Position numbers and translations under genes: made by a program. A stretch of DNA of 64,000 nt. It comes from Paludibacteraceae bacterium (GTDB taxonomy: Bacteria; Bacteroidota; Bacteroidia; Bacteroidales; Paludibacteraceae). Shown here in pieces: positions 1 through 64,000 of the stretch. A model generated the notes under the pieces. The model made no database searches. It saw nothing but the letters and a program-made list of their open reading frames with translations, and had not been told where the DNA came from. Each line of letters opens with the position of its first letter. Positions within the stretch are counted from its first letter, which is position 1. The DNA lies in contig JAFZLC010000030.1 in assembly GCA_017551675.1 (NCBI GenBank), positions 1-64,000 of the forward strand, written 5' to 3'.

Positions 1-636
1 AAGGAGAAGCAATCCATAAAGGAGCGCGAGGAGAAGGCAAAAGCAGAAGCCAAGGCCAAAGCCGAGGAAGAGAAGAAAGCGAAGGAATTAGCGGAAAAGG
101 CAAAGAAAGATGCCGAGAAAGCCGCCAAGGAGAAGCAATCCATAAAGGAGCGCGAGGAGAAGGCAAAAGCAGAAGCCAAGGCCAAAGCCGAGGAAGAGAA
201 GAAAGCAAAGGAATTAGCGGAGAAGGCAAAGAAAGATGCTGAGAAAACTGCTAAGGATAAGAAGTCTGAGGCTCAGAAGGCGGCAACTACAACGCCAGCA
301 AAAAATGTAAAGGCGCCAGTCAAGGAGGACAAGAAGGCGATAAAGGAGCGCGAGGAGAAGGCGAAAGCAGAAGCCAAGGCTAAGGCCGAAGAGGAGAAAA
401 AAGCAAAGGAATTAGCGGAGAAGGCAAAGAAAGATGCTGAGAAAACTGCTAAGGATAAGAAGTCTGAGGCTCAGAAGGTGGCAACTACAACGCCAGCAAA
501 AAATGTAAAGGCGCCAGTCAAGGAGGACAAGAAGGCTATAAAGGAACGCGAAGAGAAGGCAAAGGCCGAGGCGAAAGCTAAGGCAGAAGCCGAGAAGAAG
601 GCGAAGAAGGAGGCTGAAAAGGCCAAGAAGCAGAAA
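1..636 (+). repeat. In-frame tandem repeats, 126-bp and 198-bp units
   Basis: The block starting at base 1 recurs at 127 (126-bp period, 42 codons), and the block starting GAGAAAACTGCT at 241 recurs at 439 (198-bp period, 66 codons). Copies differ by only a few substitutions, and both periods are multiples of three, so length can change without breaking the frame. The array continues off the left edge. Confidence 0.85.
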
Positions 637-1299
637 GAGAAAGAGGCCAAGGCTGCCAAGGAAAAGGCTAAGAAAGAGGCTGTAATGGCGGCGTTGGAGA
701 AAAATAGAAAGGCCAAGGAGTCGAAAAACAAAAAGCAAGCGACTCCTCCAACTCAAAAGAAGGCGGCTGAACCTGTGAAACAGACGACCCAACCTGTCGA
801 AAAGAAGGTTGAGGCTTCGACTCAAAAGGCGGCCGAGGCAGTTCCTGCTGTGGCAACTCCAGCCCAGAAACAGCCTTCTGTAGAGGCGACGCCAGTTCCT
901 GTCCAAGAAAAGGAGCAGAAAGAGGTGGTTGTGCCTGAGAAGAAGGAAGAGAAGGTGGCAGAGAAGAAAGTGACGGAGCAGAAGGAGATTACGCCTAACT
1001 CTAATTTTACCATCTTGACGGATAAGTATCGTGTCAATATCCAGCCTATGGGCGGTGGTAAGTATATGTATAGGTCGTGGTCTGTTGCTAAGAGCGATAC
1101 GGACAAGCCGGATATAACGTTGAAGACGGGTACGTGCTTGTCTTTGGGCAATGGAGATCTCTGCTTCGAGTTCACCAACAATGCCTACCTCTATCAATGT
1201 TATGTCTGGAAGAATCAAGGAACCCATTCTTCCCCTGCTGAGATTATTATCTTTAAAAACGGAAAAGAATACTCCCGTTTGAAGGCAAGAGTGAAGTGA
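1..1299 (+). CDS. Lys/Glu/Ala-rich repeat protein, C-terminal part (5' end outside window)
   Basis: The reading frame is open from base 1, so the gene begins upstream; the GTG near 478 is not a credible start. Residues up to about 240 of the visible part are almost only K, E and A (AKAEAKAKAEEEKKAKE type), the composition of a long charged helix or coiled coil. A Pro/Thr/Gln/Val-rich linker follows, then a compact C-terminal domain of about 100 residues with Trp, Tyr and Cys (from about base 995) that I do not recognise. The helix is built of recent tandem DNA repeats (separate entry). Similar helices occur in TolA and in surface spacers, but no TolA C-terminal domain is evident. Function unknown. 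An intrinsic terminator follows directly. Confidence 0.75.
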   Translation, partial: KEKQSIKEREEKAKAEAKAKAEEEKKAKELAEKAKKDAEKAAKEKQSIKEREEKAKAEAKAKAEEEKKAKELAEKAKKDAEKTAKDKKSEAQKAATTTPAKNVKAPVKEDKKAIKEREEKAKAEAKAKAEEEKKAKELAEKAKKDAEKTAKDKKSEAQKVATTTPAKNVKAPVKEDKKAIKEREEKAKAEAKAKAEAEKKAKKEAEKAKKQKEKEAKAAKEKAKKEAVMAALEKNRKAKESKNKKQATPPTQKKAAEPVKQTTQPVEKKVEASTQKAAEAVPAVATPAQKQPSVEATPVPVQEKEQKEVVVPEKKEEKVAEKKVTEQKEITPNSNFTILTDKYRVNIQPMGGGKYMYRSWSVAKSDTDKPDITLKTGTCLSLGNGDLCFEFTNNAYLYQCYVWKNQGTHSSPAEIIIFKNGKEYSRLKARVK

Positions 1300-1326
1300 A
1301 AATCTTGCTGGATAAGGCCATTTCGG

Positions 1327-1360
1327 AAGCCCTGCTCTATAGAGTGGGGCTTTCTTTTTT
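1327..1360 (+). terminator. Intrinsic terminator after the repeat protein
   Basis: A 12-bp stem with a short AT loop (left arm AAGCCCTGCTCT, right arm AGAGTGGGGCTT, two G-U pairs) is followed by TCTTTTTT. It lies about 28 bases after the stop codon. Confidence 0.85.
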
Positions 1361-1719
1361 GGCTGTTTTAGGGTGGTTGGCCTCGTTGACCCAAAAGAAA
1401 AAATGCAAAGTGAAAGAGCCTTTTCCGTTGAATTTCAGAATATTTTTCTATATATAACCTATGGACTTGGTAGGTGTTTGTCGTTACCTTTGTAACGGAT
1501 TTCTGAGAGGAAACTTATAATCGGAAAATGATTGTGTAAGTGGATTCTGTGGATATTTATACACTGATAAAATTTTATTTCAAAAGGCTGTAAATTCTGT
1601 AACATAGGAGATTTTCCTTTGGGTGTCATGGAAGATGCGTTGGTTGGATTTATCAATCGAACCACTGCTTGGAAATGATGCAGCTGGTTTATAGTCCTTG
1701 TTAAAAAGGAGGTCAATAT
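1361..1719 (+). promoter_or_regulatory. metE promoter and long 5' leader
   Basis: This gap has no gene. TACCTTTG at 1485-1492 fits the Bacteroidetes -7 consensus TAnnTTTG and would give a leader of about 220 nt before metE. I could not assign the leader to a known riboswitch class. At 1706-1713 lies AAGGAGGT, a full Shine-Dalgarno sequence 6 nt before the metE ATG, which is unusual in this phylum and in this window. Confidence 0.55.
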
Positions 1720-3993
1720 ATGAGTGTGAAAACATCTGTGATTGGTTTTCCGCGAATTGGAAAACTTCGGGAACTCAAGTTCGAGAGTGAGCGTTTTTTT
1801 AAGGGCGAGTCTTCTGCCCAAGTGTTGGAACAAACTGCTAAAGAGATCCGTGCGTACGGATGGGAAAAGCAACGTGCGGCGGGTGTAGATTTCATTCCAT
1901 CTAATGATTTCTCGTTCTATGATAATGTGTTGGATGTGGCATTCCTATTGGGTGCTGTTCCTGCTCGTTATGCAGACTTGAAACTCCCATTTATCGAAAC
2001 CTATTTTGCTGCGGCGCATGGCTATCAAGGTGCGGCTGGCGATGTGAAGGCTCTTCCGATGAAGAAGTGGTTTAACACGAACTATCATTACATCGTCCCA
2101 GAGTTGTCAGACGATACGAAGTTTGCGGTTGCAGAAGATAACAAGGTAATCTGTGAATACAAGGAGGCATCTTCTTTGGGCATTCAAACCACACCGACGG
2201 TGGTGGGTCCTTACACCTTCCTTCGCCTTGCTACGTATACGGGTGTTAAGCGTGCGAAAGATTTCGTGGCGGATGCTGTTTCGGCTTATTCTCTCCTTGT
2301 CGCACAATTGGCTAAAATCGGCGTACAGTGGATCTCTTTCGCAGAGCCTGCTTTGGTCTTCGACGTGAAGGCGGAAGAGAAGGCGTTGTTCGTCTCTTTG
2401 TATAAGGCTTTGTTGGCTGAGATAAAGAAGAATACTCAGGTTAAGGTCTCTTTGCAAACCTATTTCGGCGATATCCGTGATGTCTATGACGAGGTGGTGG
2501 CTTTGGGCTTTGATGGTATCGGTCTCGACTTTGTTGAGGGTAAGCGTTCAATCGAGTTGATCGCTAAAGGATTCCCTAAAAACACATTGCTTTTTGCGGG
2601 TGTCGTAAATGGTAAGAATATATGGCGTGCTGATTATGCCGCAAAGAATGCTTTGTTGGATGAAATCAAGAAGTTTGTCCCTGCTGAGAATGTGGTGGTC
2701 GGTACCTCTTGTTCCCTCTTGCATGTGCCTTATACGACGGAGTTGGAGACGGCTCTTGCGCCAGAGGTGAAAAATCACTTTGCTTTTGCTGAGGAGAAAT
2801 TGCAGGAGTTGCGTGATTTGGCATCGGCAGATGCTTCGGCTTTGAAGAAGAACAAAGATCTCTTCTCGTCTGAGCGAGTAAAGGCAGATCCAAAGGTACA
2901 GAAGGAGTTGGCTGCCCTTAAGGAGAATGATTTCGTTCGTTTGCCTCTCTTCGCTGAGCGTGAGAAGATTCAACATGAATCGTTTAAATTACCGTTGTTC
3001 CCTACGACAACAATCGGTTCTTTCCCTCAAACGAAAGAGGTGCGTGCAAACCGTGCCGCATATAAGAAGAAGAGCATCACGAAGGAGCAGTATGTGGCCT
3101 TCAACCAGAAGAAGATTGCGGAGTGTATCGCTTTGCAGGAGGAGTTGGGTCTCGATGTGCTTGTGCATGGTGAGTTTGAGCGAAATGACATGGTTGAGTA
3201 TTTCGGTGGCCAGTTGAATGGCTATGTCTTTACTCAAAATGCGTGGGTACAAAGTTATGGTACGCGTTGTGTGAAGCCTCCTGTTGTCTGGGGTGACGTG
3301 AGCCGTCAATCTCCGATGACAGTCGAGTGGTCTGTCTTTGCCCAAAAGCAGACGAAGAAGTTCGTGAAGGGAATGTTGACAGGCCCTGTCACCATATTGA
3401 ATTGGTCGTTCCCTCGTGAGGATGTCAGCTTGAAGGATCAGGCTTTGCAGATTGGTCTCGCCATCCGTGAAGAGGTGCTTGACCTTGAGAAGAGCGGCAT
3501 CCGTATCATTCAAATAGATGAGGCCGCTTTGCGTGAGAAGTTGCCGCTCCGTCAATCTGATTGGCATACGGAGTATTTGGATTGGGCAATCCCTGCGTTC
3601 CGCCTTGTCCATGCAAAGGTTCAGCCTACGACGCAGATCCACACGCACATGTGCTATAGTGAGTTCAACGATATTATCAAGGATATCGACAATATGGATG
3701 CGGATGTCATCACCTTCGAGGCCAGCCGTGCTGACTTGAAGATTTTGGATGCCTTGAAGGCGGCCAACTTCCGTACCGAGGTGGGTCCTGGTGTATATGA
3801 CATCCACTCTGCACGTGTCCCTTCTGTCGAAGAGATTACGAATGCGTTGGAGAAGATGTTGGGCAGGGTTCAACGTGAGAAGTTGTGGGTCAACCCAGAC
3901 TGTGGTCTGAAGACTCGTGGCGAGACGGAGACTCGTGCTTCCCTAGCCAATCTTGTCGCAGCAGCTAAAAAGTTGCGTGAGAGCCATAAATAA
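1720..3993 (+). CDS. metE: Cobalamin-independent methionine synthase
   Basis: Transfers a methyl group from 5-methyltetrahydropteroyl-tri-glutamate to homocysteine, the last step of methionine synthesis, in the cytoplasm. The 757 aa match the usual length (E. coli 753). The N-terminal MetE barrel begins with [12 protein letters not shown] and the C-terminal catalytic barrel carries IGSFPQT. The zinc ligands are visible: H643 and C645 in HTHMCYSEF and C728 in NPDCGLKTR, each shifted by two from E. coli. The ATG at 1720 is supported by a strong Shine-Dalgarno. Monocistronic: it has its own promoter and a terminator. Confidence 0.97.
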
Positions 3994-4017
3994 TCCTTGG
4001 TGAGGGATAAATGATAA

Positions 4018-4056
4018 GTCCGCAATGTCTATCCTTAGACGTTGCGGACTTTTTTG
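4018..4056 (+). terminator. Intrinsic terminator of metE
   Basis: GTCCGCAATGTCTA pairs with TAGACGTTGCGGAC around a TCCT loop, one mismatch apart, followed by TTTTTT. It sits 25 bases after the metE stop. Confidence 0.9.
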
Positions 4057-4087
4057 TTCTTTTTACTGATATGGAAGGTGGCAGAGG

Positions 4088-4633
4088 TTATAGCATGGCC
4101 TCTATCTCTTTCTCAATCTCTTCCGGTTTGATAACGGACGCATAACGTTTGATGATGGCGCCATCACGCGAGATGAGGAATTTCGTGAAGTTCCATCGTA
4201 CATCTCCCTCCTTGCGTCCTTCGGCAAGTTTTTCCACCAATTTCATCGTCGCTTTGTCTTTTAAACCATGAACTTCTTCTTGGGGAACCTGAGTCGTGAG
4301 ATAGGTGAAAATGGGACTGGCATTGGGACCGAAAACATCCACTTTTTTCATCAGAGGGAACGTTACCCCGAAGTTGATTTTGCAAAATTGAGCAATCTCC
4401 TCATCGTCTCCAGGTTCCTGATGTTTGAATTGGTCGCACGGGAAGCCAAGAATCATAAGACCCTGGTCTTTATATTTCTCGTACAATGCTTGCAATCCAT
4501 CATACTGTGGTGTGAAGCCACATTTGCTCGCCGTGTTTACGATCATAAGCACCGACCCTTTGTATTGAGCCAAATCTACTTCTTCGCCCTTGTTGTTCAA
4601 GGCTTTAAAATCAAATATTGTTTCCATAGGCAT
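4088..4633 (-). CDS. Glutathione peroxidase family thiol peroxidase
   Basis: Reduces hydrogen peroxide or lipid hydroperoxides; bacterial members without glutathione generally use thioredoxin. The 181 aa cover the whole thioredoxin-fold domain. The catalytic tetrad is visible: C38 in NTASKCGFTPQY, Q68 in FPCDQFKHQEPG, and W147-N148 in VRWNFTKF. The active residue is Cys, not selenocysteine. There is no signal peptide, so it is cytoplasmic. The start could be ATG at 4633 or at the third codon. It converges on metE and shares the intergenic space with the island's first promoter. Its codon use resembles the core genes rather than the island. Confidence 0.95.
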   Translation of the reverse strand: MPMETIFDFKALNNKGEEVDLAQYKGSVLMIVNTASKCGFTPQYDGLQALYEKYKDQGLMILGFPCDQFKHQEPGDDEEIAQFCKINFGVTFPLMKKVDVFGPNASPIFTYLTTQVPQEEVHGLKDKATMKLVEKLAEGRKEGDVRWNFTKFLISRDGAIIKRYASVIKPEEIEKEIEAML

Positions 4634-4682
4634 TGTTTTTGGGTAAATATAATGATTTTCTGTTGATTGAAGCGAAACAGTC

Positions 4683-4748
4683 CCTAAATCTGGGTATTTC
4701 TTTCCGAAATTCAGGTTCCTTTCGTCATTCTAATGTGGCATATATTTG
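4683..4748 (+). promoter_or_regulatory. AraC-type operator pair and promoter for the hydrolase-flavodoxin unit
   Basis: Box 1 at 4683 (CCTAAATCTGGGTA) and box 2 at 4704 (CCGAAATTCAGGTT) are direct repeats 21 bp apart. The -7 element TATATTTG lies at 4741-4748, exactly 37 bp from the start of box 2. The same geometry recurs before 7273 and 14317. Box 2 covers the approach to the -33 region, as expected for an activator. Confidence 0.75.
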
Positions 4749-4773
4749 TAACAAATAAAAAAATAGATTTAAT

Positions 4774-5862
4774 ATGAAAAAAATAGCAATAATCGTTGTG
4801 GGTATAATCTCATTATGGGGTTGCTCGCAACCAAAAAACGACACGACAATGAACACACAAGAATTGCAGCTCACACAGGAATGGGACAAGGTTTTCCCTC
4901 AAAGCGACAAGGTGAACCACAGTAAAATCACTTTCCGCAACCGATACGGAATCACGCTGGCAGCCGATTTGTATGTGCCGAAGAACACAACAAAACCAAT
5001 GCCCGCCATTGCCGTAAGCGGTCCGTTTGGTGCTGTGAAAGAACAGACTTCAGGCCTTTATGCACAAACAGTGGCTGAACATGGATTCCTGACCATCGCC
5101 TTCGATCCGTCGTTCACTGGCGAGAGTGGTGGCGAACCGCGTCGTATGGCTTCGCCCGATATTAACACCGAAGATTTTTTGGCGGCAGTCGATTATCTGT
5201 CGAATCGTGAAGATGTTGACGCAGAGAGGATTGGCATCATCGGTATTTGTGGCTGGGGTGGAATGGCAATCAATGCTGCTGCTATCGACCCACGTATCAA
5301 AGCGACTGTGGCAAGCACCATGTACGATATGAGCAAGGTGACTGTTGAGGGATATTTCGGCAGCGAAAACACACCTGCCCAACGCATGGAGAAACGTCGT
5401 GCAATCAGTGCCCAACGCACCGAGGACTATCGCACAGGCAGTTACAAACGTGCAGGAGGCGTGGTTGACCCGCTACCCGACGACGCACCGTGGTTTGTGA
5501 AAGATTATTACGACTACTACAAAACATCCCGAGGCTATCACAAACGTAGCGGCAACTCAAACGATGGTTGGAACGTTATCGGCTGTCAGTCGTTTCTCAA
5601 CCAAAATCTGCTTTGCTTCGCCAACGAGATTGAAACGCCCGTTTTGCTCGTCCACGGCGAGAAGGCCCACAGTCGTTATTTCAGCGATTACGCCTTTGAA
5701 AAGATGACTGGCGTGAAACCTGAAGATGGCAAAAGTGCGAAGGTTGGCAACAAGGAACTGCTGATTATCTCTGGCGCTGTCCACACCGACCTTTACGACA
5801 ATAAGGCTGGCGTGATTCCTTGGGAGAGAATCGAGGATTTCTTCAGCGAGAATTTGAAATAA
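4774..5862 (+). CDS. Alpha/beta hydrolase lipoprotein (dienelactone hydrolase-like)
   Basis: A lipoprotein signal peptide (ISLWGC, lipid-modified C17) is followed by an alpha/beta hydrolase domain. The nucleophile-elbow motif is GICGWGG with C159, as in the dienelactone hydrolase/COG1073 branch where Cys replaces Ser. The likely catalytic His is H337 in SGAVHTDLYD. The substrate is unknown. It probably sits in the periplasm or on the outer membrane. An internal Met at residue 26 (base 4849) comes after a short Asn/Thr linker, where a cytoplasmic homologue could begin. It is the first gene after the AraC-type operator and is followed by an exported flavodoxin 18 bp downstream, so the two probably form one transcript. 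Confidence 0.85.
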   Translation: MKKIAIIVVGIISLWGCSQPKNDTTMNTQELQLTQEWDKVFPQSDKVNHSKITFRNRYGITLAADLYVPKNTTKPMPAIAVSGPFGAVKEQTSGLYAQTVAEHGFLTIAFDPSFTGESGGEPRRMASPDINTEDFLAAVDYLSNREDVDAERIGIIGICGWGGMAINAAAIDPRIKATVASTMYDMSKVTVEGYFGSENTPAQRMEKRRAISAQRTEDYRTGSYKRAGGVVDPLPDDAPWFVKDYYDYYKTSRGYHKRSGNSNDGWNVIGCQSFLNQNLLCFANEIETPVLLVHGEKAHSRYFSDYAFEKMTGVKPEDGKSAKVGNKELLIISGAVHTDLYDNKAGVIPWERIEDFFSENLK

Positions 5863-5880
5863 CCTTTAATTTCAAACATA

Positions 5881-6405
5881 ATGAAACAGATAGTATTAAC
5901 ATTATTCAGTTTATTGATTATGAGTACAATATCGGCACAAAACAAGACCCTTGTGGCCTATTTTTCAGCTTCGGGTGTAACGAAAAAGGTGGCTACCGAA
6001 TTGGCGGTGGTTGCCAATGCTGACCTTCATGAGATCAAGCCTGCTCAAGCCTACACCAACGCAGATCTCGACTGGCATGATAAGCAATCACGTTCGTCGG
6101 TGGAGATGGCCGACAAAAAGTCTCGCCCAGCCATCACCGATAAACTTGTTAACATATCTGACTATCAGACGGTTTATGTGGGTTTCCCGATTTGGTGGTA
6201 CACTGCTCCGACCATTATCAATACTTTCTTCGAGAGCTACGATTTCAGTGGTAAAACCGTTTGTTTGTTCGCAACAAGCGGTGGTAGTACCATTGACAGG
6301 GCTGTCAAAGATCTGAAGACAGCTTATCCAAAAATCAATATCAAAAGCGGTCGTCTGCTCAACAATGCGGGGAAGAAAGAGTTACAGGAATTTGTTGGGA
6401 GGTGA
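5881..6405 (+). CDS. Exported flavodoxin
   Basis: A Sec signal peptide of about 20 residues ([10 protein letters not shown]) precedes a complete flavodoxin fold. The FMN phosphate loop is [10 protein letters not shown] near residue 30, the WWY motif of the flavin-flanking loop is in [11 protein letters not shown], and ATSGGSTI is the second flavin loop. Flavodoxins normally carry electrons in the cytoplasm, so the leader is odd; a second exported flavodoxin is at 8458. It is the second gene of the operon that starts at 4774. It may serve as an FMN-dependent reductase or quinone reductase; the partner is unknown. Confidence 0.85.
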
Positions 6406-6462
6406 TGAATAGACTATATTCGCATCGATGATATGCCTACTATGCTTGGACAAATCATCAAG

Positions 6463-6518
6463 AACCGAAGGCGAGAGCGTGGATTGCAGTTCCACGAGGC
6501 AGCCTCGGTTTTTTTTAT
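6463..6518 (+). terminator. Intrinsic terminator after the flavodoxin
   Basis: AACCGA-A-GGC pairs with GCC-TCGGTT, and an inner stem CGTGGA/TCCACG closes the loop; eight T follow. A 29-codon ORF (6433-6522) happens to span it and ends at a TAA right after the T tract; it reads like the first residues of a helix-turn-helix protein, but I do not call it a gene. Confidence 0.8.
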
Positions 6519-6548
6519 TTAAGTCGCTATCTGTGATTGCAAAACACC

Positions 6549-7121
6549 TCACCTCTTCCGATACTCCTTCGGACTCATGCCCTTCATGCGCGAGAAGAAC
6601 TTGCTGAATGAAGGGGTGTCGGCAAAGTGGAGGTGGTCGGCTATCTGGGTGATGCTCAGTTGGGAGGTTTTCAATAGGAAGGAGGCCTCGATCAGTAACA
6701 TCTGATTGATATAGTCGACAACGGTGCGACCGGTGACCTGACGGACCACGCGGGAGAGATAGACGGGGGAGATATGAAGCTTGGAGGCATAGAACGGGAT
6801 GTCATGGTGTTCTACAAAGTAGCGGGGCAGCAGGCGGATGAAACCGATAAAGATTTCCTCCACACGCTGTGGCGTCTGGCGGTGTACGATGGCATGTTGT
6901 TGCGCGTTCTGCAGGTCAAGTAGGAATATGGAATAGAGCATGCGCAACACCTCACTTTTATAGATGTGGTCGGAATGAATATAATCGATGATTTCGCGCA
7001 TTTTAACAATCAGATGTTGTGCGGCATCTGAGGCCAGTGTCTGTTTCGGCTCATGTAATTGTACAAGGGGCAGGTAGGCCAGATGTACGATGTCGATGGG
7101 ATAGTTATTCCTAAATAAATC
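6549..7121 (-). pseudogene. Truncated AraC-family regulator
   Basis: The C-terminal half is intact: two helix-turn-helix units (IPFYASKLHISPVYLSRVV and LSITQIADHLHFADTPSFSKFF) ending MSPKEYRKR, the classical AraC/XylS DNA-binding domain. The N-terminal sensor domain is missing. The frame stays open upstream of the first ATG (7001) to 7121, where a TGA lies at the edge of a perfect hairpin. The extra codons look like native regulator sequence, so the gene has lost its 5' part. If still made from 7001, a 150-aa DNA-binding fragment would result. A full-length AraC (16446) closes the same island. Confidence 0.7.
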
Positions 7122-7123
7122 TC

Positions 7124-7161
7124 AAAAATCCTCCATATCGCTGGTGATATGGAGGATTTTT
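7124..7161. terminator. Perfect hairpin, bidirectional terminator-like
   Basis: A 16-bp perfect inverted repeat (AAAAATCCTCCATATC / GATATGGAGGATTTTT) around a 6-base loop. The A-rich and T-rich flanks allow termination on either strand. It lies at the breakpoint of the truncated AraC gene and directly upstream of the next operator. Confidence 0.7.
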
Positions 7162-7180
7162 CGTCTCTTTGAAGCAGAAA

Positions 7181-7246
7181 CCGCAATAATGGTAACCCTT
7201 CCCGAAATCTGTTTACCGCATTTATGCCCCACGTCGCTTACATTTG
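7181..7246 (+). promoter_or_regulatory. AraC-type operator pair and promoter for yqhD
   Basis: Box 1 at 7181 (CCGCAATAATGGTAA) and box 2 at 7202 (CCGAAATCTGTTTA) are 21 bp apart, and the -7 element TACATTTG at 7239-7246 is 37 bp from box 2. This is the same layout as before 4774 and 14317. Confidence 0.78.
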
Positions 7247-7272
7247 CATTATCAATTTAAAACAAAAACAAT

Positions 7273-8436
7273 ATGCAAAACTTTGATTATCAAACCCCGA
7301 CCCGCCTTATCTTCGGCAAAGGCGTAATCGCAAAACTGCCCGAAGTAATGGCGCAGTTCGGCAAGAAAATCCTTCTCACCTACGGCGGTGGAAACATCAA
7401 GAAAATCGGTATCTATCAGAAAGTTAAGGAACTTTTGACGGACTGCGAAATCGTCGAACTCTCAGGCATTCAGCCCAATCCAAAATACGACCCGAGCGTT
7501 TTGGACGGCGTGAAGTTGTGCAAGGAAAACAACGTTGACGTAATCCTCGCTGTTGGCGGAGGAAGCGTGCTCGACTGTTCCAAGGCAATTGCGGCGGGTG
7601 CTTGCTACGACGGCGACCCGTGGGATTTGATTTCGTACAAGGTGAAGGCTCAGAAGGCGTTGCCAATCGTTGACATCATCACCTTGGCGGCAACGGGCAG
7701 CGAGTACGACTGCGGCGGCGTTATCTCCCGCACCGAGACCAACGACAAAATCGGCTATGTGGATCCGCTGTTGTTCCCTGCCGTATCGTTCCTCGACCCC
7801 GAATACACTTTCACCGTGTCAAAGAAACAGACCGCTGCGGGTATTGCCGACGCTATGAACCACACTATCGAACAGTATTTTGTGGAGGACACCACTCTCT
7901 TGAACGACGGTTTCTGTGAGTCGATGTTGCGCAGCCTGATGCAGAACGGCCGCCTCTGTCTCGACAACCCCAACGACTACACCGCCCGCGCTGAAATGAT
8001 GCTTGCCTGCACTTACGGTTGCAACGGAATCCTCTCGCTCGGCAACTCAATGTCGGGTTGGCCCTGCCACGGCATCGAACACGCCCTGAGCGCGTATTAC
8101 GACATCACCCACGGCGAAGGCTTGGCGATAATCACGCCGCGTTGGATGCGCCACATCTTGAACGAGAAGACAATGCCGCGTTTTGTCAAGTACGGCATCA
8201 ACGTGATGGGTGTTTCGCCGAATTTGCCGTTGGAGGTAATTGCCAACCGTGCCATCGACGCCACCTACGACTTTTTCAAGAGTATCGGAATCCCGATGCA
8301 CCTCCGCGAAGTAGGAATCGACGAAAGCCGCATCGACGAAATGGCTCACCACATCGCCGTCAACGAAGGTCTCGAAAACGCCTACGCCCCGCTCAACGAG
8401 GACGACATCAGGCAGATTTTGATTGACAGTTTGTAA
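7273..8436 (+). CDS. yqhD: NADPH-dependent aldehyde reductase / iron-type alcohol dehydrogenase
   Basis: A group III metal-dependent alcohol dehydrogenase that reduces a broad range of aldehydes to alcohols, in the cytoplasm. Length (387 aa) equals E. coli YqhD. The NADP-binding GGGSVLD is at 95-101. The metal ligands D193, H197, H266 and H280 sit one position from those of E. coli YqhD. ATG lies 26 bp after a TAnnTTTG element and downstream of a paired AraC-type operator, as expected if an AraC protein activates it (E. coli YqhC does so for yqhD-dkgA). It is cotranscribed with the flavodoxin lipoprotein 21 bp downstream. Codons are rich in C and G compared with the flanking chromosome. Confidence 0.93.
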   Translation: MQNFDYQTPTRLIFGKGVIAKLPEVMAQFGKKILLTYGGGNIKKIGIYQKVKELLTDCEIVELSGIQPNPKYDPSVLDGVKLCKENNVDVILAVGGGSVLDCSKAIAAGACYDGDPWDLISYKVKAQKALPIVDIITLAATGSEYDCGGVISRTETNDKIGYVDPLLFPAVSFLDPEYTFTVSKKQTAAGIADAMNHTIEQYFVEDTTLLNDGFCESMLRSLMQNGRLCLDNPNDYTARAEMMLACTYGCNGILSLGNSMSGWPCHGIEHALSAYYDITHGEGLAIITPRWMRHILNEKTMPRFVKYGINVMGVSPNLPLEVIANRAIDATYDFFKSIGIPMHLREVGIDESRIDEMAHHIAVNEGLENAYAPLNEDDIRQILIDSL

Positions 8437-8457
8437 AAAATTATAATACGTAATACT

Positions 8458-9063
8458 ATGAAAATCAAATCAATAATCATCGCAATTGCGGCGTTGTTCG
8501 CCATTGGCTGCACCGCCCAAAGCAATCAGAGTTCCAACAATCAAAACAGTAACGCAATGAAATCCATCGTAATCTTCTTCTCGCACGCCGGCGACAATTA
8601 CAGCGTTGGCAACATCAAAGTAGGCAACACCAAAATCGTTGCCGACTACATCACCGAAATCACCGGTGCAGACCAGTTTGAAATCGCCACGTCAAAATAC
8701 GACGGAATGGCGTACACACCCCTTTGCGACCTCGCCAAACAAGAGCAACGCGACGGCGAACTCCCGCCTTACGAGGGCAAATGTCCCGACCTCAGCGGCT
8801 ACGACACCGTGTTTATCGGCGGACCCGTTTGGTGGGGAACTTACCCGCAAGTGATGTTCACGCTTTTTAAGGACATCAACCTCGACGGCAAGACCGTAAT
8901 CCCCTTCACCACGCACGAAGGCAGCGGACTCGGACGTTGCGTTTCTGACGTCAAGAAAGCCTTCCCGAAGGCCGACGTAAAACAGGGTTTCTCGATGTAC
9001 GGACACGACGTGCGCACAGGCAAGTCAACCGTTGAAAAATGGATTAAAGGATTGGGATACTAA
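8458..9063 (+). CDS. Flavodoxin lipoprotein
   Basis: A lipoprotein signal (ALFAIGC, modified C18) and an Asn/Gln/Ser linker precede a flavodoxin-like domain that starts with MKSIVIFFSHAGDNYS. It continues with a WWG flavin loop (GGPVWWGTYP) and TTHEGSGLG. The internal Met at residue 34 (base 8557) is placed exactly where cytoplasmic flavodoxins begin, so the leader looks grafted onto an intact protein, or two forms are made. It follows yqhD by 21 bp and probably shares its transcript. A remnant of an aldo/keto reductase follows. Confidence 0.85.
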   Translation: MKIKSIIIAIAALFAIGCTAQSNQSSNNQNSNAMKSIVIFFSHAGDNYSVGNIKVGNTKIVADYITEITGADQFEIATSKYDGMAYTPLCDLAKQEQRDGELPPYEGKCPDLSGYDTVFIGGPVWWGTYPQVMFTLFKDINLDGKTVIPFTTHEGSGLGRCVSDVKKAFPKADVKQGFSMYGHDVRTGKSTVEKWIKGLGY

Positions 9064-9083
9064 CATTTTAACCCCCTACAAAT

Positions 9084-9486
9084 GTGGAAAGACACATAAA
9101 ACTCTCCAACGGCGTGGAAATGCCGCTCTTGGGATACGGAGTGTTCCAAGTAAATCCGCAGGAATGTGAACGCTGCCTTCGACCACCTTGCCGACATCAC
9201 CGACAAGTTTTTGCAACAGAAAGGCGTCGGGAAATTCTATATGTACGTTTTTGACTACGGTGCGCCAATCGGATTCCGCATTGCGACGAAACACCCCGGA
9301 AACGTCCTCGGCATCATCTCTCAAAACGGCAACGTCTATGCCGAAGGCCTCGGCAAAAAATGGGAGGCTCGCGCCGAATATTGGAAGAACCCGGTGCCTC
9401 TCATTGCGACCTCTACGACGGCGGCAAGGGCACCTACATCCCCTTGGAATAAGATAGAAGAGTTTTTCACGGAGTACTTGAAATAA
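9084..9486 (+). pseudogene. Mosaic remnant: aldo/keto reductase start, epoxide-hydrolase-like middle, hydrolase end
   Basis: Three pieces in different frames. From 9098 to 9175, 76 of 78 bases match the 5' end of the aldo/keto reductase at 12483-12560. The frame then changes, and 9172-9390 encodes an epoxide-hydrolase-like stretch (FDYGAPIGFRIATKHP and IISQNGNVYAEGLG). The last piece encodes HCDLYDGGKGTYIP and, one base out of frame, KIEEFFTEYLK, matching the end of the 4774-type hydrolase. The extra T near 9449 separates the last two frames. No functional product is expected. Confidence 0.85.
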
Positions 9487-9552
9487 CGAAGAAGAAAAGT
9501 GAAAGCCATAACCGCGCATTGTATGAAAATAAATTGTACATTTGCCTTCAGA

Positions 9553-10176
9553 ATGAGCAAATATTTTGAATACGGAGACAAGGAAACAGACTATCTCCGA
9601 CAGAAGGACAAGCGGATGGCCGAGGTCATCGACCGTGTGGGGCATATCCACAGGGCGGTGGATGAGGATTTGTTTTCGTCGGTCGTCCACCACATCGTCG
9701 GGCAGCAGACCGTCTGGCGGCGGATGCAGGAGTGCTTCGGCGAGGTGACGGCAGAGACCATCGCAGGAGCAACACCAGAGGACTTGCAATCGCAGGGCAT
9801 GACCTTCCGAAAGGCCGAGTACATCAAGGACTTCTGCCGTCGGATAACAAGCGGGGAGTTCGACCTGCAGGCCGTCAGTCAGATGAGCGACGCGGACGCT
9901 ATCCGCACACTCTCGTCGCTGAAGGGCATCGGCGTGTGGACGGCAGAGATGATTCTGCTGTTCTGTCTCCAGCGGCCCGACGTGCTCAGTTACGGCGACC
10001 TTGCCATCCAGCGCGGCTTGCGGATGGTGTACCACCACAGGGAAGTAACTCCGCAGTTGTTCGAGAAGTACCGCCGCCGTTTCTCACCCTACGGCAGCGT
10101 GGCCAGCCTCTACCTCTGGGCCGTGGCTGGCGGCGCGATTCCTGAAATGAAAGATTATCAAACCAAAAAGAAATAG
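9553..10176 (+). CDS. alkA: DNA-3-methyladenine glycosylase II family
   Basis: Removes alkylated purines from DNA as the first step of base excision repair. The 207-aa HhH-GPD domain has the helix-hairpin-helix LKGIGVWTAEMILLF at 123-137 and the catalytic Asp149 in SYGDLAIQRG. The upstream in-frame GTG (9499) is rejected, because a -7 element TACATTTG lies at 9537-9544, inside that extension; the ATG at 9553 is the start and the transcript would have almost no leader. The ogt gene begins 3 bp after its stop, so the two repair genes form an operon. It lacks the N-terminal domain of E. coli AlkA. Confidence 0.9.
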   Translation: MSKYFEYGDKETDYLRQKDKRMAEVIDRVGHIHRAVDEDLFSSVVHHIVGQQTVWRRMQECFGEVTAETIAGATPEDLQSQGMTFRKAEYIKDFCRRITSGEFDLQAVSQMSDADAIRTLSSLKGIGVWTAEMILLFCLQRPDVLSYGDLAIQRGLRMVYHHREVTPQLFEKYRRRFSPYGSVASLYLWAVAGGAIPEMKDYQTKKK

Positions 10177-10179
10177 CCG

Positions 10180-10716
10180 ATGGACTACACGACACACTAT
10201 CAGTCGCCCCTCGGCGGCATCACGCTGGCCTCTGACGGCGATGCACTCGTCGGCCTCTGGTTCGACGGGCAGAAATACTTCGCCGATGCGCTCGCAGAGC
10301 AGTACCAAAAGCGCGACGACCTTCCCGTGTTCGACGACACGCGTCGCTGGCTCGACATCTACTTCAGCGGCCAGGCTCCCGGCTTCACACCAACGCTCTT
10401 GATGCGTACCAGCGACTTTCGGAAGCGTGTGTGGGAAATCATGCTCGGCATCCCCTTCGGCCATACGATGACCTACGGGCAGATAGCCCGCCAGATAGCC
10501 CTTGAGCGTGGCATCCCCACGATGTCAACCCAGGCCGTCGGTGGCGCAGTAGGTCACAACAGCATCTCGCTCATCATTCCCTGCCACCGCGTCGTAGGCG
10601 CCAGCGGCTCACTGACAGGCTACGCCGGAGGCATCGACAAGAAACTGCGCCTGCTCCAGATGGAGGGCGCATTGCAGCCCGACTTCTTCATTCCAACGAG
10701 GGGAACGGCTTTATGA
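10180..10716 (+). CDS. ogt: Methylated-DNA-protein-cysteine methyltransferase
   Basis: Directly reverses O6-alkylguanine in DNA by suicidal transfer of the alkyl group to a Cys. The acceptor motif IIPCHRV has C135; the helix-turn-helix region with MTYGQIARQIA and the arginine-finger-type NSISLI segment are present. The 178 aa fit Ogt rather than the larger Ada. Translation starts 3 bp after alkA, so the genes are coupled. The pair provides base-excision and direct repair of alkylation damage, consistent with an island that handles reactive electrophiles. Codons are C/G-rich like its neighbours. Confidence 0.95.
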   Translation: MDYTTHYQSPLGGITLASDGDALVGLWFDGQKYFADALAEQYQKRDDLPVFDDTRRWLDIYFSGQAPGFTPTLLMRTSDFRKRVWEIMLGIPFGHTMTYGQIARQIALERGIPTMSTQAVGGAVGHNSISLIIPCHRVVGASGSLTGYAGGIDKKLRLLQMEGALQPDFFIPTRGTAL

Positions 10717-10740
10717 AGACATCAAATATCTTAGATAATT

Positions 10741-11136
10741 ATGAAGCACAAAGTTAAGATTACCGTCATCGACAAGAAACTCTATCCCGAACTGCAAGCA
10801 CAATATTGCGCCGACAAGAATGCTGGCGCGTGTCCTTGCTACAACGTGGGTGACGAGTTCATTTTTGAGCGCGACGAACTGAACGATCATTTTTGGCACG
10901 GCGGACTGAACACGTTGGTCAAAACAGCCGCCAACCCCGACACCGTGGCGGGCGGACCCAAAATGCCGCATTGCTCGGAAGCATGGGACGCAATCAGCCG
11001 CTACATCTACACGGGCTTGCAGGGCGGCTCAATTATGAAAGGCTGGATGGCGCGGGAAAACGAGATGATTTGTTGTTGCTCTGACGGCACCCGCCCTGTA
11101 ATCTTCAAAATAGAGCGAATTGACGAGGAAGAATAG
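10741..11136 (+). CDS. TIGR04076 family protein
   Basis: A 131-aa cytoplasmic protein with the family pattern: start KHKVKITVIDK, the CPCYNVGDEF segment, a central MPHCSEAWDAISRYIYTG and the end CCSDGTRPVIFKIERI. Seven or more cysteines suggest metal or redox chemistry, but the family has no firm function that I know. It is 24 bp after ogt and could be part of that transcript. A short coding remnant follows it. Confidence 0.75.
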   Translation: MKHKVKITVIDKKLYPELQAQYCADKNAGACPCYNVGDEFIFERDELNDHFWHGGLNTLVKTAANPDTVAGGPKMPHCSEAWDAISRYIYTGLQGGSIMKGWMARENEMICCCSDGTRPVIFKIERIDEEE

Positions 11137-11138
11137 TT

Positions 11139-11276
11139 TGCGGTTACAACGATGCATTTTACAAGAAACGTGACCGAGCAATGTTCGAGAAAACCCTTCA
11201 ACACCTGATTGACGAAACCTGCAAAGGCAACCTTTTCGGCGAGTGGAACGACAGCGGAAGGCTGATAGGATATTGA
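11139..11276 (+). pseudogene. Coding remnant, 45 codons, no start
   Basis: An open stretch reading CGYNDAFYKKRDRAMFEK and, further on, GNLFGEWNDSGRLIGY before TGA. The codon use is like the neighbouring genes and the amino-acid composition is protein-like, but there is no start codon near its beginning. It looks like the C-terminal end of a lost gene; I do not recognise the family. Confidence 0.4.
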
Positions 11277-11289
11277 ATACAAACAGTTT

Positions 11290-11637
11290 ATGAACGTCGA
11301 AGAAGTAAGAACCTACGCATTGAGTTTGAGCCGACAGGTTACCGAAGACCTTTTTGCCGACGAGTGGATTTCGTGGCGTATTGGTGGCAAATGGTTTCTG
11401 CTGATGCAGTTAGACGCACCCGAGCCGCGCGTGGCGGTGAAACTTCCGCCCGAAACAGGCCTTGTCCTGCGCGAGCAATACAGCGGCGTGCACCCCGCCT
11501 ACCATATGAACAAACGGCATTGGAACGATTTGTATCTCAATCGGTTACCCGACGGTTTTGTAAAAGAGCAAATCAAAGCGTCGTACAATTTAGTTGTCGG
11601 CAGTCTGCCCAAACGGATGGGGTTGGAAGCGGTTTAG
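11290..11637 (+). CDS. MmcQ/YjbR family protein
   Basis: A 115-aa protein of the MmcQ/YjbR fold: N-terminal MNVEEVRTYALSLSR, the central GGKWFLLM strand, VAVKLPPE, and the C-terminal YHMNKRHWNDLYLN followed by IKASYNLVV. The fold resembles the CyaY-like DNA-binding type; the biological role is not established. Such genes often lie beside small detoxification genes. It is followed by an AraC-type operator pair that starts a new transcription unit. Confidence 0.85.
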   Translation: MNVEEVRTYALSLSRQVTEDLFADEWISWRIGGKWFLLMQLDAPEPRVAVKLPPETGLVLREQYSGVHPAYHMNKRHWNDLYLNRLPDGFVKEQIKASYNLVVGSLPKRMGLEAV

Positions 11638-11647
11638 GCTGGTTTCC

Positions 11648-11702
11648 CCGAAATCAAGGTAATTCTTTCCGAAAAGTACAAACATTTATCCACCTAATTT
11701 TG
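11648..11702 (+). promoter_or_regulatory. AraC-type operator pair and promoter for the acetyltransferase
   Basis: Box 1 at 11648 (CCGAAATCAAGGTAA) and box 2 at 11669 (CCGAAAAGTACAAAC) are again 21 bp apart. The -7 element TAATTTTG at 11695-11702 is 26 bp from box 2, one helical turn closer than at the other three promoters. Confidence 0.6.
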
Positions 11703-11715
11703 AATCGATTACAAT

Positions 11716-12267
11716 ATGAAAACAGATTTTGAAAAAATGCGCAGCCAAGAGTTCTACAATTTCACAAGTGAGGAATGTTTGGCGAGTTACTACAGAGCCA
11801 AGCACATTTGTGCGCGGCTGCAAACAATGACCACCGAGGATGTCGATTACCGACAGACGATAGAGGATTTGATTCCTGGCATTCCCGAATCGTCAACGGT
11901 GTCGCCGCCGTTCCATTGCGACCACGGACACGGCATAAAACTCGGCGAGAATGTTTTCGTTAACTACAACGCCACAATGCTCGACGGCGGCATTATCACC
12001 ATTGGTAGCAACACGCAGATTGGCCCCAACTGCCAATTCCTGACCCCGAACCACCCTATCGACTACCTTGAACGCCGCAAACCCATTGAGCGCTGCTCAC
12101 CCATTACCATTGGCGACGACTGCTGGCTGGGCGGCGGCGTGACTGTCTGCCCTGGCGTCACCATTGGCAACCGCTGCATTATCGGTGCGGGCTCGGTGGT
12201 CACAAAGAACATTCCCGACGATAGCCTGGCGGTAGGAAATCCCGCAAAGGTTATCAGGAATTTATGA
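11716..12267 (+). CDS. Maltose/galactoside O-acetyltransferase family protein
   Basis: Transfers an acetyl group from acetyl-CoA to a hydroxyl of a sugar or similar small molecule. The 183-aa chain has the N-terminal MAC segment (about 10-60) and a left-handed beta-helix of hexapeptide repeats (LGENVFVNYNATMLDGG through IGNRCIIGAGSVVTKNIPDD). The catalytic His is in TPNHPID. Members include LacA, Maa and NodL; the acceptor cannot be told from sequence. It has its own operator and promoter within the AraC regulon. Confidence 0.92.
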   Translation: MKTDFEKMRSQEFYNFTSEECLASYYRAKHICARLQTMTTEDVDYRQTIEDLIPGIPESSTVSPPFHCDHGHGIKLGENVFVNYNATMLDGGIITIGSNTQIGPNCQFLTPNHPIDYLERRKPIERCSPITIGDDCWLGGGVTVCPGVTIGNRCIIGAGSVVTKNIPDDSLAVGNPAKVIRNL

Positions 12268-12274
12268 AGAGTAG

Positions 12275-12538
12275 GGCTTCATAGAGCCGTGGGGACGCGG
12301 TTATAAGAAGATACGCGAGGGATTTGAATCGGCAGGTCTGCCTATGCCCAAAATTGAAGTATCGGAAGGTGGTGTGCTGGTGACTTTCCAACGGAACAAC
12401 GTGAATAACACACAAAATGAAAGTGTCGAAGAAAAGTGTATTTTTGTAAAAAACATTAAAATATCATTATTATGCAAAAAATTAAACTCTCCAACGGCGT
12501 GGAAATGCCGCTCTTGGGATACGGAGTGTTCCAAGTAA
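12275..12538 (+). pseudogene. Remnant of an AlbA_2/RecG-like ATP-binding protein
   Basis: The reading frame after a TAG at 12272 encodes GFIEPWGRGYKKIREGFE and then LPMPKIEVSEGGVLVTFQRN, the typical C-terminal end of divergent AAA-4/AlbA_2 proteins annotated as RecG-like transcriptional regulators. Everything upstream is missing. The frame runs on to 12538, over the start of the aldo/keto reductase. A -7 element TATTTTTG at 12439-12446 inside this tail probably drives the following gene. Confidence 0.7.
12439..12446 (+). promoter_or_regulatory. -7 promoter element before the aldo/keto reductase
   Basis: TATTTTTG fits TAnnTTTG, 26 bp before the ATG at 12472. Unlike four other island promoters, it has no CCGAAAT boxes at the expected distance, so the gene may have lost its regulation after moving. 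Confidence 0.5.
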
Positions 12539-13317
12539 GTCCGCAAGAATGTGAACGCTGTGTAACAGACGCTCTGTCAGTTGGTTACCGCCTGATAGAC
12601 ACCGCTCAGGCATACTTCAACGAAGAGGGCGTGGGCGAGGCTGTCAAGAAGTCGGGCATCAAGCGCGACGAACTCTTCCTCGTTACCAAGGTCTGGATTT
12701 CTAACGCGGGCGAGGAAAAAGCCGCCAAATCCATCGACGAGAGCCTGAAAAAGTTGCAGACCGACTACATCGACCTCTTGCTGATTCATCAGGCTTACGG
12801 CGACGTCTTCGGCACGTGGCGCGCGATGGAAAAGGCTTACAAGGACGGCAAAGTGCGTGCAATCGGCGTTTCTAACTTCCAAGAGGCGAGGTACTTCGAT
12901 TTTCATCATTATGTTGACGTAAAGCCGATGGTCAACCAACTGCAATGCAACGCGATGATTCAGCAACGCGGCATCGAACCGTTGCTTAACGAGACTTCGT
13001 GCCGTATGATGGCGTGGGGACCTCTCGGCGGACAGGGCGTTGACGGCATCGTCAAGAGCGAACTTTTGGGCAAAATCGGTTCAAAATACGGCAAAACGGC
13101 GTCTCAGGTAGCCCTTCGCTGGCTCACACAGCGTGGTATCGTGGCAATCCCAAAATCCACCCACAAGGAGCGTATGGTTCAGAACCTCAGCATTTTCGAC
13201 TTCACCCTCACCGACGACGAAATGTCCCAAATCGCTTCAATGAACCAACACGACAGCGGCACGGTCAACTTCTCGGATAAGAATTTCGTCAAGTATCTGA
13301 TTGAGACGTATGGTTAA
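12472..13317 (+). CDS. Aldo/keto reductase (2,5-diketo-D-gluconate reductase-like)
   Basis: An NADPH-dependent (beta/alpha)8-barrel reductase of aldehydes and ketones; DkgA of E. coli reduces methylglyoxal and is encoded next to yqhD. The 281 aa include the tetrad D43, Y48 (DTAQAY), K73 (VTKVW) and H106 (LLLIHQ), and the cofactor site IPKSTHKERM near the end. The 5' end has a near-identical copy at 9098-9175 and the 3' end a perfect copy at 14075-14123, so this gene has been the target of segmental duplication. The Nim-like gene follows after 14 bp. Confidence 0.93.
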   Translation: MQKIKLSNGVEMPLLGYGVFQVSPQECERCVTDALSVGYRLIDTAQAYFNEEGVGEAVKKSGIKRDELFLVTKVWISNAGEEKAAKSIDESLKKLQTDYIDLLLIHQAYGDVFGTWRAMEKAYKDGKVRAIGVSNFQEARYFDFHHYVDVKPMVNQLQCNAMIQQRGIEPLLNETSCRMMAWGPLGGQGVDGIVKSELLGKIGSKYGKTASQVALRWLTQRGIVAIPKSTHKERMVQNLSIFDFTLTDDEMSQIASMNQHDSGTVNFSDKNFVKYLIETYG

Positions 13318-13331
13318 AAATTGAGGACAAA

Positions 13332-13823
13332 ATGAAAACAATGAGTAATTTCAGACCAATGCGGCGCATCAAACAGCAAGTGCCGCACGACGAATGTATC
13401 AACATTCTGACCACTGCCAAACGCGGCGTGCTGTCGGTAATCAGCGACAACGGCTACCCCTACGCCGTGCCGGTGAATTTCTTTTACGACACCAACGACG
13501 GACACATTTTCATACACGGCGCTAAGGAGGGACACAAGATTGACGCAATCAGAAAGTCGCCCAAAGTGTGCTTCACCGTTTGGAACGACGGCGAGAAAAA
13601 GGACGGCGACTGGGCGTATTACGTAACGAGCGTGGTGGTTTTCGGCACGGCGGAACTTATTGCCGACGAGCAACTTACCGCCCGTCAGACCCGAAACATC
13701 GGCTTGAAATACTATCCCACGACCGCCGAAGTTGACGCAGTGATGCAGAGGTCGATAGCCAGGGTGCAGTTAATCGCCGTCAGCATAGACCAAATGACGG
13801 GAAAACTGGTGCACGAGAAGTAA
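13332..13823 (+). CDS. Pyridoxamine 5'-phosphate oxidase-fold flavoprotein, NimA-like
   Basis: A split-barrel flavin-binding protein of 163 aa. It shows the NimA/PPOX pattern: MRRIKQQV near the start, RGVLSVISDNGYPYAVPVNFFY, FIHGAKEGHKIDAIRKSPKVCF, and ITSV-type strands. Nim proteins reduce 5-nitroimidazoles to inactive amines; many relatives have other or unknown roles, so drug resistance should not be assumed. The start may be ATG at 13332 or 13341. It is cotranscribed with the aldo/keto reductase 14 bp upstream. Confidence 0.85.
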   Translation: MKTMSNFRPMRRIKQQVPHDECINILTTAKRGVLSVISDNGYPYAVPVNFFYDTNDGHIFIHGAKEGHKIDAIRKSPKVCFTVWNDGEKKDGDWAYYVTSVVVFGTAELIADEQLTARQTRNIGLKYYPTTAEVDAVMQRSIARVQLIAVSIDQMTGKLVHEK

Positions 13824-13923
13824 AATAAACCGCTGATTATCAATGAGCATCGAACAGAATTGAAAATTAAAAATCCCTGCGCCGCCTTAACGCTAAGTTA
13901 ACATCGGTTCGGTGATTTTTTTG

Positions 13924-14019
13924 TAAATTTGCGGCAAAAAATCATTAATAATGAAAAAGATTTTCACGCTCTTGACGCTTGCGCTCTGCCTTGCGGGTTG
14001 CGGCGTTGAAACTAAATAA
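13924..14019 (+). pseudogene. Orphan lipoprotein leader with its promoter
   Basis: A -7 element TAAATTTG at 13924-13931 is followed by an ATG at 13951 and 22 codons that form a complete lipoprotein signal (MKKIFTLLTLALCLAGCG), then a TAA at 14017. Nothing secretable follows. It is most likely what remains of a lipoprotein gene whose body was deleted together with the rearrangement marked by the 49-bp repeat; a tiny lipopeptide is the alternative. Confidence 0.6.
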
Positions 14020-14116
14020 ACAGAAAAAACAACGGTAAAGTACAATTATAATCAACCAATTAATATGGGAAAACCAAGTATCTGATTGAGACGTATGGTT
14101 AAAAATTGAGGACAAA

Positions 14117-14215
14117 ATGAAAATAACCATTGTCTTTGATGCCGCAGGAATGTGCTACCGTGCCCTCGGCGACAGCGTAGGGCAAGCGTGGGGCAGCGGA
14201 AAGAGGTTTGAATAA
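14117..14215 (+). other. Short ORF, 32 codons, after the duplicated junction
   Basis: Begins at the ATG inside the second copy of the 49-bp repeat and reads MKITIVFDAAGMCYRALGD and so on to TAA. It has the protein-like codon use of the island, and the duplicated upstream spacer would place it as the gene once downstream of an aldo/keto reductase. I do not recognise it; it could be a truncated gene start. Confidence 0.3.
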
Positions 14216-14220
14216 TCCAA

Positions 14221-14286
14221 CCGAAATATTGGTAAAAATCCCCGAAATATTGGCAACGGTTTTCAGTTTGAGAACCGTTATTTTTG
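14221..14286 (+). promoter_or_regulatory. AraC-type operator pair and promoter for the CMD-cupin unit
   Basis: The clearest copy: box 1 at 14221 (CCGAAATATTGGTAA) and box 2 at 14242 (CCGAAATATTGGCAA) differ by one base and are 21 bp apart. The -7 element TATTTTTG at 14279-14286 is 37 bp from the start of box 2. Confidence 0.82.
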
Positions 14287-14316
14287 TACCGTTGAAATTA
14301 TAAACATTTTTCAACA

Positions 14317-15411
14317 ATGAAAAAAGCAATCATAACCTTGTTTTCGGCATTGGCACTCACCGCCTGTCAAAACAACCAACCTACTAATATTCAGAACGAT
14401 ATGGACAATACGACAATCAATTCAGAACCCCTGACCGCTCGTCAGAAATCTCTCGCCGCTTGTGCCTGTGTAATGGCGCAGGGCGACTTGCCCAAACTTG
14501 AAAACGAAGTCCGTAAGGCACTCAACAACGGCGTAACAATCAACGAGTTGAAGGAGGCATTTTCGCAACTCTACGCCTACACAGGATTTCCCCGCTCGCT
14601 CAATGCGTTGGGCGTTCTCAACAAGGTAATCAGCCAAAATCCCGACCCGAAATGGCAGGAAGGCAAGCCGTGGACCCGCCCCGCGCTATGGGACGACGCC
14701 AAGAAAGCCTACGAACAGGGCAAGGCGGTGCAGACCAAAGTGTCGGGCAGGGAGTTCAATTACGACTTCTGTCCGCAAGACGATTATTACCTCAAATCGC
14801 ACCTTTTCGGCGACATTTTTGCGGGTGACATTCTCAACGCTGCCGACCGTGAGATTGTTACCGTGGCGGCGTTAAGCGGCTTGCAAGATGTTGACCCTCA
14901 ACTTGCTGCACACAAACGCGGCGCGGTGAATATGGGCAACAGTCAGGCACTTGTTGACGAACTTTCTTCGTGGCTCGACAAGGAGGGCTACACGCTTAAA
15001 AGCCGTTTCTACAAAGGCAATCCCAATGTCAATTATGCACAATATTTCATTGGCAATAGTTACCTCAATCCGTTGCAGCCCAAGAACTTGAACGACGGCG
15101 AAAAGACCGTCCTGCCGATGAGCAACGTAACCTTTGAGCCGGGCTGCCACAACAATTGGCACATCCACCACGGGGCGCATCAGATATTGATTTGCGTTTC
15201 GGGTCGCGGATGGTATCAGGAATGGGGCAAACCCGCCGTCGCGCTCAATCCCGGCGACGTCATCGACATTCCCGAAGGCGTAAAACATTGGCACGGCGCA
15301 CAGAAAGACTCTTGGTTTCAGCACATTGCAACGCACGTGGCCACTGGCGGCGCAGAGAGCAACGAATGGCTCGAAGCGGTGAGCGACGAGGAGTATGGGA
15401 AGTTGGAATAA
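14317..15411 (+). CDS. CMD-CMD-cupin lipoprotein
   Basis: A lipoprotein signal (ALALTAC, C17) leads to two carboxymuconolactone-decarboxylase-type helical repeats (about 45-115, with NGVTINELKEAFSQLYAYTGFP, and 150-225) and a C-terminal cupin barrel (about 255-345). The cupin metal ligands are visible in WHIHHGAHQ and in GVKHWHGA. CMD proteins include AhpD-like peroxidase partners; the two-domain fusion is common in bacteria but the substrate is unknown. The internal Met29 (base 14401) lies after an Asn/Gln linker, where the unexported form would start. It has its own AraC-type operator, and the GNAT gene follows after 37 bp. Confidence 0.85.
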   Translation: MKKAIITLFSALALTACQNNQPTNIQNDMDNTTINSEPLTARQKSLAACACVMAQGDLPKLENEVRKALNNGVTINELKEAFSQLYAYTGFPRSLNALGVLNKVISQNPDPKWQEGKPWTRPALWDDAKKAYEQGKAVQTKVSGREFNYDFCPQDDYYLKSHLFGDIFAGDILNAADREIVTVAALSGLQDVDPQLAAHKRGAVNMGNSQALVDELSSWLDKEGYTLKSRFYKGNPNVNYAQYFIGNSYLNPLQPKNLNDGEKTVLPMSNVTFEPGCHNNWHIHHGAHQILICVSGRGWYQEWGKPAVALNPGDVIDIPEGVKHWHGAQKDSWFQHIATHVATGGAESNEWLEAVSDEEYGKLE

Positions 15412-15448
15412 CCGCATCTTTCAATTGGTAGCCCAAAACTAATAATTT

Positions 15449-16408
15449 ATGGACAACAAGGTACGAATAGAAACATACAATCCAAAATACAAGGAGGATT
15501 TTGTGAGGCTCAACAAGCAATGGATCGAGCGTTATTTCAGGGTGGAGAATTCCGACCTGAACACCTTCGAGCACATTGACGACGGCATCATCGGCTGCGG
15601 CGGTCAGATTTTCTTTGCCATTGACGAAAGCGGCTCTGTAATAGGCTGTTGCGCATTGAAACCGCATCCCGAAACCCAAAGTCACGAACTTGCAAAAATG
15701 GCTGTCGCTCCCGAGGCTCAGGGCAAAGGCGTAGGACGGATGTTGGGCGAGGCTCTTATAAAATATGCCGTCAAAAGCGGTGTTAGGAGGATTTTTCTCG
15801 AAGGTAACACCCGTTTGAAGGCTTCAATCGCCCTTTACCGTCGTCTCGGATTCAAGGAAATTCCGCTGAAAGACATCGCTTACGAAAGGTGCGACATTAT
15901 GATGGAACTGACTTTTGCATTTCGTCCGATTGAACCAAAAGACCAAGCCTCGCTCGCAAGGCTAATCCGCTCAGTATTTGAGGAATACGGTGCGCCACTT
16001 GTCAACACCGTTTATGACGACCCACGCACTTGGCATATCTACGACACGCTTCAAGGTGCTAACGCGGCATATTGGGTAGTTGAGGAGAACGGCGAAGTTG
16101 TGGGCGGCTGCGGATTTTTTCCCACCGAAGGACTGCCAGACGGTTATGCCGAATTGATAAAGTTTTATCTGTCAAAGCTATGCCGTGGCAAAGGCTACGG
16201 TTCGCGGCTGTTTTCGTTAACAATCGACGGGGCGTGGAAGGCGGGCTACAACCATTTGTACATTGAATCATTTCCCGAATTTGCCGATGCCGTAACAATG
16301 TACCGCCGCCACGGCTTTGTCCCCCTACCACACCGATTGGGACATTCGGGACATACCGCCACAAGTATTCATTTGGAATTGGAGCGGACAGAAAAAAGTG
16401 AAAATTAG
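15449..16408 (+). CDS. Tandem GNAT acetyltransferase
   Basis: Two N-acetyltransferase domains in one 319-aa chain. The first (about 5-150) has the acetyl-CoA loop APEAQGKGVGRML followed by GNTRLKASIALYRRLGF. The second (about 155-310) has the weaker loop CRGKGYGSRLF and ends with the usual MYRRHGFVPLPH. The two halves differ, so one may bind substrate while the other is catalytic. The acceptor is unknown. It is downstream of the CMD-cupin gene and probably cotranscribed with it. Confidence 0.88.
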   Translation: MDNKVRIETYNPKYKEDFVRLNKQWIERYFRVENSDLNTFEHIDDGIIGCGGQIFFAIDESGSVIGCCALKPHPETQSHELAKMAVAPEAQGKGVGRMLGEALIKYAVKSGVRRIFLEGNTRLKASIALYRRLGFKEIPLKDIAYERCDIMMELTFAFRPIEPKDQASLARLIRSVFEEYGAPLVNTVYDDPRTWHIYDTLQGANAAYWVVEENGEVVGGCGFFPTEGLPDGYAELIKFYLSKLCRGKGYGSRLFSLTIDGAWKAGYNHLYIESFPEFADAVTMYRRHGFVPLPHRLGHSGHTATSIHLELERTEKSEN

Positions 16409-16423
16409 TAGATAATCATTTTG

Positions 16424-16431
16424 TATATTTG
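16424..16431 (+). promoter_or_regulatory. -7 promoter element of the AraC gene
   Basis: TATATTTG fits TAnnTTTG and lies 14 bp before the ATG at 16446. No CCGAAAT box precedes it, so the regulator does not appear to use the same operator. Confidence 0.6.
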
Positions 16432-16445
16432 CAAAAAGAAAAAAA

Positions 16446-17333
16446 ATGAAAGAGATACATTTCGATACTGTTCAGCAGTTCAATGATTTCTACGGTTTTG
16501 AGACGCTTCATCCGTTAGTGAGTGTGGTGCGTTTCGACAAAGAACACACGCTCGAAGAGTGTATGGTGCATTATGGCGTGTATGCTCTGTTTTTGAAAGA
16601 GAACAAGGGTTGCAAACTATCGTATGGACGTACCCAATACGACTTCGACGAGATGACCGTGACCTCTTTCGCTCCAGGACAGACTATTCACGTTGAGCCT
16701 AATCCAGACGTGGTGTTTCCTAAGTGGACGGCACTGGTATTTCACCCTGACTTCCTCGCTCGCACACAGTTAGGACGACAGATGTCGAGATACGAATTTT
16801 TCTCGTACAGCAGCAACGAGGCACTGCACCTTTCCGCAGGCGAAATAGAGATTTTCCGTAGCGTGTTGGCCATGATTCAGCAAGAACTGCAACACGCCAT
16901 CGACAAACACAGCCGTGAATTGATTGTGTCGAACATCGAATTGTTATTGAATTATTGCTTACGGTTTTACGACCGACAGTTTATCACCCGTGAGGAGATA
17001 AACCATGTGACGGTACAACGGTTTGAGTCGCTTTTAGACGATTATCTGACAGAGAAGGCTGCAATCAATGGCATTCCGACAGTGGCTTATTTTGCCGAGC
17101 AATGCAACCTTTCTGCTGGTTACTTTGGTGAGCTAGTGAAGGTGGAAACAGGTCGCACGGCGCAGGATTTCATTGCCGACCGAATTGTTCGTCGCGCCAA
17201 GGAACTGCTTAACAGTCAGACCTTAAGCATCGCTCAAGTGGCCGACCGTCTAGGCTTCGGTTATCCGCAACATTTTGTTCGTTTCTTCAAACGAAAGACG
17301 GGCAAGACACCAACAGAATATAGGGCGGCGTAG
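16446..17333 (+). CDS. AraC-family transcriptional regulator of the island
   Basis: Full-length, 295 aa: an N-terminal cupin-like effector domain (about 20-170) and a C-terminal AraC double helix-turn-helix (about 195-295, with PTVAYFAEQCNLSAGYFGEL and IAQVADRLGFGYPQHFVRFF, ending TPTEYRAA). It is the only complete regulator in the island and sits at its end. Four island promoters share paired boxes with 21-bp spacing, which is the usual spacing of AraC half-sites, so it is the natural candidate to bind them. The neighbours match targets of E. coli YqhC, which responds to reactive aldehydes. The effector is not shown by sequence. Confidence 0.9.
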   Translation: MKEIHFDTVQQFNDFYGFETLHPLVSVVRFDKEHTLEECMVHYGVYALFLKENKGCKLSYGRTQYDFDEMTVTSFAPGQTIHVEPNPDVVFPKWTALVFHPDFLARTQLGRQMSRYEFFSYSSNEALHLSAGEIEIFRSVLAMIQQELQHAIDKHSRELIVSNIELLLNYCLRFYDRQFITREEINHVTVQRFESLLDDYLTEKAAINGIPTVAYFAEQCNLSAGYFGELVKVETGRTAQDFIADRIVRRAKELLNSQTLSIAQVADRLGFGYPQHFVRFFKRKTGKTPTEYRAA

Positions 17334-17340
17334 ATACTTT

Positions 17341-17354
17341 CCGAAATCTGTTTA
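17341..17354 (+). promoter_or_regulatory. Single operator-like box after the AraC gene
   Basis: CCGAAATCTGTTTA, identical over 14 bases to box 2 at 7202, begins 7 bases after the AraC stop codon. No partner lies 21 bp away and no matching -7 element follows, so it is probably the remains of a further regulated promoter that marks the island edge. Confidence 0.4.
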
Positions 17355-17361
17355 TCTAAAT

Positions 17362-18123
17362 CTACCCTCTTCGCACCATATCCTTCAAATTGACATTAGG
17401 ATGGTGATATTGACGTTCGGGTATTGTTGTTTTTCCGCCTACTTCCACGGCTTGCTGGGCGCAGAAATGCACGCAGGCAAGACAGAGTGTACAACGGTTG
17501 TCCATAACAGCTTTATTGTCAATAAGACTAATGTTTGCTTGCGGACAAACTTTTGTACAAACGCCACAACCAATACATTTGTCGGAATTTATAGCAGGCA
17601 GAGTGAGCCGATATACTTTTTGCGAAACCTTTTTAGTATTCAATATCCATCCAAAAGGATCAAACCAACTAAAATGCAAGCGATGACGTTTGTCGAGCAA
17701 CTCTTTCGCAATCAAATCGACACGTGATGCAAACTTATCAAACTTCCATGCTTGATTGTTGGGATTCCGTCCAAATGCAATGGCACTGCTGTCGGGCATA
17801 CGGATTTTGTGGCAATAGTCTAACTGTATATCTTTCTGTTTTAGGATCTTACGAATCGACCAAATGGCATTGTTAGTTTGTGCGCCACAGGTAATCACAA
17901 TGAACGTGTACGCATTTTTCGGTAAAACCAACTGAGCCACAAGCTGTTTCACAGCCACGGGTGCGTCGAGCCAATAGGTTGGATAGACCAAACCAATGCA
18001 TGTTTCACCCTGTAAATCAGCATTTACCGCATCATAAAGCGACAGTACACGTTCGCCTAACTTCTCTGCCAATTGTCGTGCAATTGCCAAACTGTTTCCC
18101 GAACCAGAAAAATATAGTATCAT
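17362..18123 (-). CDS. EFR1-type flavodoxin-ferredoxin fusion
   Basis: A 253-aa protein. Residues 1-150 form a flavodoxin-like domain starting MILYFSGSGNSLAIARQLAE. The C-terminal part holds two [4Fe-4S] ferredoxin motifs, CIGCGVCTKVCP and CTLCLACVHFCA. The family is annotated as EFR1 ferredoxin; it should pass electrons between an iron-sulfur donor and flavin. No signal peptide, so cytoplasmic. Its own promoter is on the minus strand (TATATTTG read on that strand, 18144-18151). It converges with the AraC gene and lies at the island border; its codons are less G/C-rich than the island core. Confidence 0.9.
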   Translation of the reverse strand: MILYFSGSGNSLAIARQLAEKLGERVLSLYDAVNADLQGETCIGLVYPTYWLDAPVAVKQLVAQLVLPKNAYTFIVITCGAQTNNAIWSIRKILKQKDIQLDYCHKIRMPDSSAIAFGRNPNNQAWKFDKFASRVDLIAKELLDKRHRLHFSWFDPFGWILNTKKVSQKVYRLTLPAINSDKCIGCGVCTKVCPQANISLIDNKAVMDNRCTLCLACVHFCAQQAVEVGGKTTIPERQYHHPNVNLKDMVRRG

Positions 18124-18143
18124 AAATTATTGTTTTTCACCAA

Positions 18144-18151
18144 CAAATATA
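18144..18151 (-). promoter_or_regulatory. -7 element of the EFR1 gene
   Basis: CAAATATA on the plus strand reads TATATTTG on the minus strand, 20 bp upstream of the start codon at 18123. Confidence 0.6.
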
Positions 18152-18445
18152 ATATTATTCTTAATTTTATCCTATTTTTAGAAATTTTCGATATTCAGAT
18201 ACCTTCTACATCTCAAATGTGTCATATCTTTGTATTCGAAAATGTTCCTTAGTGGTACGATAGCCGACTGTGACTACATCCACACCAAGACTGTCAATCC
18301 ACGTTGCAGGGATGAATATTTAACCCATATTAGCATTAAAAGTAACATTTTATACAATTTTTTGCAATTTGAGTAGTTATTAGGATGTAACCAACATGAA
18401 TTATTAACATCGATAATTGAAAAATTATCATAAATTTTGCTGATC
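18152..18445 (+). other. Intergenic stretch with a promoter and a 44-codon ORF
   Basis: TATCTTTG at 18225-18232 fits the -7 consensus on the plus strand. An ORF of 44 codons (18242-18376) starts 9 bases later and includes TIADCDYIHTKTVNPRC; it might be a gene start left by a deletion, or chance. The rest is AT-rich and I see no further structure. The barrel gene follows at 18446. Confidence 0.35.
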
Positions 18446-19162
18446 ATGAAAAAAATAGCTTTTAGTTTAATTATTTGCTTTACTGCAATAATTTCTAGTT
18501 TTGCTCAAACTGATCATCGTTTCTCTTTAGGATTAGGACAATTCAGTCATGCATATGTGGATGAAATGACGAATGAACTCTTTACTGATGTGGATTATTA
18601 CTATCCCGGACCAGATGATCATGGTACATACGAGTATACGAATGAATCCTTGCGTTCATTCCCTTTAACTCTTAATTTTCATTATGAAGCCACATTAGGT
18701 AAACATTTTGGTATTGGTGTCTGCTTCGGTTATGATTACTTAAGAATGCATCAGGAGACAGAGACCATCTTCTCCACTGGTGAGGCACAAAGACCAAATG
18801 GTGACACCTACACTACATGGGATCGTTCATACGATTTCGGAACACTTCGCAGACATATATTCTTTGTTATGCCTGAGGCAAGCGTCTATTGGTTTAAAAG
18901 AAATCATGTCGCCATGTATAGTAAATTAGGTCTTGGTATGAAATTTGTTGCTGAATCAAGAGATTTCGATTCTGACCGCCGTGATATCATGGAATTCAAG
19001 AACAAGGGATTCTATTGTCAGGTGTCCCCTGTTTGTGTGGAGTTCGGCGGACAAAAATGGCGTGGATTTGTAGAGTTGGGTTATGGTGCACAAGGTATCG
19101 CTCAATATGGTGTGAAATATACCATCAAAGGAAAAGAAAAGAGTACAGCAGAAGAAGAGTAA
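18446..19162 (+). CDS. Outer-membrane beta-barrel protein
   Basis: A signal peptide (FTAIISSFAQ) is followed by about 215 residues of alternating, aromatic-rich strands (FSLGLGQFSHAY, LTLNFHYEATLGKHFGIGVCFGYDYL, AMYSKLGLGMKFV, GFVELGYGAQGIAQYGVKYTI) typical of small 8-stranded OmpA/OmpX-like barrels. Function unknown. The ATG at 18446 is chosen over an upstream TTG because it begins a normal leader (MKKIAFSLI). A charged tail (KGKEKSTAEEE) ends the protein. The next gene encodes a lipoprotein and may be expressed with it, with an inverted repeat between them. Confidence 0.75.
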   Translation: MKKIAFSLIICFTAIISSFAQTDHRFSLGLGQFSHAYVDEMTNELFTDVDYYYPGPDDHGTYEYTNESLRSFPLTLNFHYEATLGKHFGIGVCFGYDYLRMHQETETIFSTGEAQRPNGDTYTTWDRSYDFGTLRRHIFFVMPEASVYWFKRNHVAMYSKLGLGMKFVAESRDFDSDRRDIMEFKNKGFYCQVSPVCVEFGGQKWRGFVELGYGAQGIAQYGVKYTIKGKEKSTAEEE

Positions 19163-19169
19163 TTAATAA

Positions 19170-19235
19170 GGTGAATTCTATAAATCTGTCGTTCTAAAAA
19201 AAGAATGGAGGAATGATGAATTTATAGAACTCACC
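19170..19235. repeat. Dispersed palindromic element, copy D (two inverted arms)
   Basis: Arm 19170-19185 (GGTGAATTCTATAAAT) and arm 19220-19235 (ATTTATAGAACTCACC) are complementary with one mismatch. Either arm is a copy of the element found at 21342, 22713, 42231, 43912, 51995 and 57790. Confidence 0.7.
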
Positions 19236-19257
19236 ATAATTGTAAATAGTAAAAATT

Positions 19258-19719
19258 ATGGCAAACATGAAGAAAATTCTTGGTAGCATTACAGTTGCAG
19301 TTGTCGCTCTCTATGCATTAGTTAGCTGCGACCCATGGTACAATGTTGATGTTTATGTCAAAAACTCAACCTCTCAAACGATTGTATTTCAATCAATAAG
19401 CAAAGGAACAAAGAATTCTCCACGAGACTATTCGATATACGATCGAAAAGATTCAATCGTCATCAAAAGTGGAGAAAGAGTCTTATTGTTTCACGATAGT
19501 GATATAGGTACCTTCGGCAAAGATGATAAATATATCATTTCTGGAATCATGGAGAACCGTTATCCTAATGGCATAATGATTACATATGCAGATGGGGATA
19601 CAATCACTCACCTTCCTGATTCTGTATCTACTGATTTTAATTCACCTTATGATCACACATCCTATTCTTTCCGTTTCTGGAGGGATGAAAATGAAGCTAC
19701 CTACGTGATCATGAAATAA
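19258..19719 (+). CDS. Lipoprotein of unknown function
   Basis: A lipoprotein signal (ALYALVSC) and about 125 residues of predicted beta-rich domain with many Tyr, Asp and Ser (VDVYVKNSTSQTIVFQSIS, HDSDIGTFGKDD). No family recognised. Translation could start at 19258 or at the ATG at 19267 (MKKILGSI), the latter giving a more usual leader. It converges with the racemase gene 10 bp away. Codon use is that of the host chromosome. Confidence 0.65.
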   Translation: MANMKKILGSITVAVVALYALVSCDPWYNVDVYVKNSTSQTIVFQSISKGTKNSPRDYSIYDRKDSIVIKSGERVLLFHDSDIGTFGKDDKYIISGIMENRYPNGIMITYADGDTITHLPDSVSTDFNSPYDHTSYSFRFWRDENEATYVIMK

Positions 19720-19729
19720 GGTTGGAGGG

Positions 19730-20425
19730 TCACTCCTCCATTGCCAAATTAATTAGTCTTTTAATGTGAATCTGCACACTGTCCAGACATGGCAGTGTGC
19801 AGTTGTTATTATTGAGTATCAACGGTAGTTCAGTACATCCGAGTATGATAGCCTCAATGGCATGATCTTGTTTCATTTTATTGATAATCTCAACAAACTC
19901 TCGCAAGGTGGATTCTTTAACCACACCCACTTCCAATTCTTCGTATATTCTTTTAGCTATCAGTTCTCTATCCTCTTTTTCTGGTACAAACACTTCAATG
20001 CCAGCCTGAACCAGATCCTTCTTCATGAAATCTTGTTCCATTGTGAAGATGGTACCTAAGAGGCCCACCCTCTTGTAGCCCTTTGCAAGGATCTCATCAC
20101 GTACCGCTTTCGGAATGCTCACCAATGATACACCCGTACGGTTTACCACCTCCTCATATACAATATGCGTGGTACATGCAGTTAATGAGATGATTTGTGC
20201 CCCACAATCAACTAAATGATGGATTTTCTCAGTGAGGTAATCACAGAGTGATTCTTTCTCCCCCGCTTCGATTAATCGCCAAATCTTACGAAAATTGACA
20301 CTCTCTATGGATAATTCCGGCATCTCTTTCCCATGAGAGAGTTGATCGATTGCCGCATTTAACTCCTTATAATACATGATGGTAGATTCAGGACCCGTTC
20401 CACCAACTAAACCAATCTTTTTCAT
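19730..20425 (-). CDS. Aspartate/glutamate racemase family protein
   Basis: PLP-independent amino-acid racemase using two cysteines; aspartate racemase or a broad-specificity relative. In 231 aa the family signatures are present: GLVGGTGPESTIMYYKELN at the start, the first Cys in SLTACTTHIVYEEV and the second in IILGCTELPLIL. No signal peptide. D-amino acids feed cell-wall synthesis or signalling. The substrate cannot be set from sequence alone. It lies 62 bp downstream of the SUMF1-type lipoprotein on the same strand, so a shared transcript would run racemase last only if the arrangement is reversed; here the racemase is upstream of nothing else. Confidence 0.85.
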   Translation of the reverse strand: MKKIGLVGGTGPESTIMYYKELNAAIDQLSHGKEMPELSIESVNFRKIWRLIEAGEKESLCDYLTEKIHHLVDCGAQIISLTACTTHIVYEEVVNRTGVSLVSIPKAVRDEILAKGYKRVGLLGTIFTMEQDFMKKDLVQAGIEVFVPEKEDRELIAKRIYEELEVGVVKESTLREFVEIINKMKQDHAIEAIILGCTELPLILNNNNCTLPCLDSVQIHIKRLINLAMEE

Positions 20426-20486
20426 CTTTCTACTTTTTGAAAGGTCGTCATTTATTTCAATTCTCAGATAGAAGAGGATGTATCCA

Positions 20487-21302
20487 CTATCGAGCTAAAC
20501 GGAATCCGCAGTCGATATCACTGAAATCAGGTTGATATCCTGCACGACAGGAGCAACGACAATATTCTGCTCCACCACCCCAGCTACCACCACGTAATAC
20601 GCAGTAAGTACCAGATTCTGGTCCTTGTGGATTGATGTTGGTCTCTTTATAGTAATCTTCATTATACCAATCGAGACACCATTCCCACACATTTCCGCTC
20701 ATATCATATATACCCAGTTCATTAGGTTGTTTTGACGAAACAGGATTGGCTTTACCACAATCAAACCAAGCTACATCCGTAGCATTGTTACTTCCTGAAT
20801 ATTGATAATGTTTACTCATCTTTCCACCTCTGGCAGCAAACTCCCACTCAGCCTCGGTTGGCAATCGGAATTTCATGCCCGTGAGGGAGTTCAACTTAGA
20901 AACGAATTGTTGAATCTCATCCCAAGATACCTTATCGACAGGCAATGTTTTGCCTTGTGTCTTGGAAGGATTTTCTTCCATCACGGCTTGCCATAGGGCT
21001 TGAGTCACCTCTGTTCGAGCCATCCAATAGTCGCCCAATGTAACTAAGTGCGCAGGCTTCTCATTCTCGAAAGGATTCTGCATCTCAGGTGTAGCACCCA
21101 TTGTAAAAGTGTCACCCTCCACAAAAACCATGGTGAATGATACACCATTCACAGTGATGGTATCGATATTTAATGCTGACGTTGTTTCAGGTTGAATCTG
21201 TTCTGGCATGGACAACTGAGTTGCAGGTGTTGATTCATTCATATTATTACACGAAACGAATCCAATCAATAGTAGTCCGATTATCCATTTGTTTATCTTC
21301 AT
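20487..21302 (-). CDS. SUMF1/FGE-domain lipoprotein
   Basis: A lipoprotein signal (LLIGFVSC) and a formylglycine-generating-enzyme-type domain (about 45-270). Signatures: FVEGDTFTMGAT, ARTEVTQALW, FRLPTEAEWEFAARGG, NVWEWCLDWY and RGGSWGGGAEYCRCSC ending DCGFRLAR. Members are oxygenase-like modifying enzymes or structural parts (for example GldK/PorK of T9SS), but this one is shorter and has no T9SS genes beside it. The ATG at 21302 is preferred over the TTG at 21311. Its leader carries a dispersed palindromic element directly after the -7 element (TATATTTG, minus strand 21382-21389). Confidence 0.87.
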   Translation of the reverse strand: MKINKWIIGLLLIGFVSCNNMNESTPATQLSMPEQIQPETTSALNIDTITVNGVSFTMVFVEGDTFTMGATPEMQNPFENEKPAHLVTLGDYWMARTEVTQALWQAVMEENPSKTQGKTLPVDKVSWDEIQQFVSKLNSLTGMKFRLPTEAEWEFAARGGKMSKHYQYSGSNNATDVAWFDCGKANPVSSKQPNELGIYDMSGNVWEWCLDWYNEDYYKETNINPQGPESGTYCVLRGGSWGGGAEYCRCSCRAGYQPDFSDIDCGFRLAR

Positions 21303-21341
21303 ATTCCTCAATTTTTACATTTCTTACAATTTATTATAACG

Positions 21342-21389
21342 ATGAATTTATAGAAACGCTCACCTCATAATAATTCAACAACAAATATA
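21342..21389 (-). promoter_or_regulatory. Promoter and 5'-leader element of the SUMF1 gene (copy E)
   Basis: The -7 element (CAAATATA on plus, 21382-21389) is followed, in the direction of transcription, by a copy of the dispersed element at 21342-21364, so the element lies at the very start of the transcript, 40 bases before the ATG. Confidence 0.6.
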
Positions 21390-21501
21390 TCAATTTTATT
21401 AGCTCTTACATAGCAAATCAAGAATTTTCATGAGATGAATTGAAAGAACTTGCTTCTAACTGATAAAATAAGCCTTTTGTTGAAGAGTAAATAGATTTTT
21501 T

Positions 21502-21533
21502 TTTGGTAAAAAGAGATTGAAAGGGTATCTTTG
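21502..21533 (+). promoter_or_regulatory. Complete Bacteroidetes promoter
   Basis: TTTG at 21502-21505 and TATCTTTG at 21526-21533 with a 20-bp gap match the TTTG-N19-21-TAnnTTTG consensus. It overlaps the upstream TTG of the frame and so fixes the next gene's start at 21555. Confidence 0.75.
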
Positions 21534-21554
21534 CCTAAATTTAATAAAATTGAG

Positions 21555-22700
21555 ATGACGAATAATATGCTACACATAGTTGCGGATGAAACGATATGGA
21601 ACATAATGCTTGTATGTGGGATGGCATTGTCATTGGTATTTACGGGAATTCTCATTCCCCAGATTTTATTAATTGCTTTCCGTAAGAAATTATTTGACGA
21701 ACCTGATGGAAGAAAAATTCATCACAGTACCGTTCCTCGTTTGGGTGGTATCGCTTTCGAACATGTGATTCTTTTTTCATTCTTCATTCTTTTGGTACTG
21801 GATATCAATTCAGGTCGATATCTGTTATCCAACGAGTTGCAGTCTCACACATTAGAGCTTTCCGTTTCGGTATGCTCGCTTATTCTACTCTACCTTGTGG
21901 GTATTGCGGATGATCTTGTGGGAGTGAAATATCGTGCTAAGTTTGTGGTTCAAATCACTTGTGGTATTCTCTTTCTTGTAGGAGGATTGTCCATCTCCGA
22001 TTGTCATGGCATATTTGGAATTCATCAGTTACCTTCCTTCCTATCCATTCCTTTCTCCATCGTCATGGTGGTCTTTATCATCAATGCAATTAACTTGATT
22101 GATGGTATCGATGGATTGGCATCCGGGCTGAGTGGGGTAGCTCTTTTATTCTACACGTATATCTTTTATCAACTTGGTGAATATCTATATGCGCTGATAT
22201 CCATCACGACATTGGGTACTATTATTCCGTTCTTTTACTACAACGTATTCGGTAATCCGGAGAAACATCGTAAGATATTCATGGGAGATTCAGGTTCACT
22301 CACCATTGGGTTGATACTCTGTCTACTCAGTTTTAAAATTGCCAATTTGGATATGAGTCTTCATCCAGAGACTTCGGTTTATAATCCGTTGGTACTTGCC
22401 TTTATACCACTTATGATTCCTTGTATGGATGTAGTACACGTCTTTATCCATCGTGTACGTCATCATAAAAATCCATTCTTGCCAGATAAGAACCATATCC
22501 ATCACAAGTTGTTGCGAATGGGAATGAGTCAACGCAGTTCTCTCCTTCTCATATTGGTATTATCAGCCCTTTTCATGGTTGGATTTATTCTCCTTTCACA
22601 ATATGTGAACATTAACATTGTCTTTATCGTCTATATCATTATCTACACAGGACTCAATTGCTGGATGTCGCACAAGATAAAAGGCATCGAGGGGAAATAA
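21555..22700 (+). CDS. Undecaprenyl-phosphate N-acetylhexosamine-1-phosphate transferase (WecA-like)
   Basis: A polytopic membrane enzyme of the MraY/WecA/TagO family that moves a sugar-1-phosphate from a UDP-sugar to undecaprenyl phosphate, starting O-antigen, enterobacterial-type or capsule glycans. The 381 aa show about 10 membrane segments and the family motifs: DEPDGRKIHHSTVPRLGG, GIADDLVGVKYRAKF, NLIDGIDGLASGLSG, FMGDSGSLTIG and HHKNPFLPDKNHIHH. The last is the His-rich WecA-type loop rather than MraY's. The start at 21555 is dictated by the promoter position. Another initiating sugar transferase is at 42441. Confidence 0.93.
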   Translation: MTNNMLHIVADETIWNIMLVCGMALSLVFTGILIPQILLIAFRKKLFDEPDGRKIHHSTVPRLGGIAFEHVILFSFFILLVLDINSGRYLLSNELQSHTLELSVSVCSLILLYLVGIADDLVGVKYRAKFVVQITCGILFLVGGLSISDCHGIFGIHQLPSFLSIPFSIVMVVFIINAINLIDGIDGLASGLSGVALLFYTYIFYQLGEYLYALISITTLGTIIPFFYYNVFGNPEKHRKIFMGDSGSLTIGLILCLLSFKIANLDMSLHPETSVYNPLVLAFIPLMIPCMDVVHVFIHRVRHHKNPFLPDKNHIHHKLLRMGMSQRSSLLLILVLSALFMVGFILLSQYVNINIVFIVYIIIYTGLNCWMSHKIKGIEGK

Positions 22701-22712
22701 TATCCCACAAAA

Positions 22713-22731
22713 TGAATTTATAGAACTACCT
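22713..22731. repeat. Dispersed palindromic element, copy F
   Basis: ATGAATTTATAGAACTACC, 19 of 20 consensus bases, lies in the convergent gap after the WecA-like gene, so here it is in a 3' region. Confidence 0.55.
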
Positions 22732-22825
22732 ACAAGCCTACATCATCAATGACAAGGCTGTCGATGACCTCCCCTATTTAATATCTTATTAGCATGGATT
22801 ACTTCCCTATCCTTCCATCATAAAT

Positions 22826-23413
22826 TCAAAACGAAACGACATGTGTGCCCCTATACTTCGTTCGTAGTTCCTCAAACCCTTTCTTGGCGGCTTCTAAATC
22901 CGTTGTACACATAGCATAAACATAATATTTCCCTCCCTCTTCATAATAGCCTGCAGAGCTATATCCTTCCATCTCTAAAACCAGAATGAAATGATTCGCC
23001 CTTGATAGTGTAGGAAACTCACCACATACAAGATAGTGCTCAATCTGACGGTCATCCTGTGCAAGGGTGTGTTGTCGTTCGGCTTGAACAAGATACTCCA
23101 ATGCATCATCAATATTTATAGATGCATAACCCGTATCTGATTGTAGGAATGGATGTACAAGCAGATTGTTATAAAAAATGACAGGCATGATTATCGAACT
23201 CTCCTCCCCTTTCTCACGAAGACGTCTCAACATATCCTCTTCATTCTGTTTCTCGGAAACGGAATGTTCTATGAAGGGAATCTTCTCCCCATTTAAGGTC
23301 TTCTTTGCATAGGCACAATTACCGCAACCTTCCATTGTGTACATCTCCAGGTTCTGTGCAAATGAACCAGAGAGTGGCAGAATACTCGCAAATAATATGA
23401 TCAACCTTTGCAT
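22826..23413 (-). CDS. Secreted glutaredoxin-like protein with C-terminal SPOR-like half
   Basis: A signal peptide (ILPLSGSFAQ) is followed by a thioredoxin/glutaredoxin domain with a CGNC active site (TMEGCGNCAYAKKTL) and the cis-Pro context SIIMPVIF. The second half (about 120-195: HYLVCGEFPTLSRANHFILVL, YVYAMCTTDLEAAKKGFEEL) resembles SPOR-type repeats that bind peptidoglycan. It probably reduces or forms disulfides in the periplasm. The ATG at 23413 is chosen over the upstream TTG. It begins 8 bases after a strong intrinsic terminator that ends the 1674-aa gene, so its expression may depend on readthrough. Confidence 0.75.
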   Translation of the reverse strand: MQRLIILFASILPLSGSFAQNLEMYTMEGCGNCAYAKKTLNGEKIPFIEHSVSEKQNEEDMLRRLREKGEESSIIMPVIFYNNLLVHPFLQSDTGYASINIDDALEYLVQAERQHTLAQDDRQIEHYLVCGEFPTLSRANHFILVLEMEGYSSAGYYEEGGKYYVYAMCTTDLEAAKKGFEELRTKYRGTHVVSF

Positions 23414-23420
23414 AAGAGAC

Positions 23421-23458
23421 AAAAAAAGTGGACTGGATGAATAATCATCCAGTCCACT
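23421..23458 (-). terminator. Perfect-stem terminator between the 1674-aa gene and the glutaredoxin-like gene
   Basis: On the minus strand, a 14-bp perfect stem (AGTGGACTGGATGA / TCATCCAGTCCACT, 4-base loop) is followed by seven T. The stop of the giant gene is 10 bases upstream and the next ATG is 8 bases downstream. Confidence 0.9.
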
Positions 23459-23468
23459 GATAAACTAA

Positions 23469-26400
23469 TTATTTAACAATAACAATTCCATTTAGGGTAC
23501 CATCTTCTGTGAAGAGGATGTATTCGCCTGCAATCAAATCACTGATAGCGATTTGAATCTTATTGCTGTTAGCCTTTACCGACTTCACTGTTTCTCCGTT
23601 CATATTAACCATTTGGATAGTCTTGTCTTTCAAAGAAGAAGACTCTACAAACACGATTTCTGAAGCTGGATTAGGATATACATACAACGAAGTGGCATTC
23701 TCATCAAGCACGATGGTTGTAGTACCAAAGTCTCTCAAATCTACCAACGACCTCAATGTTGCGGCATATACCATGGTTGATTTTGCACGCAAGCTGGATG
23801 GTCTCTTCGTGTTCTTATTGCAGATAAGTGACAAGTTCAATACCACGAAGTCTTTCTCTGTACATGCTACAGTTACACTATCATAGTAGATAACATTGCC
23901 AGACTGATATACTTTCCAATTGGTGATTAATTCATTATCATCGTACGAAAGAACTTTCACGTTCACTGAATCAATCTTCTCTGCGAAGTCAATCTCACAT
24001 CCGTTCGTCTCTACCACACCGATTGATTTTACGGTATCGACAACCACAACCACCTCTTGGTTATCGTTCACTATAACCTCTGTAACATCATTATAAGTTG
24101 AGATTGGGTTTGCATAGACGCAGCTTCCATCTTCTTTAGTAGCCTTTTCATTGTAGTTGGCTGCCTTTGGATCTGTACAACCCTCCACAACAATCACGCT
24201 ATCATGTTTCTCATAGATACATTCTGAATTAACGGAAGCCAATGGATTGTAGTTGATAGCCTTAGCATCCATACAGCCCACTATCGTATCGCTTACCGTA
24301 CGATATTCACATGTATTATTGTCTATCTCAGCGTATGGATTGTAATTCAATGCGAAGGTATCTGTACATCCATGGATGATCTCTCTTGGATACTGACAGC
24401 TACCATCATTGTAAGTGGCCAATGAATCGTAGTTCAAGGCACTTGCATCCGTACATCCGCCAATCTCCTTCACATACTCACACAAACCACTGTTATGAGT
24501 TGCCTCTGGATCATAGTTCAATGCCTTCGGATCGGTACATCCATAGATCACCGTTGCATAGATACAGCTGTTATCCCTTACGGTTGCCAACGAATCGTAG
24601 TTCAAGGCAGCAGGGTCGGTACATCCACAAACCATATCGATGGCAAAGCATGCCGTAATCAGTACGTCCTTACCCGACACCAACTTAAACATATAAGTTG
24701 AGTCATCCCATGGTTGGAACTGACTGCCTCCCGTTACATCAACAGACTGTACATGATAGCCTACCGCTGGATGTACGCTAAACCAGATGGTATCACGAGC
24801 ATTTCCTTTGGTTGGAGCATTGATCCATCCTTTACCACAGCTGACAAGCGTATCAATGTTAAGCTTTTCAATGTAAGAGATATATAATCTTTCAGCTGGC
24901 ATCCTGAACGAAGCAGAGTCCCATTTTCTTCCCCATACTTCCAACTCCTCGCCAGAAGCTGTTCTGATCTTTACTCTGTCTGCCTCTATATCTCCATACA
25001 ACTCCATATAAACATGAGATTCACATCTTATAGAATCTATCGTAGAGGTTCCATTTAGATCAAAGGATGGTTCTGTTTCATAATCATAATAATAAATCCT
25101 TCCTTTTACATTCTTCCTGAATGATTCATCAAATATAATTGAGCTCTTTACATCACATCTGAAGTTAGGAGTAACCCAAACCTCTTTGTCCGCTTCCATT
25201 ATAAAAGCATAAAGTGTATCAGCGACCTTATAAGAAGTTGCTCCTGATACATCGACACTATGGAGCATATATCCAGGGTCAGGCACCACACTAAACCAGA
25301 TAGTATCGCCAGCGTTTCCTGATGATGGACAACGAACAATTCCTCCTTCGCGAGATCTAACATGTATTGCCAAATTGGTTGTTTTCGTTACTTCCACCAA
25401 TACGTCAGAGAACGGCATTTCAAAGGAGATTACTGTGTCCTTTATCGTGCTATTTAACTGATTCCAAGCGACACCATTTCTATAAGTAGAGACTTTTGGA
25501 GTAATACCTTTCTTAAACATAATATTAACCTTAGTACCTGACTCGGCAGATATAGGGTATCCATATTCAGTAAAGTAGTCTATATAAGTGGAATCATAGA
25601 TAATCTCGTAAGAAGGATTCTTAATAGAGAGGACGATGTCGCTGTCTGGCATAAAGAAATCCACACTGTCGCCCATCATATGCTTATAAATAAGTCCTCC
25701 GTTTTTCTCACGTACACTCACTACCGATTCATAAACCAATCCATTGAACACATACATGAAATCCACACGCTCTCCTACAGGAATAGAATCTAATCCCTTA
25801 TTTTTATTCAACCAATATGGATTGAGTGCAACATTGCACTTTGCAAAGGTTGAATCCAATGTGATGGAGCGATATCTAGATATAGATATAGGCTCGAAAC
25901 ATACGTTGATTGTTGCCGATTTGTCTTCCACCATCACAAACATATAGGTGGTGTCATCCCATGATTGGAACCGGTTGCCACCCGTCACATTAACACTCTG
26001 TACGGTATAGCCTGCTGCAGGGTGTACGCTAAACCAGATGGTATCACGTGCGTTCCCAACCTCCTGAGGACAATTGATCTGACCCTCTCCGCAGTCAATC
26101 TGCTTGTATATTGGAAGATTCGTCGATTGAGCAGCACCCACCAAAACATTACTAAATGGCATTGTGAAGGAGACACTCCATGTATTGTTTCTTTCCCATC
26201 CGCTTTCAGTGTTGTCCATCGTCATCCAGCTGCCATCCCATCTTTCGCTAGAGACTCTCGCGATGATGTCGCCCTCATAAAGAATCTTCACCGTAGTACC
26301 TGCCTCCGCTGATATTGGATAGCTGAAACCATTAAAGTGGTTTATATAAGTAGAATCATACCGAATCTCATAGGTAGGATTCTGAACCGTGAGGACGATG

Positions 26401-28493
26401 TCGCTGTCTGGCATAAAGAAATCCACACTGTCGCCCATCATATGCTTATAAATAAGTCCTCCGTTTTTCTCACGAACGCTCAAATTTGATTCATAAGCCA
26501 ATCCATCGAACATATACTTGAAATCCACACGCTCTCCCACAAGGATGGAATCCAATCCCTTACTGCTATTTAACCAATAAGGATTGACTGTAACATTACA
26601 CTTTGTAAAGGTTGAATCGAATGAGATGGAGCGATAGGTTGGATAAACATCCTCCTCAATGGATATATACACATTTTCTGCAGGCATGAAAAACCATACT
26701 GAATCGCAGTAATCACAAGTATTTGTCTTTACCTTTTGTCCAGATTCAGTCACAACTTCCACTTGTTCTTTCAAATCCCAATCAGGGAATCTCGCAATCG
26801 TCACACGTGTATTATATCTAACTGAATCACGCCTATATGATGTATAACCATAATCTTTACATTGCCCTATATTTACGTTCCAATAATTATCATCATATAT
26901 ATATATGAATCCATTATCCAAATTATTTATACATGTAGAATTCAAAATAACACTATAATCTCCATTAAAATAAACCCAAATATTCGGAATAATATCTTCT
27001 TTCATTACGAAACAATAGGTCGTGTCATCTTTTTTATTGTATACAATATTGTTACTGTATACGCTCCCTATTCGATAACCTTCATTAGGAATTACATTAA
27101 AACATATTGTGTCTCCTGCATCTCCATATTGAGAGCATCGAATTACTCCACCCCCATTTCCCGCATATATTCTAATCGGAATGTTTTTTGTCTGAACCGC
27201 AGACAATGTTAAATCCTGATGTGGCATTACAAATGAGATAGTAGAATCCGTTATTACATAATCGTTGAAATATAAAACCTTTGGCTTGATTCCCTTTTTA
27301 TACATTACATTCACTGTTGAACCAACCTCAGCTGAAGTAGGGTTATTATAATCAGTAAAATAGTCTATATAAGTGGAATCATAAATAATCTCGTAAGAAG
27401 GATTCTGAACAGAGAGGACAATGTCGCTATCTGGCATAAAGAAATCTATGCTATCGCCCATCTTACTATTATAAAGAAGACCTCCAAGATGTCCTCCTCT
27501 GTTTTCATAAATTCTTAATGTAGATTCATAGTTCAATCCATCGAACATATACATGAATTCCAATTGTTCTCCTACAAGAATGGAATCCAATCCCTTACTG
27601 TTATTCTGCCAATTTTGATTGAGTGTAACATTGCACTTTGTAAAGGTTGAATCCAAAGTAATGGAGTGATAGATTGGAGTTTTTTCGAAACAGACATTAA
27701 TCCATTCATCATGACCTGGCCTCATTACAAAGCGGTAGGTTGTATCATCCAAAATTTCAAAATCTTTAGAACCTGGCACAAAGACTTCCTTGATGTAATA
27801 CCCTTTATCTGGATAAACGTTGAACCAGATGGTATCTCCAGCATTACCATGTTCAGGATGACGAACTGTTCCACCTTCACACTCAATATTCTTACCGATG
27901 AAAAGATCTGTTGTCTGTGCTGCCGTCACGATTGTATAACCATATGGCATCACAAAAGAGGCTATTGAATCATTTACCGTAACATCATCTAGAAGATACC
28001 ATTGATCCTCAGCCATTTCCCATCTACCACCAGGCGTAATACCCCCTCTAAACATTACATTAACGATAGTTCCAGCCTCAGCAGAAATGGGATTATTATA
28101 ACCAGTAAAGTTGTCTATGTAAATTGAATCATACATAATTTCATAGACTGGATTCTTAACAGAAAGGACAATATTGCTATCTGGCATGTAGAAATCCACA
28201 CTGCCATCTAGTTCAAATTGTGCAATTCGGTCACCTTCTGGTAATCGTACACTGATTGTTGATACATAACGCAAGCCATCAAACATGTCGAAGAAATTCA
28301 ATCGTTTTCCAACATTGATAGAATCCAGACTGTTAGTTTTAGTCCAATTAGGATTGCAAGTAACATTGCACTTCGCAAACGTTGAATCCAATGTGATGGA
28401 TCGTGTTGCCGCACTTACATTGTTTGTTCCGATTAATAAAAGCGACAAAAGGAGTGTCGCTAACCATTTTGTTCTAAGTAAAATTACACTCAT
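23469..28493 (-). CDS. Giant T9SS type A cargo protein with InlB-like and GCTD repeats
   Basis: A 1674-aa secreted protein. Residues 1-28 are a signal peptide (cut near NNVSA). About 30-1270 hold four large copies of a module of roughly 250 residues (each opening RSITLDSTF.KCNV.LN.W and containing VDFFMPDSDIVLSV), similar to divergent InlB B-repeats. Six GCTDP.ALNYD.LAT..D.SC.Y repeats follow (about 1289-1460), a Cys-containing, Asp/Asn-rich module of the calcium-binding kind. The end is a type A sorting domain (LYVYPNPASEIVFVE to EYILFTEDGTLNGIVIVK), which directs export through T9SS and surface attachment. Likely an adhesin-type surface protein. Parts of the repeats are identical at DNA level. 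Confidence 0.9.
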   Translation of the reverse strand: MSVILLRTKWLATLLLSLLLIGTNNVSAATRSITLDSTFAKCNVTCNPNWTKTNSLDSINVGKRLNFFDMFDGLRYVSTISVRLPEGDRIAQFELDGSVDFYMPDSNIVLSVKNPVYEIMYDSIYIDNFTGYNNPISAEAGTIVNVMFRGGITPGGRWEMAEDQWYLLDDVTVNDSIASFVMPYGYTIVTAAQTTDLFIGKNIECEGGTVRHPEHGNAGDTIWFNVYPDKGYYIKEVFVPGSKDFEILDDTTYRFVMRPGHDEWINVCFEKTPIYHSITLDSTFTKCNVTLNQNWQNNSKGLDSILVGEQLEFMYMFDGLNYESTLRIYENRGGHLGGLLYNSKMGDSIDFFMPDSDIVLSVQNPSYEIIYDSTYIDYFTDYNNPTSAEVGSTVNVMYKKGIKPKVLYFNDYVITDSTISFVMPHQDLTLSAVQTKNIPIRIYAGNGGGVIRCSQYGDAGDTICFNVIPNEGYRIGSVYSNNIVYNKKDDTTYCFVMKEDIIPNIWVYFNGDYSVILNSTCINNLDNGFIYIYDDNYWNVNIGQCKDYGYTSYRRDSVRYNTRVTIARFPDWDLKEQVEVVTESGQKVKTNTCDYCDSVWFFMPAENVYISIEEDVYPTYRSISFDSTFTKCNVTVNPYWLNSSKGLDSILVGERVDFKYMFDGLAYESNLSVREKNGGLIYKHMMGDSVDFFMPDSDIVLTVQNPTYEIRYDSTYINHFNGFSYPISAEAGTTVKILYEGDIIARVSSERWDGSWMTMDNTESGWERNNTWSVSFTMPFSNVLVGAAQSTNLPIYKQIDCGEGQINCPQEVGNARDTIWFSVHPAAGYTVQSVNVTGGNRFQSWDDTTYMFVMVEDKSATINVCFEPISISRYRSITLDSTFAKCNVALNPYWLNKNKGLDSIPVGERVDFMYVFNGLVYESVVSVREKNGGLIYKHMMGDSVDFFMPDSDIVLSIKNPSYEIIYDSTYIDYFTEYGYPISAESGTKVNIMFKKGITPKVSTYRNGVAWNQLNSTIKDTVISFEMPFSDVLVEVTKTTNLAIHVRSREGGIVRCPSSGNAGDTIWFSVVPDPGYMLHSVDVSGATSYKVADTLYAFIMEADKEVWVTPNFRCDVKSSIIFDESFRKNVKGRIYYYDYETEPSFDLNGTSTIDSIRCESHVYMELYGDIEADRVKIRTASGEELEVWGRKWDSASFRMPAERLYISYIEKLNIDTLVSCGKGWINAPTKGNARDTIWFSVHPAVGYHVQSVDVTGGSQFQPWDDSTYMFKLVSGKDVLITACFAIDMVCGCTDPAALNYDSLATVRDNSCIYATVIYGCTDPKALNYDPEATHNSGLCEYVKEIGGCTDASALNYDSLATYNDGSCQYPREIIHGCTDTFALNYNPYAEIDNNTCEYRTVSDTIVGCMDAKAINYNPLASVNSECIYEKHDSVIVVEGCTDPKAANYNEKATKEDGSCVYANPISTYNDVTEVIVNDNQEVVVVVDTVKSIGVVETNGCEIDFAEKIDSVNVKVLSYDDNELITNWKVYQSGNVIYYDSVTVACTEKDFVVLNLSLICNKNTKRPSSLRAKSTMVYAATLRSLVDLRDFGTTTIVLDENATSLYVYPNPASEIVFVESSSLKDKTIQMVNMNGETVKSVKANSNKIQIAISDLIAGEYILFTEDGTLNGIVIVK
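25629..26474 (-). repeat. 84-bp perfect direct repeat inside the giant gene
   Basis: Bases 25629-25712 and 26391-26474 are identical over 84 bp at an offset of 762 bp (254 codons, one module). It shows recent duplication or gene conversion between modules. Confidence 0.9.
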
Positions 28494-28600
28494 AAACCTA
28501 CATTTTAATTTATCAGTGCAAAATTCTTAAAAATTTTTAAATAATGAAAATATATTAGTGCGTAATTATTCACAAACACTAACTTCAAAGAAGTTAAACA

Positions 28601-29338
28601 ATGTATTATCTTCCTTTTTTCCCTGAAAAGAATTTTGAAAAGTGCTCAATAAGTGTTACCTTGCTTGACAATAAAGGGAATAAATCTTCTATTCGGTATC
28701 TGAAGCGGAAAATGATGGATAGTATTAAAGCAAAACGGAGATACACTGTTGAAAAAGTGTATTTTAGTGAACGCAAAAAATGGTTCATGGAGAATAATCG
28801 ACCCTTTTGGATTATCCCTTCATTCTTCTCCATCATAACTTACTTGTTATTCCTATTACTCTATTACCTAAATATAATTAATATGCACGATAATTCCCTA
28901 TCATGTATTATTGCGCTTCCTGCAGTGCTAGTTGCAAACTGCATGTTTTTCTATAGCAGTTATACTAGATTCCACAAATTAATGGAATTTTCCATTGGGA
29001 AGTTTATCTACGATATAGAGATTAACAACGATTCCATCTTTATAAAATACCTGGATAGTGATGATTTTGAGAATAAGGTTTCCCTGCCAATTGCCGATTA
29101 TTCTCTTATTTTAGAATCCTACCCCAAGTGCTTGGAAATACAAACAAAGGGAAAAAAGAATATGTGCGTGATCATTTTTAAGAAAAGTGATATCAAGAAT
29201 TCCGAAATTGACTTTTTCGTTAATTTCTTCCTTCAATACAATATATTGGGCTGGAAAGAAAGTGTTCTTAGAAAAATAAAGAGCGATTATATTTCTGTTA
29301 AAAATTCCATAAAAAGGAGCCGTGATAACTTATCATAA
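28601..29338 (+). CDS. Membrane protein of unknown function (YcxB-like architecture)
   Basis: A 245-aa protein with two adjacent membrane segments (about 70-92 FWIIPSFFSIITYLLFLLLYYL and 102-125) and a cytoplasmic C-terminal domain rich in beta strands (NDSIFIKYLDSDDF, CLEIQTKGKKNMCVIIFKKSDI). The two-helix plus domain layout, ending with the K-S-D-I motif, resembles YcxB-like proteins but I would not assign the family firmly. It is divergent from the giant T9SS cargo gene; an inverted repeat AACTTC-AAA-GAAGTT (28581-28595) lies just before its start. Low G+C, like the host. Confidence 0.6.
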   Translation: MYYLPFFPEKNFEKCSISVTLLDNKGNKSSIRYLKRKMMDSIKAKRRYTVEKVYFSERKKWFMENNRPFWIIPSFFSIITYLLFLLLYYLNIINMHDNSLSCIIALPAVLVANCMFFYSSYTRFHKLMEFSIGKFIYDIEINNDSIFIKYLDSDDFENKVSLPIADYSLILESYPKCLEIQTKGKKNMCVIIFKKSDIKNSEIDFFVNFFLQYNILGWKESVLRKIKSDYISVKNSIKRSRDNLS

Positions 29339-29370
29339 GTCTCTATATATAGTTTGAAAATAATTTGATT

Positions 29371-30558
29371 ATGAAGATAATACATACTAGCGATTGGCAT
29401 TTGGGGAAAGTCCTATATAATCAGGAACTAACCCCTAATCATGAAGCCTTTCTTCAGCAACTCTACTCCATCGTACAGGAGCAACGACCAGACGCGCTTC
29501 TTATCAGTGGGGATATCTACGAGACTTCCAATCCTTCCGTTCTCGCACAGAAGTTATTCCACTCAAGCATCCTGCAATTACACAACGCTGCGCCTCAGAT
29601 GAAAATTATCATCATTTCTGGCAACCACGATAGTGCCCAACGTGTCAGTATCGGAAGCGACCTATGGAGACTTGCCAATGTGCATATCATCACCTCCATT
29701 CATACACTCGATGATCGCTCTGCCGATTACGACCAACATATCATTCCCATCACCGATTCTAACGGAGAAACGCTTGCTTTGATAGGTGCCATTCCTTTTG
29801 CCTACGAACAGAACTTCCCCAAGGTGACCGATTCTCACAATCGTATACTTGCCTTTTATGAAGGTCTTTGCCATCGTATGCACGAACTTAATCCACAACG
29901 GAAACCTCAGGTGTTAATGGGTCACCTGACCATCTCGGGCGATTTAGATTTCACGGGACATAAACTAGACGCTATCGGTGGAATGGAGTCGCTGGATGTA
30001 TCGAATATTGTACCTGAGTTCGATTATCTCGCCCTCGGACATATTCATCATGCCCAATTCATCCATAATACACAACATAAGGTGCGTTACTGTGGTACTC
30101 CCATCGCGGTTAGTTTCGACGAGGATTACAACCATTCCGTCTCTATTGTCACCTTCGACAATCAAAATCATCCCAACGTGGAGGAACATCTTATCCAAAC
30201 GCCTCACCAATTAGAGACCATTCCGAAACAACCTCAGCCCTTTGATGAGGCACTGAAGGAACTAGCCTCCTACCCTTCTGATCAGAATAATTTCTTGCGA
30301 CTGAACGTGTTAGCGGGTACCGCTCCGAGTGATGCCATGGCATTGGCTACCGAAAAAATGGAAGGGAAAAAGGCGGAACTGCTCTACATCAACTATACGC
30401 GCATAAAGGAACAAGAACGGAGTGCAGACGTACCAATCACCCTTTCTGAATTTAACGAACTAACGCCCCTTCAAGTGGCTAAACGTTATTTAGGCGATCA
30501 ATTCACGAAGGAGATGGAAACCACCTTCAACGAAGTTCTTCAACAACTAAACGACTAA
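29371..30558 (+). CDS. sbcD: Exonuclease SbcCD, subunit D
   Basis: The Mre11-like nuclease subunit: ATP-regulated double-strand exonuclease and single-strand endonuclease that opens hairpins and palindromes. The 395 aa carry the metallophosphatase motifs: HTSDWHLGK, ISGDIYETS, SGNHDSAQR and the later YLALGHIHHAQ with YCGTPIA. The ATG at 29371 is preferred over the codon two positions upstream. The sbcC start follows 4 bp after the stop, so the genes are translationally linked. Confidence 0.96.
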   Translation: MKIIHTSDWHLGKVLYNQELTPNHEAFLQQLYSIVQEQRPDALLISGDIYETSNPSVLAQKLFHSSILQLHNAAPQMKIIIISGNHDSAQRVSIGSDLWRLANVHIITSIHTLDDRSADYDQHIIPITDSNGETLALIGAIPFAYEQNFPKVTDSHNRILAFYEGLCHRMHELNPQRKPQVLMGHLTISGDLDFTGHKLDAIGGMESLDVSNIVPEFDYLALGHIHHAQFIHNTQHKVRYCGTPIAVSFDEDYNHSVSIVTFDNQNHPNVEEHLIQTPHQLETIPKQPQPFDEALKELASYPSDQNNFLRLNVLAGTAPSDAMALATEKMEGKKAELLYINYTRIKEQERSADVPITLSEFNELTPLQVAKRYLGDQFTKEMETTFNEVLQQLND

Positions 30559-30562
30559 CGAC

Positions 30563-33500
30563 ATGAAGCTACACGAACTTAAAATCCATAATATCGCATC
30601 CATAGCGGATGCTTCCATCCACTTCAATGAATCACCTCTGAAGGATGAATCCCTTTTCCTCATCTGCGGACCAACAGGTGCTGGTAAATCCACCATCCTC
30701 GATGCCATCTGCTTGGCACTCTATGATGATACACCTCGACTCAATACAGCTTCTAGAAAGGACAAGTTCTCTCCTGATGGAAATGATAAGACTCTTACCT
30801 TGCAAGACCCTCGACAACTGCTTCGAAGAGGTGCTAATGAAGGTTCCATCTCCCTCTCCTTCGAAGGAAATCAGGGAGATCTTTATCACTCTTCATGGTC
30901 TGTACGCCTCAATCGCAATGGAAATCTTAATAAAAGCGAATGGGTACTCGAAAACGTTACTCAAAACCAAACCTATATCAAAAAAGATGAAATCTCATCG
31001 GAGATAGTACGTGCTATAGGCGTTGAATTCGCTGATTTTCAACGCACTTCTATGCTGGCTCAAGGTCAGTTCTCTCAATTCCTGAAAAGTGATGACTCAA
31101 CAAAAGCTGATATCTTACAAAACCTTACAGGCAAAGAGAATTATGAACGTATCGGAAGGAAAATCTATGAGATCACCAAGGCAAAGGAGAAAGAGCTAGA
31201 TGATAAAAAGTTAATCATCGATAGCCAGCATATATTAAGTGATGAAGAACGTTCTAAAATCATTGATGAACTCTATAATAAGGGACTATCCCTCAAGGAG
31301 TTGAACGATGAAAAAACGTTGCTGGAGAAAAAGAGTGCTTGGGTTAGAAACTGGAATAAGATAATCAATCAACTGGAAAACGACAAAAAGGAGTTGTCAC
31401 AATATGATGAGAAAATCTCATCCGACTCATATAAGAATGAGAGTCAGACAATTACCCATTGGAATGAGTCGGCTACTGCTATTGAATGGCAAAAATTATT
31501 ACATAACTCAGAAAGGAGTTTACAAGATGTTACATCACAGGAAGAGCGTCTGAAGGAGCGATTTTCGGTTATGTGCAGTGGTATCAACGGACTGATTGAA
31601 AAAACGAATGATGAGAGTCGTCAACTTGATGCCATAAAAAAGAGGATGGAGCAACGCACAAAGCAGGAAATAACCATGCTTGAAAACGCCAATGTTATCA
31701 TTGCCGACCTAAAACGAGCAAATGAGGCACATGTTAAATCGCTTGAATCAGAAAAGGCCATTAAAGCCACAGAGGAACTGATTGAAAAGCATGACACAGA
31801 GGTGAAGAACGCAGAGAAGAGACACAAAGCGGAATTAGAAAAAACGAATCAACTACAAGAGCAGATAAACCGCTTGGCAAAAGAAATCAAAGAGGCTGAC
31901 CCAGATGGCACGCTGTTACAACAACAAGAAAATATTCTTGCCATTTCAACCATTCTCGACTCAATGATTGCCCTGCGCGACTCTCTTTTCAATGCCGAGA
32001 AGGAACTAAAAACAAATCAGGAAAGTTATCAGAACCTACAGAAAAAGATAGATACACTGAATACAGAAGAGAAACGTGCCAAAGAAGAATATTCTATCGC
32101 CAAAGAGGTCTACGAAACAGCAGAAAAAGCGGTGAAGGATATTGCAAAAGAGCTACGAAGCACGCTTAAAGAAGGCGATGTTTGTCCGGTATGCGGTCAG
32201 AAGGTAACCTCCTTGTTCTCTGACGAACATTTTCAATCTTCATTGTCTCAACAATTAACGAATAAGACACAAAAAGAAAAGATATGGGAGAACTACAATA
32301 CTGAATTGAATAAAGCGAACTCTGAAAAAACAGTCTTGGAGGATACAATCCACAAGAAGCAGGATGAATTGGGAAAAATTCGCCTTCAGTTGATAGAAAA
32401 AATCAACAATCCTATTTTACAGGATTCTGATTTCAAGCATGAAACGGAGTTCTATTTCCAAGCAGATTCTCTCGAATCGATGATAAGTGAGATAAAGGAA
32501 CGGAAGTCTCAAATTAGCGGTCTGACAAAAAGGCTGACAGAATTACAGAAGCAAAAAGAGGATGTTCAGAAACAGAAAGACCAACAAAAGGCAATAGAGG
32601 AAAAAGAGGAACAACGATATGAAGATGAACAGAAGAGATTGACCCAACTAAATCATCAAAAGGAGAAGGATGTCAACCTCTGTGATCAGTATAAAAAAAC
32701 GGAAGGTGATATCTTGACAAAAATGGAGGAACTCTTAACACTTCCTGATTGGGAAACTGCTTATAAAACTGATTTTCAGTCACTCATTGATGAAATCCTT
32801 CGTCTGTCCACGCAATATAACGAAGAAAAGGAGAAGGGAAAGATGTTGGAGAATCAGTTGCGGGTTGATAAAGGTGAATTGGAGCAGGTGAATGAACGTA
32901 AGGAAACCATCCTCAATGCAGTACAGTGGACAGAAGAGACCTCGGAAAGTAAGAGAATGGACCATCTTTTAGGAGCATGCACGAGGTTGTCTGATGAAGT
33001 GACCCAATGGAAAACAGAGTTGGGAAAGATAAAGACAGATATCACCACATACCAAAAGAACTTGAGCACCTTCTACTCCACTCATCCGGATATTGATGAG
33101 GCAAGATTGACAGACCTCTCCACACACTACACACAAGATAGTATCACGAAGATGAGTGCAGACCATCAAGAGATTACAAAGATGTATGCCACTTTGACGG
33201 GAAAATGTAATTCTTCGACAGGCGAGATGGAGAAGTTGAAAAGTGAGAAACCCACATTCAACGAAGGCGAGGCAGATTATCAAGAAGAGCATTTCCTAGC
33301 ACAGATACAGGAGAAATCGCAAATGATTGGTAGCTTGAATCAGGAAATAGGAGGTTTGAAAGACAGACTGAAGAGTGATAAGGAGAATGAAGAAAAGGTA
33401 AAGAAACTATGTGAGGAATATGAAGAATCCCGTAAGGTTTTCGAACGGTGGAATCGATTGAATCAAGAGTTCGGAAGTGCAGATGGCAGTAAGTTCAAGA

Positions 33501-33949
33501 AGGTGGCTCTTAGTTTTGTCTTAGATGTGTTGTTACAGAATGCCAACCGCTATCTCTGTCAGTTTGACGACCATTTTGAACTTAGCAAGCAAGGTGATTA
33601 CACCATTGTCATACATGATTATCGTAATGACAGCAATCTATCAAGTTCTGGGTTATCAGGAGGGCAACAATTTATGGTGTCATTAGCGTTAGCATTGGGA
33701 TTAGCAGATATGGCGGAAAATTCGCACAGCGTTTCCGACACCCTCTTTATAGATGAAGGGTTTGGCACATTAAGTGATGAGTTTCTTGCGAATGTGATGG
33801 ATTGTTTGGAGAAACTACATCAAAGTACAGGTAAGAAGGTGGGCATCATCAGTCATGTGGATTCTTTGAGAGAACGTATTGCCACACAGATAGTAGTCCA
33901 CCAAGGCAAAGGTGTTCAGGCAAGCACTATAGAATTAAAGGCTTGGTAG
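30563..33949 (+). CDS. sbcC: Exonuclease SbcCD, subunit C
   Basis: The Rad50-like SMC ATPase that holds DNA for SbcD. In 1128 aa: Walker A GPTGAGKST at 36-44, two long coiled-coil arms, the zinc hook CPVCG with C541 and C544 that joins two molecules, and the C-terminal ABC signature SSSGLSGGQQFMVSLALALGLADM followed by Walker B LFIDEGFGTLSDE. The last 15 bases overlap the end of the convergent dGTPase gene, so the 3' ends share coding DNA and no terminator is possible between them. Confidence 0.97.
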   Translation: MKLHELKIHNIASIADASIHFNESPLKDESLFLICGPTGAGKSTILDAICLALYDDTPRLNTASRKDKFSPDGNDKTLTLQDPRQLLRRGANEGSISLSFEGNQGDLYHSSWSVRLNRNGNLNKSEWVLENVTQNQTYIKKDEISSEIVRAIGVEFADFQRTSMLAQGQFSQFLKSDDSTKADILQNLTGKENYERIGRKIYEITKAKEKELDDKKLIIDSQHILSDEERSKIIDELYNKGLSLKELNDEKTLLEKKSAWVRNWNKIINQLENDKKELSQYDEKISSDSYKNESQTITHWNESATAIEWQKLLHNSERSLQDVTSQEERLKERFSVMCSGINGLIEKTNDESRQLDAIKKRMEQRTKQEITMLENANVIIADLKRANEAHVKSLESEKAIKATEELIEKHDTEVKNAEKRHKAELEKTNQLQEQINRLAKEIKEADPDGTLLQQQENILAISTILDSMIALRDSLFNAEKELKTNQESYQNLQKKIDTLNTEEKRAKEEYSIAKEVYETAEKAVKDIAKELRSTLKEGDVCPVCGQKVTSLFSDEHFQSSLSQQLTNKTQKEKIWENYNTELNKANSEKTVLEDTIHKKQDELGKIRLQLIEKINNPILQDSDFKHETEFYFQADSLESMISEIKERKSQISGLTKRLTELQKQKEDVQKQKDQQKAIEEKEEQRYEDEQKRLTQLNHQKEKDVNLCDQYKKTEGDILTKMEELLTLPDWETAYKTDFQSLIDEILRLSTQYNEEKEKGKMLENQLRVDKGELEQVNERKETILNAVQWTEETSESKRMDHLLGACTRLSDEVTQWKTELGKIKTDITTYQKNLSTFYSTHPDIDEARLTDLSTHYTQDSITKMSADHQEITKMYATLTGKCNSSTGEMEKLKSEKPTFNEGEADYQEEHFLAQIQEKSQMIGSLNQEIGGLKDRLKSDKENEEKVKKLCEEYEESRKVFERWNRLNQEFGSADGSKFKKVALSFVLDVLLQNANRYLCQFDDHFELSKQGDYTIVIHDYRNDSNLSSSGLSGGQQFMVSLALALGLADMAENSHSVSDTLFIDEGFGTLSDEFLANVMDCLEKLHQSTGKKVGIISHVDSLRERIATQIVVHQGKGVQASTIELKAW

Positions 33950-35266
33950 GCTCATACCTGTCATCTTACGATAGAGGTCGAGGGCATATACATCCGTCAT
34001 ACCCGATATATAATCCAAAACAGCCATGATACGTTGATAGGACTCTTTGCTATCAATTTCATACTGTTCAGGAATACGTGCCAACAACTGTTTTGAATAG
34101 GCTTTATTGGCATTGAAGACAGCTGTTATCTCCTTCTCTATCAGAGTATAGATGATATTATAACCAGCAATTTCAATATCGACCACGTCTTTTGACTTGT
34201 ATATCTTCTTATAAGAGATCTCCTGGCATTTCTCATACGCCTCTTTCACCATGGTAGAGACACACGTTACCAAAGGTGAGTTAAACGTACCTGAAAGGAT
34301 TTCCTCTTCTTTCTCCACAAAAGCGCGAGAACATTCATCCACCAAGACACCAATCACGGACGAACGAAGGTAGGCAATCTGTTCGTTTTCATCTTTCACA
34401 TTGTTCATGTGATTCTTTTTGCGTTCTTGATCCTCCTCCGAGAAGAATCCCAACAATAGATTTTTCGCCTCTGCATTACTGATTAGTTTCAGTTTATGCG
34501 CATCTTCAATATCCATGATCTCATAGCAGATATCGTCTGCCGCTTCTACAAGGAAGACGAATGGATGACGGGCATATTTATAATCATCCAAACAAATCAT
34601 ACCCAAGTCGTCAGCTATCTTTGCGAAATCATCCTTTTCAGTTTGGAAGAAACCAAATTTCTTTTTCTTCTCCGTGATATAATCCGATTTGTATGGATAT
34701 TTTACAATGGAGGCGATAGTCGAATAAGTAAGGACGAAACCTCCCTTTCGGCGACCATTAAACTGATGGGTCAACAGACGGAAAGTATTCGCATTACCCT
34801 CAAAATGGATGATATCGTTCCATTGACTATCCGTTAAGCTATATTTCTCCTTCAAGTATTGTCCGTTACCTTCTGAGAAATAGGAAGCGATGGCAGTCTC
34901 TCCAGAATGACCAAACGGAGGGTTTCCCATATCGTGAGCCAAACAACCAGCCGAGACGATGGAGCCAATTTCAGATATCTTATCCGATATTTGATTCTTA
35001 TGTTTCAAACGAAGCAGTTTAGCCACACTGTTACCCAATGAACGTCCTACGCATGAGACCTCCAGACTGTGAGTCAGACGATTGTGGACAAAGATGCTAC
35101 CGGGCAGAGGGAAGACCTGAGTCTTGTTCTGCAACCGACGAAAAGGAGATGAGAAGATCAATCGGTCATAATCACGTTGAAACTCCGTTCTATCCTCTTC
35201 TTTAACATTATGATAATCTTCCAATCCAAAACGTTTGGAGGAGATTAGTTTATCCCAGTTCATCAT
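33935..35266 (-). CDS. dgt: Deoxyguanosinetriphosphate triphosphohydrolase family protein
   Basis: An HD-domain enzyme that splits dGTP (or other dNTPs) to deoxynucleoside and triphosphate, adjusting nucleotide pools. In 443 aa: RTEFQRDYDRLIFSSPFRRLQNKTQV at the start, HNRLTHSLEVS, the HD pair HDMGNPPFGHSGE and the second metal Asp in VEAADDICYEIMD. The start may be either of two adjacent ATGs. It overlaps sbcC tail to tail by 15 bp. Upstream the terminator of the pgm operon separates it from that unit. dNTP control and SbcCD both bear on DNA integrity, though they are transcribed in opposite directions. Confidence 0.93.
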   Translation of the reverse strand: MMNWDKLISSKRFGLEDYHNVKEEDRTEFQRDYDRLIFSSPFRRLQNKTQVFPLPGSIFVHNRLTHSLEVSCVGRSLGNSVAKLLRLKHKNQISDKISEIGSIVSAGCLAHDMGNPPFGHSGETAIASYFSEGNGQYLKEKYSLTDSQWNDIIHFEGNANTFRLLTHQFNGRRKGGFVLTYSTIASIVKYPYKSDYITEKKKKFGFFQTEKDDFAKIADDLGMICLDDYKYARHPFVFLVEAADDICYEIMDIEDAHKLKLISNAEAKNLLLGFFSEEDQERKKNHMNNVKDENEQIAYLRSSVIGVLVDECSRAFVEKEEEILSGTFNSPLVTCVSTMVKEAYEKCQEISYKKIYKSKDVVDIEIAGYNIIYTLIEKEITAVFNANKAYSKQLLARIPEQYEIDSKESYQRIMAVLDYISGMTDVYALDLYRKMTGMSLPSL

Positions 35267-35313
35267 ATCTTTCAGTCGTTAGGACCTCTATCCGAGGTTG
35301 TTCATGAGATTTG

Positions 35314-35356
35314 AAAAAGGGGGAACATCGACAACCAGTGTTGCGATGCACCCCCC
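35314..35356 (-). terminator. Intrinsic terminator of the secA-lgt-nagB-pgm unit
   Basis: On the minus strand GGGGG pairs with CCCCC, GCATCG with CGATGT and CAAC with GTTG, followed by TTTTTC. It lies 23 bases after the pgm stop. Confidence 0.8.
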
Positions 35357-35378
35357 ATCAGTTCATTTATGAATGGTA

Positions 35379-37121
35379 TTATAGGTTAAGAGACTTTTTG
35401 ATTGCCTCTACCTTTTTATCAGCATCAGCACATGCACGCTTGTAATCTGCGGCATCTTTCATTTCACCTTTCACTTCGATATAGAACTTGATCTTAGGTT
35501 CAGTTCCAGAAGGACGAACACTGACCTTAGTACCATCTTCAGTGAAATATTGAAGTACGTTAGCAGTCTCAGGCATGTTGATATCCTCAACTTTATTGCA
35601 CTTAACGCATGTTTGTTTCAAAGACTTATAGTCCTTGATCAATTTAACAGCAGAGCCAGCCAACTCTTTAGGAGGGTTCTGACGGAAGTTCTCCATCATA
35701 GCCTTGATCTCATCAGCACCGCTCTTACCAGGTTTAACCACACTGATAGCGCTCTCTTTTTGGAATCCATACTCTTTGTAGATGTTCATCAACAATTCGT
35801 AAAGAGACATTCCATTATCCTTAGCCCAAGCTGCGATTTCACAGATCAAGCAGATAGAAGCTGGTGAATCTTTATCACGTACCTTGTCGTAAGGCAAGAA
35901 ACCAAATGATTCCTCTCCACCTCCGATGTACTTCTCCTTTCCTTCGTTGACACGGATTCTGTAAGCGATCCACTTGAATCCGGTATATTCATCATACAAC
36001 TTAACGTTGTTTTTATCTGCGATTTCACGAATCAATTCAGATGTTACAATGGTTTTCACCAAGAACTCATTACCTTTTAACTTGCCCAACTTCTTCATGT
36101 TGGTGATGATGTAATAGCAGAACATCATACAAGTTTGGTTACCATTGATGATCACCCACTCACCCTTGTCGTCGCGACATACGATAGCCAAACGATCGGC
36201 ATCAGGGTCAGATGCGATAACCAAGTCGGCACCCAACTTCGTACCGAGGTTCATACCCATGGTCATTGCCTCTGAGTTTTCAGGGTTAGGAGACTTAACC
36301 GTTGGGAAGTTACCATCGATAACCATTTGTTCAGGAACCACGTTGATATTTTGGAAGCCCCATGAACGCAAGCACAAAGGAACGATTACACGACCAGTTC
36401 CGTGCAATGGAGAATAAACGATGTTCAAGTTCTTTTGGCGATTGATCACCTCTTGATCAACCATAGCCTCTTTCACTGCCATCATATATTCGTAGTCCAT
36501 CTCACCACCGATGATAGTGATCAAATCCTTATTAGGAGTGAATTTAACATCATCTACCTTTACCTTGTTCACCTCGTCAATGATTCCTTTATCATGAGGA
36601 GCCAAAACCTGAGCACCATCCTCCCAGTATGCTTTGTATCCGTTATATTCTCTTGGGTTGTGAGATGCTGTGATGTTCACACCACTTTGGCAGCCCAACT
36701 GACGAATAGCAAATGAAATCTCTGGTGTAGGACGAAGGCTTTCAAAAAGATAAGCGTGAATTCCGTTAGCAGAGAAGATGTCTGCAACTATTTCAGCGAA
36801 CAAACGTGAGTTATTACGGCAATCGTGACCTACCACCACGCTGATCTCTTTCTTACCAGCGAAAGCTTTCTTTAGGTAGTTGGCCAAACCTTGAGTGGCC
36901 ATTCCGACCACATATTTATTCATACGATTGGTACCAACCCCCATAATACCACGCAAACCACCTGTACCAAACTCTAGGTTCTGGTAGAAGGCATCAATTA
37001 AATCTGTCTTATCAGAGTTATCCAACAAACGTTGAACCTCTTTCTTCGTCTCAGTGTCAAAATTACCGTTTATCCAAGCATTTGCTTTAGCGGTAACCTC
37101 TTGCAACAAAGCGTTATCCAT
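35379..37121 (-). CDS. pgm: Phosphoglucomutase/phosphomannomutase
   Basis: Interconverts hexose-1- and -6-phosphates, linking glycolysis to nucleotide-sugar synthesis. The 580 aa contain the phospho-Ser loop TASHNPREYNGYKAYW, the metal loop DPDADRLAI, the sugar-specificity loop GGEESFGF and the phosphate-binding RPSGTEPKIKFYIEV. The length fits the PgcA type used by Gram-positives and Bacteroidetes for both glucose and mannose phosphates. It is the last gene of a tight minus-strand cluster, 19 bp after nagB, and a terminator follows. Confidence 0.95.
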   Translation of the reverse strand: MDNALLQEVTAKANAWINGNFDTETKKEVQRLLDNSDKTDLIDAFYQNLEFGTGGLRGIMGVGTNRMNKYVVGMATQGLANYLKKAFAGKKEISVVVGHDCRNNSRLFAEIVADIFSANGIHAYLFESLRPTPEISFAIRQLGCQSGVNITASHNPREYNGYKAYWEDGAQVLAPHDKGIIDEVNKVKVDDVKFTPNKDLITIIGGEMDYEYMMAVKEAMVDQEVINRQKNLNIVYSPLHGTGRVIVPLCLRSWGFQNINVVPEQMVIDGNFPTVKSPNPENSEAMTMGMNLGTKLGADLVIASDPDADRLAIVCRDDKGEWVIINGNQTCMMFCYYIITNMKKLGKLKGNEFLVKTIVTSELIREIADKNNVKLYDEYTGFKWIAYRIRVNEGKEKYIGGGEESFGFLPYDKVRDKDSPASICLICEIAAWAKDNGMSLYELLMNIYKEYGFQKESAISVVKPGKSGADEIKAMMENFRQNPPKELAGSAVKLIKDYKSLKQTCVKCNKVEDINMPETANVLQYFTEDGTKVSVRPSGTEPKIKFYIEVKGEMKDAADYKRACADADKKVEAIKKSLNL

Positions 37122-37140
37122 ACTAAAAATTTATATAAAA

Positions 37141-37935
37141 TTATAAAATATTATTCTTCTCAATATCCTTAAAGTAACGATATGTTGAAACTTTCAACTC
37201 AAAAGTAGATAATTCATCACAAACGATGATACCATTCTTATGAAGTTGCAAAGCACTCAACGTACACATTTGGCAAACACCACCTTCAACAGCTTGTTGC
37301 AAAGCTCTTGCTTTGTTATAGCCGCTTACCAAGATCATTACTTCTTTTGCATCCATGATAGTACCCACACCAACAGTCAAAGCTGAAGTAGGAACCTTAC
37401 TCATATCGTTATCAAAGAAACGAGAGTTAGCAATGATAGTATCTGTAGTCAAATGTTTTAAACGAGTACGAGAGGTCAATGAAGAACCTGGTTCATTGAA
37501 TGCGATGTGTCCGTCAGGACCAATACCACCGATGAACAATTGGATTCCTCCAGCTGCCTGAATGCGAGCTTCATAGTCGGCGCACTCCTGTTTCAAGTCT
37601 GCAGCATTACCATTCAATATGTTTACCTGATTTTCAGGAATATCTATATGCTTAAAGAAATTATTCCACATGAATGAATAATAACTTTCAGGATGTTCCT
37701 TTGGTAAGTTAACGTACTCGTCCATGTTGAATGTGATAACATTCTTAAAAGAAACGAGTCCCTCTTTATTCATCTTAATAAGTTCGCGATACATACCTAA
37801 TGGAGAAGAACCAGTAGGAAGACCCAAAACGAATTTGCGGTCTGCTGTAGGTTTGAACTCGTTAATTGTGTCTGCTACATGTTTTGCAGCCCATTTGGAA
37901 ACGGATGCGTAATCCGATTGGATTAGAACTCTCAT
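37141..37935 (-). CDS. nagB: Glucosamine-6-phosphate deaminase
   Basis: Converts glucosamine-6-phosphate to fructose-6-phosphate and ammonia, the entry of amino sugars into glycolysis. The 264 aa include the phosphate loop [25 protein letters not shown], and the active-site [18 protein letters not shown] with catalytic Asp and His. It is the length of E. coli NagB (266). It sits between lgt (22 bp) and pgm (19 bp) on the same strand and is not beside nagA here; the cluster ties sugar phosphate supply to envelope genes. Confidence 0.96.
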
Positions 37936-37957
37936 ACTCTTTTATTTTTTATATTTT

Positions 37958-38809
37958 TTACTCTTTTGTTAGTCTCAATGTCTCACCTTCCTTTTTCATC
38001 TGTGAGATGGATTTATATAGGAGATAAACACCCCATATAATAAGTGGAAGACTAAGAATCTGACCCATATTGATAAACATATTCTCTTCGAATTCCTCCT
38101 GATTGTTCTTTATGAACTCAATCAAGAAACGTGTCATAAAGACCATCTCCAAGAAGACTCCAAAGATGAAACCTTCAAATTTCCTTGCATTTGTGCGCCA
38201 ATACAGGAACATAGTCACTGCGAAGGTGATTATGCAATATAGCGCCTCGTATATTTGGGTTGGATGACTTGGTGCTGAGAATACTGGTTCAGACCCAAGT
38301 TGCCACAAATGCATGTTTGTGATAAACTCAAATGCCCATGGTACATCAGTTGCATGACCATATATCTCATGATTCATCAAATTTCCCAAACGAATACAAG
38401 CGCCACATATAGCCACAGACATCACAATGCGGTCCATGGTCCAAATGAAACTTTTCTGTATCTTTTTACTAAACAACCACAAGGCTATAAGGATACCACA
38501 GGCACCACCGTGACTGGACAAGCCTCCCTTCCATACATACAATATCTCCGCTGGATGTGCAGAGTAGAATGCAAAGTCGTAGAAGAAGCAATGACCTAAT
38601 CGAGCGCCGATAATGGTTCCAACCAACATGTACATTAGAATATCCGCTGATTGTTCTTGGTGAATCCCCTCTCTGTTGTATACTTTCATAACAACATAAT
38701 AACCCACCATAAAACCAACAGCCCACAACAATCCATACCACCGAAGTGTGAGCGGACCTACGGAAATAATATCTGGGCTAACTGTCCAACGAATAAACTC
38801 TAATAACAT
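37958..38809 (-). CDS. lgt: Prolipoprotein diacylglyceryl transferase
   Basis: An inner-membrane enzyme that attaches diacylglycerol from phosphatidylglycerol to the lipobox Cys, the first step in lipoprotein maturation. The 283 aa have about seven membrane segments and the family motifs RWYGLLWAVGF, GTIIGARLGHCFFYD, GGLSSHGGACG and IRLGNLMNHEIYG. It begins 2 bp after the secA stop, so the two export genes are coupled. Many lipoproteins in this window depend on it. Confidence 0.95.
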   Translation of the reverse strand: MLLEFIRWTVSPDIISVGPLTLRWYGLLWAVGFMVGYYVVMKVYNREGIHQEQSADILMYMLVGTIIGARLGHCFFYDFAFYSAHPAEILYVWKGGLSSHGGACGILIALWLFSKKIQKSFIWTMDRIVMSVAICGACIRLGNLMNHEIYGHATDVPWAFEFITNMHLWQLGSEPVFSAPSHPTQIYEALYCIITFAVTMFLYWRTNARKFEGFIFGVFLEMVFMTRFLIEFIKNNQEEFEENMFINMGQILSLPLIIWGVYLLYKSISQMKKEGETLRLTKE

Positions 38810-38811
38810 AA

Positions 38812-41800
38812 TTATAATCCTTTACCGTGACAATGTTTGTATTTCTTACCAGAACCGCATGGACATGGATCATTACGTCCAATCTTAGGTTCTGTGCGGA
38901 TAGGTTCTACCCTTCTCTCTGGCTGTTGTTGAGGAGCTGATTGAGAAGGACCTCTATTTGATTGATATTTAGAGTAATCTTCACGTTTTTCAGGAACAGC
39001 CTCACGCACCTGCTCTGGGTCACGTTGCTGTACAGGGATTTGTCCACGCATCAAGATGGAGATAGCCTCTCGGTTGGTCTCCTCCACCATGTTCTTAAAC
39101 AATCCAAATGACTCCAATTTATAGATCAATAGAGGGTCTTTCTGCTCGTAACTTGCATTCTGAACAGAATCTCTCAACTCATCCATTTGTCTCAAATGCT
39201 CTTTCCAGTTCTCATCAATCACATGAAGAAGGATCATCTTCTCAAATACCTTGACAATCTCCTTGCTCTCCGTCTCGTATGCTTTCTTCAAGTTAACTGG
39301 AATATTGTACTGACGTTTGCCATCCACAATAGGAATCAAGATGTTTTGATATTGCTCACCTTGGTTCTCATACACCTGTTTAATCACAGGGTTGGCAACC
39401 TCTGCTATTCTCTCCATCTTATGTTTGAATGAATCCATAGCAGCGTGGAACAAACTCTCCACAATCTCATCAGCCTTCATATTCTTGAATTCTTCCTCTG
39501 AAATAGGTGAATCAATTGCAAACAGTACCATTGTCTCCTCCTCAAAGAGGTCGAATGCATAAATCGGTTTGGATTTATCAACAATCATCTGAGCAGTATC
39601 ATAAATCATATTCATGATATTGACACCCAAACGCTCACCCATCAATGTCTGTCTACGTTTGCGATAGACTACCTCACGCTGTGCGTTCATCACATCATCA
39701 TACTCCAACAATCTCTTACGAACACCGAAGTGATTCTCTTCCACCTTCTTCTGTGCACGTTCAATAGATTTTGAAATCATGCTATGTTCGATCACCTCAC
39801 CTTCCACAAATCCGAGTCTGTCCATGATACTTGAGATCTTCTCAGAACCGAACAAACGCATTAGGTTATCTTCCAATGAAACGTAGAAGATAGAGGATCC
39901 TGGGTCTCCTTGACGACCAGAACGACCACGCAACTGACGGTCTACACGACGTGACTCGTGACGCTCCGTACCAATGATGGCCAAACCTCCCGCTTGCTTC
40001 ACTTCGTCAGAAAGCTTGATATCCGTACCACGACCTGCCATGTTAGTAGCGATGGTTACCGTACGACTCTTTCCTGCTTGAGCAACGATATCAGCCTCTT
40101 TTTGGTGTAACTTAGCGTTCAACACATTATGTTCTATTTTTCTCAACGTCAACATTCTACTAAGCAACTCCGAAATTTCCACTGAAGTGGTACCCACCAA
40201 GACTGGACGACCGGCATCCACCAAGCGACAAATCTCTTCGATAACGGCGTTGAACTTCTCACGTTTCGTTCTATAGACACGGTCTTCCATATCTATACGA
40301 GCTACTGGCTTATTGGTTGGGATAACAACCACGTCCAGTTTATAGATATTCCAGAACTCTCCTGCCTCTGTCTCAGCCGTACCAGTCATACCTGCCAGTT
40401 TGTGATACATACGGAAATAGTTCTGAAGTGTGATGGTAGCAAATGTTTGTGTAGCATCCTCCACTTTCACCTTCTCTTTTGCCTCGATTGCCTGATGCAG
40501 ACCATCTGAATAACGACGACCTTCCATGACACGACCTGTCTGTTCATCAACAATCTTCACTTTGCCATCTATAATCACATACTCTTGATCCTTTTCGAAC
40601 AAAGTGTATGCCTTCAATAACTGGTTGATGGTATGAACACGCTCCAATTTGATGGCATAGTTTTGCATCAAATCCTCTTTCTTGTTCTGATATTCCTCTT
40701 TCGGCAAGTTTTCTCCTTCCAAAGCCGACAACTGAGAAGCGATATCAGGCAATACAAAGAAATCTGGGTCTTCCGAAGCACCAGTCAATGCATCAATACC
40801 TTTATCAGTCAACTCAATGGAGCGATTTTTCTCATCGATAACAAAATAGAGAGGATCTGTGGCAATATGCATATTTTTATTTTGCTCTGCCATATAATAC
40901 TCTTCAGTAGAGAGCAAAATACTTTTGTTTCCTTGTTCACTCAAGAATTTGATCAACGGAGTATTTTTAGGCAATGCCTTATAAGAACGGAACAAATCCA
41001 AAGCACCTGCTTCTTGTTCTTCTTTGTTCTCCGATTTCAATTTACGTTTTGCCTCAGAAAGGTAGTTGGTAGCCATTGTACGTTGAAGAGCAACCAATTT
41101 CTCCACACGAGGACATAACTCATCAAACTTCTGATCATCACCCTTTGGAATAGGACCAGAGATAATCAATGGCGTACGAGCATCATCGATCAATACGGAG
41201 TCAACCTCATCGACAATCGCATAATTGTGTTTACGTTGAACCAAATCATCAGGAGAAACGGCCATGTTATCACGTAGATAATCGAAACCGAACTCATTAT
41301 TGGTACCGAATGTGATATCAGCCATGTAGGCTTTACGACGCTCTGGTGAATTAGGTCTGTGTTTGTCAATACAGTCGACAGACAAACCATGGAACTGATA
41401 CAAAGGACCCATCCATTCAGAGTCACGTTTAGACAAGTAGTCGTTGACGGTGATGACATGAACACCATTACCCGTCAATGCATTTAAGAAGACTGGCAAA
41501 GTTGCAACGAGAGTCTTACCCTCACCAGTTGCCATCTCCGCGATCTTTCCTTTATGAAGAACAACACCACCGAAAATCTGGACATCATAATGAACCATAT
41601 TCCATAGAAGGTCATTACCTCCTGCCACCCAGTGGTTATGATAAATGGCTTTGTCACCATCAATTTCGACGAAATCTTTTGTTGCCGCCAAATCACGGTC
41701 CATATCAGTAGCCGTTACCACCACCGTCTCATTCTCGGCAAAACGACGAGCCGTATCTCTTACGATAGCAAAAACTTCATAGAGTACTTCGTCAAGAACT

Positions 41801-42102
41801 TTTTCATATTTATCAATGACAATTTTTTCTATTCTATCAATTTCTGCATACGTATGTTCACGTTCCTCTATTTCCTGTCCCTCTATTTGCGACTTCAACT
41901 CTTCTATTTGAGCAACCTCAGCAGCTACATACGCTTTTATCTTTTCACGTATTTGAACAGTCCTAGCACGTAATTCATCGTTCGTCAACTTCTCCATAAC
42001 TGGAGCCAACTCCCGTACCTTATCAACATACGGTTTTATCTCGCGCATATCTCTCTGCGCCTTATTACCAAATAGTTTGGACAAAAAACTATTAATACCC
42101 AT
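38812..42102 (-). CDS. secA: Preprotein translocase ATPase SecA
   Basis: The motor that drives unfolded preproteins through SecYEG. In 1096 aa: Walker A GEGKT at 193-197, [12 protein letters not shown], the DEAD-type [14 protein letters not shown], motif [25 protein letters not shown], and a C-terminal zinc-binding SEC-C tail with [13 protein letters not shown]. About 85 extra residues precede Walker A compared with E. coli, which I believe is normal for Bacteroidetes SecA. It heads the secA-lgt-nagB-pgm cluster. A -7 element is on the minus strand at 42128-42135 (TAAATTTG). Confidence 0.97.
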
Positions 42103-42230
42103 AGAACATTATTTTGTATATTGAGCGCAAATTTAGAAAAAAAAAAGCAGAGTATCTTGCTTTAAAAGCAACAAACTTCACAAGATTTATTATATCTTTG
42201 CATTATTATTCGATTTACTACATAAATAAA

Positions 42231-42286
42231 GGTGAATTCTATAAATTCGCCATATTTAAATAAAATAGTATGAATCGTGGGTTGAT
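42231..42286 (+). repeat. Dispersed element copy A with conserved flank
   Basis: A near-palindromic 21-bp core (GGTGAATT-CTATA-AATTCGCC) followed by a block ending ATAGTATGA..GTGGGTTGAT that is shared with copy B at 51995-52053. Both are in leaders, 31 to 34 bases from a -7 element. Confidence 0.7.
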
Positions 42287-42344
42287 GAACTTTTCGACGC
42301 TTTTTGAGTTATTTCGGCATTTTACTGTTTATCAGACAGTCACA

Positions 42345-42372
42345 GTAGAGACGCAAAGCATTGCGACTCTAC
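42345..42372. repeat. REP-like palindrome
   Basis: GTAGAG-A-CGCAA, loop AGCA, TTGCG-A-CTCTAC: an imperfect hairpin with one A-A mismatch. Short palindromes of the form GTAGAGACGCAA..TTGCGTCTCTAC are familiar as interspersed repeats in Bacteroidetes and cyanobacteria. Only one copy is in this window. Confidence 0.55.
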
Positions 42373-42440
42373 AAGAAAAAATTCGAAACCAATTCAAAAA
42401 TTAACGAAAATAGAACCCATCTATAGTATTTACGCAGAGG

Positions 42441-43850
42441 ATGAGAACTAAAAGACAACAACAACATACAAGCCTTATTAAGGTACTTGTCGCCATAGGA
42501 GATTTCTTTTGGATAAATGTGTCGTTCCTATTGATGATTTATTTATACTGGCAACAGTATGGTCCGTTTGGATATCATGAATATAAGTATGGCTTCGTTG
42601 TAATAAACCTTGCCTACGCCATTAGTCTGTTCTTGTGCGGAATCATATTGGACAAACGTGTTGTGTTTTCAGAGAAGATCATCGCTTTGGTGACCAAGAC
42701 GGTCTCTCTTTTCGCTATTATTGTCATAGCCTCATTTTCTGTCTTAGGAATTCTATTGCCTGCCAAATTATGGCTCCTATTCCTATGCATCTCCTTCATT
42801 TTTGTATCGTTCTGGCGAATTGGCTTCCGTTTCTTACTGAAATCCTATCGTCGCCGAGGAGGTAACACGCGTAATATTATTATATTAGGTGCGGGACGTG
42901 TAGCAAACAAAGTATACAACAGCAATATCACAAATGAGTTTTTAGGTTATAATTTCATGGGCTTCTTCGACGACCGTGATCCTGCCGACTATCGTGTGAA
43001 CCCTCAATTAGTGAAGGGAACCTTGGCCGACGTGGAAGAATTCGTCAAAGAGAATCAAGTGGATGAGATTATCTGTGCTTTACCCGCAGGTGATGATCGT
43101 AAGGCACTCCCTATCATGAAATATGCAGAAAATAATCTTATCCGTTTTATGATCGTACCAGATTTCATGCGTTTCATTACGCGTTCGGTTTCCTTGTCTT
43201 TCTTGGACAACTCCATTCCTATTGTTTCCCTTCGTGAAGAACCTCTTAGAAAAGGATATAACCAGTTACTTAAACGTGTGTTCGACATCATTGTCTCTTT
43301 GGGATTCTGTTTGACAATATTCCCAATCTTGTTTATCATCTTAGCTCCTATTATAAAATACACCTCCAAAGGTCCTATCTTCTTTAAACAAAAAAGAACC
43401 GGAGAGAATGGTGAAGAATTCTACTGCTTGAAATTCAGAACCATGGAGGTAAATGCGGATGCTGATAGCGTACAAGCGACCAAAGGAGATAGCCGTGTCA
43501 CCAAAATCGGAGCTTTCATGCGTAAAACCAACTTGGATGAGATGCCTCAGTTCCTAAACGTACTCATCGGCGATATGTCTATCGTCGGTCCTCGCCCTCA
43601 CATGCTGAAACATACCGAGATGTATTCTCAATTGATCGATAAATATATGGTAAGACACTTCGCTAAACCTGGTATCACAGGTTGGGCGCAAGTAACTGGA
43701 TATCGTGGAGAGACCAAAGAACTATCCGAAATGGAAGGCCGTGTGAGACAGGATGTTTGGTACATTGAAAACTGGACCTTCTGGTTGGATATTAAAATCA
43801 TATATAAGACAATCAAAAATATGCTGAAAGGGGAAGAAAAGGCATATTAA
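42441..43850 (+). CDS. Undecaprenyl-phosphate glucose phosphotransferase (WcaJ-like)
   Basis: A polyprenyl-phosphate hexose-1-phosphate transferase that starts exopolysaccharide or capsule repeat units. In 469 aa: four N-terminal membrane segments (20-115), a nucleotide-binding-like central domain (IILGAGRVANKVY), a fifth hydrophobic segment (GFCLTIFPILFIILAPII) and the catalytic bacterial sugar transferase domain (about 275-469) with GPIFFKQKRTGENGEEF, LKFRTM, KTNLDEMPQFLNVLIGDMS and GPRPHM. It has a long leader with repeats. No other polysaccharide genes are adjacent, so the pathway served is not shown. Confidence 0.93.
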   Translation: MRTKRQQQHTSLIKVLVAIGDFFWINVSFLLMIYLYWQQYGPFGYHEYKYGFVVINLAYAISLFLCGIILDKRVVFSEKIIALVTKTVSLFAIIVIASFSVLGILLPAKLWLLFLCISFIFVSFWRIGFRFLLKSYRRRGGNTRNIIILGAGRVANKVYNSNITNEFLGYNFMGFFDDRDPADYRVNPQLVKGTLADVEEFVKENQVDEIICALPAGDDRKALPIMKYAENNLIRFMIVPDFMRFITRSVSLSFLDNSIPIVSLREEPLRKGYNQLLKRVFDIIVSLGFCLTIFPILFIILAPIIKYTSKGPIFFKQKRTGENGEEFYCLKFRTMEVNADADSVQATKGDSRVTKIGAFMRKTNLDEMPQFLNVLIGDMSIVGPRPHMLKHTEMYSQLIDKYMVRHFAKPGITGWAQVTGYRGETKELSEMEGRVRQDVWYIENWTFWLDIKIIYKTIKNMLKGEEKAY

Positions 43851-43911
43851 GGGAAATACATTCCACAATAGTGAGTTCGGACAACAAGGGGATACGGGAG
43901 TGTATGATAGA

Positions 43912-43930
43912 TTGAATATGTAGAACTCAT
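43912..43930. repeat. Dispersed element copy G (diverged)
   Basis: TTGAATATGTAGAACTCAT matches 16 of the first 19 consensus bases and lies 30 bases before the ATG of the secreted hypothetical gene. Confidence 0.4.
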
Positions 43931-43959
43931 AGTTACATTTATTTTAAAATCTTTTGCGT

Positions 43960-44712
43960 ATGAGATTATTTTGCACATTTCTGTTTTTAATCCTCCTTCC
44001 ATTAAACCTATTCTCTCAACAATCTATATTTGTTGATCAAACATATGACGGAATAACGTATGCACCTTTCTCATTATCAGATATAACCAGTATCAAACAA
44101 ATTAATGCACAAACCTTATTAATCAGAAGATCCGGCAAAGAATGTCATATACAAATAAACAAGGGAGAAATCCTCGAAATTCATAAGAAACAACTATCAA
44201 ACAATGGAATGTACCATACGAAATATGAATTAATGGGAGTAACTGTTAAGGTACCTGTAAACGCAAATGTCAAAGAAGAAAACAAAGAATTCTTTACTAT
44301 TCAATATCAAACCCATATTAATTATTATTATCCCCATGGTAAACGGTGTCTTGAAGTTCGCATTTTCAACAAACAAGGGAAAATGTATAAATGGAACTTG
44401 GAGCGTCCCCTCGAAATTCCAAGAGATTCGATTGATAAGTCACAACCCATAACAGTCCATTATATAAAATACGATGGAAGTGAATATAAAATAACATGGA
44501 CTCGGATTCAAAACTTTAATGTCATGTACAATTCATTGCCTCCAGATGGCGAAGGAAATCAACTAAATAGTAGTCAGCTCCACCAATTATTAGAAGCATT
44601 TCAACATAAAGATGACTATTATTTTAACTTTCATTACATAAATGATAAGGGAGTTAAGGAAAGTACCGTTCTGTACTTTGACCCCAAAAAGTACTATGAA
44701 TCCGACAAATAA
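43960..44712 (+). CDS. Secreted protein of unknown function
   Basis: A signal peptide (LILLPLNLFSQQ) precedes about 230 residues rich in Lys, Tyr, Asn and Ile, with beta-strand character throughout (TLLIRRSGKECHIQINKG, TIQYQTHINYYYPHGKRCLEVRIFNKQGKMYKWNL, YYFNFHYINDKGVKESTVLYF). No family recognised and no lipobox. The ATG at 43960 is chosen over the TTG two codons upstream. It stands alone between the sugar transferase and a shared terminator with the rubredoxin gene. Confidence 0.65.
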   Translation: MRLFCTFLFLILLPLNLFSQQSIFVDQTYDGITYAPFSLSDITSIKQINAQTLLIRRSGKECHIQINKGEILEIHKKQLSNNGMYHTKYELMGVTVKVPVNANVKEENKEFFTIQYQTHINYYYPHGKRCLEVRIFNKQGKMYKWNLERPLEIPRDSIDKSQPITVHYIKYDGSEYKITWTRIQNFNVMYNSLPPDGEGNQLNSSQLHQLLEAFQHKDDYYFNFHYINDKGVKESTVLYFDPKKYYESDK

Positions 44713-44783
44713 CCTATTACGAGAACATCAATCTTTCAATTCAAATCTCAGATATTAAATTAATAGCATCTACATAAAAATAG

Positions 44784-44818
44784 GAACCCTGACAGAATCA
44801 TTCCGTCAGGGTTCTTTT
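44784..44818. terminator. Terminator between the secreted protein and rubredoxin genes
   Basis: GAACCCTGAC and GTCAGGGTTC form a perfect 10-bp stem with an 11-base loop, followed by TTTTCT on the plus strand. The minus strand also gives a T-rich run, so it may serve both convergent genes. Confidence 0.8.
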
Positions 44819-44836
44819 CTCCTTATAAGTAGTTTT

Positions 44837-44998
44837 TTACTCAACTTCAGAGAACTGGTCCTTACCTACTGAACATAGCGGACACTCAAAGTCATCGGGA
44901 AGTTCCTCGAAAGGTGTTCCTGGCTCAATTCCGCCTTCTGGATAACCTACTTCTGGATCATACTCCCAACCACATACGTCACATACGTACTTTTTCAT
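44837..44998 (-). CDS. Rubredoxin
   Basis: A 53-aa electron carrier with a single Fe(SCys)4 site. The two knuckles are [16 protein letters not shown] (C6 and C9) and [13 protein letters not shown] (C39 and C42), with the usual acidic [12 protein letters not shown] between them. It reads directly from ATG at 44998 to TAA at 44837, the length of ordinary rubredoxins. In anaerobes it feeds peroxide- or superoxide-reducing enzymes. A minus-strand -7 element (TATATTTG, 45053-45060) lies 54 bp upstream. It is separate from the trp operon that ends at 45110. Confidence 0.96.
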
Positions 44999-45052
44999 TT
45001 TCAATTGTATTTTTTGTTAATAATACGACTGCATATCCTGCAACCTCGACCG

Positions 45053-45060
45053 CAAATATA
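45053..45060 (-). promoter_or_regulatory. -7 element of the rubredoxin gene
   Basis: CAAATATA on the plus strand reads TATATTTG on the minus strand, between the trpA stop and the rubredoxin start. Confidence 0.6.
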
Positions 45061-45109
45061 GTTTTATTTTACAAAATCATAAACAATTCTCATTATAATT
45101 TTGTGAAAA

Positions 45110-45883
45110 TTATTTGCTCAAAGCATCCAATAACATATCCATTGCTTTCCCTGCATCTCCTGTTTGTCCGTATAGACTCACAAAACGTGATCCTATGATG
45201 GCACCAGAGGCATTTCTCATCGCCGACTCCAACGTCTGTTTGTTACTGATCCCGAAACCAATCAAGCGAGGATTCTTTAAGTTCATCTTATCAATGCGCT
45301 CGAAATATTTCTGCTTGGCATCATCAAATGAACTTTGTGCGCCTGTTGTCGCTGCTGAACTAACCATATAGATAAAACCATCTGTATGATCATCAATCAG
45401 ATGTATTCGCTCATCACTTGTCTCTGGCGTAATCAACATAATGACCTTCAAATCATATTTGTCTGCCACTGGTTTGAAACTCTTCAAATAGTCATCAAAC
45501 GGAAGGTCTGGTATGATAACTCCGTCTATTCCCACTTCAACACAACGCTGACAGAAACGTTCGAATCCCATAACTAGAACAGGATTCAAATATCCCATCA
45601 AAATAAGTGGAATATTCACATCTTTACGAATATCCTTCAATTGATTGAAAAGAAGATTCAATGACATTCCATTGCGTAATGCTGTAGTGGCTGCATCCTG
45701 AATAACAGGACCGTCTGCCATGGGGTCACTGAACGGAATACCAATCTCAATTAAATCAACACCTTTCTTCTCCAACGTGCGAATAGTTGAAACTGTGGCA
45801 TCCAAAGTGGGATGTCCTGCACAAAAGTAGATGGATAATATATTTTTGCCCTTCGTGGCTAATAGATGATTTATTCTATTCAT
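45110..45883 (-). CDS. trpA: Tryptophan synthase alpha subunit
   Basis: Cleaves indole-3-glycerol phosphate to indole, which tunnels to TrpB. The 257-aa TIM barrel has the catalytic Glu in LIEIGIPFSDPMADGPVIQ and the Asp in GVIIPDLPFDDY; the phosphate-binding GFGISNKQ and GAIIGSRFV segments are present. It is the last gene of trpBEGDCFA, overlapping trpF by 4 bp. Unlike in most bacteria, trpA and trpB lie at opposite ends of the operon, an arrangement known from Bacteroides. Confidence 0.97.
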   Translation of the reverse strand: MNRINHLLATKGKNILSIYFCAGHPTLDATVSTIRTLEKKGVDLIEIGIPFSDPMADGPVIQDAATTALRNGMSLNLLFNQLKDIRKDVNIPLILMGYLNPVLVMGFERFCQRCVEVGIDGVIIPDLPFDDYLKSFKPVADKYDLKVIMLITPETSDERIHLIDDHTDGFIYMVSSAATTGAQSSFDDAKQKYFERIDKMNLKNPRLIGFGISNKQTLESAMRNASGAIIGSRFVSLYGQTGDAGKAMDMLLDALSK

Positions 45884-46506
45884 AATGCTTTGATTTTATT
45901 AATGAAGTTACTGATTGCTTTAATATCTTTAAGCGCTGGTGATATCTCAAAACACGAATTGATGTCGATACCAGCAAAAAGAGGATGAGAAAAGGATTGC
46001 ACCTTTGATACATCCGACGGACCAATGCCACCTGTGATAAGAAATGGCAATCGACCTTTATAGTTCTGCAACAATGACCAATCAAATGACTCACCGCTAC
46101 CTCCGTAGGATGCACATCTTGTTTCAAACAGAAAATAGTCCACTACACCTTCGTATGCTTTACAGTGGTTCAAATCAAGCGCTGTCGATATTGGTATCAC
46201 CTTAATGAGCTTGACTTGCGGCCCCACCTTCACACGTAATTGTTTACAATAGTCGGGCGACTCATCTCCATGCAACTGAATCAGATTCAATTGATATTTA
46301 CTTTCATTGTCTTTCACCTTCTGTATCTGCTCGTTAACAAACACACCCACTTTTTGACAATTTTGAGGAAGTGCTGATGGTAATAGGTCTCCCACATATC
46401 GTTTGGATGAGGGATAAAATATAAAACCCATCCAATCAATCGTATTCAATTGATCTGCCTTCTGAATGTTTTCGGCATCACGCATGCCACATACCTTGAC
46501 TATCAT
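45880..46506 (-). CDS. trpF: Phosphoribosylanthranilate isomerase
   Basis: Amadori isomerisation of phosphoribosylanthranilate to CdRP. The 208-aa barrel starts with VKVCGMRDAENIQ (catalytic Cys) and has the catalytic Asp region FLFETR and the phosphate sites ITGGIGPSDV and AGIDINSCFE. It overlaps trpC and trpA by 4 bp on each side. The family's usual general-acid Asp (FLLD) appears here as FLFE, which is worth checking. Confidence 0.95.
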   Translation of the reverse strand: MIVKVCGMRDAENIQKADQLNTIDWMGFIFYPSSKRYVGDLLPSALPQNCQKVGVFVNEQIQKVKDNESKYQLNLIQLHGDESPDYCKQLRVKVGPQVKLIKVIPISTALDLNHCKAYEGVVDYFLFETRCASYGGSGESFDWSLLQNYKGRLPFLITGGIGPSDVSKVQSFSHPLFAGIDINSCFEISPALKDIKAISNFINKIKAL

Positions 46507-47306
46507 CGTTGTATTATATCATGAATAAATTGAGCTAATGTATCACCAGGAGAACTCGTCTTCATAAACGTCTCTCCAATCAGGAATCCACGGAATCCCA
46601 CCTCTCTCAACTCTCTCACAATCTGTGGGTCGCTGATACCACTTTCGCTGACAAGTAACTTGTCGGAAGGAAGTGAAGCTGCTATCTGGAAGGATGTCTT
46701 CACATCTGTTTGGAAAGTGGTGAGATTTCGATTGTTGACGCCTACCATATCAATATGATCATTGATGTAGGATAATTCATGCTCATCGTGAACCTCCAAC
46801 AACGTCTCCAACTTCAACTCATGTGCCTTCTTAGCTAGTGTGGCACACTGCTCTTGTGTCAGATTGGCAGCAATCAACAGAACGGCATCCGCTCCCACCT
46901 CTCTCGCCTCAAAGAGCTGATACTCATCGATGATGAACTCCTTGCGGAGAATCGGGCACTCCACGAGTGGACGAGCTATACGAATAAAATCAAGCTGTCC
47001 GCCGAAGTAACGCTCATTGGTAAGGATAGAGATAGCACTTGCCCCGTTTTGGCTATATGAAGGAGGTATGATCTCTGGTTTGCCCTCCTCTTTAATCCAT
47101 CCTTTTGATGGACTTTTCCTTTTAAATTCGGCAATGATACCAGAGGCAGAATTCTGCAGACTATCCTTCATGGAACGAAGTTCCAATGGTTCATCCATCA
47201 TCTTCTCCACCCTATGGTAGAGATCTGCAGGTAGAACCCTTTTCTTCTGCTCCTCAACCTCTATTATTTTATGAGCAACTATCTCTTCAAGAATATTCTT
47301 AGCCAT
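46503..47306 (-). CDS. trpC: Indole-3-glycerol phosphate synthase
   Basis: Decarboxylating ring closure of CdRP to indole-3-glycerol phosphate. In the 267-aa barrel: IIAEFKRKSPSKGWI (catalytic Glu and Lys), LTNERYFGGQLDFI, RKEFIIDEYQLFEA and VGVNNRNLTTF with VSESGIS. It is a separate protein, not fused to TrpF as in E. coli. It overlaps trpD by 8 bp and trpF by 4 bp, so the run is translationally coupled. Confidence 0.97.
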   Translation of the reverse strand: MAKNILEEIVAHKIIEVEEQKKRVLPADLYHRVEKMMDEPLELRSMKDSLQNSASGIIAEFKRKSPSKGWIKEEGKPEIIPPSYSQNGASAISILTNERYFGGQLDFIRIARPLVECPILRKEFIIDEYQLFEAREVGADAVLLIAANLTQEQCATLAKKAHELKLETLLEVHDEHELSYINDHIDMVGVNNRNLTTFQTDVKTSFQIAASLPSDKLLVSESGISDPQIVRELREVGFRGFLIGETFMKTSSPGDTLAQFIHDIIQR

Positions 47307-48291
47307 TGATTTCTACAAATTTAGTGAATGATTTCAGTGCCTTGCCACTTTCGAGCGACTCCTTAGCAATCTCCAAACAATCAACGAGGGATTTCTTTTC
47401 CATCACTGAAATGGCAGCTGCCGCATTAGCAATCACCACATTCTTTTGTGCCTCTGTGGATGTGCCTTTCAACACTGCATCAAAAATACGAACCGCATCC
47501 TCAGCAGTGTCACCTCCTCGAATCTCTTCTTGCTTAACGACTGCAAAACCTAAATCTTGTGGAGAGTAAACTGTCTCCTCCTGATTGGTGCAGATCTTGA
47601 AATCACTCGTCAGAGAGATTTCATCATACCCATCGTAACTTGTTAAGACACCATAGTTATCTCCTATCAGACGATGCACATCATTGTACAAACGTAACTG
47701 TTGATGATTAGCTGCTCCATGAAGAGAGTTCTTCGGATGACAAGGATTCACCAATGGGCCCAATAAGTTGAAAAAAGTAGGGACTGCCAACGAACGACGC
47801 ACAGGTCCCACATTCTTCATTCCGTATGCAAAGAGTGGCGCATGGAAATAGCAGATACCAGCTTCATCCAAACTATGTTTCAACACTGATATGTCGTCAG
47901 TGAATTTAACATTGTGTGCTGCCAGCACGTTGCTCGCACCACTTACAGATGAGCTTGCACCATTACCATGTTTCGTCACCTTATATCCAGCACCCGCTAC
48001 AACAAACGATGCACAAGTGGAGATATTAAAGGTATTTTTCCCATCACCACCAGTTCCCACAATATCAATGGTGTTATATTCCGAGAAATCCATGTATTTA
48101 CCAGTCTCCAACAACCCCTGACGAAATCCTAACAACTCTTCTGGTGAGATACCTCTCATTTGAATGCAGGTTATCAAAGAAGCCACTTGAGCATCCTCAT
48201 ACTTATTCTCTGTTATATTATGCATAATCTGACACGTCTCTTCCTGAGTTAACGTATCATTTTGCAACAATCGGGTCAAATATTGTTTCAT
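47299..48291 (-). CDS. trpD: Anthranilate phosphoribosyltransferase
   Basis: Joins anthranilate with PRPP. The 330-aa protein has IVGTGGDGKNTFNIST (PRPP loop), KHGNGASSSVSGASN and the anthranilate-site region LGPLVNPCHPK. The ATG at 48291 (MKQYLTRLL) is preferred, because the 14 codons upstream have no family counterpart and would lie in the 34-bp gap after trpG. It is not fused to TrpG. Confidence 0.96.
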   Translation of the reverse strand: MKQYLTRLLQNDTLTQEETCQIMHNITENKYEDAQVASLITCIQMRGISPEELLGFRQGLLETGKYMDFSEYNTIDIVGTGGDGKNTFNISTCASFVVAGAGYKVTKHGNGASSSVSGASNVLAAHNVKFTDDISVLKHSLDEAGICYFHAPLFAYGMKNVGPVRRSLAVPTFFNLLGPLVNPCHPKNSLHGAANHQQLRLYNDVHRLIGDNYGVLTSYDGYDEISLTSDFKICTNQEETVYSPQDLGFAVVKQEEIRGGDTAEDAVRIFDAVLKGTSTEAQKNVVIANAAAAISVMEKKSLVDCLEIAKESLESGKALKSFTKFVEING

Positions 48292-48325
48292 TGTGATTTT
48301 AATTTTAAAAGATTTTACAATAGCG

Positions 48326-48889
48326 TTACGCATTCATCCAGTTCTCAATGATCTGCTTACCCGCAGGGGTAAGGATACTTTCAGGATGAAATTGTATGCC
48401 TCTGATATCCATTTCACGATGACGGAGAGACATAATGAGACCTTCATTTGAAACAGCTGTTGTCTCCAAGCACTGAGGAAGAGTCTCCTTGTCAACCACC
48501 CATGAATGATAACGTCCCACCTCAATCTCTTCTGGCAATCCTCTGTAGATTACATCATCACCAAGAATATGACATGGAGTGGCTACCCCATGATATACTT
48601 CAGAAAGATTGACCAACTTAGCACCAAAAACCTCACCGATAGCTTGATGACCAAGGCAGATACCTAAAATTGGCTTCTTACCAGCATAGTGACGAATAAC
48701 ATCCAGTAGCAAACCTGCCTCGCTTGGGATGCCCGGACCCGGAGAGAGGACAATTTTGTCAAAATCCTTCAAATCATCCAATTGAAATTGGTCGTTGCGT
48801 ACAACAGTAACTGTTGCGCCTAATTCTTTTATTAAGTGACTCAAATTGTATGTGAACGAGTCGTAATTGTCTATGATAACTATCTTCAT
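48326..48889 (-). CDS. trpG: Anthranilate synthase glutamine amidotransferase component
   Basis: Supplies ammonia from glutamine to TrpE. A class I amidotransferase of 187 aa: oxyanion/active Cys in PILGICLGHQAIGE, DNYDSFTYNL at the start and the His-Glu dyad in IQFHPESILTP. It starts 11 bp after trpE. Such subunits sometimes also serve p-aminobenzoate synthesis; no pab gene is nearby, and its place in the trp operon makes the tryptophan role main. Confidence 0.96.
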   Translation of the reverse strand: MKIVIIDNYDSFTYNLSHLIKELGATVTVVRNDQFQLDDLKDFDKIVLSPGPGIPSEAGLLLDVIRHYAGKKPILGICLGHQAIGEVFGAKLVNLSEVYHGVATPCHILGDDVIYRGLPEEIEVGRYHSWVVDKETLPQCLETTAVSNEGLIMSLRHREMDIRGIQFHPESILTPAGKQIIENWMNA

Positions 48890-48900
48890 CTTTTTTCAAT

Positions 48901-50319
48901 TTAAAAATCCTCAGCCATTTGGATTGCTTTCCGAAGAGCTCCTAATTTATTATTAACCTCTTGTAATTCATATTCGACATCGCTTTTGGCTACGATACCA
49001 CCGCCTGCTTGGAACCACAATTCTCTGTTACGGCTAACGAATGTACGAATAGTGATAGCTTGATTGACAGAACGGTCAAATCCGATGAATCCGATGCAAC
49101 CACCATATGCACCACGGTTATGTGGCTCATATTCACTAATGAGTTGCATTGCCTTCACCTTAGGAGCTCCACTAAGTGTTCCTGCTGGGAAGGTGTCGAT
49201 GAATGCTTTGATTGGATCTGCATCCTTATCAAGTTGACCACTAACACGACTTACCAAGTGAATAACATGGCTATAGAACTGCATATCCTTAAAGAACTCC
49301 ACATGAACACCATGACAATTACGAGAAAGGTCGTTACGAGCCAAATCGACAAGCATAACATGCTCTGCATTCTCCTTAGGATCGTTTCTCAAATAAGTAG
49401 CATTCTTACGGTCTTCCTCAACATTACCCGTTCTACGCGTCGTACCGGCAATAGGGTCGATATATGCTTGATAACCATCTCCTGTTTTAATTACACGGCA
49501 ATGCGTTTCAGGAGAAGAACCGAAGATACGGAATCCACCGAAATCAAAGTAGAACAAATAAGGGGAAGGATTGATGGTACGCAAAGCACGGTAGAGGTTG
49601 AAATCGTCACCTTCATAATGTTGAACGAAACGACGAGAGAGAACGATTTGAAAGACATCGCCACGTTGGCAGTGAGCAATACCACGACGGATGTTCTCAC
49701 GATGTTCATCATCTGTAATGGTGGATCGACAATCATCCACAGCACGGAATTTACCTGGGTGAATGGATGGAACAGAAATCGTTCTGATTAATTGATCAAG
49801 GTTGTCCTTCTCTCCCTCACGCACTAGTTCGATGACAGTCATCTCATTCCTGAAGTGATCGAATGCAATCACCGATTTATATAAGATATAAAGCATATCC
49901 GGAGCATCACATTTTTCAGCCGTAGCATCTTTAACAGGGATGTTCTCAAAATAGCGAGTAGCATTGAACGAAGTATAACCAAAAAGACCGCAATAAGAGG
50001 CATTCTCACCTGTAACATGAAAAGAAGAGAGCAAAGTGTTGATCAAGCGAGCCGTGTCAAACTCTTTATCGATAGGATGTTTCTCAATGGTTCCATCAGG
50101 ATATTGGATGACACCCATTTTGTGTTCAATAGCAACACTGGCAATGGGATTAAAACCGATAAAACTTTTAGCATTTTCACCTCCATGGTAATCGGAACAC
50201 TCCATTAAGGCGTTTTTAGGATAACTATCCCGTACTTTTAAATATGTAGTGATGGGAGTATGGATATCCCCATGCATCTTTTTACAAATGGTATGATATT
50301 CAAACATGGCATTAATCAT
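48901..50319 (-). CDS. trpE: Anthranilate synthase component I
   Basis: Makes anthranilate from chorismate. The 472 aa include the chorismate-binding fold signatures RRFVQHYEGDDFNLYRAL, FGSSPETHCRV, IDPIAGTTRR, LVDLARNDLSR, FPAGTLSGAPK and QAGGGIVAKSDVE. The N-terminal feedback region has a LLESS-like element only in diverged form (NALMECSDYHGGENAKSFIG), so the sensitivity to tryptophan cannot be read off. The first ATG overlaps the trpB stop (TAATG); an alternative ATG is four codons later. Confidence 0.96.
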   Translation of the reverse strand: MINAMFEYHTICKKMHGDIHTPITTYLKVRDSYPKNALMECSDYHGGENAKSFIGFNPIASVAIEHKMGVIQYPDGTIEKHPIDKEFDTARLINTLLSSFHVTGENASYCGLFGYTSFNATRYFENIPVKDATAEKCDAPDMLYILYKSVIAFDHFRNEMTVIELVREGEKDNLDQLIRTISVPSIHPGKFRAVDDCRSTITDDEHRENIRRGIAHCQRGDVFQIVLSRRFVQHYEGDDFNLYRALRTINPSPYLFYFDFGGFRIFGSSPETHCRVIKTGDGYQAYIDPIAGTTRRTGNVEEDRKNATYLRNDPKENAEHVMLVDLARNDLSRNCHGVHVEFFKDMQFYSHVIHLVSRVSGQLDKDADPIKAFIDTFPAGTLSGAPKVKAMQLISEYEPHNRGAYGGCIGFIGFDRSVNQAITIRTFVSRNRELWFQAGGGIVAKSDVEYELQEVNNKLGALRKAIQMAEDF

Positions 50320-51518
50320 TAATCGTTTAACATTTCTTGGTGAGATAAGTAGGTATTGATATCCTTGTCGCCTCGACCACTAACCGTTAGCACCACAATG
50401 GAATCCTTCTTGAATAGATGTTTCACCTTAGGAAGGAGAGCAAGAGCATGAGCACTTTCGAGAGCAGGGATGATACCTTCAAGGCGAGTCAACTCATACG
50501 CAGCACGAACAGCTTCATCATCATTAGCAGCGATAACCGTTGCTCTGCCCTTATCATATAAGTTACAGTGAATAGGTCCCGTACCCGGATAATCCAATCC
50601 AGCAGAAATAGAGTAAGGTTCAACAATCTGACCATCCTCCGTTTGGATCAATTTGATCTTGCTACCATGAAGGATTCCGACGGTACCCACCTGCATAGAA
50701 GCAGCTGTTTGACCCGTCTCGATACCCAATCCACCAGCCTCACCGAGAATCAGTTGTACATTAGGGTTATCAAGGTAATGATAGATGGTACCAGCCGCAT
50801 TACTTCCACCACCTACACAAGCCATTAGGAAATCAGGATAATCACGACCGATCTTTTCTTGTAACTGCCATTTTATCTCCTCCGAGATGACACTTTGCAT
50901 TCTGGCTACCAAATCAGGATAAGGATGAGGACCAACAGTCGAACCAATCACATAATAAGTATCCGATGGATGACAACACCAATCACGAATAGCTTCATTT
51001 GTGGCATCTTTCAATGTCTTGTTACCTGAATTAACAGGAACTACGGTTGCGCCCAGCATCTTCATTCGTTCAACATTGACATGCTGACGTTCTACATCCA
51101 ATGCACCTTGGTAGACGGTACATGGCATATTCATCAAAGCACAAGCTGTAGCTGTAGCCACTCCATGTTGACCAGCACCTGTCTCCGCAATAATACGAGT
51201 CTTACCCATCTGCTTAGCCAAAAGAATCTGTCCGATGGCATTGTTAATCTTATGCGCACCCGTATGATTCAAATCTTCACGTTTCAGGTAGAGTTGACAT
51301 CCATATTTCTCGCTCATTCTTTTTGCATAATATAATGGAGAAGGTCTACCCACATAATCTTTCAATAATGAGTGGAATTCTTTTTTAAATTCCTCACTTT
51401 CAATAATAGGAAGATACGCTTTCTTTAAATCTTCAACTGCTTTGTAAAGAATTTCGGGTATATATGCTCCTCCATATTCGCCATAAAAACCCTTTTCGTT
51501 CACTTGATAACTTTCCAT
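50319..51518 (-). CDS. trpB: Tryptophan synthase beta subunit
   Basis: PLP-dependent condensation of indole with serine. The 399 aa are of the TrpB1 type: [17 protein letters not shown], the PLP Lys in [28 protein letters not shown], and the phosphate site [10 protein letters not shown]. First gene of the trpBEGDCFA operon, 25 bases after the leader terminator. Its stop codon overlaps the trpE start. Confidence 0.97.
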
Positions 51519-51542
51519 TTTACTCTCGTTTTTTATTGTTAC

Positions 51543-51576
51543 AAAAAAAGCCTGTCGTAAGTACTTACGACAGGCT
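51543..51576 (-). terminator. trp attenuator (leader terminator)
   Basis: On the minus strand a perfect 14-bp inverted repeat (AGCCTGTCGTAAGT / ACTTACGACAGGCT) runs straight into seven T. It lies between the leader peptide and trpB, so it must be bypassed to express the operon. TCGTAAGT also occurs inside the leader peptide codons (about 51641-51634), so it can compete for the right arm. Confidence 0.85.
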
Positions 51577-51600
51577 CCATTGTTCTTTTATCTATTTTAT

Positions 51601-51693
51601 TTAGACGTTAGCTTCAAGGAATACCCCATCTGACTTACGATTTATGAATCTTAAGCCTTGCCAACGCCAATATTTAAAAAAATTCCTTTTCAT
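51601..51693 (-). CDS. trpL: trp operon leader peptide
   Basis: A 30-codon ORF upstream of trpB on the same strand, ATG at 51693, TAA at 51601. It begins MKRNFFKYWRWQGLRF, with Trp at positions 9 and 11. Tryptophan is rare, so two Trp codons in an 11-residue start is a strong signal; in attenuation-controlled operons ribosome stalling at such codons decides whether the downstream terminator forms. The terminator is 25 bases after the stop codon. An inverted repeat GTTGCAA-AA-TTGCAAC (51699-51714) lies just upstream of the ATG. Confidence 0.8.
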   Translation of the reverse strand: MKRNFFKYWRWQGLRFINRKSDGVFLEANV

Positions 51694-52091
51694 ACTGGTT
51701 GCAAAATTGCAACAAAAAAAATTACCTGCAAAAAAATTAACGATTATTTTTTCATTTTTTTTATTTTTTGATTATAACACGCTGATAAATAAATAGTTTT
51801 GTCATTCCTTCCATTTGTTATATTTAAATCCTTTATGAAATTATCGATGTACAAAAGCTTCTACAAGATATTAGCAGTTCCATCATGGAGATTTTTCAGT
51901 AAAATGAAAAGATATTTACGGATATTTCACATAAAATTTGATTGTTTAAAAGATTATCACTACTTTTGCTTGGACCAAATAAGCATTGATTAATGGTGGA
52001 TTCTATATATTCACCGTTTTATTTAATTAACATAGTATGATTTGTGGGTTGATTTTAGGGGTTTGGTATAATTTATTTAGGATTTAATAGT
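51694..52091. promoter_or_regulatory. Divergent control region trp / 1440-aa gene
   Basis: On the minus side is the inverted repeat GTTGCAA-AA-TTGCAAC and AT-rich DNA; I could not pick a convincing minus-strand -7 element for trp. On the plus side TACTTTTG (51961-51968) fits the -7 consensus, and copy B of the dispersed element follows in the leader. A 64-codon ORF at 51799-51993 has no recognisable features and is not called. Confidence 0.5.
51995..52053 (+). repeat. Dispersed element copy B with conserved flank
   Basis: A 21-bp palindromic core (GGTGGATT-CTATA-TATTCACC) and a flank with CATAGTATGATTTGTGGGTT that aligns with copy A (42231-42286). It starts 27 bases after the -7 element at 51961-51968 and ends 39 bases before the ATG. 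Confidence 0.7.
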
Positions 52092-55000
52092 ATGATAAGA
52101 AAGGCGATAAAAAGATATTTATGGTTGCTTTTCATTGTAATGGGAATAAACTTGCAAACAAAGGCAGCAGGTGAATTCTTTACTAATGAAGATGTGGTTT
52201 CGTTTTGTACTGACAAGAATGAATTAGGAATTAGTTATCCTGCGGGTACCTCCAAGGAATTAGCTTTCCCGTTTGCCAGTGGATGTTTGGATAAGATGCC
52301 ATCTCCCCAATGGTTCATCATGCAGATTGAAGATTCCGGACTATTGGGAATCACAATAGAGCATTCTGAAGGATATGATATTGATTTTGCCTGTTATGGT
52401 CCGTTTACAGGAAAAAACAAGCAAGAAGTGATCAATAAAATTAATACCGATGAGTCCATATTTAACATTAAGGATGACTACGACTTTATGGCAACTTACT
52501 ATGCGGCAGACACCTGTTATCCTCAGGAATATCGTGACGAACTGAAACGTATTGCAGAAGAAAGACAAAAAGTAGAAGACGATTGTGAAGCAAATCATTA
52601 TCTATATCCACCAGAAAACTTCCCTACGATATCAGATTACTATTCCTACATAGAAGAAGAACAGCAACTAGTGCGTGAATGTGTAGACATTACCATAGAG
52701 GAAAAACATTTAGTTGATCCACCTGATCCTATTCAGTTTGACATAAACAATCCTTGTTTTAGAGGTTATAAGGATAATTATCCGTTAGAATCTATTATTG
52801 ATTGTAGTTACAGTGAAAGTAGTAAGGAATTCTGTTACATCCCTAATGCGAAAAAGGGAGAATGGTATGTGCTATTGATCACCAACTTTTCGCAAAAACC
52901 GGGTACCATTTTTTTTAACAAAACAACAGGAGAGGCCACAACTAACTGTAAGATCATTGTCGATGCCATGACTGTTGGTCCGATTTGCGAAGGGGAATCG
53001 TTTGAATTGGACATCAACAATGCTCCTGAAGACGCCTCTTTCTCATGGAGAGGTCCAAATGGTTTTTCTTCCACATTAAAGAATCCAACTATTCAAAATG
53101 CCACACAAGAAGATGCTGGTATATACACCGTTGTCATGGTTCATAATGGAGTGGCTTCCGAAGAGGTAGAAGTGCCTGTTACCGTTAATAAAAAAATAAC
53201 TACATCTGAAACAGTAGTTATCCATGAGGGCGAGTTTTATGAGTTTGGTGACGATATTCTAACAGAAGCCGGAGAATACCAAAACACCTTTTCTAGAAAA
53301 TTAACTGGATGCGACAGCATCGTTAATCTTACTTTGCTAGTGGCTCAATATGACGAAGTCATCGCCACCAACAATGGACCTATCTGCGAAGGTGACTATT
53401 TGGAACTTGATGTGTACAATGCGCCAGAAAATGCTACCTTCCACTGGATAGGTCCGAATGGATTTTCCGCAACAGGCGAATCCATCATTTTAGAAAATAC
53501 CCCACATGACTATGCTGGCACTTATACCGTTGTTGCCACTGTCAATGGCTACGATTTGCCTGCGGCTCAAACTGTAGTCACAATAAATAAAGAAGTTCAT
53601 ACTGTGATAGATACAACCATTTTTGAAGATGAAACATATCTATTCAATGGAAATCCTATTTCTTCTCCTGGTACATACAAAGAAACATTTACCAGTGCAG
53701 CTGGTTGTGATAGCACAGTAACACTAGAATTAAAAGTAAAACAGTATGATCCTATCACCGTCTCAAATAATGGTCCGCTTTGCGAAGGAGAAACACTTTC
53801 ATTACTTTCATTCTCTGTGATTGGTGCAGCAAATAACGCAGATTACTCATGGAGAGGTCCAAATGGATTCTATTCAAACGAGGTGTCTCCTACTCTTCCT
53901 AATGTGTCGAGCATAAATAGCGGTACCTATTCGCTTTCCGTCTCTAGGTATGGTGTCTTGATAGCAACTGTTGAAACAGAGGTTGTAATAAACAAAACTA
54001 AACTCTCGGAGGAAAATGCAACAATTATGCAAGGTGAAACATTCTTGTTCAACGGGCGTTCCCTCTCTGAGGCTGGCACTTATGTCGATACATTTAGCAC
54101 AACAACGGGTTGTGATAGCATTGTGACATTAACCCTAACCGTAAATGAATATGATCCTATCATCATCACAAACAATGGCCCGCTCTGTGAAGGTGAGTCA
54201 CTTTCATTCCATGTAACGAATGTTCCTGATGATGCTTCATTCTCATGGTCGGGTCCAAATGGATTCTCTTCCATCGAAGAGAGTCCTACTCTTTCTAATG
54301 TGTCATACGATAATAACGGAACCTACTCACTTACCGTTTCCGTCAATGGCTATGCTTTACCAACTGCAGAAACGAATGTTGTGGTAAACGAAACTCAACG
54401 TACTGAAATAAATGAATCAATCAAACAAGGTGAAACGTTCTTATTCAACGGGAAAAACCTCTCTGAGGCTGGCACCTATCTGGATACACTTACCAGCACG
54501 AAAACGGGTTGTGATAGCATCGTGACATTAAACTTAACCGTAAGTGACTATGATCCTATCATTCTCACAAACAATGGTCCGCTCTGCGAAGGTGAAACCC
54601 TTACATTCAGTGTAACCAATGCACCAAATAATGCTTCATTCTCTTGGACTGGCCCGAATGGATTCTCATCCAGCGAAGAGAGTCCTTCCCTTCCTAATGT
54701 ATTGAGTGCAAATGTCGGTACCTACTCACTTACCGTTTCCGTCAATGGTTATACTTTACCAACCGCAGAAACGAATGTTGTAGTATACCTATCTCAACAT
54801 ACTGAAATAGAGGAATCCATTCAGCAAGGCGAAACATACCTATTCAACGGACATTCCATCACTGTTGCTGGCACCTATCATGACACACTTACTAGTGTTA
54901 CTGGTTGCGACAGCATCGTAACGTTAAATTTAACTGTAATTGAATACGACCCTATCATCATCACTAATAATGGTCCGCTTTGCGAAGGCGAAACACTTAC

Positions 55001-56414
55001 ATTCGATGTAACCAACGCACCTAACAATGCTACCTTCTCATGGTCAGGTCCAAATGGATTCACTTCCAATTTCCAGGGACTCACTATCTCGAATGTATCA
55101 GCGAATGATGCGGGACTATATACACTTACTGTGGCAGTTAATGGTTTTGAACTCCCTGTCGCACAAACTAACGTGGTGATTAACGAAAAACGATATGCAG
55201 CCATTAATGATAGTGTGAAAATAGGTCACACATATCAATTCAATAACAAGACGCTCACTGATGCAGGAATCTACAATGATACACTGACAAGTTCTATTGG
55301 CTGTGATAGTATTGTGACACTGACATTAAAACTGATCCTTAGCGATACAGTCATCATCACTAATAATGGTCCAGTTTGTGAAGGAGAAAACCTTGCACTC
55401 AGTGTTATCTGCGCTCCTAACAACGCCATCTTCTCATGGTCAGGTCCAAACGGATTCACATCAAATACTGAGAATCCTACCTTATCTGATGCAAAAGTTG
55501 ACTATAATGGTCTCTATTCGCTTGTCGTCACCGCCAACGGAAAGACTTATAACGCTGAAACAACCGTATTGGTTCATCCTATACAAAAAGATACAATATC
55601 TGAAACCATCATGGATGATGAATATTACCAATTTGGCACAGACAAACTAAATATAGCAGGCACATATAGCAAGGCCTTTACATCTGTGACGGGTTGCGAT
55701 AGCATTGTCACCCTAATTCTAAATGTGATAGAGATAAAACCTGCTATTGTATCTAATAATGGTCCGTTGTGTGAAGGAGAAACACTTTTACTCAATATGG
55801 ATGAAGCACCAGAAGGGATTAATATCGAATGGAAAGGTCCGAAGGGATTCACATCAACAGAACAGAATCCTTCTATCGACAATGTGACAGTTTCAAATTC
55901 TGGTACCTATACTGCCAAATATGTGTACAGAGGAAAGACCTATACACTAACAACGCCAGTAATAGTAAACAAAGCTAAAAGACACTCTGTCAAAGCTATC
56001 ATCAAAGGTGAAGAAACCTATACGATTGGAGATACAGAATACTCAGAAGCAGGAGAATACACTGTCACACTTGTAAGCAGTGTCGGATGTGATAGTATTG
56101 TACACCTAACACTCATACGTGCATACGAACCTAAGGATGACCTAATTCCTGATGAAGTGTTCACGCCAAACTCAGATGGCGTTCACGACAGATGGTTCAT
56201 AAAGAATGTTGAGTTGTACTCAGAATTAGATGTTACAATCTTTGATAGAACGGGTAAGATAGTTCGAGTATTTAAGCTCTACGACAATCTTGAATACAGT
56301 TGGGACGGAAAAGATGATAAAGGAAGGAACCTTCCATCCACTGATTATTGGTATGTAATCAACGTACCAGAATCAGACAAACAATATGTTGGTCACGTAA
56401 CCCTTCTCCGTTGA
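52092..56414 (+). CDS. Giant Ig-like repeat protein with T9SS type B (gliding-associated) C-terminal domain
   Basis: A 1440-aa secreted protein. Signal peptide 1-25 (MGINLQTKAAG), a unique N-terminal domain to about 290, then eight modules of about 130 residues. Each opens with a NNGPLCEGE motif, contains SWSGPNGFSS and GTYSLTVSVNG (Ig/PKD-like), and closes with GTY.DT.TS.TGCDSIVTL.L. The last 85 residues (VFTPNSDGVHDRWFI to YVGHVTLLR) are the CHU_C/gliding-motility-associated type B sorting domain. Probably a long surface adhesin exported by T9SS. A GNAT gene starts within its stop codon. The modules are similar at DNA level, which allows copy-number change. Confidence 0.92.
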   Translation: MIRKAIKRYLWLLFIVMGINLQTKAAGEFFTNEDVVSFCTDKNELGISYPAGTSKELAFPFASGCLDKMPSPQWFIMQIEDSGLLGITIEHSEGYDIDFACYGPFTGKNKQEVINKINTDESIFNIKDDYDFMATYYAADTCYPQEYRDELKRIAEERQKVEDDCEANHYLYPPENFPTISDYYSYIEEEQQLVRECVDITIEEKHLVDPPDPIQFDINNPCFRGYKDNYPLESIIDCSYSESSKEFCYIPNAKKGEWYVLLITNFSQKPGTIFFNKTTGEATTNCKIIVDAMTVGPICEGESFELDINNAPEDASFSWRGPNGFSSTLKNPTIQNATQEDAGIYTVVMVHNGVASEEVEVPVTVNKKITTSETVVIHEGEFYEFGDDILTEAGEYQNTFSRKLTGCDSIVNLTLLVAQYDEVIATNNGPICEGDYLELDVYNAPENATFHWIGPNGFSATGESIILENTPHDYAGTYTVVATVNGYDLPAAQTVVTINKEVHTVIDTTIFEDETYLFNGNPISSPGTYKETFTSAAGCDSTVTLELKVKQYDPITVSNNGPLCEGETLSLLSFSVIGAANNADYSWRGPNGFYSNEVSPTLPNVSSINSGTYSLSVSRYGVLIATVETEVVINKTKLSEENATIMQGETFLFNGRSLSEAGTYVDTFSTTTGCDSIVTLTLTVNEYDPIIITNNGPLCEGESLSFHVTNVPDDASFSWSGPNGFSSIEESPTLSNVSYDNNGTYSLTVSVNGYALPTAETNVVVNETQRTEINESIKQGETFLFNGKNLSEAGTYLDTLTSTKTGCDSIVTLNLTVSDYDPIILTNNGPLCEGETLTFSVTNAPNNASFSWTGPNGFSSSEESPSLPNVLSANVGTYSLTVSVNGYTLPTAETNVVVYLSQHTEIEESIQQGETYLFNGHSITVAGTYHDTLTSVTGCDSIVTLNLTVIEYDPIIITNNGPLCEGETLTFDVTNAPNNATFSWSGPNGFTSNFQGLTISNVSANDAGLYTLTVAVNGFELPVAQTNVVINEKRYAAINDSVKIGHTYQFNNKTLTDAGIYNDTLTSSIGCDSIVTLTLKLILSDTVIITNNGPVCEGENLALSVICAPNNAIFSWSGPNGFTSNTENPTLSDAKVDYNGLYSLVVTANGKTYNAETTVLVHPIQKDTISETIMDDEYYQFGTDKLNIAGTYSKAFTSVTGCDSIVTLILNVIEIKPAIVSNNGPLCEGETLLLNMDEAPEGINIEWKGPKGFTSTEQNPSIDNVTVSNSGTYTAKYVYRGKTYTLTTPVIVNKAKRHSVKAIIKGEETYTIGDTEYSEAGEYTVTLVSSVGCDSIVHLTLIRAYEPKDDLIPDEVFTPNSDGVHDRWFIKNVELYSELDVTIFDRTGKIVRVFKLYDNLEYSWDGKDDKGRNLPSTDYWYVINVPESDKQYVGHVTLLR

Positions 56415-56845
56415 TGATTAAGATAAAGACTCTCAGCACCTATACCTCGCAAGACCTGGAAGATTTAAGGGAACTACTATGTTCCTTGTCAGATCGACTA
56501 GAACTGAAGGAAGAAAATTTGAGACAGGTGATTGAGGATCCTCACACCCACCTATACGTTATCTATTCGGAAACAGGTCGGATAATTGGCTGTGCCACTC
56601 TATGTGTCGCCACCACCCTAGAAGGGGAAATGGGGCATGTGGAGGATGTGGTCGTATCACCCCACCATCGTGGGAAACATCTGGGAAGAAGGTTGATGGA
56701 ACATCTATTGAACGAAGCAAAGCAATATGCCCCTATCCAACTACATCTAACCTCCAATCCCAAACGAATTGAAGCCAACAAGTTGTATCAATCGCTTCAA
56801 TTCGTTCAGAAAGAGACCAACGTCTATCAAATGGAGATTAGGTAA
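56414..56845 (+). CDS. GNAT-family acetyltransferase
   Basis: A 143-aa single-domain N-acetyltransferase with the acetyl-CoA loop VVSPHHRGKHLGRRLMEHLL and the C-terminal RIEANKLYQSLQFVQKE. The frame extends upstream, but the ATG at 56414 shares its A with the TGA of the giant surface protein gene (TGATG), which implies coupled translation. The acceptor is unknown. Its 3' end overlaps the ECF S-component gene by 19 bp, tail to tail. Confidence 0.88.
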   Translation: MIKIKTLSTYTSQDLEDLRELLCSLSDRLELKEENLRQVIEDPHTHLYVIYSETGRIIGCATLCVATTLEGEMGHVEDVVVSPHHRGKHLGRRLMEHLLNEAKQYAPIQLHLTSNPKRIEANKLYQSLQFVQKETNVYQMEIR

Positions 56846-57402
56846 TCATCCTTATGCAGTTTCAGCACACGTTCTGCAATACGCATTGCAAGGAGGGAGA
56901 CAGGGATTGTCAGCAGAAGGACAACAATCAATACTGGAACATTATCGATGACAGGTTTCATCAGTTGGTCATACCCTACCGGCATCTCTTCAACCGCTGC
57001 AGCCAACGATGCCTCCGTATCTGTCCACCAATGGGCAGTGTAAGCAAAGAAAGAAAAAGCAAATGGCACAAAACTCCTACAAACACCTTTAATTGTGTTA
57101 TATTGAAAGTACCATCTGACACCTTCAGAGATTGCCGTTAAGAGAATAAAACCGATAATTAGAACAGCATCCGCCTCACCAGCCAGCAGAAAGAGAACAA
57201 GGATGAAGCCATTCAGAATAGTTGGAACGCCAAATCCACGGATGAGTGACGAAGTATAAAGATATATAAATGCAGATATAAGTGGCAGAAGAGCCCCGAT
57301 ATAAGCATAACACATTGGATGGATCAATCCACTAGAAGCACCCATCACAAACATGGCAAGATAAGCAATTGCCATAAGGAGAATCTTAAAAATCGGTTTC
57401 AT
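56827..57402 (-). CDS. MptD-like ECF transporter S component
   Basis: A 191-aa integral membrane protein with five to six hydrophobic segments (ILLMAIAYLAMFVMGASSGL, YIGALLPLISAFIYLYTSSL, TILNGFILVLFLLAGEADAV, LIVVLLLTIPVSLLAMRIA). The order of segments and the GGF-like loop fit the Trep_Strep/MptD family of putative substrate-binding subunits of energy-coupling-factor transporters. No ATPase or T component is in the window, so it would use a shared energising module. Start at ATG 57402 rather than the GTG upstream. The substrate is unknown. Confidence 0.75.
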   Translation of the reverse strand: MKPIFKILLMAIAYLAMFVMGASSGLIHPMCYAYIGALLPLISAFIYLYTSSLIRGFGVPTILNGFILVLFLLAGEADAVLIIGFILLTAISEGVRWYFQYNTIKGVCRSFVPFAFSFFAYTAHWWTDTEASLAAAVEEMPVGYDQLMKPVIDNVPVLIVVLLLTIPVSLLAMRIAERVLKLHKDDYLISI

Positions 57403-57934
57403 ATTATTCACTTTTTAGTTGATTATTCTTTAATTATTAATCTCGGTTACAAAATTCCAATACTTGTAGCATCCTATCAATCCCAAGTAATAGTGATTTT
57501 AGCAGACGATCATCATCGGTTATAGGGGAGACAGTAATTTGATAAAGGATTAGATTTCTTCAAACTACACTTTACCAACAGATAACATGTGTTTTCATCG
57601 TTTCTAAATAAAATTATGGGGTTAATAAAATAATCTATCCGAATTAGAGCAAACAATAACTTTTGATAAAGATAAAATAATATTCGTATTCAAAAGAATG
57701 AGCAAATTTTATTGATAAGAATTTCCACATTTAAAAATGTTCCTTTATATTTGAGAATCATTCAGATAGAATGAAATTTCTTAATTGGGCATTGGGTTCT
57801 ACCAATTATGATAAAATAATAGAACTCACTTGAATATTTCGAAATTTTATAGTTAACATGAGTTTATGGGTTGTTAAAAAAGGGTTCTACAGCCTATGGA
57901 TTTGAAATAAACAGCAGAACCCTTCAAAAATCGT
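57403..57934 (+). promoter_or_regulatory. Long leader and control region of the 1062-aa gene
   Basis: The -7 element TATATTTG is at 57746-57753, giving a leader of about 170 nt. In it lie a diverged copy of the dispersed element (about 57790-57875, with TAGAACTCACT and TTAACATGAGTTTATGGGTT) and, directly before the ATG, a hairpin AAGGGTTCT / AGAACCCTT (57888-57926). The part before 57746 is AT-rich and shows nothing else. Confidence 0.55.
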
Positions 57935-60900
57935 ATGGGAATATCGTTTACTAAAAACGTCTTGAAAAAACGTTTGTTTTATCTATTATTTCTATTGGTG
58001 GGAATGTGTGGGAACCTTCTCGCACAACAAAATTTGTCCTTAGTAGCAGAAGTTGACTTTTCTGTAAAAGGAAAGGAAAGCGCACAGGCCTTATCCTTGG
58101 ACATGGTCGATGGTATCGGTAACACAATTGTACCTATTCAATTGTCTACTGATTTGGAAAAGATTGATACCATTTACTATAATCAGACTAAATCGTCTTT
58201 TTTAGACAAGTCTTGCTATGCAATCACTTATAATCCAACTCATTTGGACTCCCTTCGTCTAATGGATTACGGGGAATCTGGAGAATGGGGATTTATCATC
58301 TCAGCAGGAAAAAGACAGATGAATCAACGAGTGTTGACGTGTCTTGTCGGAGGATTAAAAAATTTGAAAGAAGAAAAGAATTGCAAGGTCGTTTTGGAAT
58401 ATTGTAATCCTCATCTGGACTCATATTTCAATATAACCGCATCCAATCCATATCCACATAGCAATAGTTCGTACAATGGAGAAATATCCGTTAATATTGG
58501 AGATAATAATCACATTGAAAATAACCATCACTTCGCTATAAATAAAATGAATAAAGGGGGAATGTGTTTGCAAAATGAAGCTTTGTTTGAAATATCTCCA
58601 ACCCAACTCAACGACAAAGGGGAATTAATGATCAATGTAAATGTTAGTTTGGATGCTTCTTTTGCTCTTATGATCAAGTCCATCAAAGTATTCGTCGGCA
58701 TCGAACCAACCATCTCTGGTTCAAGTGAGGTGTGTATAGGAGGATACGATAATGTGTTATCAGCCAATGAAACATTCAAAAATTCCACAATCCAATGGTA
58801 TAAAAATGAGTCTATAATCTCAGGAGCAACGAAACAAACTTATACTCATACTTCAGGCTCCGAAATAGATGCTCTTACGGAATATCATTACATTATTAAT
58901 ACACCCAAAGACACCATACGTTCTGCTTCATTCAAAGTCCGTGATATAAGATGTTGTGAGGACAAAGAAGGTAATCATATAAACCGTCAATTGATATGGC
59001 AAGAAGACTTCGGTACCTTCACATCAGACTCTACATACTGGACATGGGACTATAGCAACAGTACACCTAAGAAAGTAAACCATAGCGATGCCAAGAAATG
59101 GAGTACATGCTATGATTTAACGATTGACGGACATGAGTGTTCCACAGCACCTACCTATGATGCTATGTTTACCGTTGCTGGTAATGTAACCAGTCAGTTC
59201 GACAATGTGTCGAGTGGTACGCTTTGGTCATTTGAAGCTTACTGTTTCAATGGATTAACCCCTCTCAAAAATGGACACATATTCGCACCAGACCATACTT
59301 ATCAAGGATCTGATTTCGGTGGTATGTTGTTCGTAAACGGTGGTAGATACAAAGAATCTGTCATCTACTCAAAAACAATTAAAGATTCGACTTTAGCTAA
59401 TGCCTCCCTATTGGCAAGATGTTTTGTGAACACGTTTATTTCAGATACTACACGAGGTGAAGTATATCTGCAAATCACCGACAAAAAAACAGGTACTATC
59501 GCAAAATCAAATACTGTGGAAGGCATGAAACATACTTCGCCTGATTGGCGAGAGGCTTCCGTTCGTACTCATTTTGAGGGAGATGAAATTTTGCTTGAGG
59601 TCATCTTAAAAGGTAGTAAAATGCCGGGCTGCGACTTCATTTTGGATGATATCCAACTCTTTGCCTGCCAAGGAAAAGGAATCGTAGACACGATTGCTAG
59701 CACAGACACAATTCAAACCAATATTCTTGAAGGTTACCATCCTAGAATCGATGGCGACACCATACGATGTTCAACCTACCCAACGTTATACAACCTGACA
59801 AAGAAAGCACCTGAAGGCTGTGAGTATTATTGGATCAACGATGGAGAATTGACACAAACAGGAGGTGATGTCTATAATGTGATTGCAAACGGAAAGAAAG
59901 AAGAAGCAGGAGAACATAACTTGACGTGTATCATTGTCTCTCCAAACTCCGACTCTGTGATTGTCTCCCTCAATTATGTGACAGACGTCGTTTCATTGTC
60001 CTTGAGAGCCGACACCATGGAGAAGGGTGTAGAATACACAGCTTTGGCCACATCAAATTATGATGTGAGACGTTATTATTGGTCTTTCAATGAATCTTCT
60101 CTATCAACAGAAGATGCAGGCCCTGTATTTCTGGATTATGAAAAGGACGGAAGTGGAACGATTTCCGTTTATGCGAAAAACTACCATGGATGTAAATCTG
60201 ATACCATCTTCATGGAATTCGCAAACAATCCTCTCTGCTTTGACGAAGAAGGCAATCCATTGGTAACTAAACTGATTTGGCAGGAAGATTTCGGTACCTT
60301 CACATCAGACTCTACTTATTGGACCTGGGATTATACCAATTTACTAGCACCTCAAAAAGTAATTCACTACGATGGAAAGAAATGGTCTACATGCTACGAT
60401 TTAGAGATTCCAGGAACAGAATGTGACACCGTTCCTTTCTTAGAGGGTAAGTATACCGTTGCAGGTAATGTAACATGTTTATACGACGGAGCCAGAGAAG
60501 GAACAAAATGGGCTTGGCCGTCTTATCTACTTCCTCGTTCAACCAATGGTTTCTTCTCTGACCATACCTACAATAATGGAACGGCTTATGGTGGTATGTT
60601 GTTCGTAAATGGAGGAAATGAGGCTGGCGACGTGATCTATTCAAAACGAATTACCAATACTATCTTGGAAGGGAAAGCAGTAACTGCGCAATGCGCGATG
60701 AGCAAATTCACCGATGCTACCCTACCTGCAAAAATCTATATACGATTGACAGATGTAAAGAATGGCATCGTTGAAGAGACTCCACATATCTCGGCTGATA
60801 TAGCTGGAATATGGTATCAGATTAATATCTCAACCAACCTTGTTGGAGACGAGCTTCTGCTCGAGGTCGTCTCTGAAGTGGGTGGTGAAAGCTATAACAT

Positions 60901-61123
60901 GAGTGGTAATGACTTTATCCTGGATGACATACAACTTTACGTTTGCACAGAGCAATTGGATGTTAATGATCCACATTCAGATAACATTGACGGTTTGGTG
61001 AATGTCTATACAATCACTGGCGCTGTAGTAAAAACAAATGTCAAGAAGTCAGAAGCATTGAATGGATTAAAGAAAGGAACCTACTATATCGTAGGTCACG
61101 AGAAAGTATTGATTGAGCCATAA
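57935..61123 (+). CDS. Large secreted protein with duplicated jelly-roll-like domain
   Basis: A 1062-aa protein with a signal peptide (LLVGMCGNLLAQQ). After an N-terminal beta domain and an Ig-like piece (SGSSEVCIGGYDNVL) come two homologous domains of about 220 residues, at about 350-580 and 770-1010. Each starts LIWQEDFGTFTSDSTYWTWDY, holds MLFVNGG and ends DFILDDIQLF/Y.C, typical of carbohydrate-binding jelly rolls. The C-terminus (VNVYTITGAVVKTNVKK to GTYYIVGHEKVLIEP) resembles a T9SS type A sorting domain but lacks the YPNP start. Likely a surface protein. A terminator follows. Confidence 0.82.
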   Translation: MGISFTKNVLKKRLFYLLFLLVGMCGNLLAQQNLSLVAEVDFSVKGKESAQALSLDMVDGIGNTIVPIQLSTDLEKIDTIYYNQTKSSFLDKSCYAITYNPTHLDSLRLMDYGESGEWGFIISAGKRQMNQRVLTCLVGGLKNLKEEKNCKVVLEYCNPHLDSYFNITASNPYPHSNSSYNGEISVNIGDNNHIENNHHFAINKMNKGGMCLQNEALFEISPTQLNDKGELMINVNVSLDASFALMIKSIKVFVGIEPTISGSSEVCIGGYDNVLSANETFKNSTIQWYKNESIISGATKQTYTHTSGSEIDALTEYHYIINTPKDTIRSASFKVRDIRCCEDKEGNHINRQLIWQEDFGTFTSDSTYWTWDYSNSTPKKVNHSDAKKWSTCYDLTIDGHECSTAPTYDAMFTVAGNVTSQFDNVSSGTLWSFEAYCFNGLTPLKNGHIFAPDHTYQGSDFGGMLFVNGGRYKESVIYSKTIKDSTLANASLLARCFVNTFISDTTRGEVYLQITDKKTGTIAKSNTVEGMKHTSPDWREASVRTHFEGDEILLEVILKGSKMPGCDFILDDIQLFACQGKGIVDTIASTDTIQTNILEGYHPRIDGDTIRCSTYPTLYNLTKKAPEGCEYYWINDGELTQTGGDVYNVIANGKKEEAGEHNLTCIIVSPNSDSVIVSLNYVTDVVSLSLRADTMEKGVEYTALATSNYDVRRYYWSFNESSLSTEDAGPVFLDYEKDGSGTISVYAKNYHGCKSDTIFMEFANNPLCFDEEGNPLVTKLIWQEDFGTFTSDSTYWTWDYTNLLAPQKVIHYDGKKWSTCYDLEIPGTECDTVPFLEGKYTVAGNVTCLYDGAREGTKWAWPSYLLPRSTNGFFSDHTYNNGTAYGGMLFVNGGNEAGDVIYSKRITNTILEGKAVTAQCAMSKFTDATLPAKIYIRLTDVKNGIVEETPHISADIAGIWYQINISTNLVGDELLLEVVSEVGGESYNMSGNDFILDDIQLYVCTEQLDVNDPHSDNIDGLVNVYTITGAVVKTNVKKSEALNGLKKGTYYIVGHEKVLIEP

Positions 61124-61142
61124 CTTGACCAGTACTAATATG

Positions 61143-61185
61143 AAAAAGCGAGCTGCTCCATAATGGAACAGCTCGCTTTTCTTTC
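61143..61185. terminator. Intrinsic terminator after the 1062-aa gene
   Basis: AAAAGCGAGCTG pairs with CAGCTCGCTTTT, with an inner TCCA/TGGA stem; T-rich ends on both sides allow termination for both convergent genes. Confidence 0.85.
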
Positions 61186-61205
61186 TATTTTGATAATATT
61201 TAAAT

Positions 61206-61703
61206 TCACACTATCTCCGCAAACAATTCAATGTTTTCATCCACAAAATGTGCAATAGCTGAAGTGGTCTCTTCCTCCATAAAAAAGAACTCCTCTTCTA
61301 AATCATCAAACTCCTCAAAATCAACATACATAGAAAGAAACTCCTCTTCTGACGTCTCCCGCTCCAACTCCTTCTTATTTGAATCATAGATTTTCTTTGC
61401 CGCATAGACTAACTTGGACAATGGTTTGGCTCCAAACAATCTCATAGCCTTAGCAAACGGATTATCAAAAAAATATCCTCCGTAACCATTCTGAATCATC
61501 TGAACAAAGCCGCCATCGTTCATCTCATTTCTAAATATCGAATAGGCCAACAAAGCATTCTGATGCCCATTCAACTTTGTCATCGACTCAGCATTAATCT
61601 CCCCATTGATCTCCTTCCAATAAGCATCCGTAAAAACCTTCAGGAAGTCGTCCACCCCATTCGCTGCAGCCTTTCTTATATCTTGATCCGAAATCTTTAT
61701 CAT
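61206..61703 (-). CDS. DUF4375 (DMP19-like) protein
   Basis: A 165-aa cytoplasmic protein with the DMP19/DUF4375 pattern: LLAYSIFRNEMNDGGFVQMIQNGYGGYFFDNPFAKAMRLFGA, then a very acidic stretch (FEEFDDLEEEFFFMEEE). The acidic, DNA-mimic-like tail fits the family name (DMP19 of Neisseria is a DNA-mimic protein), but most members are uncharacterised. It follows the HU-CCDC81 gene by 10 bp on the same strand; the pair may act together at DNA-binding HU-like domains, which is inference. Confidence 0.8.
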   Translation of the reverse strand: MIKISDQDIRKAAANGVDDFLKVFTDAYWKEINGEINAESMTKLNGHQNALLAYSIFRNEMNDGGFVQMIQNGYGGYFFDNPFAKAMRLFGAKPLSKLVYAAKKIYDSNKKELERETSEEEFLSMYVDFEEFDDLEEEFFFMEEETTSAIAHFVDENIELFAEIV

Positions 61704-61713
61704 AATCTCTGCT

Positions 61714-62622
61714 TTACTCGTTCATTTTTGCCACTGACAAAATGTAGGCATGATCCAAGTCATACATCTCTTTCGATAAACTTGCCTTTTTCTCCAACAG
61801 TTCCTCTTTGTCCATAGATGAAGCAATCGAGATATAACAACGATTGTCTATCGTAAGAAGTTGAATGGATTTATCCTCCTCCAATCCCTCTTCATCAATA
61901 TAATCAATAGCAGCATTCTTGTTCGCAAAATCTGCTAATATCAGATAAAATCCTACAGGAGCTTGCTTGTACGAGTTCAATTCTGTTTGTAAGATATTTA
62001 TCGTCTTTGTCTGCGACTCCACCTCCGTCTGCAAACTAGCCAACAACAATGAGGATTGTTGAAGCATGAGAGGATTGGTCTCTGTCTCATTCTGAAGTGG
62101 TTGGAATACCATCAGACAGACTACCGCAGCCGCCGTTCCCATCAAAAGCGAACTGATGGTAGACCTATGCCTCTTTACCTCTTGCGTCTTCGTTTCCTCC
62201 TTAATCAATAACTCAGGAAAATAAAACTCACTTAATCCAAACGCCTCTTTATCCACCACAAATGATCTCTTCTGCGTGAATGACAATACCTGTCCTTCTT
62301 GTCTGAATACTCCCCAATCAGAAACCTCCAACGAGCCATCAGAAGATAATACTTGCTGTATCTGATTCACCGTCTCTCCTATCTCACGATTGGCCTCCTC
62401 AAATGATATTCCCTTCCTACGCATGATCTCCTGCGCCAACAGTCCATCATTATGCGTAAGCAACTGATTAAAGATAACCTCCTTCATCGGAGGGAAAAAA
62501 CTATTATCCTCAGCATGAATCTCTGCAGCTTTGTCATTGACAACAAATCCACCGAAACCAGGAACAATCACACAAGTGTGGTTGTTCAATAAACCGTATA
62601 TAAGATCAAATAATTCTTGCAT
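61714..62622 (-). CDS. HU-CCDC81 domain protein with membrane anchor and SPOR domain
   Basis: A 302-aa protein. Residues 1-125 form the double HU-like CCDC81 domain seen in Bacteroidetes (CVIVPGFGGFVVN, LLAQEIMRRKGISFEEANREI). One membrane helix follows (about 157-173, SSLLMGTAAAVVCLMVFQP), then a short coiled segment and a C-terminal SPOR domain (about 225-300, FYLILADFANKNAAIDYI) that binds denuded glycan in the periplasm. It could tie the envelope to the nucleoid or divisome. It has a good own promoter: TTTG and TAACTTTG on the minus strand, 19 bp apart. Confidence 0.88.
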   Translation of the reverse strand: MQELFDLIYGLLNNHTCVIVPGFGGFVVNDKAAEIHAEDNSFFPPMKEVIFNQLLTHNDGLLAQEIMRRKGISFEEANREIGETVNQIQQVLSSDGSLEVSDWGVFRQEGQVLSFTQKRSFVVDKEAFGLSEFYFPELLIKEETKTQEVKRHRSTISSLLMGTAAAVVCLMVFQPLQNETETNPLMLQQSSLLLASLQTEVESQTKTINILQTELNSYKQAPVGFYLILADFANKNAAIDYIDEEGLEEDKSIQLLTIDNRCYISIASSMDKEELLEKKASLSKEMYDLDHAYILSVAKMNE

Positions 62623-62669
62623 CTCTTTTCCTTATCTTAATTTTGCATACGTTGGCGATTAACGCTTCG

Positions 62670-62700
62670 CAAAGTTAATCTAATGCATAACTATTACAAA
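62670..62700 (-). promoter_or_regulatory. Promoter of the HU-CCDC81 gene
   Basis: Minus-strand -7 element (CAAAGTTA on plus, 62670-62677) and -33 element (CAAA, 62697-62700) with 19 bp between, matching TTTG-N19-21-TAnnTTTG. Confidence 0.75.
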
Positions 62701-62817
62701 ATTATATGCAGACTCACTTTAAACAGACTTTTTAACAGGTTATTAACAATTTGAAAAAACCGCCAGATGGACCGATTTCACTATTGTTTGAAGTGATAAC
62801 TATCCGACATCTAACAA

Positions 62818-64000
62818 CTATCTCCTATTACGTCTCTTCTCTCTGCGCTTCTCTTTTCTCTCCTGACGAGCCTTCTTCTTTTCCTGTTTAACTGAGTCGC
62901 GATATGCATCACTCTTATCTCTTCCAAAGATCTTCTTAAAGAAGTTCTTCACATTTTCCACAGGTTTCACCTCCTCTTCCTTTTGGACGCATACATATTC
63001 TTTTGTTATACGTTTCGCATCAGGATCGGCAAATCTTCCTTTATATTTTTGAGATAGTTTAGGGTCTTTCAAAATATACTCCATAAAACGTCCAAAGATA
63101 GGTAGTGCCGTTCGACTACCCTGTCCGTATGTTCCATTACTGAAGTGAATGCAACGGTATTCACCACCTACCCATACACCTGCAACCAACTTAGGCGAGA
63201 TACCCATATACCACGCATCTGAATAGTTTGAGGTAGTACCCGTCTTACCGCCGAAATCTGTCTCACCATGGATTTTATATTCATATAATTTCTGGGAAGT
63301 ACCATGTGCGTCACGTAAACCTTCCTGCAACATATCACGCATGATAAAGGCAGTCTCATAATCCAAAACCTGTCTTCTCTCCGGCAGGTTTTCTAACAAA
63401 ACCTTTCCATCGCGGTCTACAATCTTCGTTATGATGATTGGCTTACTAAATCTACCCTCGTCGACCACAACTGAGTAGGCAGCAACCATCTCCAGCAACG
63501 AGACATCCTCGGCACCTAATGCAATGGATGGAATAGGACGAACAGGCGAAGCAATACCCATTTGATGAGCCATTGCCACAACACTCTCTGGACCCATCTG
63601 ACGTGTCAACTGTACCGGAATGGAGTTGATAGAGCGAGCCAAAGCGGTTTTCAACGTGACACTCTCGTTAGAGAAGACCCCGCTCGCATTTTGTGGTTTC
63701 CATATCGTTACTGAGTTATCCTCTTCTGTGACAGGCCATTCAATCGCTTTATCCACCAACGTGTCGCAACTGCATCGACCTCCCTGAATGGCAGCAGCAT
63801 AAACAAAGAGTTTGAAGGTAGAACCTGGTTGTCGCTTTGCCGTCACTTTATCATATTGCCAATAATTAAAGTCAACATCACCTACCCAGACCTTCACCTT
63901 TCCTGTTTGTGGTTCCATTGCCAAAAATCCTGTATGAAGGAAGTGCAACGTATACTTCAAGGAATCGATGCTGCTCATCACTGTATCCACCAAACCTCGA
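62818..64000 (-). CDS. Class A penicillin-binding protein, C-terminal part (5' end outside window)
   Basis: The frame is open to base 64000, so the glycosyltransferase half lies outside. The visible 394 residues are the transpeptidase: active-site Ser in PGSTFKLFVYAA (SxxK), SRSINSIP as SxN-type motif (ARSINS) and KTGTTSNYSDAWYMG as KTG. It cross-links peptidoglycan in the periplasm. After VWVGGEYRCIHF the chain goes on to a very basic tail (RKEKRREKRRNRR). It resembles PBP1A of Bacteroidetes. It lies about 195 bp upstream of the HU-CCDC81/SPOR gene on the same strand, but that gene has its own promoter. Confidence 0.93.
   Translation of the reverse strand, partial: RGLVDTVMSSIDSLKYTLHFLHTGFLAMEPQTGKVKVWVGDVDFNYWQYDKVTAKRQPGSTFKLFVYAAAIQGGRCSCDTLVDKAIEWPVTEEDNSVTIWKPQNASGVFSNESVTLKTALARSINSIPVQLTRQMGPESVVAMAHQMGIASPVRPIPSIALGAEDVSLLEMVAAYSVVVDEGRFSKPIIITKIVDRDGKVLLENLPERRQVLDYETAFIMRDMLQEGLRDAHGTSQKLYEYKIHGETDFGGKTGTTSNYSDAWYMGISPKLVAGVWVGGEYRCIHFSNGTYGQGSRTALPIFGRFMEYILKDPKLSQKYKGRFADPDAKRITKEYVCVQKEEEVKPVENVKNFFKKIFGRDKSDAYRDSVKQEKKKARQERKEKRREKRRNRR

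Follow-up and report, generated by a model that had tools for sequence, protein, structure and literature searches.

Which protein reads the paired boxes that stand before the redox genes of one genomic island in a Paludibacteraceae bacterium, and to what signal would it respond? The window, that is, the whole stretch of 64,000 nucleotides analysed here (contig JAFZLC010000030.1), holds this island, and the original prediction had placed in it four promoters, each preceded by two direct CCGAAAT-nnn-GG boxes. The coordinates, the 21-bp spacing of all four box pairs and the offsets of the -7 element TAnnTTTG are all exact (Table 1). The box sequence stands as a consensus; read literally, it is matched in full by just 4 of the 8 half-sites (4704, 11648, 14221 and 14242), with one mismatch each in 4683 and 7181, two in 7202 (TT in place of GG) and three in 11669 (CCGAAAAGTACA). 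In the 11648 operator, box 2 is degenerate and the -7 element lies 11 bp nearer than in the other three, and the 14221..14286 operator is the best match of the whole genome.

Table 1. Operators, regulator genes and predicted target genes of the island (offsets are counted from the start of box 2 to the start of the -7 element)
Feature	Position	Strand	Details
Operator-promoter, hydrolase-flavodoxin unit	4683..4748	+	boxes 4683, 4704; -7 TATATTTG at 4741; offset 37 bp
Alpha/beta hydrolase, predicted target	4774..5862	+	Peptidase_S15/DLH type (Pfam)
Flavodoxin_4 protein, hydrolase-flavodoxin unit	5881..6405	+	Pfam
Truncated second AraC gene	6549..7121	-	about 111 N-terminal residues of the C35 paralogue missing
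Operator-promoter, yqhD-like unit	7181..7246	+	boxes 7181, 7202; -7 TACATTTG at 7239; offset 37 bp
YqhD-like Fe-ADH, predicted target	7273..8436	+	best NCBIfam model PRK15138
Flavodoxin_4 protein, yqhD-like unit	8458..9063	+	
Operator-promoter, acetyltransferase	11648..11702	+	boxes 11648, 11669; -7 TAATTTTG at 11695; offset 26 bp
Hexapeptide O-acetyltransferase, predicted target	11716..12267	+	homologues downstream of operators in relatives
DkgA-like aldo/keto reductase	12472..13317	+	under NCBIfam equivalog cut-off
Operator-promoter, CMD-cupin unit	14221..14286	+	boxes 14221, 14242; -7 TATTTTTG at 14279; offset 37 bp
Carboxymuconolactone-decarboxylase (CMD)/cupin fusion, predicted target	14317..15411	+	
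Double GNAT protein, CMD-cupin unit	15449..16408	+	
AraC-family regulator, predicted operator reader	16446..17333	+	cupin sensor domain and AraC DNA-binding domain
Orphan weaker half-site	17341..17356	+	CCGAAATCTGTTTATC

Single half-sites are not rare, the window holding 155 matches at up to 2 mismatches versus 171 expected, and half-site counts alone were set aside as uninformative. The claim that the conserved spacing is unlikely by chance was borne out by the pairs. At spacing 21 and up to 4 mismatches in total, 7 pairs occur in the window, a -7 element following 4 of these, versus a mean of 0.54 and a maximum of 3 pairs in 100 first-order Markov shuffles, none of which gave a pair with a -7 element. 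The 20 other spacings tried in the range 15-35 gave 0 to 3 pairs each, and 0 or 1 with a -7 element. Across the genome (3.3 Mb), the two-box pattern at up to 1 mismatch matches the four window sites, C35:60353 and nothing else, and at up to 3 mismatches it gives 40 matches versus 19 in reversed controls. With the -7 element added, the CCGAAAT pattern at up to 3 mismatches (which misses 11648 owing to its 26-bp offset) gives 5 matches and 0 controls, and all 5 lie in the window island or in its duplicate on contig C35. The looser phylum pattern described below adds one 3-mismatch match elsewhere in the genome (C34:40078).

Within this genome the regulon comprises two islands, which duplication has apparently produced. 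The AraC of the C35 island is 95% identical to the 16446 product, and because this island is a duplicate, the sites in the window cannot be counted as independent of those on C35. The C35 counterpart of the orphan half-site (L009:12221) is followed exactly 37 bp on by the -7-like TATATTTA, before a flavodoxin gene. Since the island is a duplicated and rearranged mosaic, the repeats might be thought a meaningless by-product of promoter DNA copied within it; but each of the four sites has flanks of its own, and the geometry turns up again in further genomes and orders, including genomes that lack the island, which leaves this explanation scarcely credible.

The candidate reader encoded at 16446 belongs to the AraC/XylS family. 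Its C-terminus carries HTH_18 and HTH_AraC (PF12833, E 2e-19; PF00165, E 5.7e-12; both above cut-off) and its N-terminus a cupin-type sensor/dimerisation domain resembling that of RhaR. No two-box operator stands directly upstream of its own gene. Judged from sequence, this protein probably binds the four box pairs as a dimer and probably activates the four target units. It would sit on each 21-bp direct repeat just upstream of the -7 element and raise transcription of the hydrolase-flavodoxin, yqhD-flavodoxin, acetyltransferase and CMD-cupin-GNAT units. Activation rather than repression is what we infer, because a -33-type TTTG is nearly absent and box 2 ends where the -33 element would be expected. 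The usual distance between the -33 and -7 elements is 19-21 bp, and a TTTG at this distance is found in 1 of the 100 sites with a 37-bp offset; a TTTG within box 2, 27 bp before the -7 element and not counted as a -33 element, is found in 18 of the 100.

The operator had been proposed as a Bacteroidales feature defined by the CCGAAAT box. It is present in that order, and its range is wider, reaching several Bacteroidota orders; likewise, CCGAAAT is valid in the genome of the window and proves to be one clade's form of the consensus CnGTAAT. A scan with CCGAAAT alone overlooks most relatives, and the T variant surfaced on scanning the first orthologue loci, the wider consensus being CnGTAATnnnGGTA-n7-CnGTAATnnRTnTA-n23-TAnnTTTG. 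Relatives that keep the AraC gene were searched for missing boxes, and the operator was found to track the AraC orthologue through several orders. After the removal of 2 of the 80 named AraC-orthologue loci for sequence shared with training loci, 62 of the 78 held-out loci, spread over several Bacteroidota orders, outscore every one of 390 shuffles; the 16 that do not are all Bacteroidales. Seven control loci (L012, L014-L018, L180) all score below zero; L013, which includes the 7181 site, does not qualify as a negative control. The operator recurs with regulator and targets in Bacteroides, Phocaeicola, Prevotella relatives, Parabacteroides, Pedobacter, Mucilaginibacter and Emticicia.

In a Bacteroidales draw, 18 of 69 AraC-positive genomes are without a match at up to 3 mismatches, a partly circular count, the pattern having been built in part on the same genomes; it was repeated on a fresh class draw that left out G561 and 8 genomes already seen. 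G561 is AraC-negative, and its 13 matches are located in 21-bp tandem arrays. In the fresh draw, the operator is matched in 15 of 20 genomes with a close AraC (at least 45% identity, counting G532, with 47% over 197 residues and no match) versus 29 of 230 without one. In genomes with distant AraC homologues only (<45%), the operator is not clearly enriched (8 of 36 with a match, p 0.13).

A second AraC gene lies in the window, truncated (6549-7121) and absent from the original description of this DNA; the full-length form, in the C35 island (L009:12936-13814), is divergent from yqhD as in E. coli. The remnant adjoins the yqhD operator, a YqhC-like position, which would suit a reading that makes this protein the regulator and 16446 a bystander. 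However, the window copy is without its first 111 or so residues, orthologues (at least 46% identity) are confined to 3 others among 295 genomes (G120, G221, G111), many genomes without it have the operator, G120 has the gene and no operator match, and the flanks of an orthologue (L180) hold no site (score -15.8). This reading is accordingly very improbable, and the second AraC was set aside as a conserved partner because its orthologues are too rare.

The 16446-type protein also covaries with the operator. Residue 225, in the recognition helix, changes with base 4 of the half-site: T stands at base 4 in 68 of 77 cases with Asn225, and in 1 of 27 with other residues. In this set, 38 of 142 AraC proteins were dropped, having no site above cut-off at offset 37, and one locus (L055/L213) is counted twice. 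Of all columns of the protein, residue 225 covaries best (0.48 bits), and the close runner-up for base 4, residue 258 (0.45 bits), is not part of the recognition helices. On the tree, the covariation comes down to 7 changes, with 4 independent supported pairs possible; on average 3.2 go the same way and 0.0 the opposite way, too few for significance alone, and for base 4 of box 2 the figures are just 1.2 versus 0.3. Because the operator tracks the AraC gene and residue 225 covaries with base 4, the 16446 AraC is the likely reader. The relation of Asn225 to T and of Gly225 to non-T would be one element of an AraC recognition code that lends itself to direct testing.

The boxes might instead be read by some unrelated DNA-binding protein, the 16446-type AraC being no more than a genomic companion of its genes. 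Binding by the AraC is predicted, and several loci carry tandem AraC paralogues, which makes the acting copy uncertain. Against this, a 21-bp direct repeat abutting a promoter is AraC-class geometry, the top covarying column of the whole protein falls in a recognition helix, and AraC-positive genomes also carry matches away from the AraC gene, AraC-negative genomes of the fresh draw being at control level. An unrelated reader is thus improbable, if less so than the second AraC.

The predicted targets bear on the signal. Operators in relatives stand before genes that belong largely to the target families of the window, including homologues of the 4774 hydrolase; YqhD-like 7273 (283 bits to its best model, under the cut-off of 645) and DkgA-like 12472 share one island, and yqhD-like and dkgA-like genes recur as operator targets. 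No own operator was found in the window for DkgA-like 12472, and its homologue at L140 (78% identical) has one. Flavodoxins, FMN reductases, 4Fe-4S proteins and DUF362 also appear in the Pfam tallies, which took in 42 of 43 and 58 of 68 downstream ORFs (nine AraC genes and one dubious ORF being left out of the latter) and each list 25 of 44 families. Forty operator loci were hand-picked among the matches listed, most with up to 2 mismatches; one of them, L155, comes from a genome without an AraC at E <= 1e-30. For the homologues downstream of operators, the -7 element was sought at offsets of 26, 36, 37 and 38 only. The island also holds a NimA-like PPOX protein and Ogt and HhH-GPD repair genes.

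The inducers are presumably aldehydes or other electrophiles; judging by the enzymes, reactive carbonyls or other electrophiles would act through the RhaR/AraC-like cupin domain. No AraC-family electrophile sensor of known ligand was recognised in a 50-row alignment with the 16446 sensor domain, a result that does not weigh against such a ligand. The operator may be real and the signal different, namely oxidants, quinones, nitro compounds or a carbohydrate-derived ligand. The flavodoxins, FMN reductases, 4Fe-4S proteins and DUF362 among the targets, the RhaR-like sensor and the PPOX and repair genes would fit such a signal, but the recurring yqhD-like and dkgA-like targets are the known pair under YqhC; a non-aldehyde signal is a serious contender, falling somewhat short of an even chance.

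Several known systems invite comparison. YqhC of E. coli is an AraC-type activator of the aldehyde reductases yqhD-dkgA (PMC5297802, PMC8262776), and the parallel drawn with it holds for function: in both cases the regulator adjoins an Fe-ADH and a DkgA-type reductase, and the window island has the adjacent yqhD-dkgA targets of the YqhC type. Orthology was rejected for want of full-length homology, BLASTP giving one significant segment of 25% identity over 80 HTH residues (212-291). The box sequences also differ, and the consulted parts of the YqhC papers describe one target operon (PMC5297802, PMC8262776), whereas many are predicted here. AraC/RhaR-type sugar regulators control sugar catabolism, unlike the redox targets here, and their sensor domains share 10-14% sequence identity with that of 16446. 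The Bacteroides hybrid two-component systems share the AraC-type HTH, and their motifs are described as direct repeats; they and RhaR differ in having a periplasmic sensor and kinase, or sugar control, and a long spacer between repeats (PMC3878776). The main text of that paper does not contain the words aldehyde, flavodoxin or oxidoreductase. RclR, a reactive-chlorine regulator, is likewise an AraC-family stress regulator, and identity with it was rejected, 16446 scoring 25.6 bits with NF040475 (NCBIfam), far under the curated cut-off of 400.

To our knowledge, little has been mapped of how gut and soil Bacteroidota regulate their redox and detoxification enzymes, and most AraC-family members that do not serve sugar use have no assigned role. 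The regulator is of an ordinary kind, and the regulon itself seems undescribed, as originally supposed: the literature searched, with most subscription journals and all preprints outside its scope, did not show the operator or its target set. The chances are about even that this is an ancient, phylum-wide and undescribed one-component regulon for electrophiles or carbonyls, a Bacteroidota counterpart of YqhC/SoxRS with about 10 operators per genome at most and a code switched repeatedly at one base by changes from Asn225 to Gly or Lys. Operator, regulator and target list together would allow the annotation of many 'AraC family' genes and would predict which enzymes respond jointly. In E. coli, the yqhC-yqhD intergenic region itself contains one direct repeat, AGAAATAGGCA/AGAAATGAGCA, with a spacing of exactly 21 bp, a single observation.

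Four promoter regions of the window, read directly, carry two direct boxes 21 bp apart, each pair followed by the Bacteroidota-type -7 element (TAnnTTTG). The paired boxes and -7 offsets claimed in the original prediction are borne out by this reading and by shuffles, as the window has seven 21-bp pairs, four of them with a -7, against a mean of 0.54 and a maximum of 3 in 100 shuffles, none with a -7. Single half-sites occur in the window at chance level. The wording of the box as CCGAAAT-nnn-GG stands in part: CCGAAATnnnGG is matched fully by four of the eight half-sites, and the remaining four have 1, 1, 2 and 3 mismatches. Over the whole 3.3-Mb genome, two CCGAAAT boxes plus -7 (up to three mismatches) gave five matches and no reversed controls, namely window 4683, 7181 and 14221 and two sites on C35, another contig of the same genome; a looser phylum pattern added one match with three mismatches, on contig C34. 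The predicted AraC-operator regulon is upheld with a scope larger than first stated, since the operator recurs at AraC orthologues in relatives and in held-out loci. The kind of system, an AraC-family regulon, is already known; no description of the regulon predicted for this particular member was found in the part of the literature covered.

Features of the window and of the duplicate island on C35 (locus L009)
Position	Feature	-7 offset from box 2 (bp)	Remarks
1-1299	Protein, long repeats rich in lysine, alanine and glutamate (by eye)		metE-type methionine synthase gene downstream (Pfam)
4683	Operator	37	Before alpha/beta hydrolase + flavodoxin (Pfam)
6549-7121	Second AraC, remnant		About 111 N-terminal residues absent relative to C35 paralogue
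7181	Operator	37	Before YqhD-like iron alcohol dehydrogenase + flavodoxin (Pfam)
9080-9486	Aldo/keto reductase (AKR) gene start fused to hydrolase remnant		Fusion by eye; hydrolase remnant by Pfam
9499-10716	HhH-GPD glycosylase adjoining Ogt-type methyltransferase		Within island (Pfam)
11648	Operator	26	Before hexapeptide acetyltransferase (Pfam)
12472	AKR, DkgA-like		NCBIfam PRK11565, 227 bits (cut-off 425)
13332-13823	PPOX-class protein		Best NCBIfam model: nitroimidazole reductase family NimABCDEF, 123 bits (cut-off 260)
14081-14120	Copied 3' end of AKR gene		By eye
14221	Operator	37	Before CMD-cupin fusion + double GNAT (Pfam)
16446-17333	AraC gene		After CMD-cupin/double-GNAT unit
17341	Orphan half-site		Counterpart of L009:12221
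L009:8956-16659	C35 duplicate island		Close copies of several window-island genes
L009:12221	C35 flavodoxin half-site		TATATTTA exactly 37 bp further on

Of the order's 295 genomes, 69 have an AraC orthologue (E <= 1e-30), and 18 of these 69 lack a clear site. A scan of relatives, as proposed with the original prediction, recovered the operator near AraC orthologues in two collections. In the first set of 60 orthologue loci (884 kb), CCGWAATNNNGGTA half-sites formed 23 pairs at 21 bp and none at 16-20 or 22-29 bp, and reversed and permuted motifs gave no pairs at 21 bp. In 49 of the 60 loci a site is found no more than 400 bp from an AraC gene, and 40 of these 52 nearby sites have the -7 at offset 37. 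Most orthologue loci at about 50% AraC identity carry CCGTAAT, not CCGAAAT. The 42 downstream ORFs of a second batch (40 more loci, chosen from the matches listed and mostly away from AraC) belong largely to the families of the window targets: Flavodoxin_4 (7), CMD (5), FMN_red (5), Fer4 (4), AKR (3), and DUF3737, Fe-ADH, DUF362 and hexapeptide (2 each). The logo of 100 sites at offset 37 reads CnGTAATnnnGGTA-n7-CnGTAATnnRTnTA-n23-TAwwTTTGyA, with T (96%) and A (90%) in the box-2 tail, though these lie outside the search pattern. Only one of the 100 sites has a -33 TTTG at the customary distance of 19-21 bp from its -7, as expected for activator-dependent promoters. Related AraC genes with 34-52% identity to 16446 stand in tandem pairs in L058, L059, L061, L064, L075 and L103.

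A weight matrix built on these 100 sites was applied to 78 named loci of another collection (80 fetched, two removed for shared sequence), and 62 exceeded the best of 390 shuffles; 16 had no clear site, and the score was above 20 in 53. Successes were 42/58 in Bacteroidales and 20/20 elsewhere or unassigned, the latter including Pedobacter, Mucilaginibacter, Sphingobacterium, Fibrella, Larkinella, Emticicia, Terrimonas and Deminuibacter. The 58 downstream ORFs include 14 AKRs and 13 of the dienelactone-hydrolase family. The second test was a fresh draw of new genomes from the class (AraC match at E <= 1e-50), in which the operator was present in 23 of 56 genomes with a match (40 hits vs 11 controls) and in 29 of 230 without (29 hits vs 30 controls). 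With the line set at 45% AraC identity after the table was seen, it occurs in 15/20 genomes above (p 4e-9) and 8/36 below (p 0.13), and hence seems to belong to one AraC subfamily. All four annotated records taken from the 61 matching in a plasmid collection have the operator: before a sugar O-acetyltransferase in Parabacteroides distasonis, a carboxylesterase-AKR unit in Emticicia oligotrophica, the AraC gene itself in Bacteroides finegoldii (a weaker site faces the hydrolase), and, in Runella rosea, a hypothetical protein that has a cyclophilin-like protein after it.

The 16446 product is the likely reader of the operator; the second AraC, which is full-length on C35, is an improbable rival, with close orthologues in only three other genomes of 295. 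For the 16446 family, sites were located by a scan that ignored base 4 in either box, and 295 protein columns were compared as predictors of box-1 base 4 over 104 AraC-operator pairs (38 of 142 AraCs, having no site above the cut-off, were left out). Residue 225 is the best predictor of box-1 base 4 (0.48 bits; runner-up residue 258, 0.45 bits). Asn225 goes with T in 68/77 pairs and other residues in 1/27 (Fisher p 7.5e-16, uncorrected for kinship), or 68/77 and 0/7 with the window's own clade left out (p 2.5e-6). On the tree there are seven changes and four independent supported pairs, 3.2 agreeing on average and none opposing, which are too few as a test alone; the box-2 signal is weak. Residue 225 is at the start of helix 224-235 of the structure model and aligns with Trp40 of the annotated 127-aa MarA, the residue numbered Trp42 in the MarA-DNA structure, where it contacts DNA. 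Among spacings of 15-30 bp, the E. coli K-12 yqhC-yqhD gap has a single direct repeat of 9 in 11; it consists of AGAAATAGGCA and AGAAATGAGCA at a spacing of 21 bp and is a candidate YqhC operator.

The C35 island comprises a hydrolase, a cyclophilin-like protein, an FMN reductase, AraC, a flavodoxin, the second AraC, and a yqhD within which the contig ends. Its AraC is 95% identical to 16446 and its yqhD operator nearly identical to 7181; each set of sites, in the window and on C35, duplicates the other. The orphan state of half-site 17341 apparently results from rearrangement, and the remnant AraC apparently lost its N-terminus through the deletion that put the yqhD operator beside it. With its fragments of AKR and hydrolase genes, the island has the appearance of a recombined mosaic. 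The closest AraC copies in the order draw (89%; G221, G229) are outside the host's family, whereas in the same-family genomes G041, G151 and G245 the copy is absent or 41-50% identical, so the island was probably acquired horizontally. The HhH-GPD and Ogt genes are DNA repair genes, which would fit electrophile stress.
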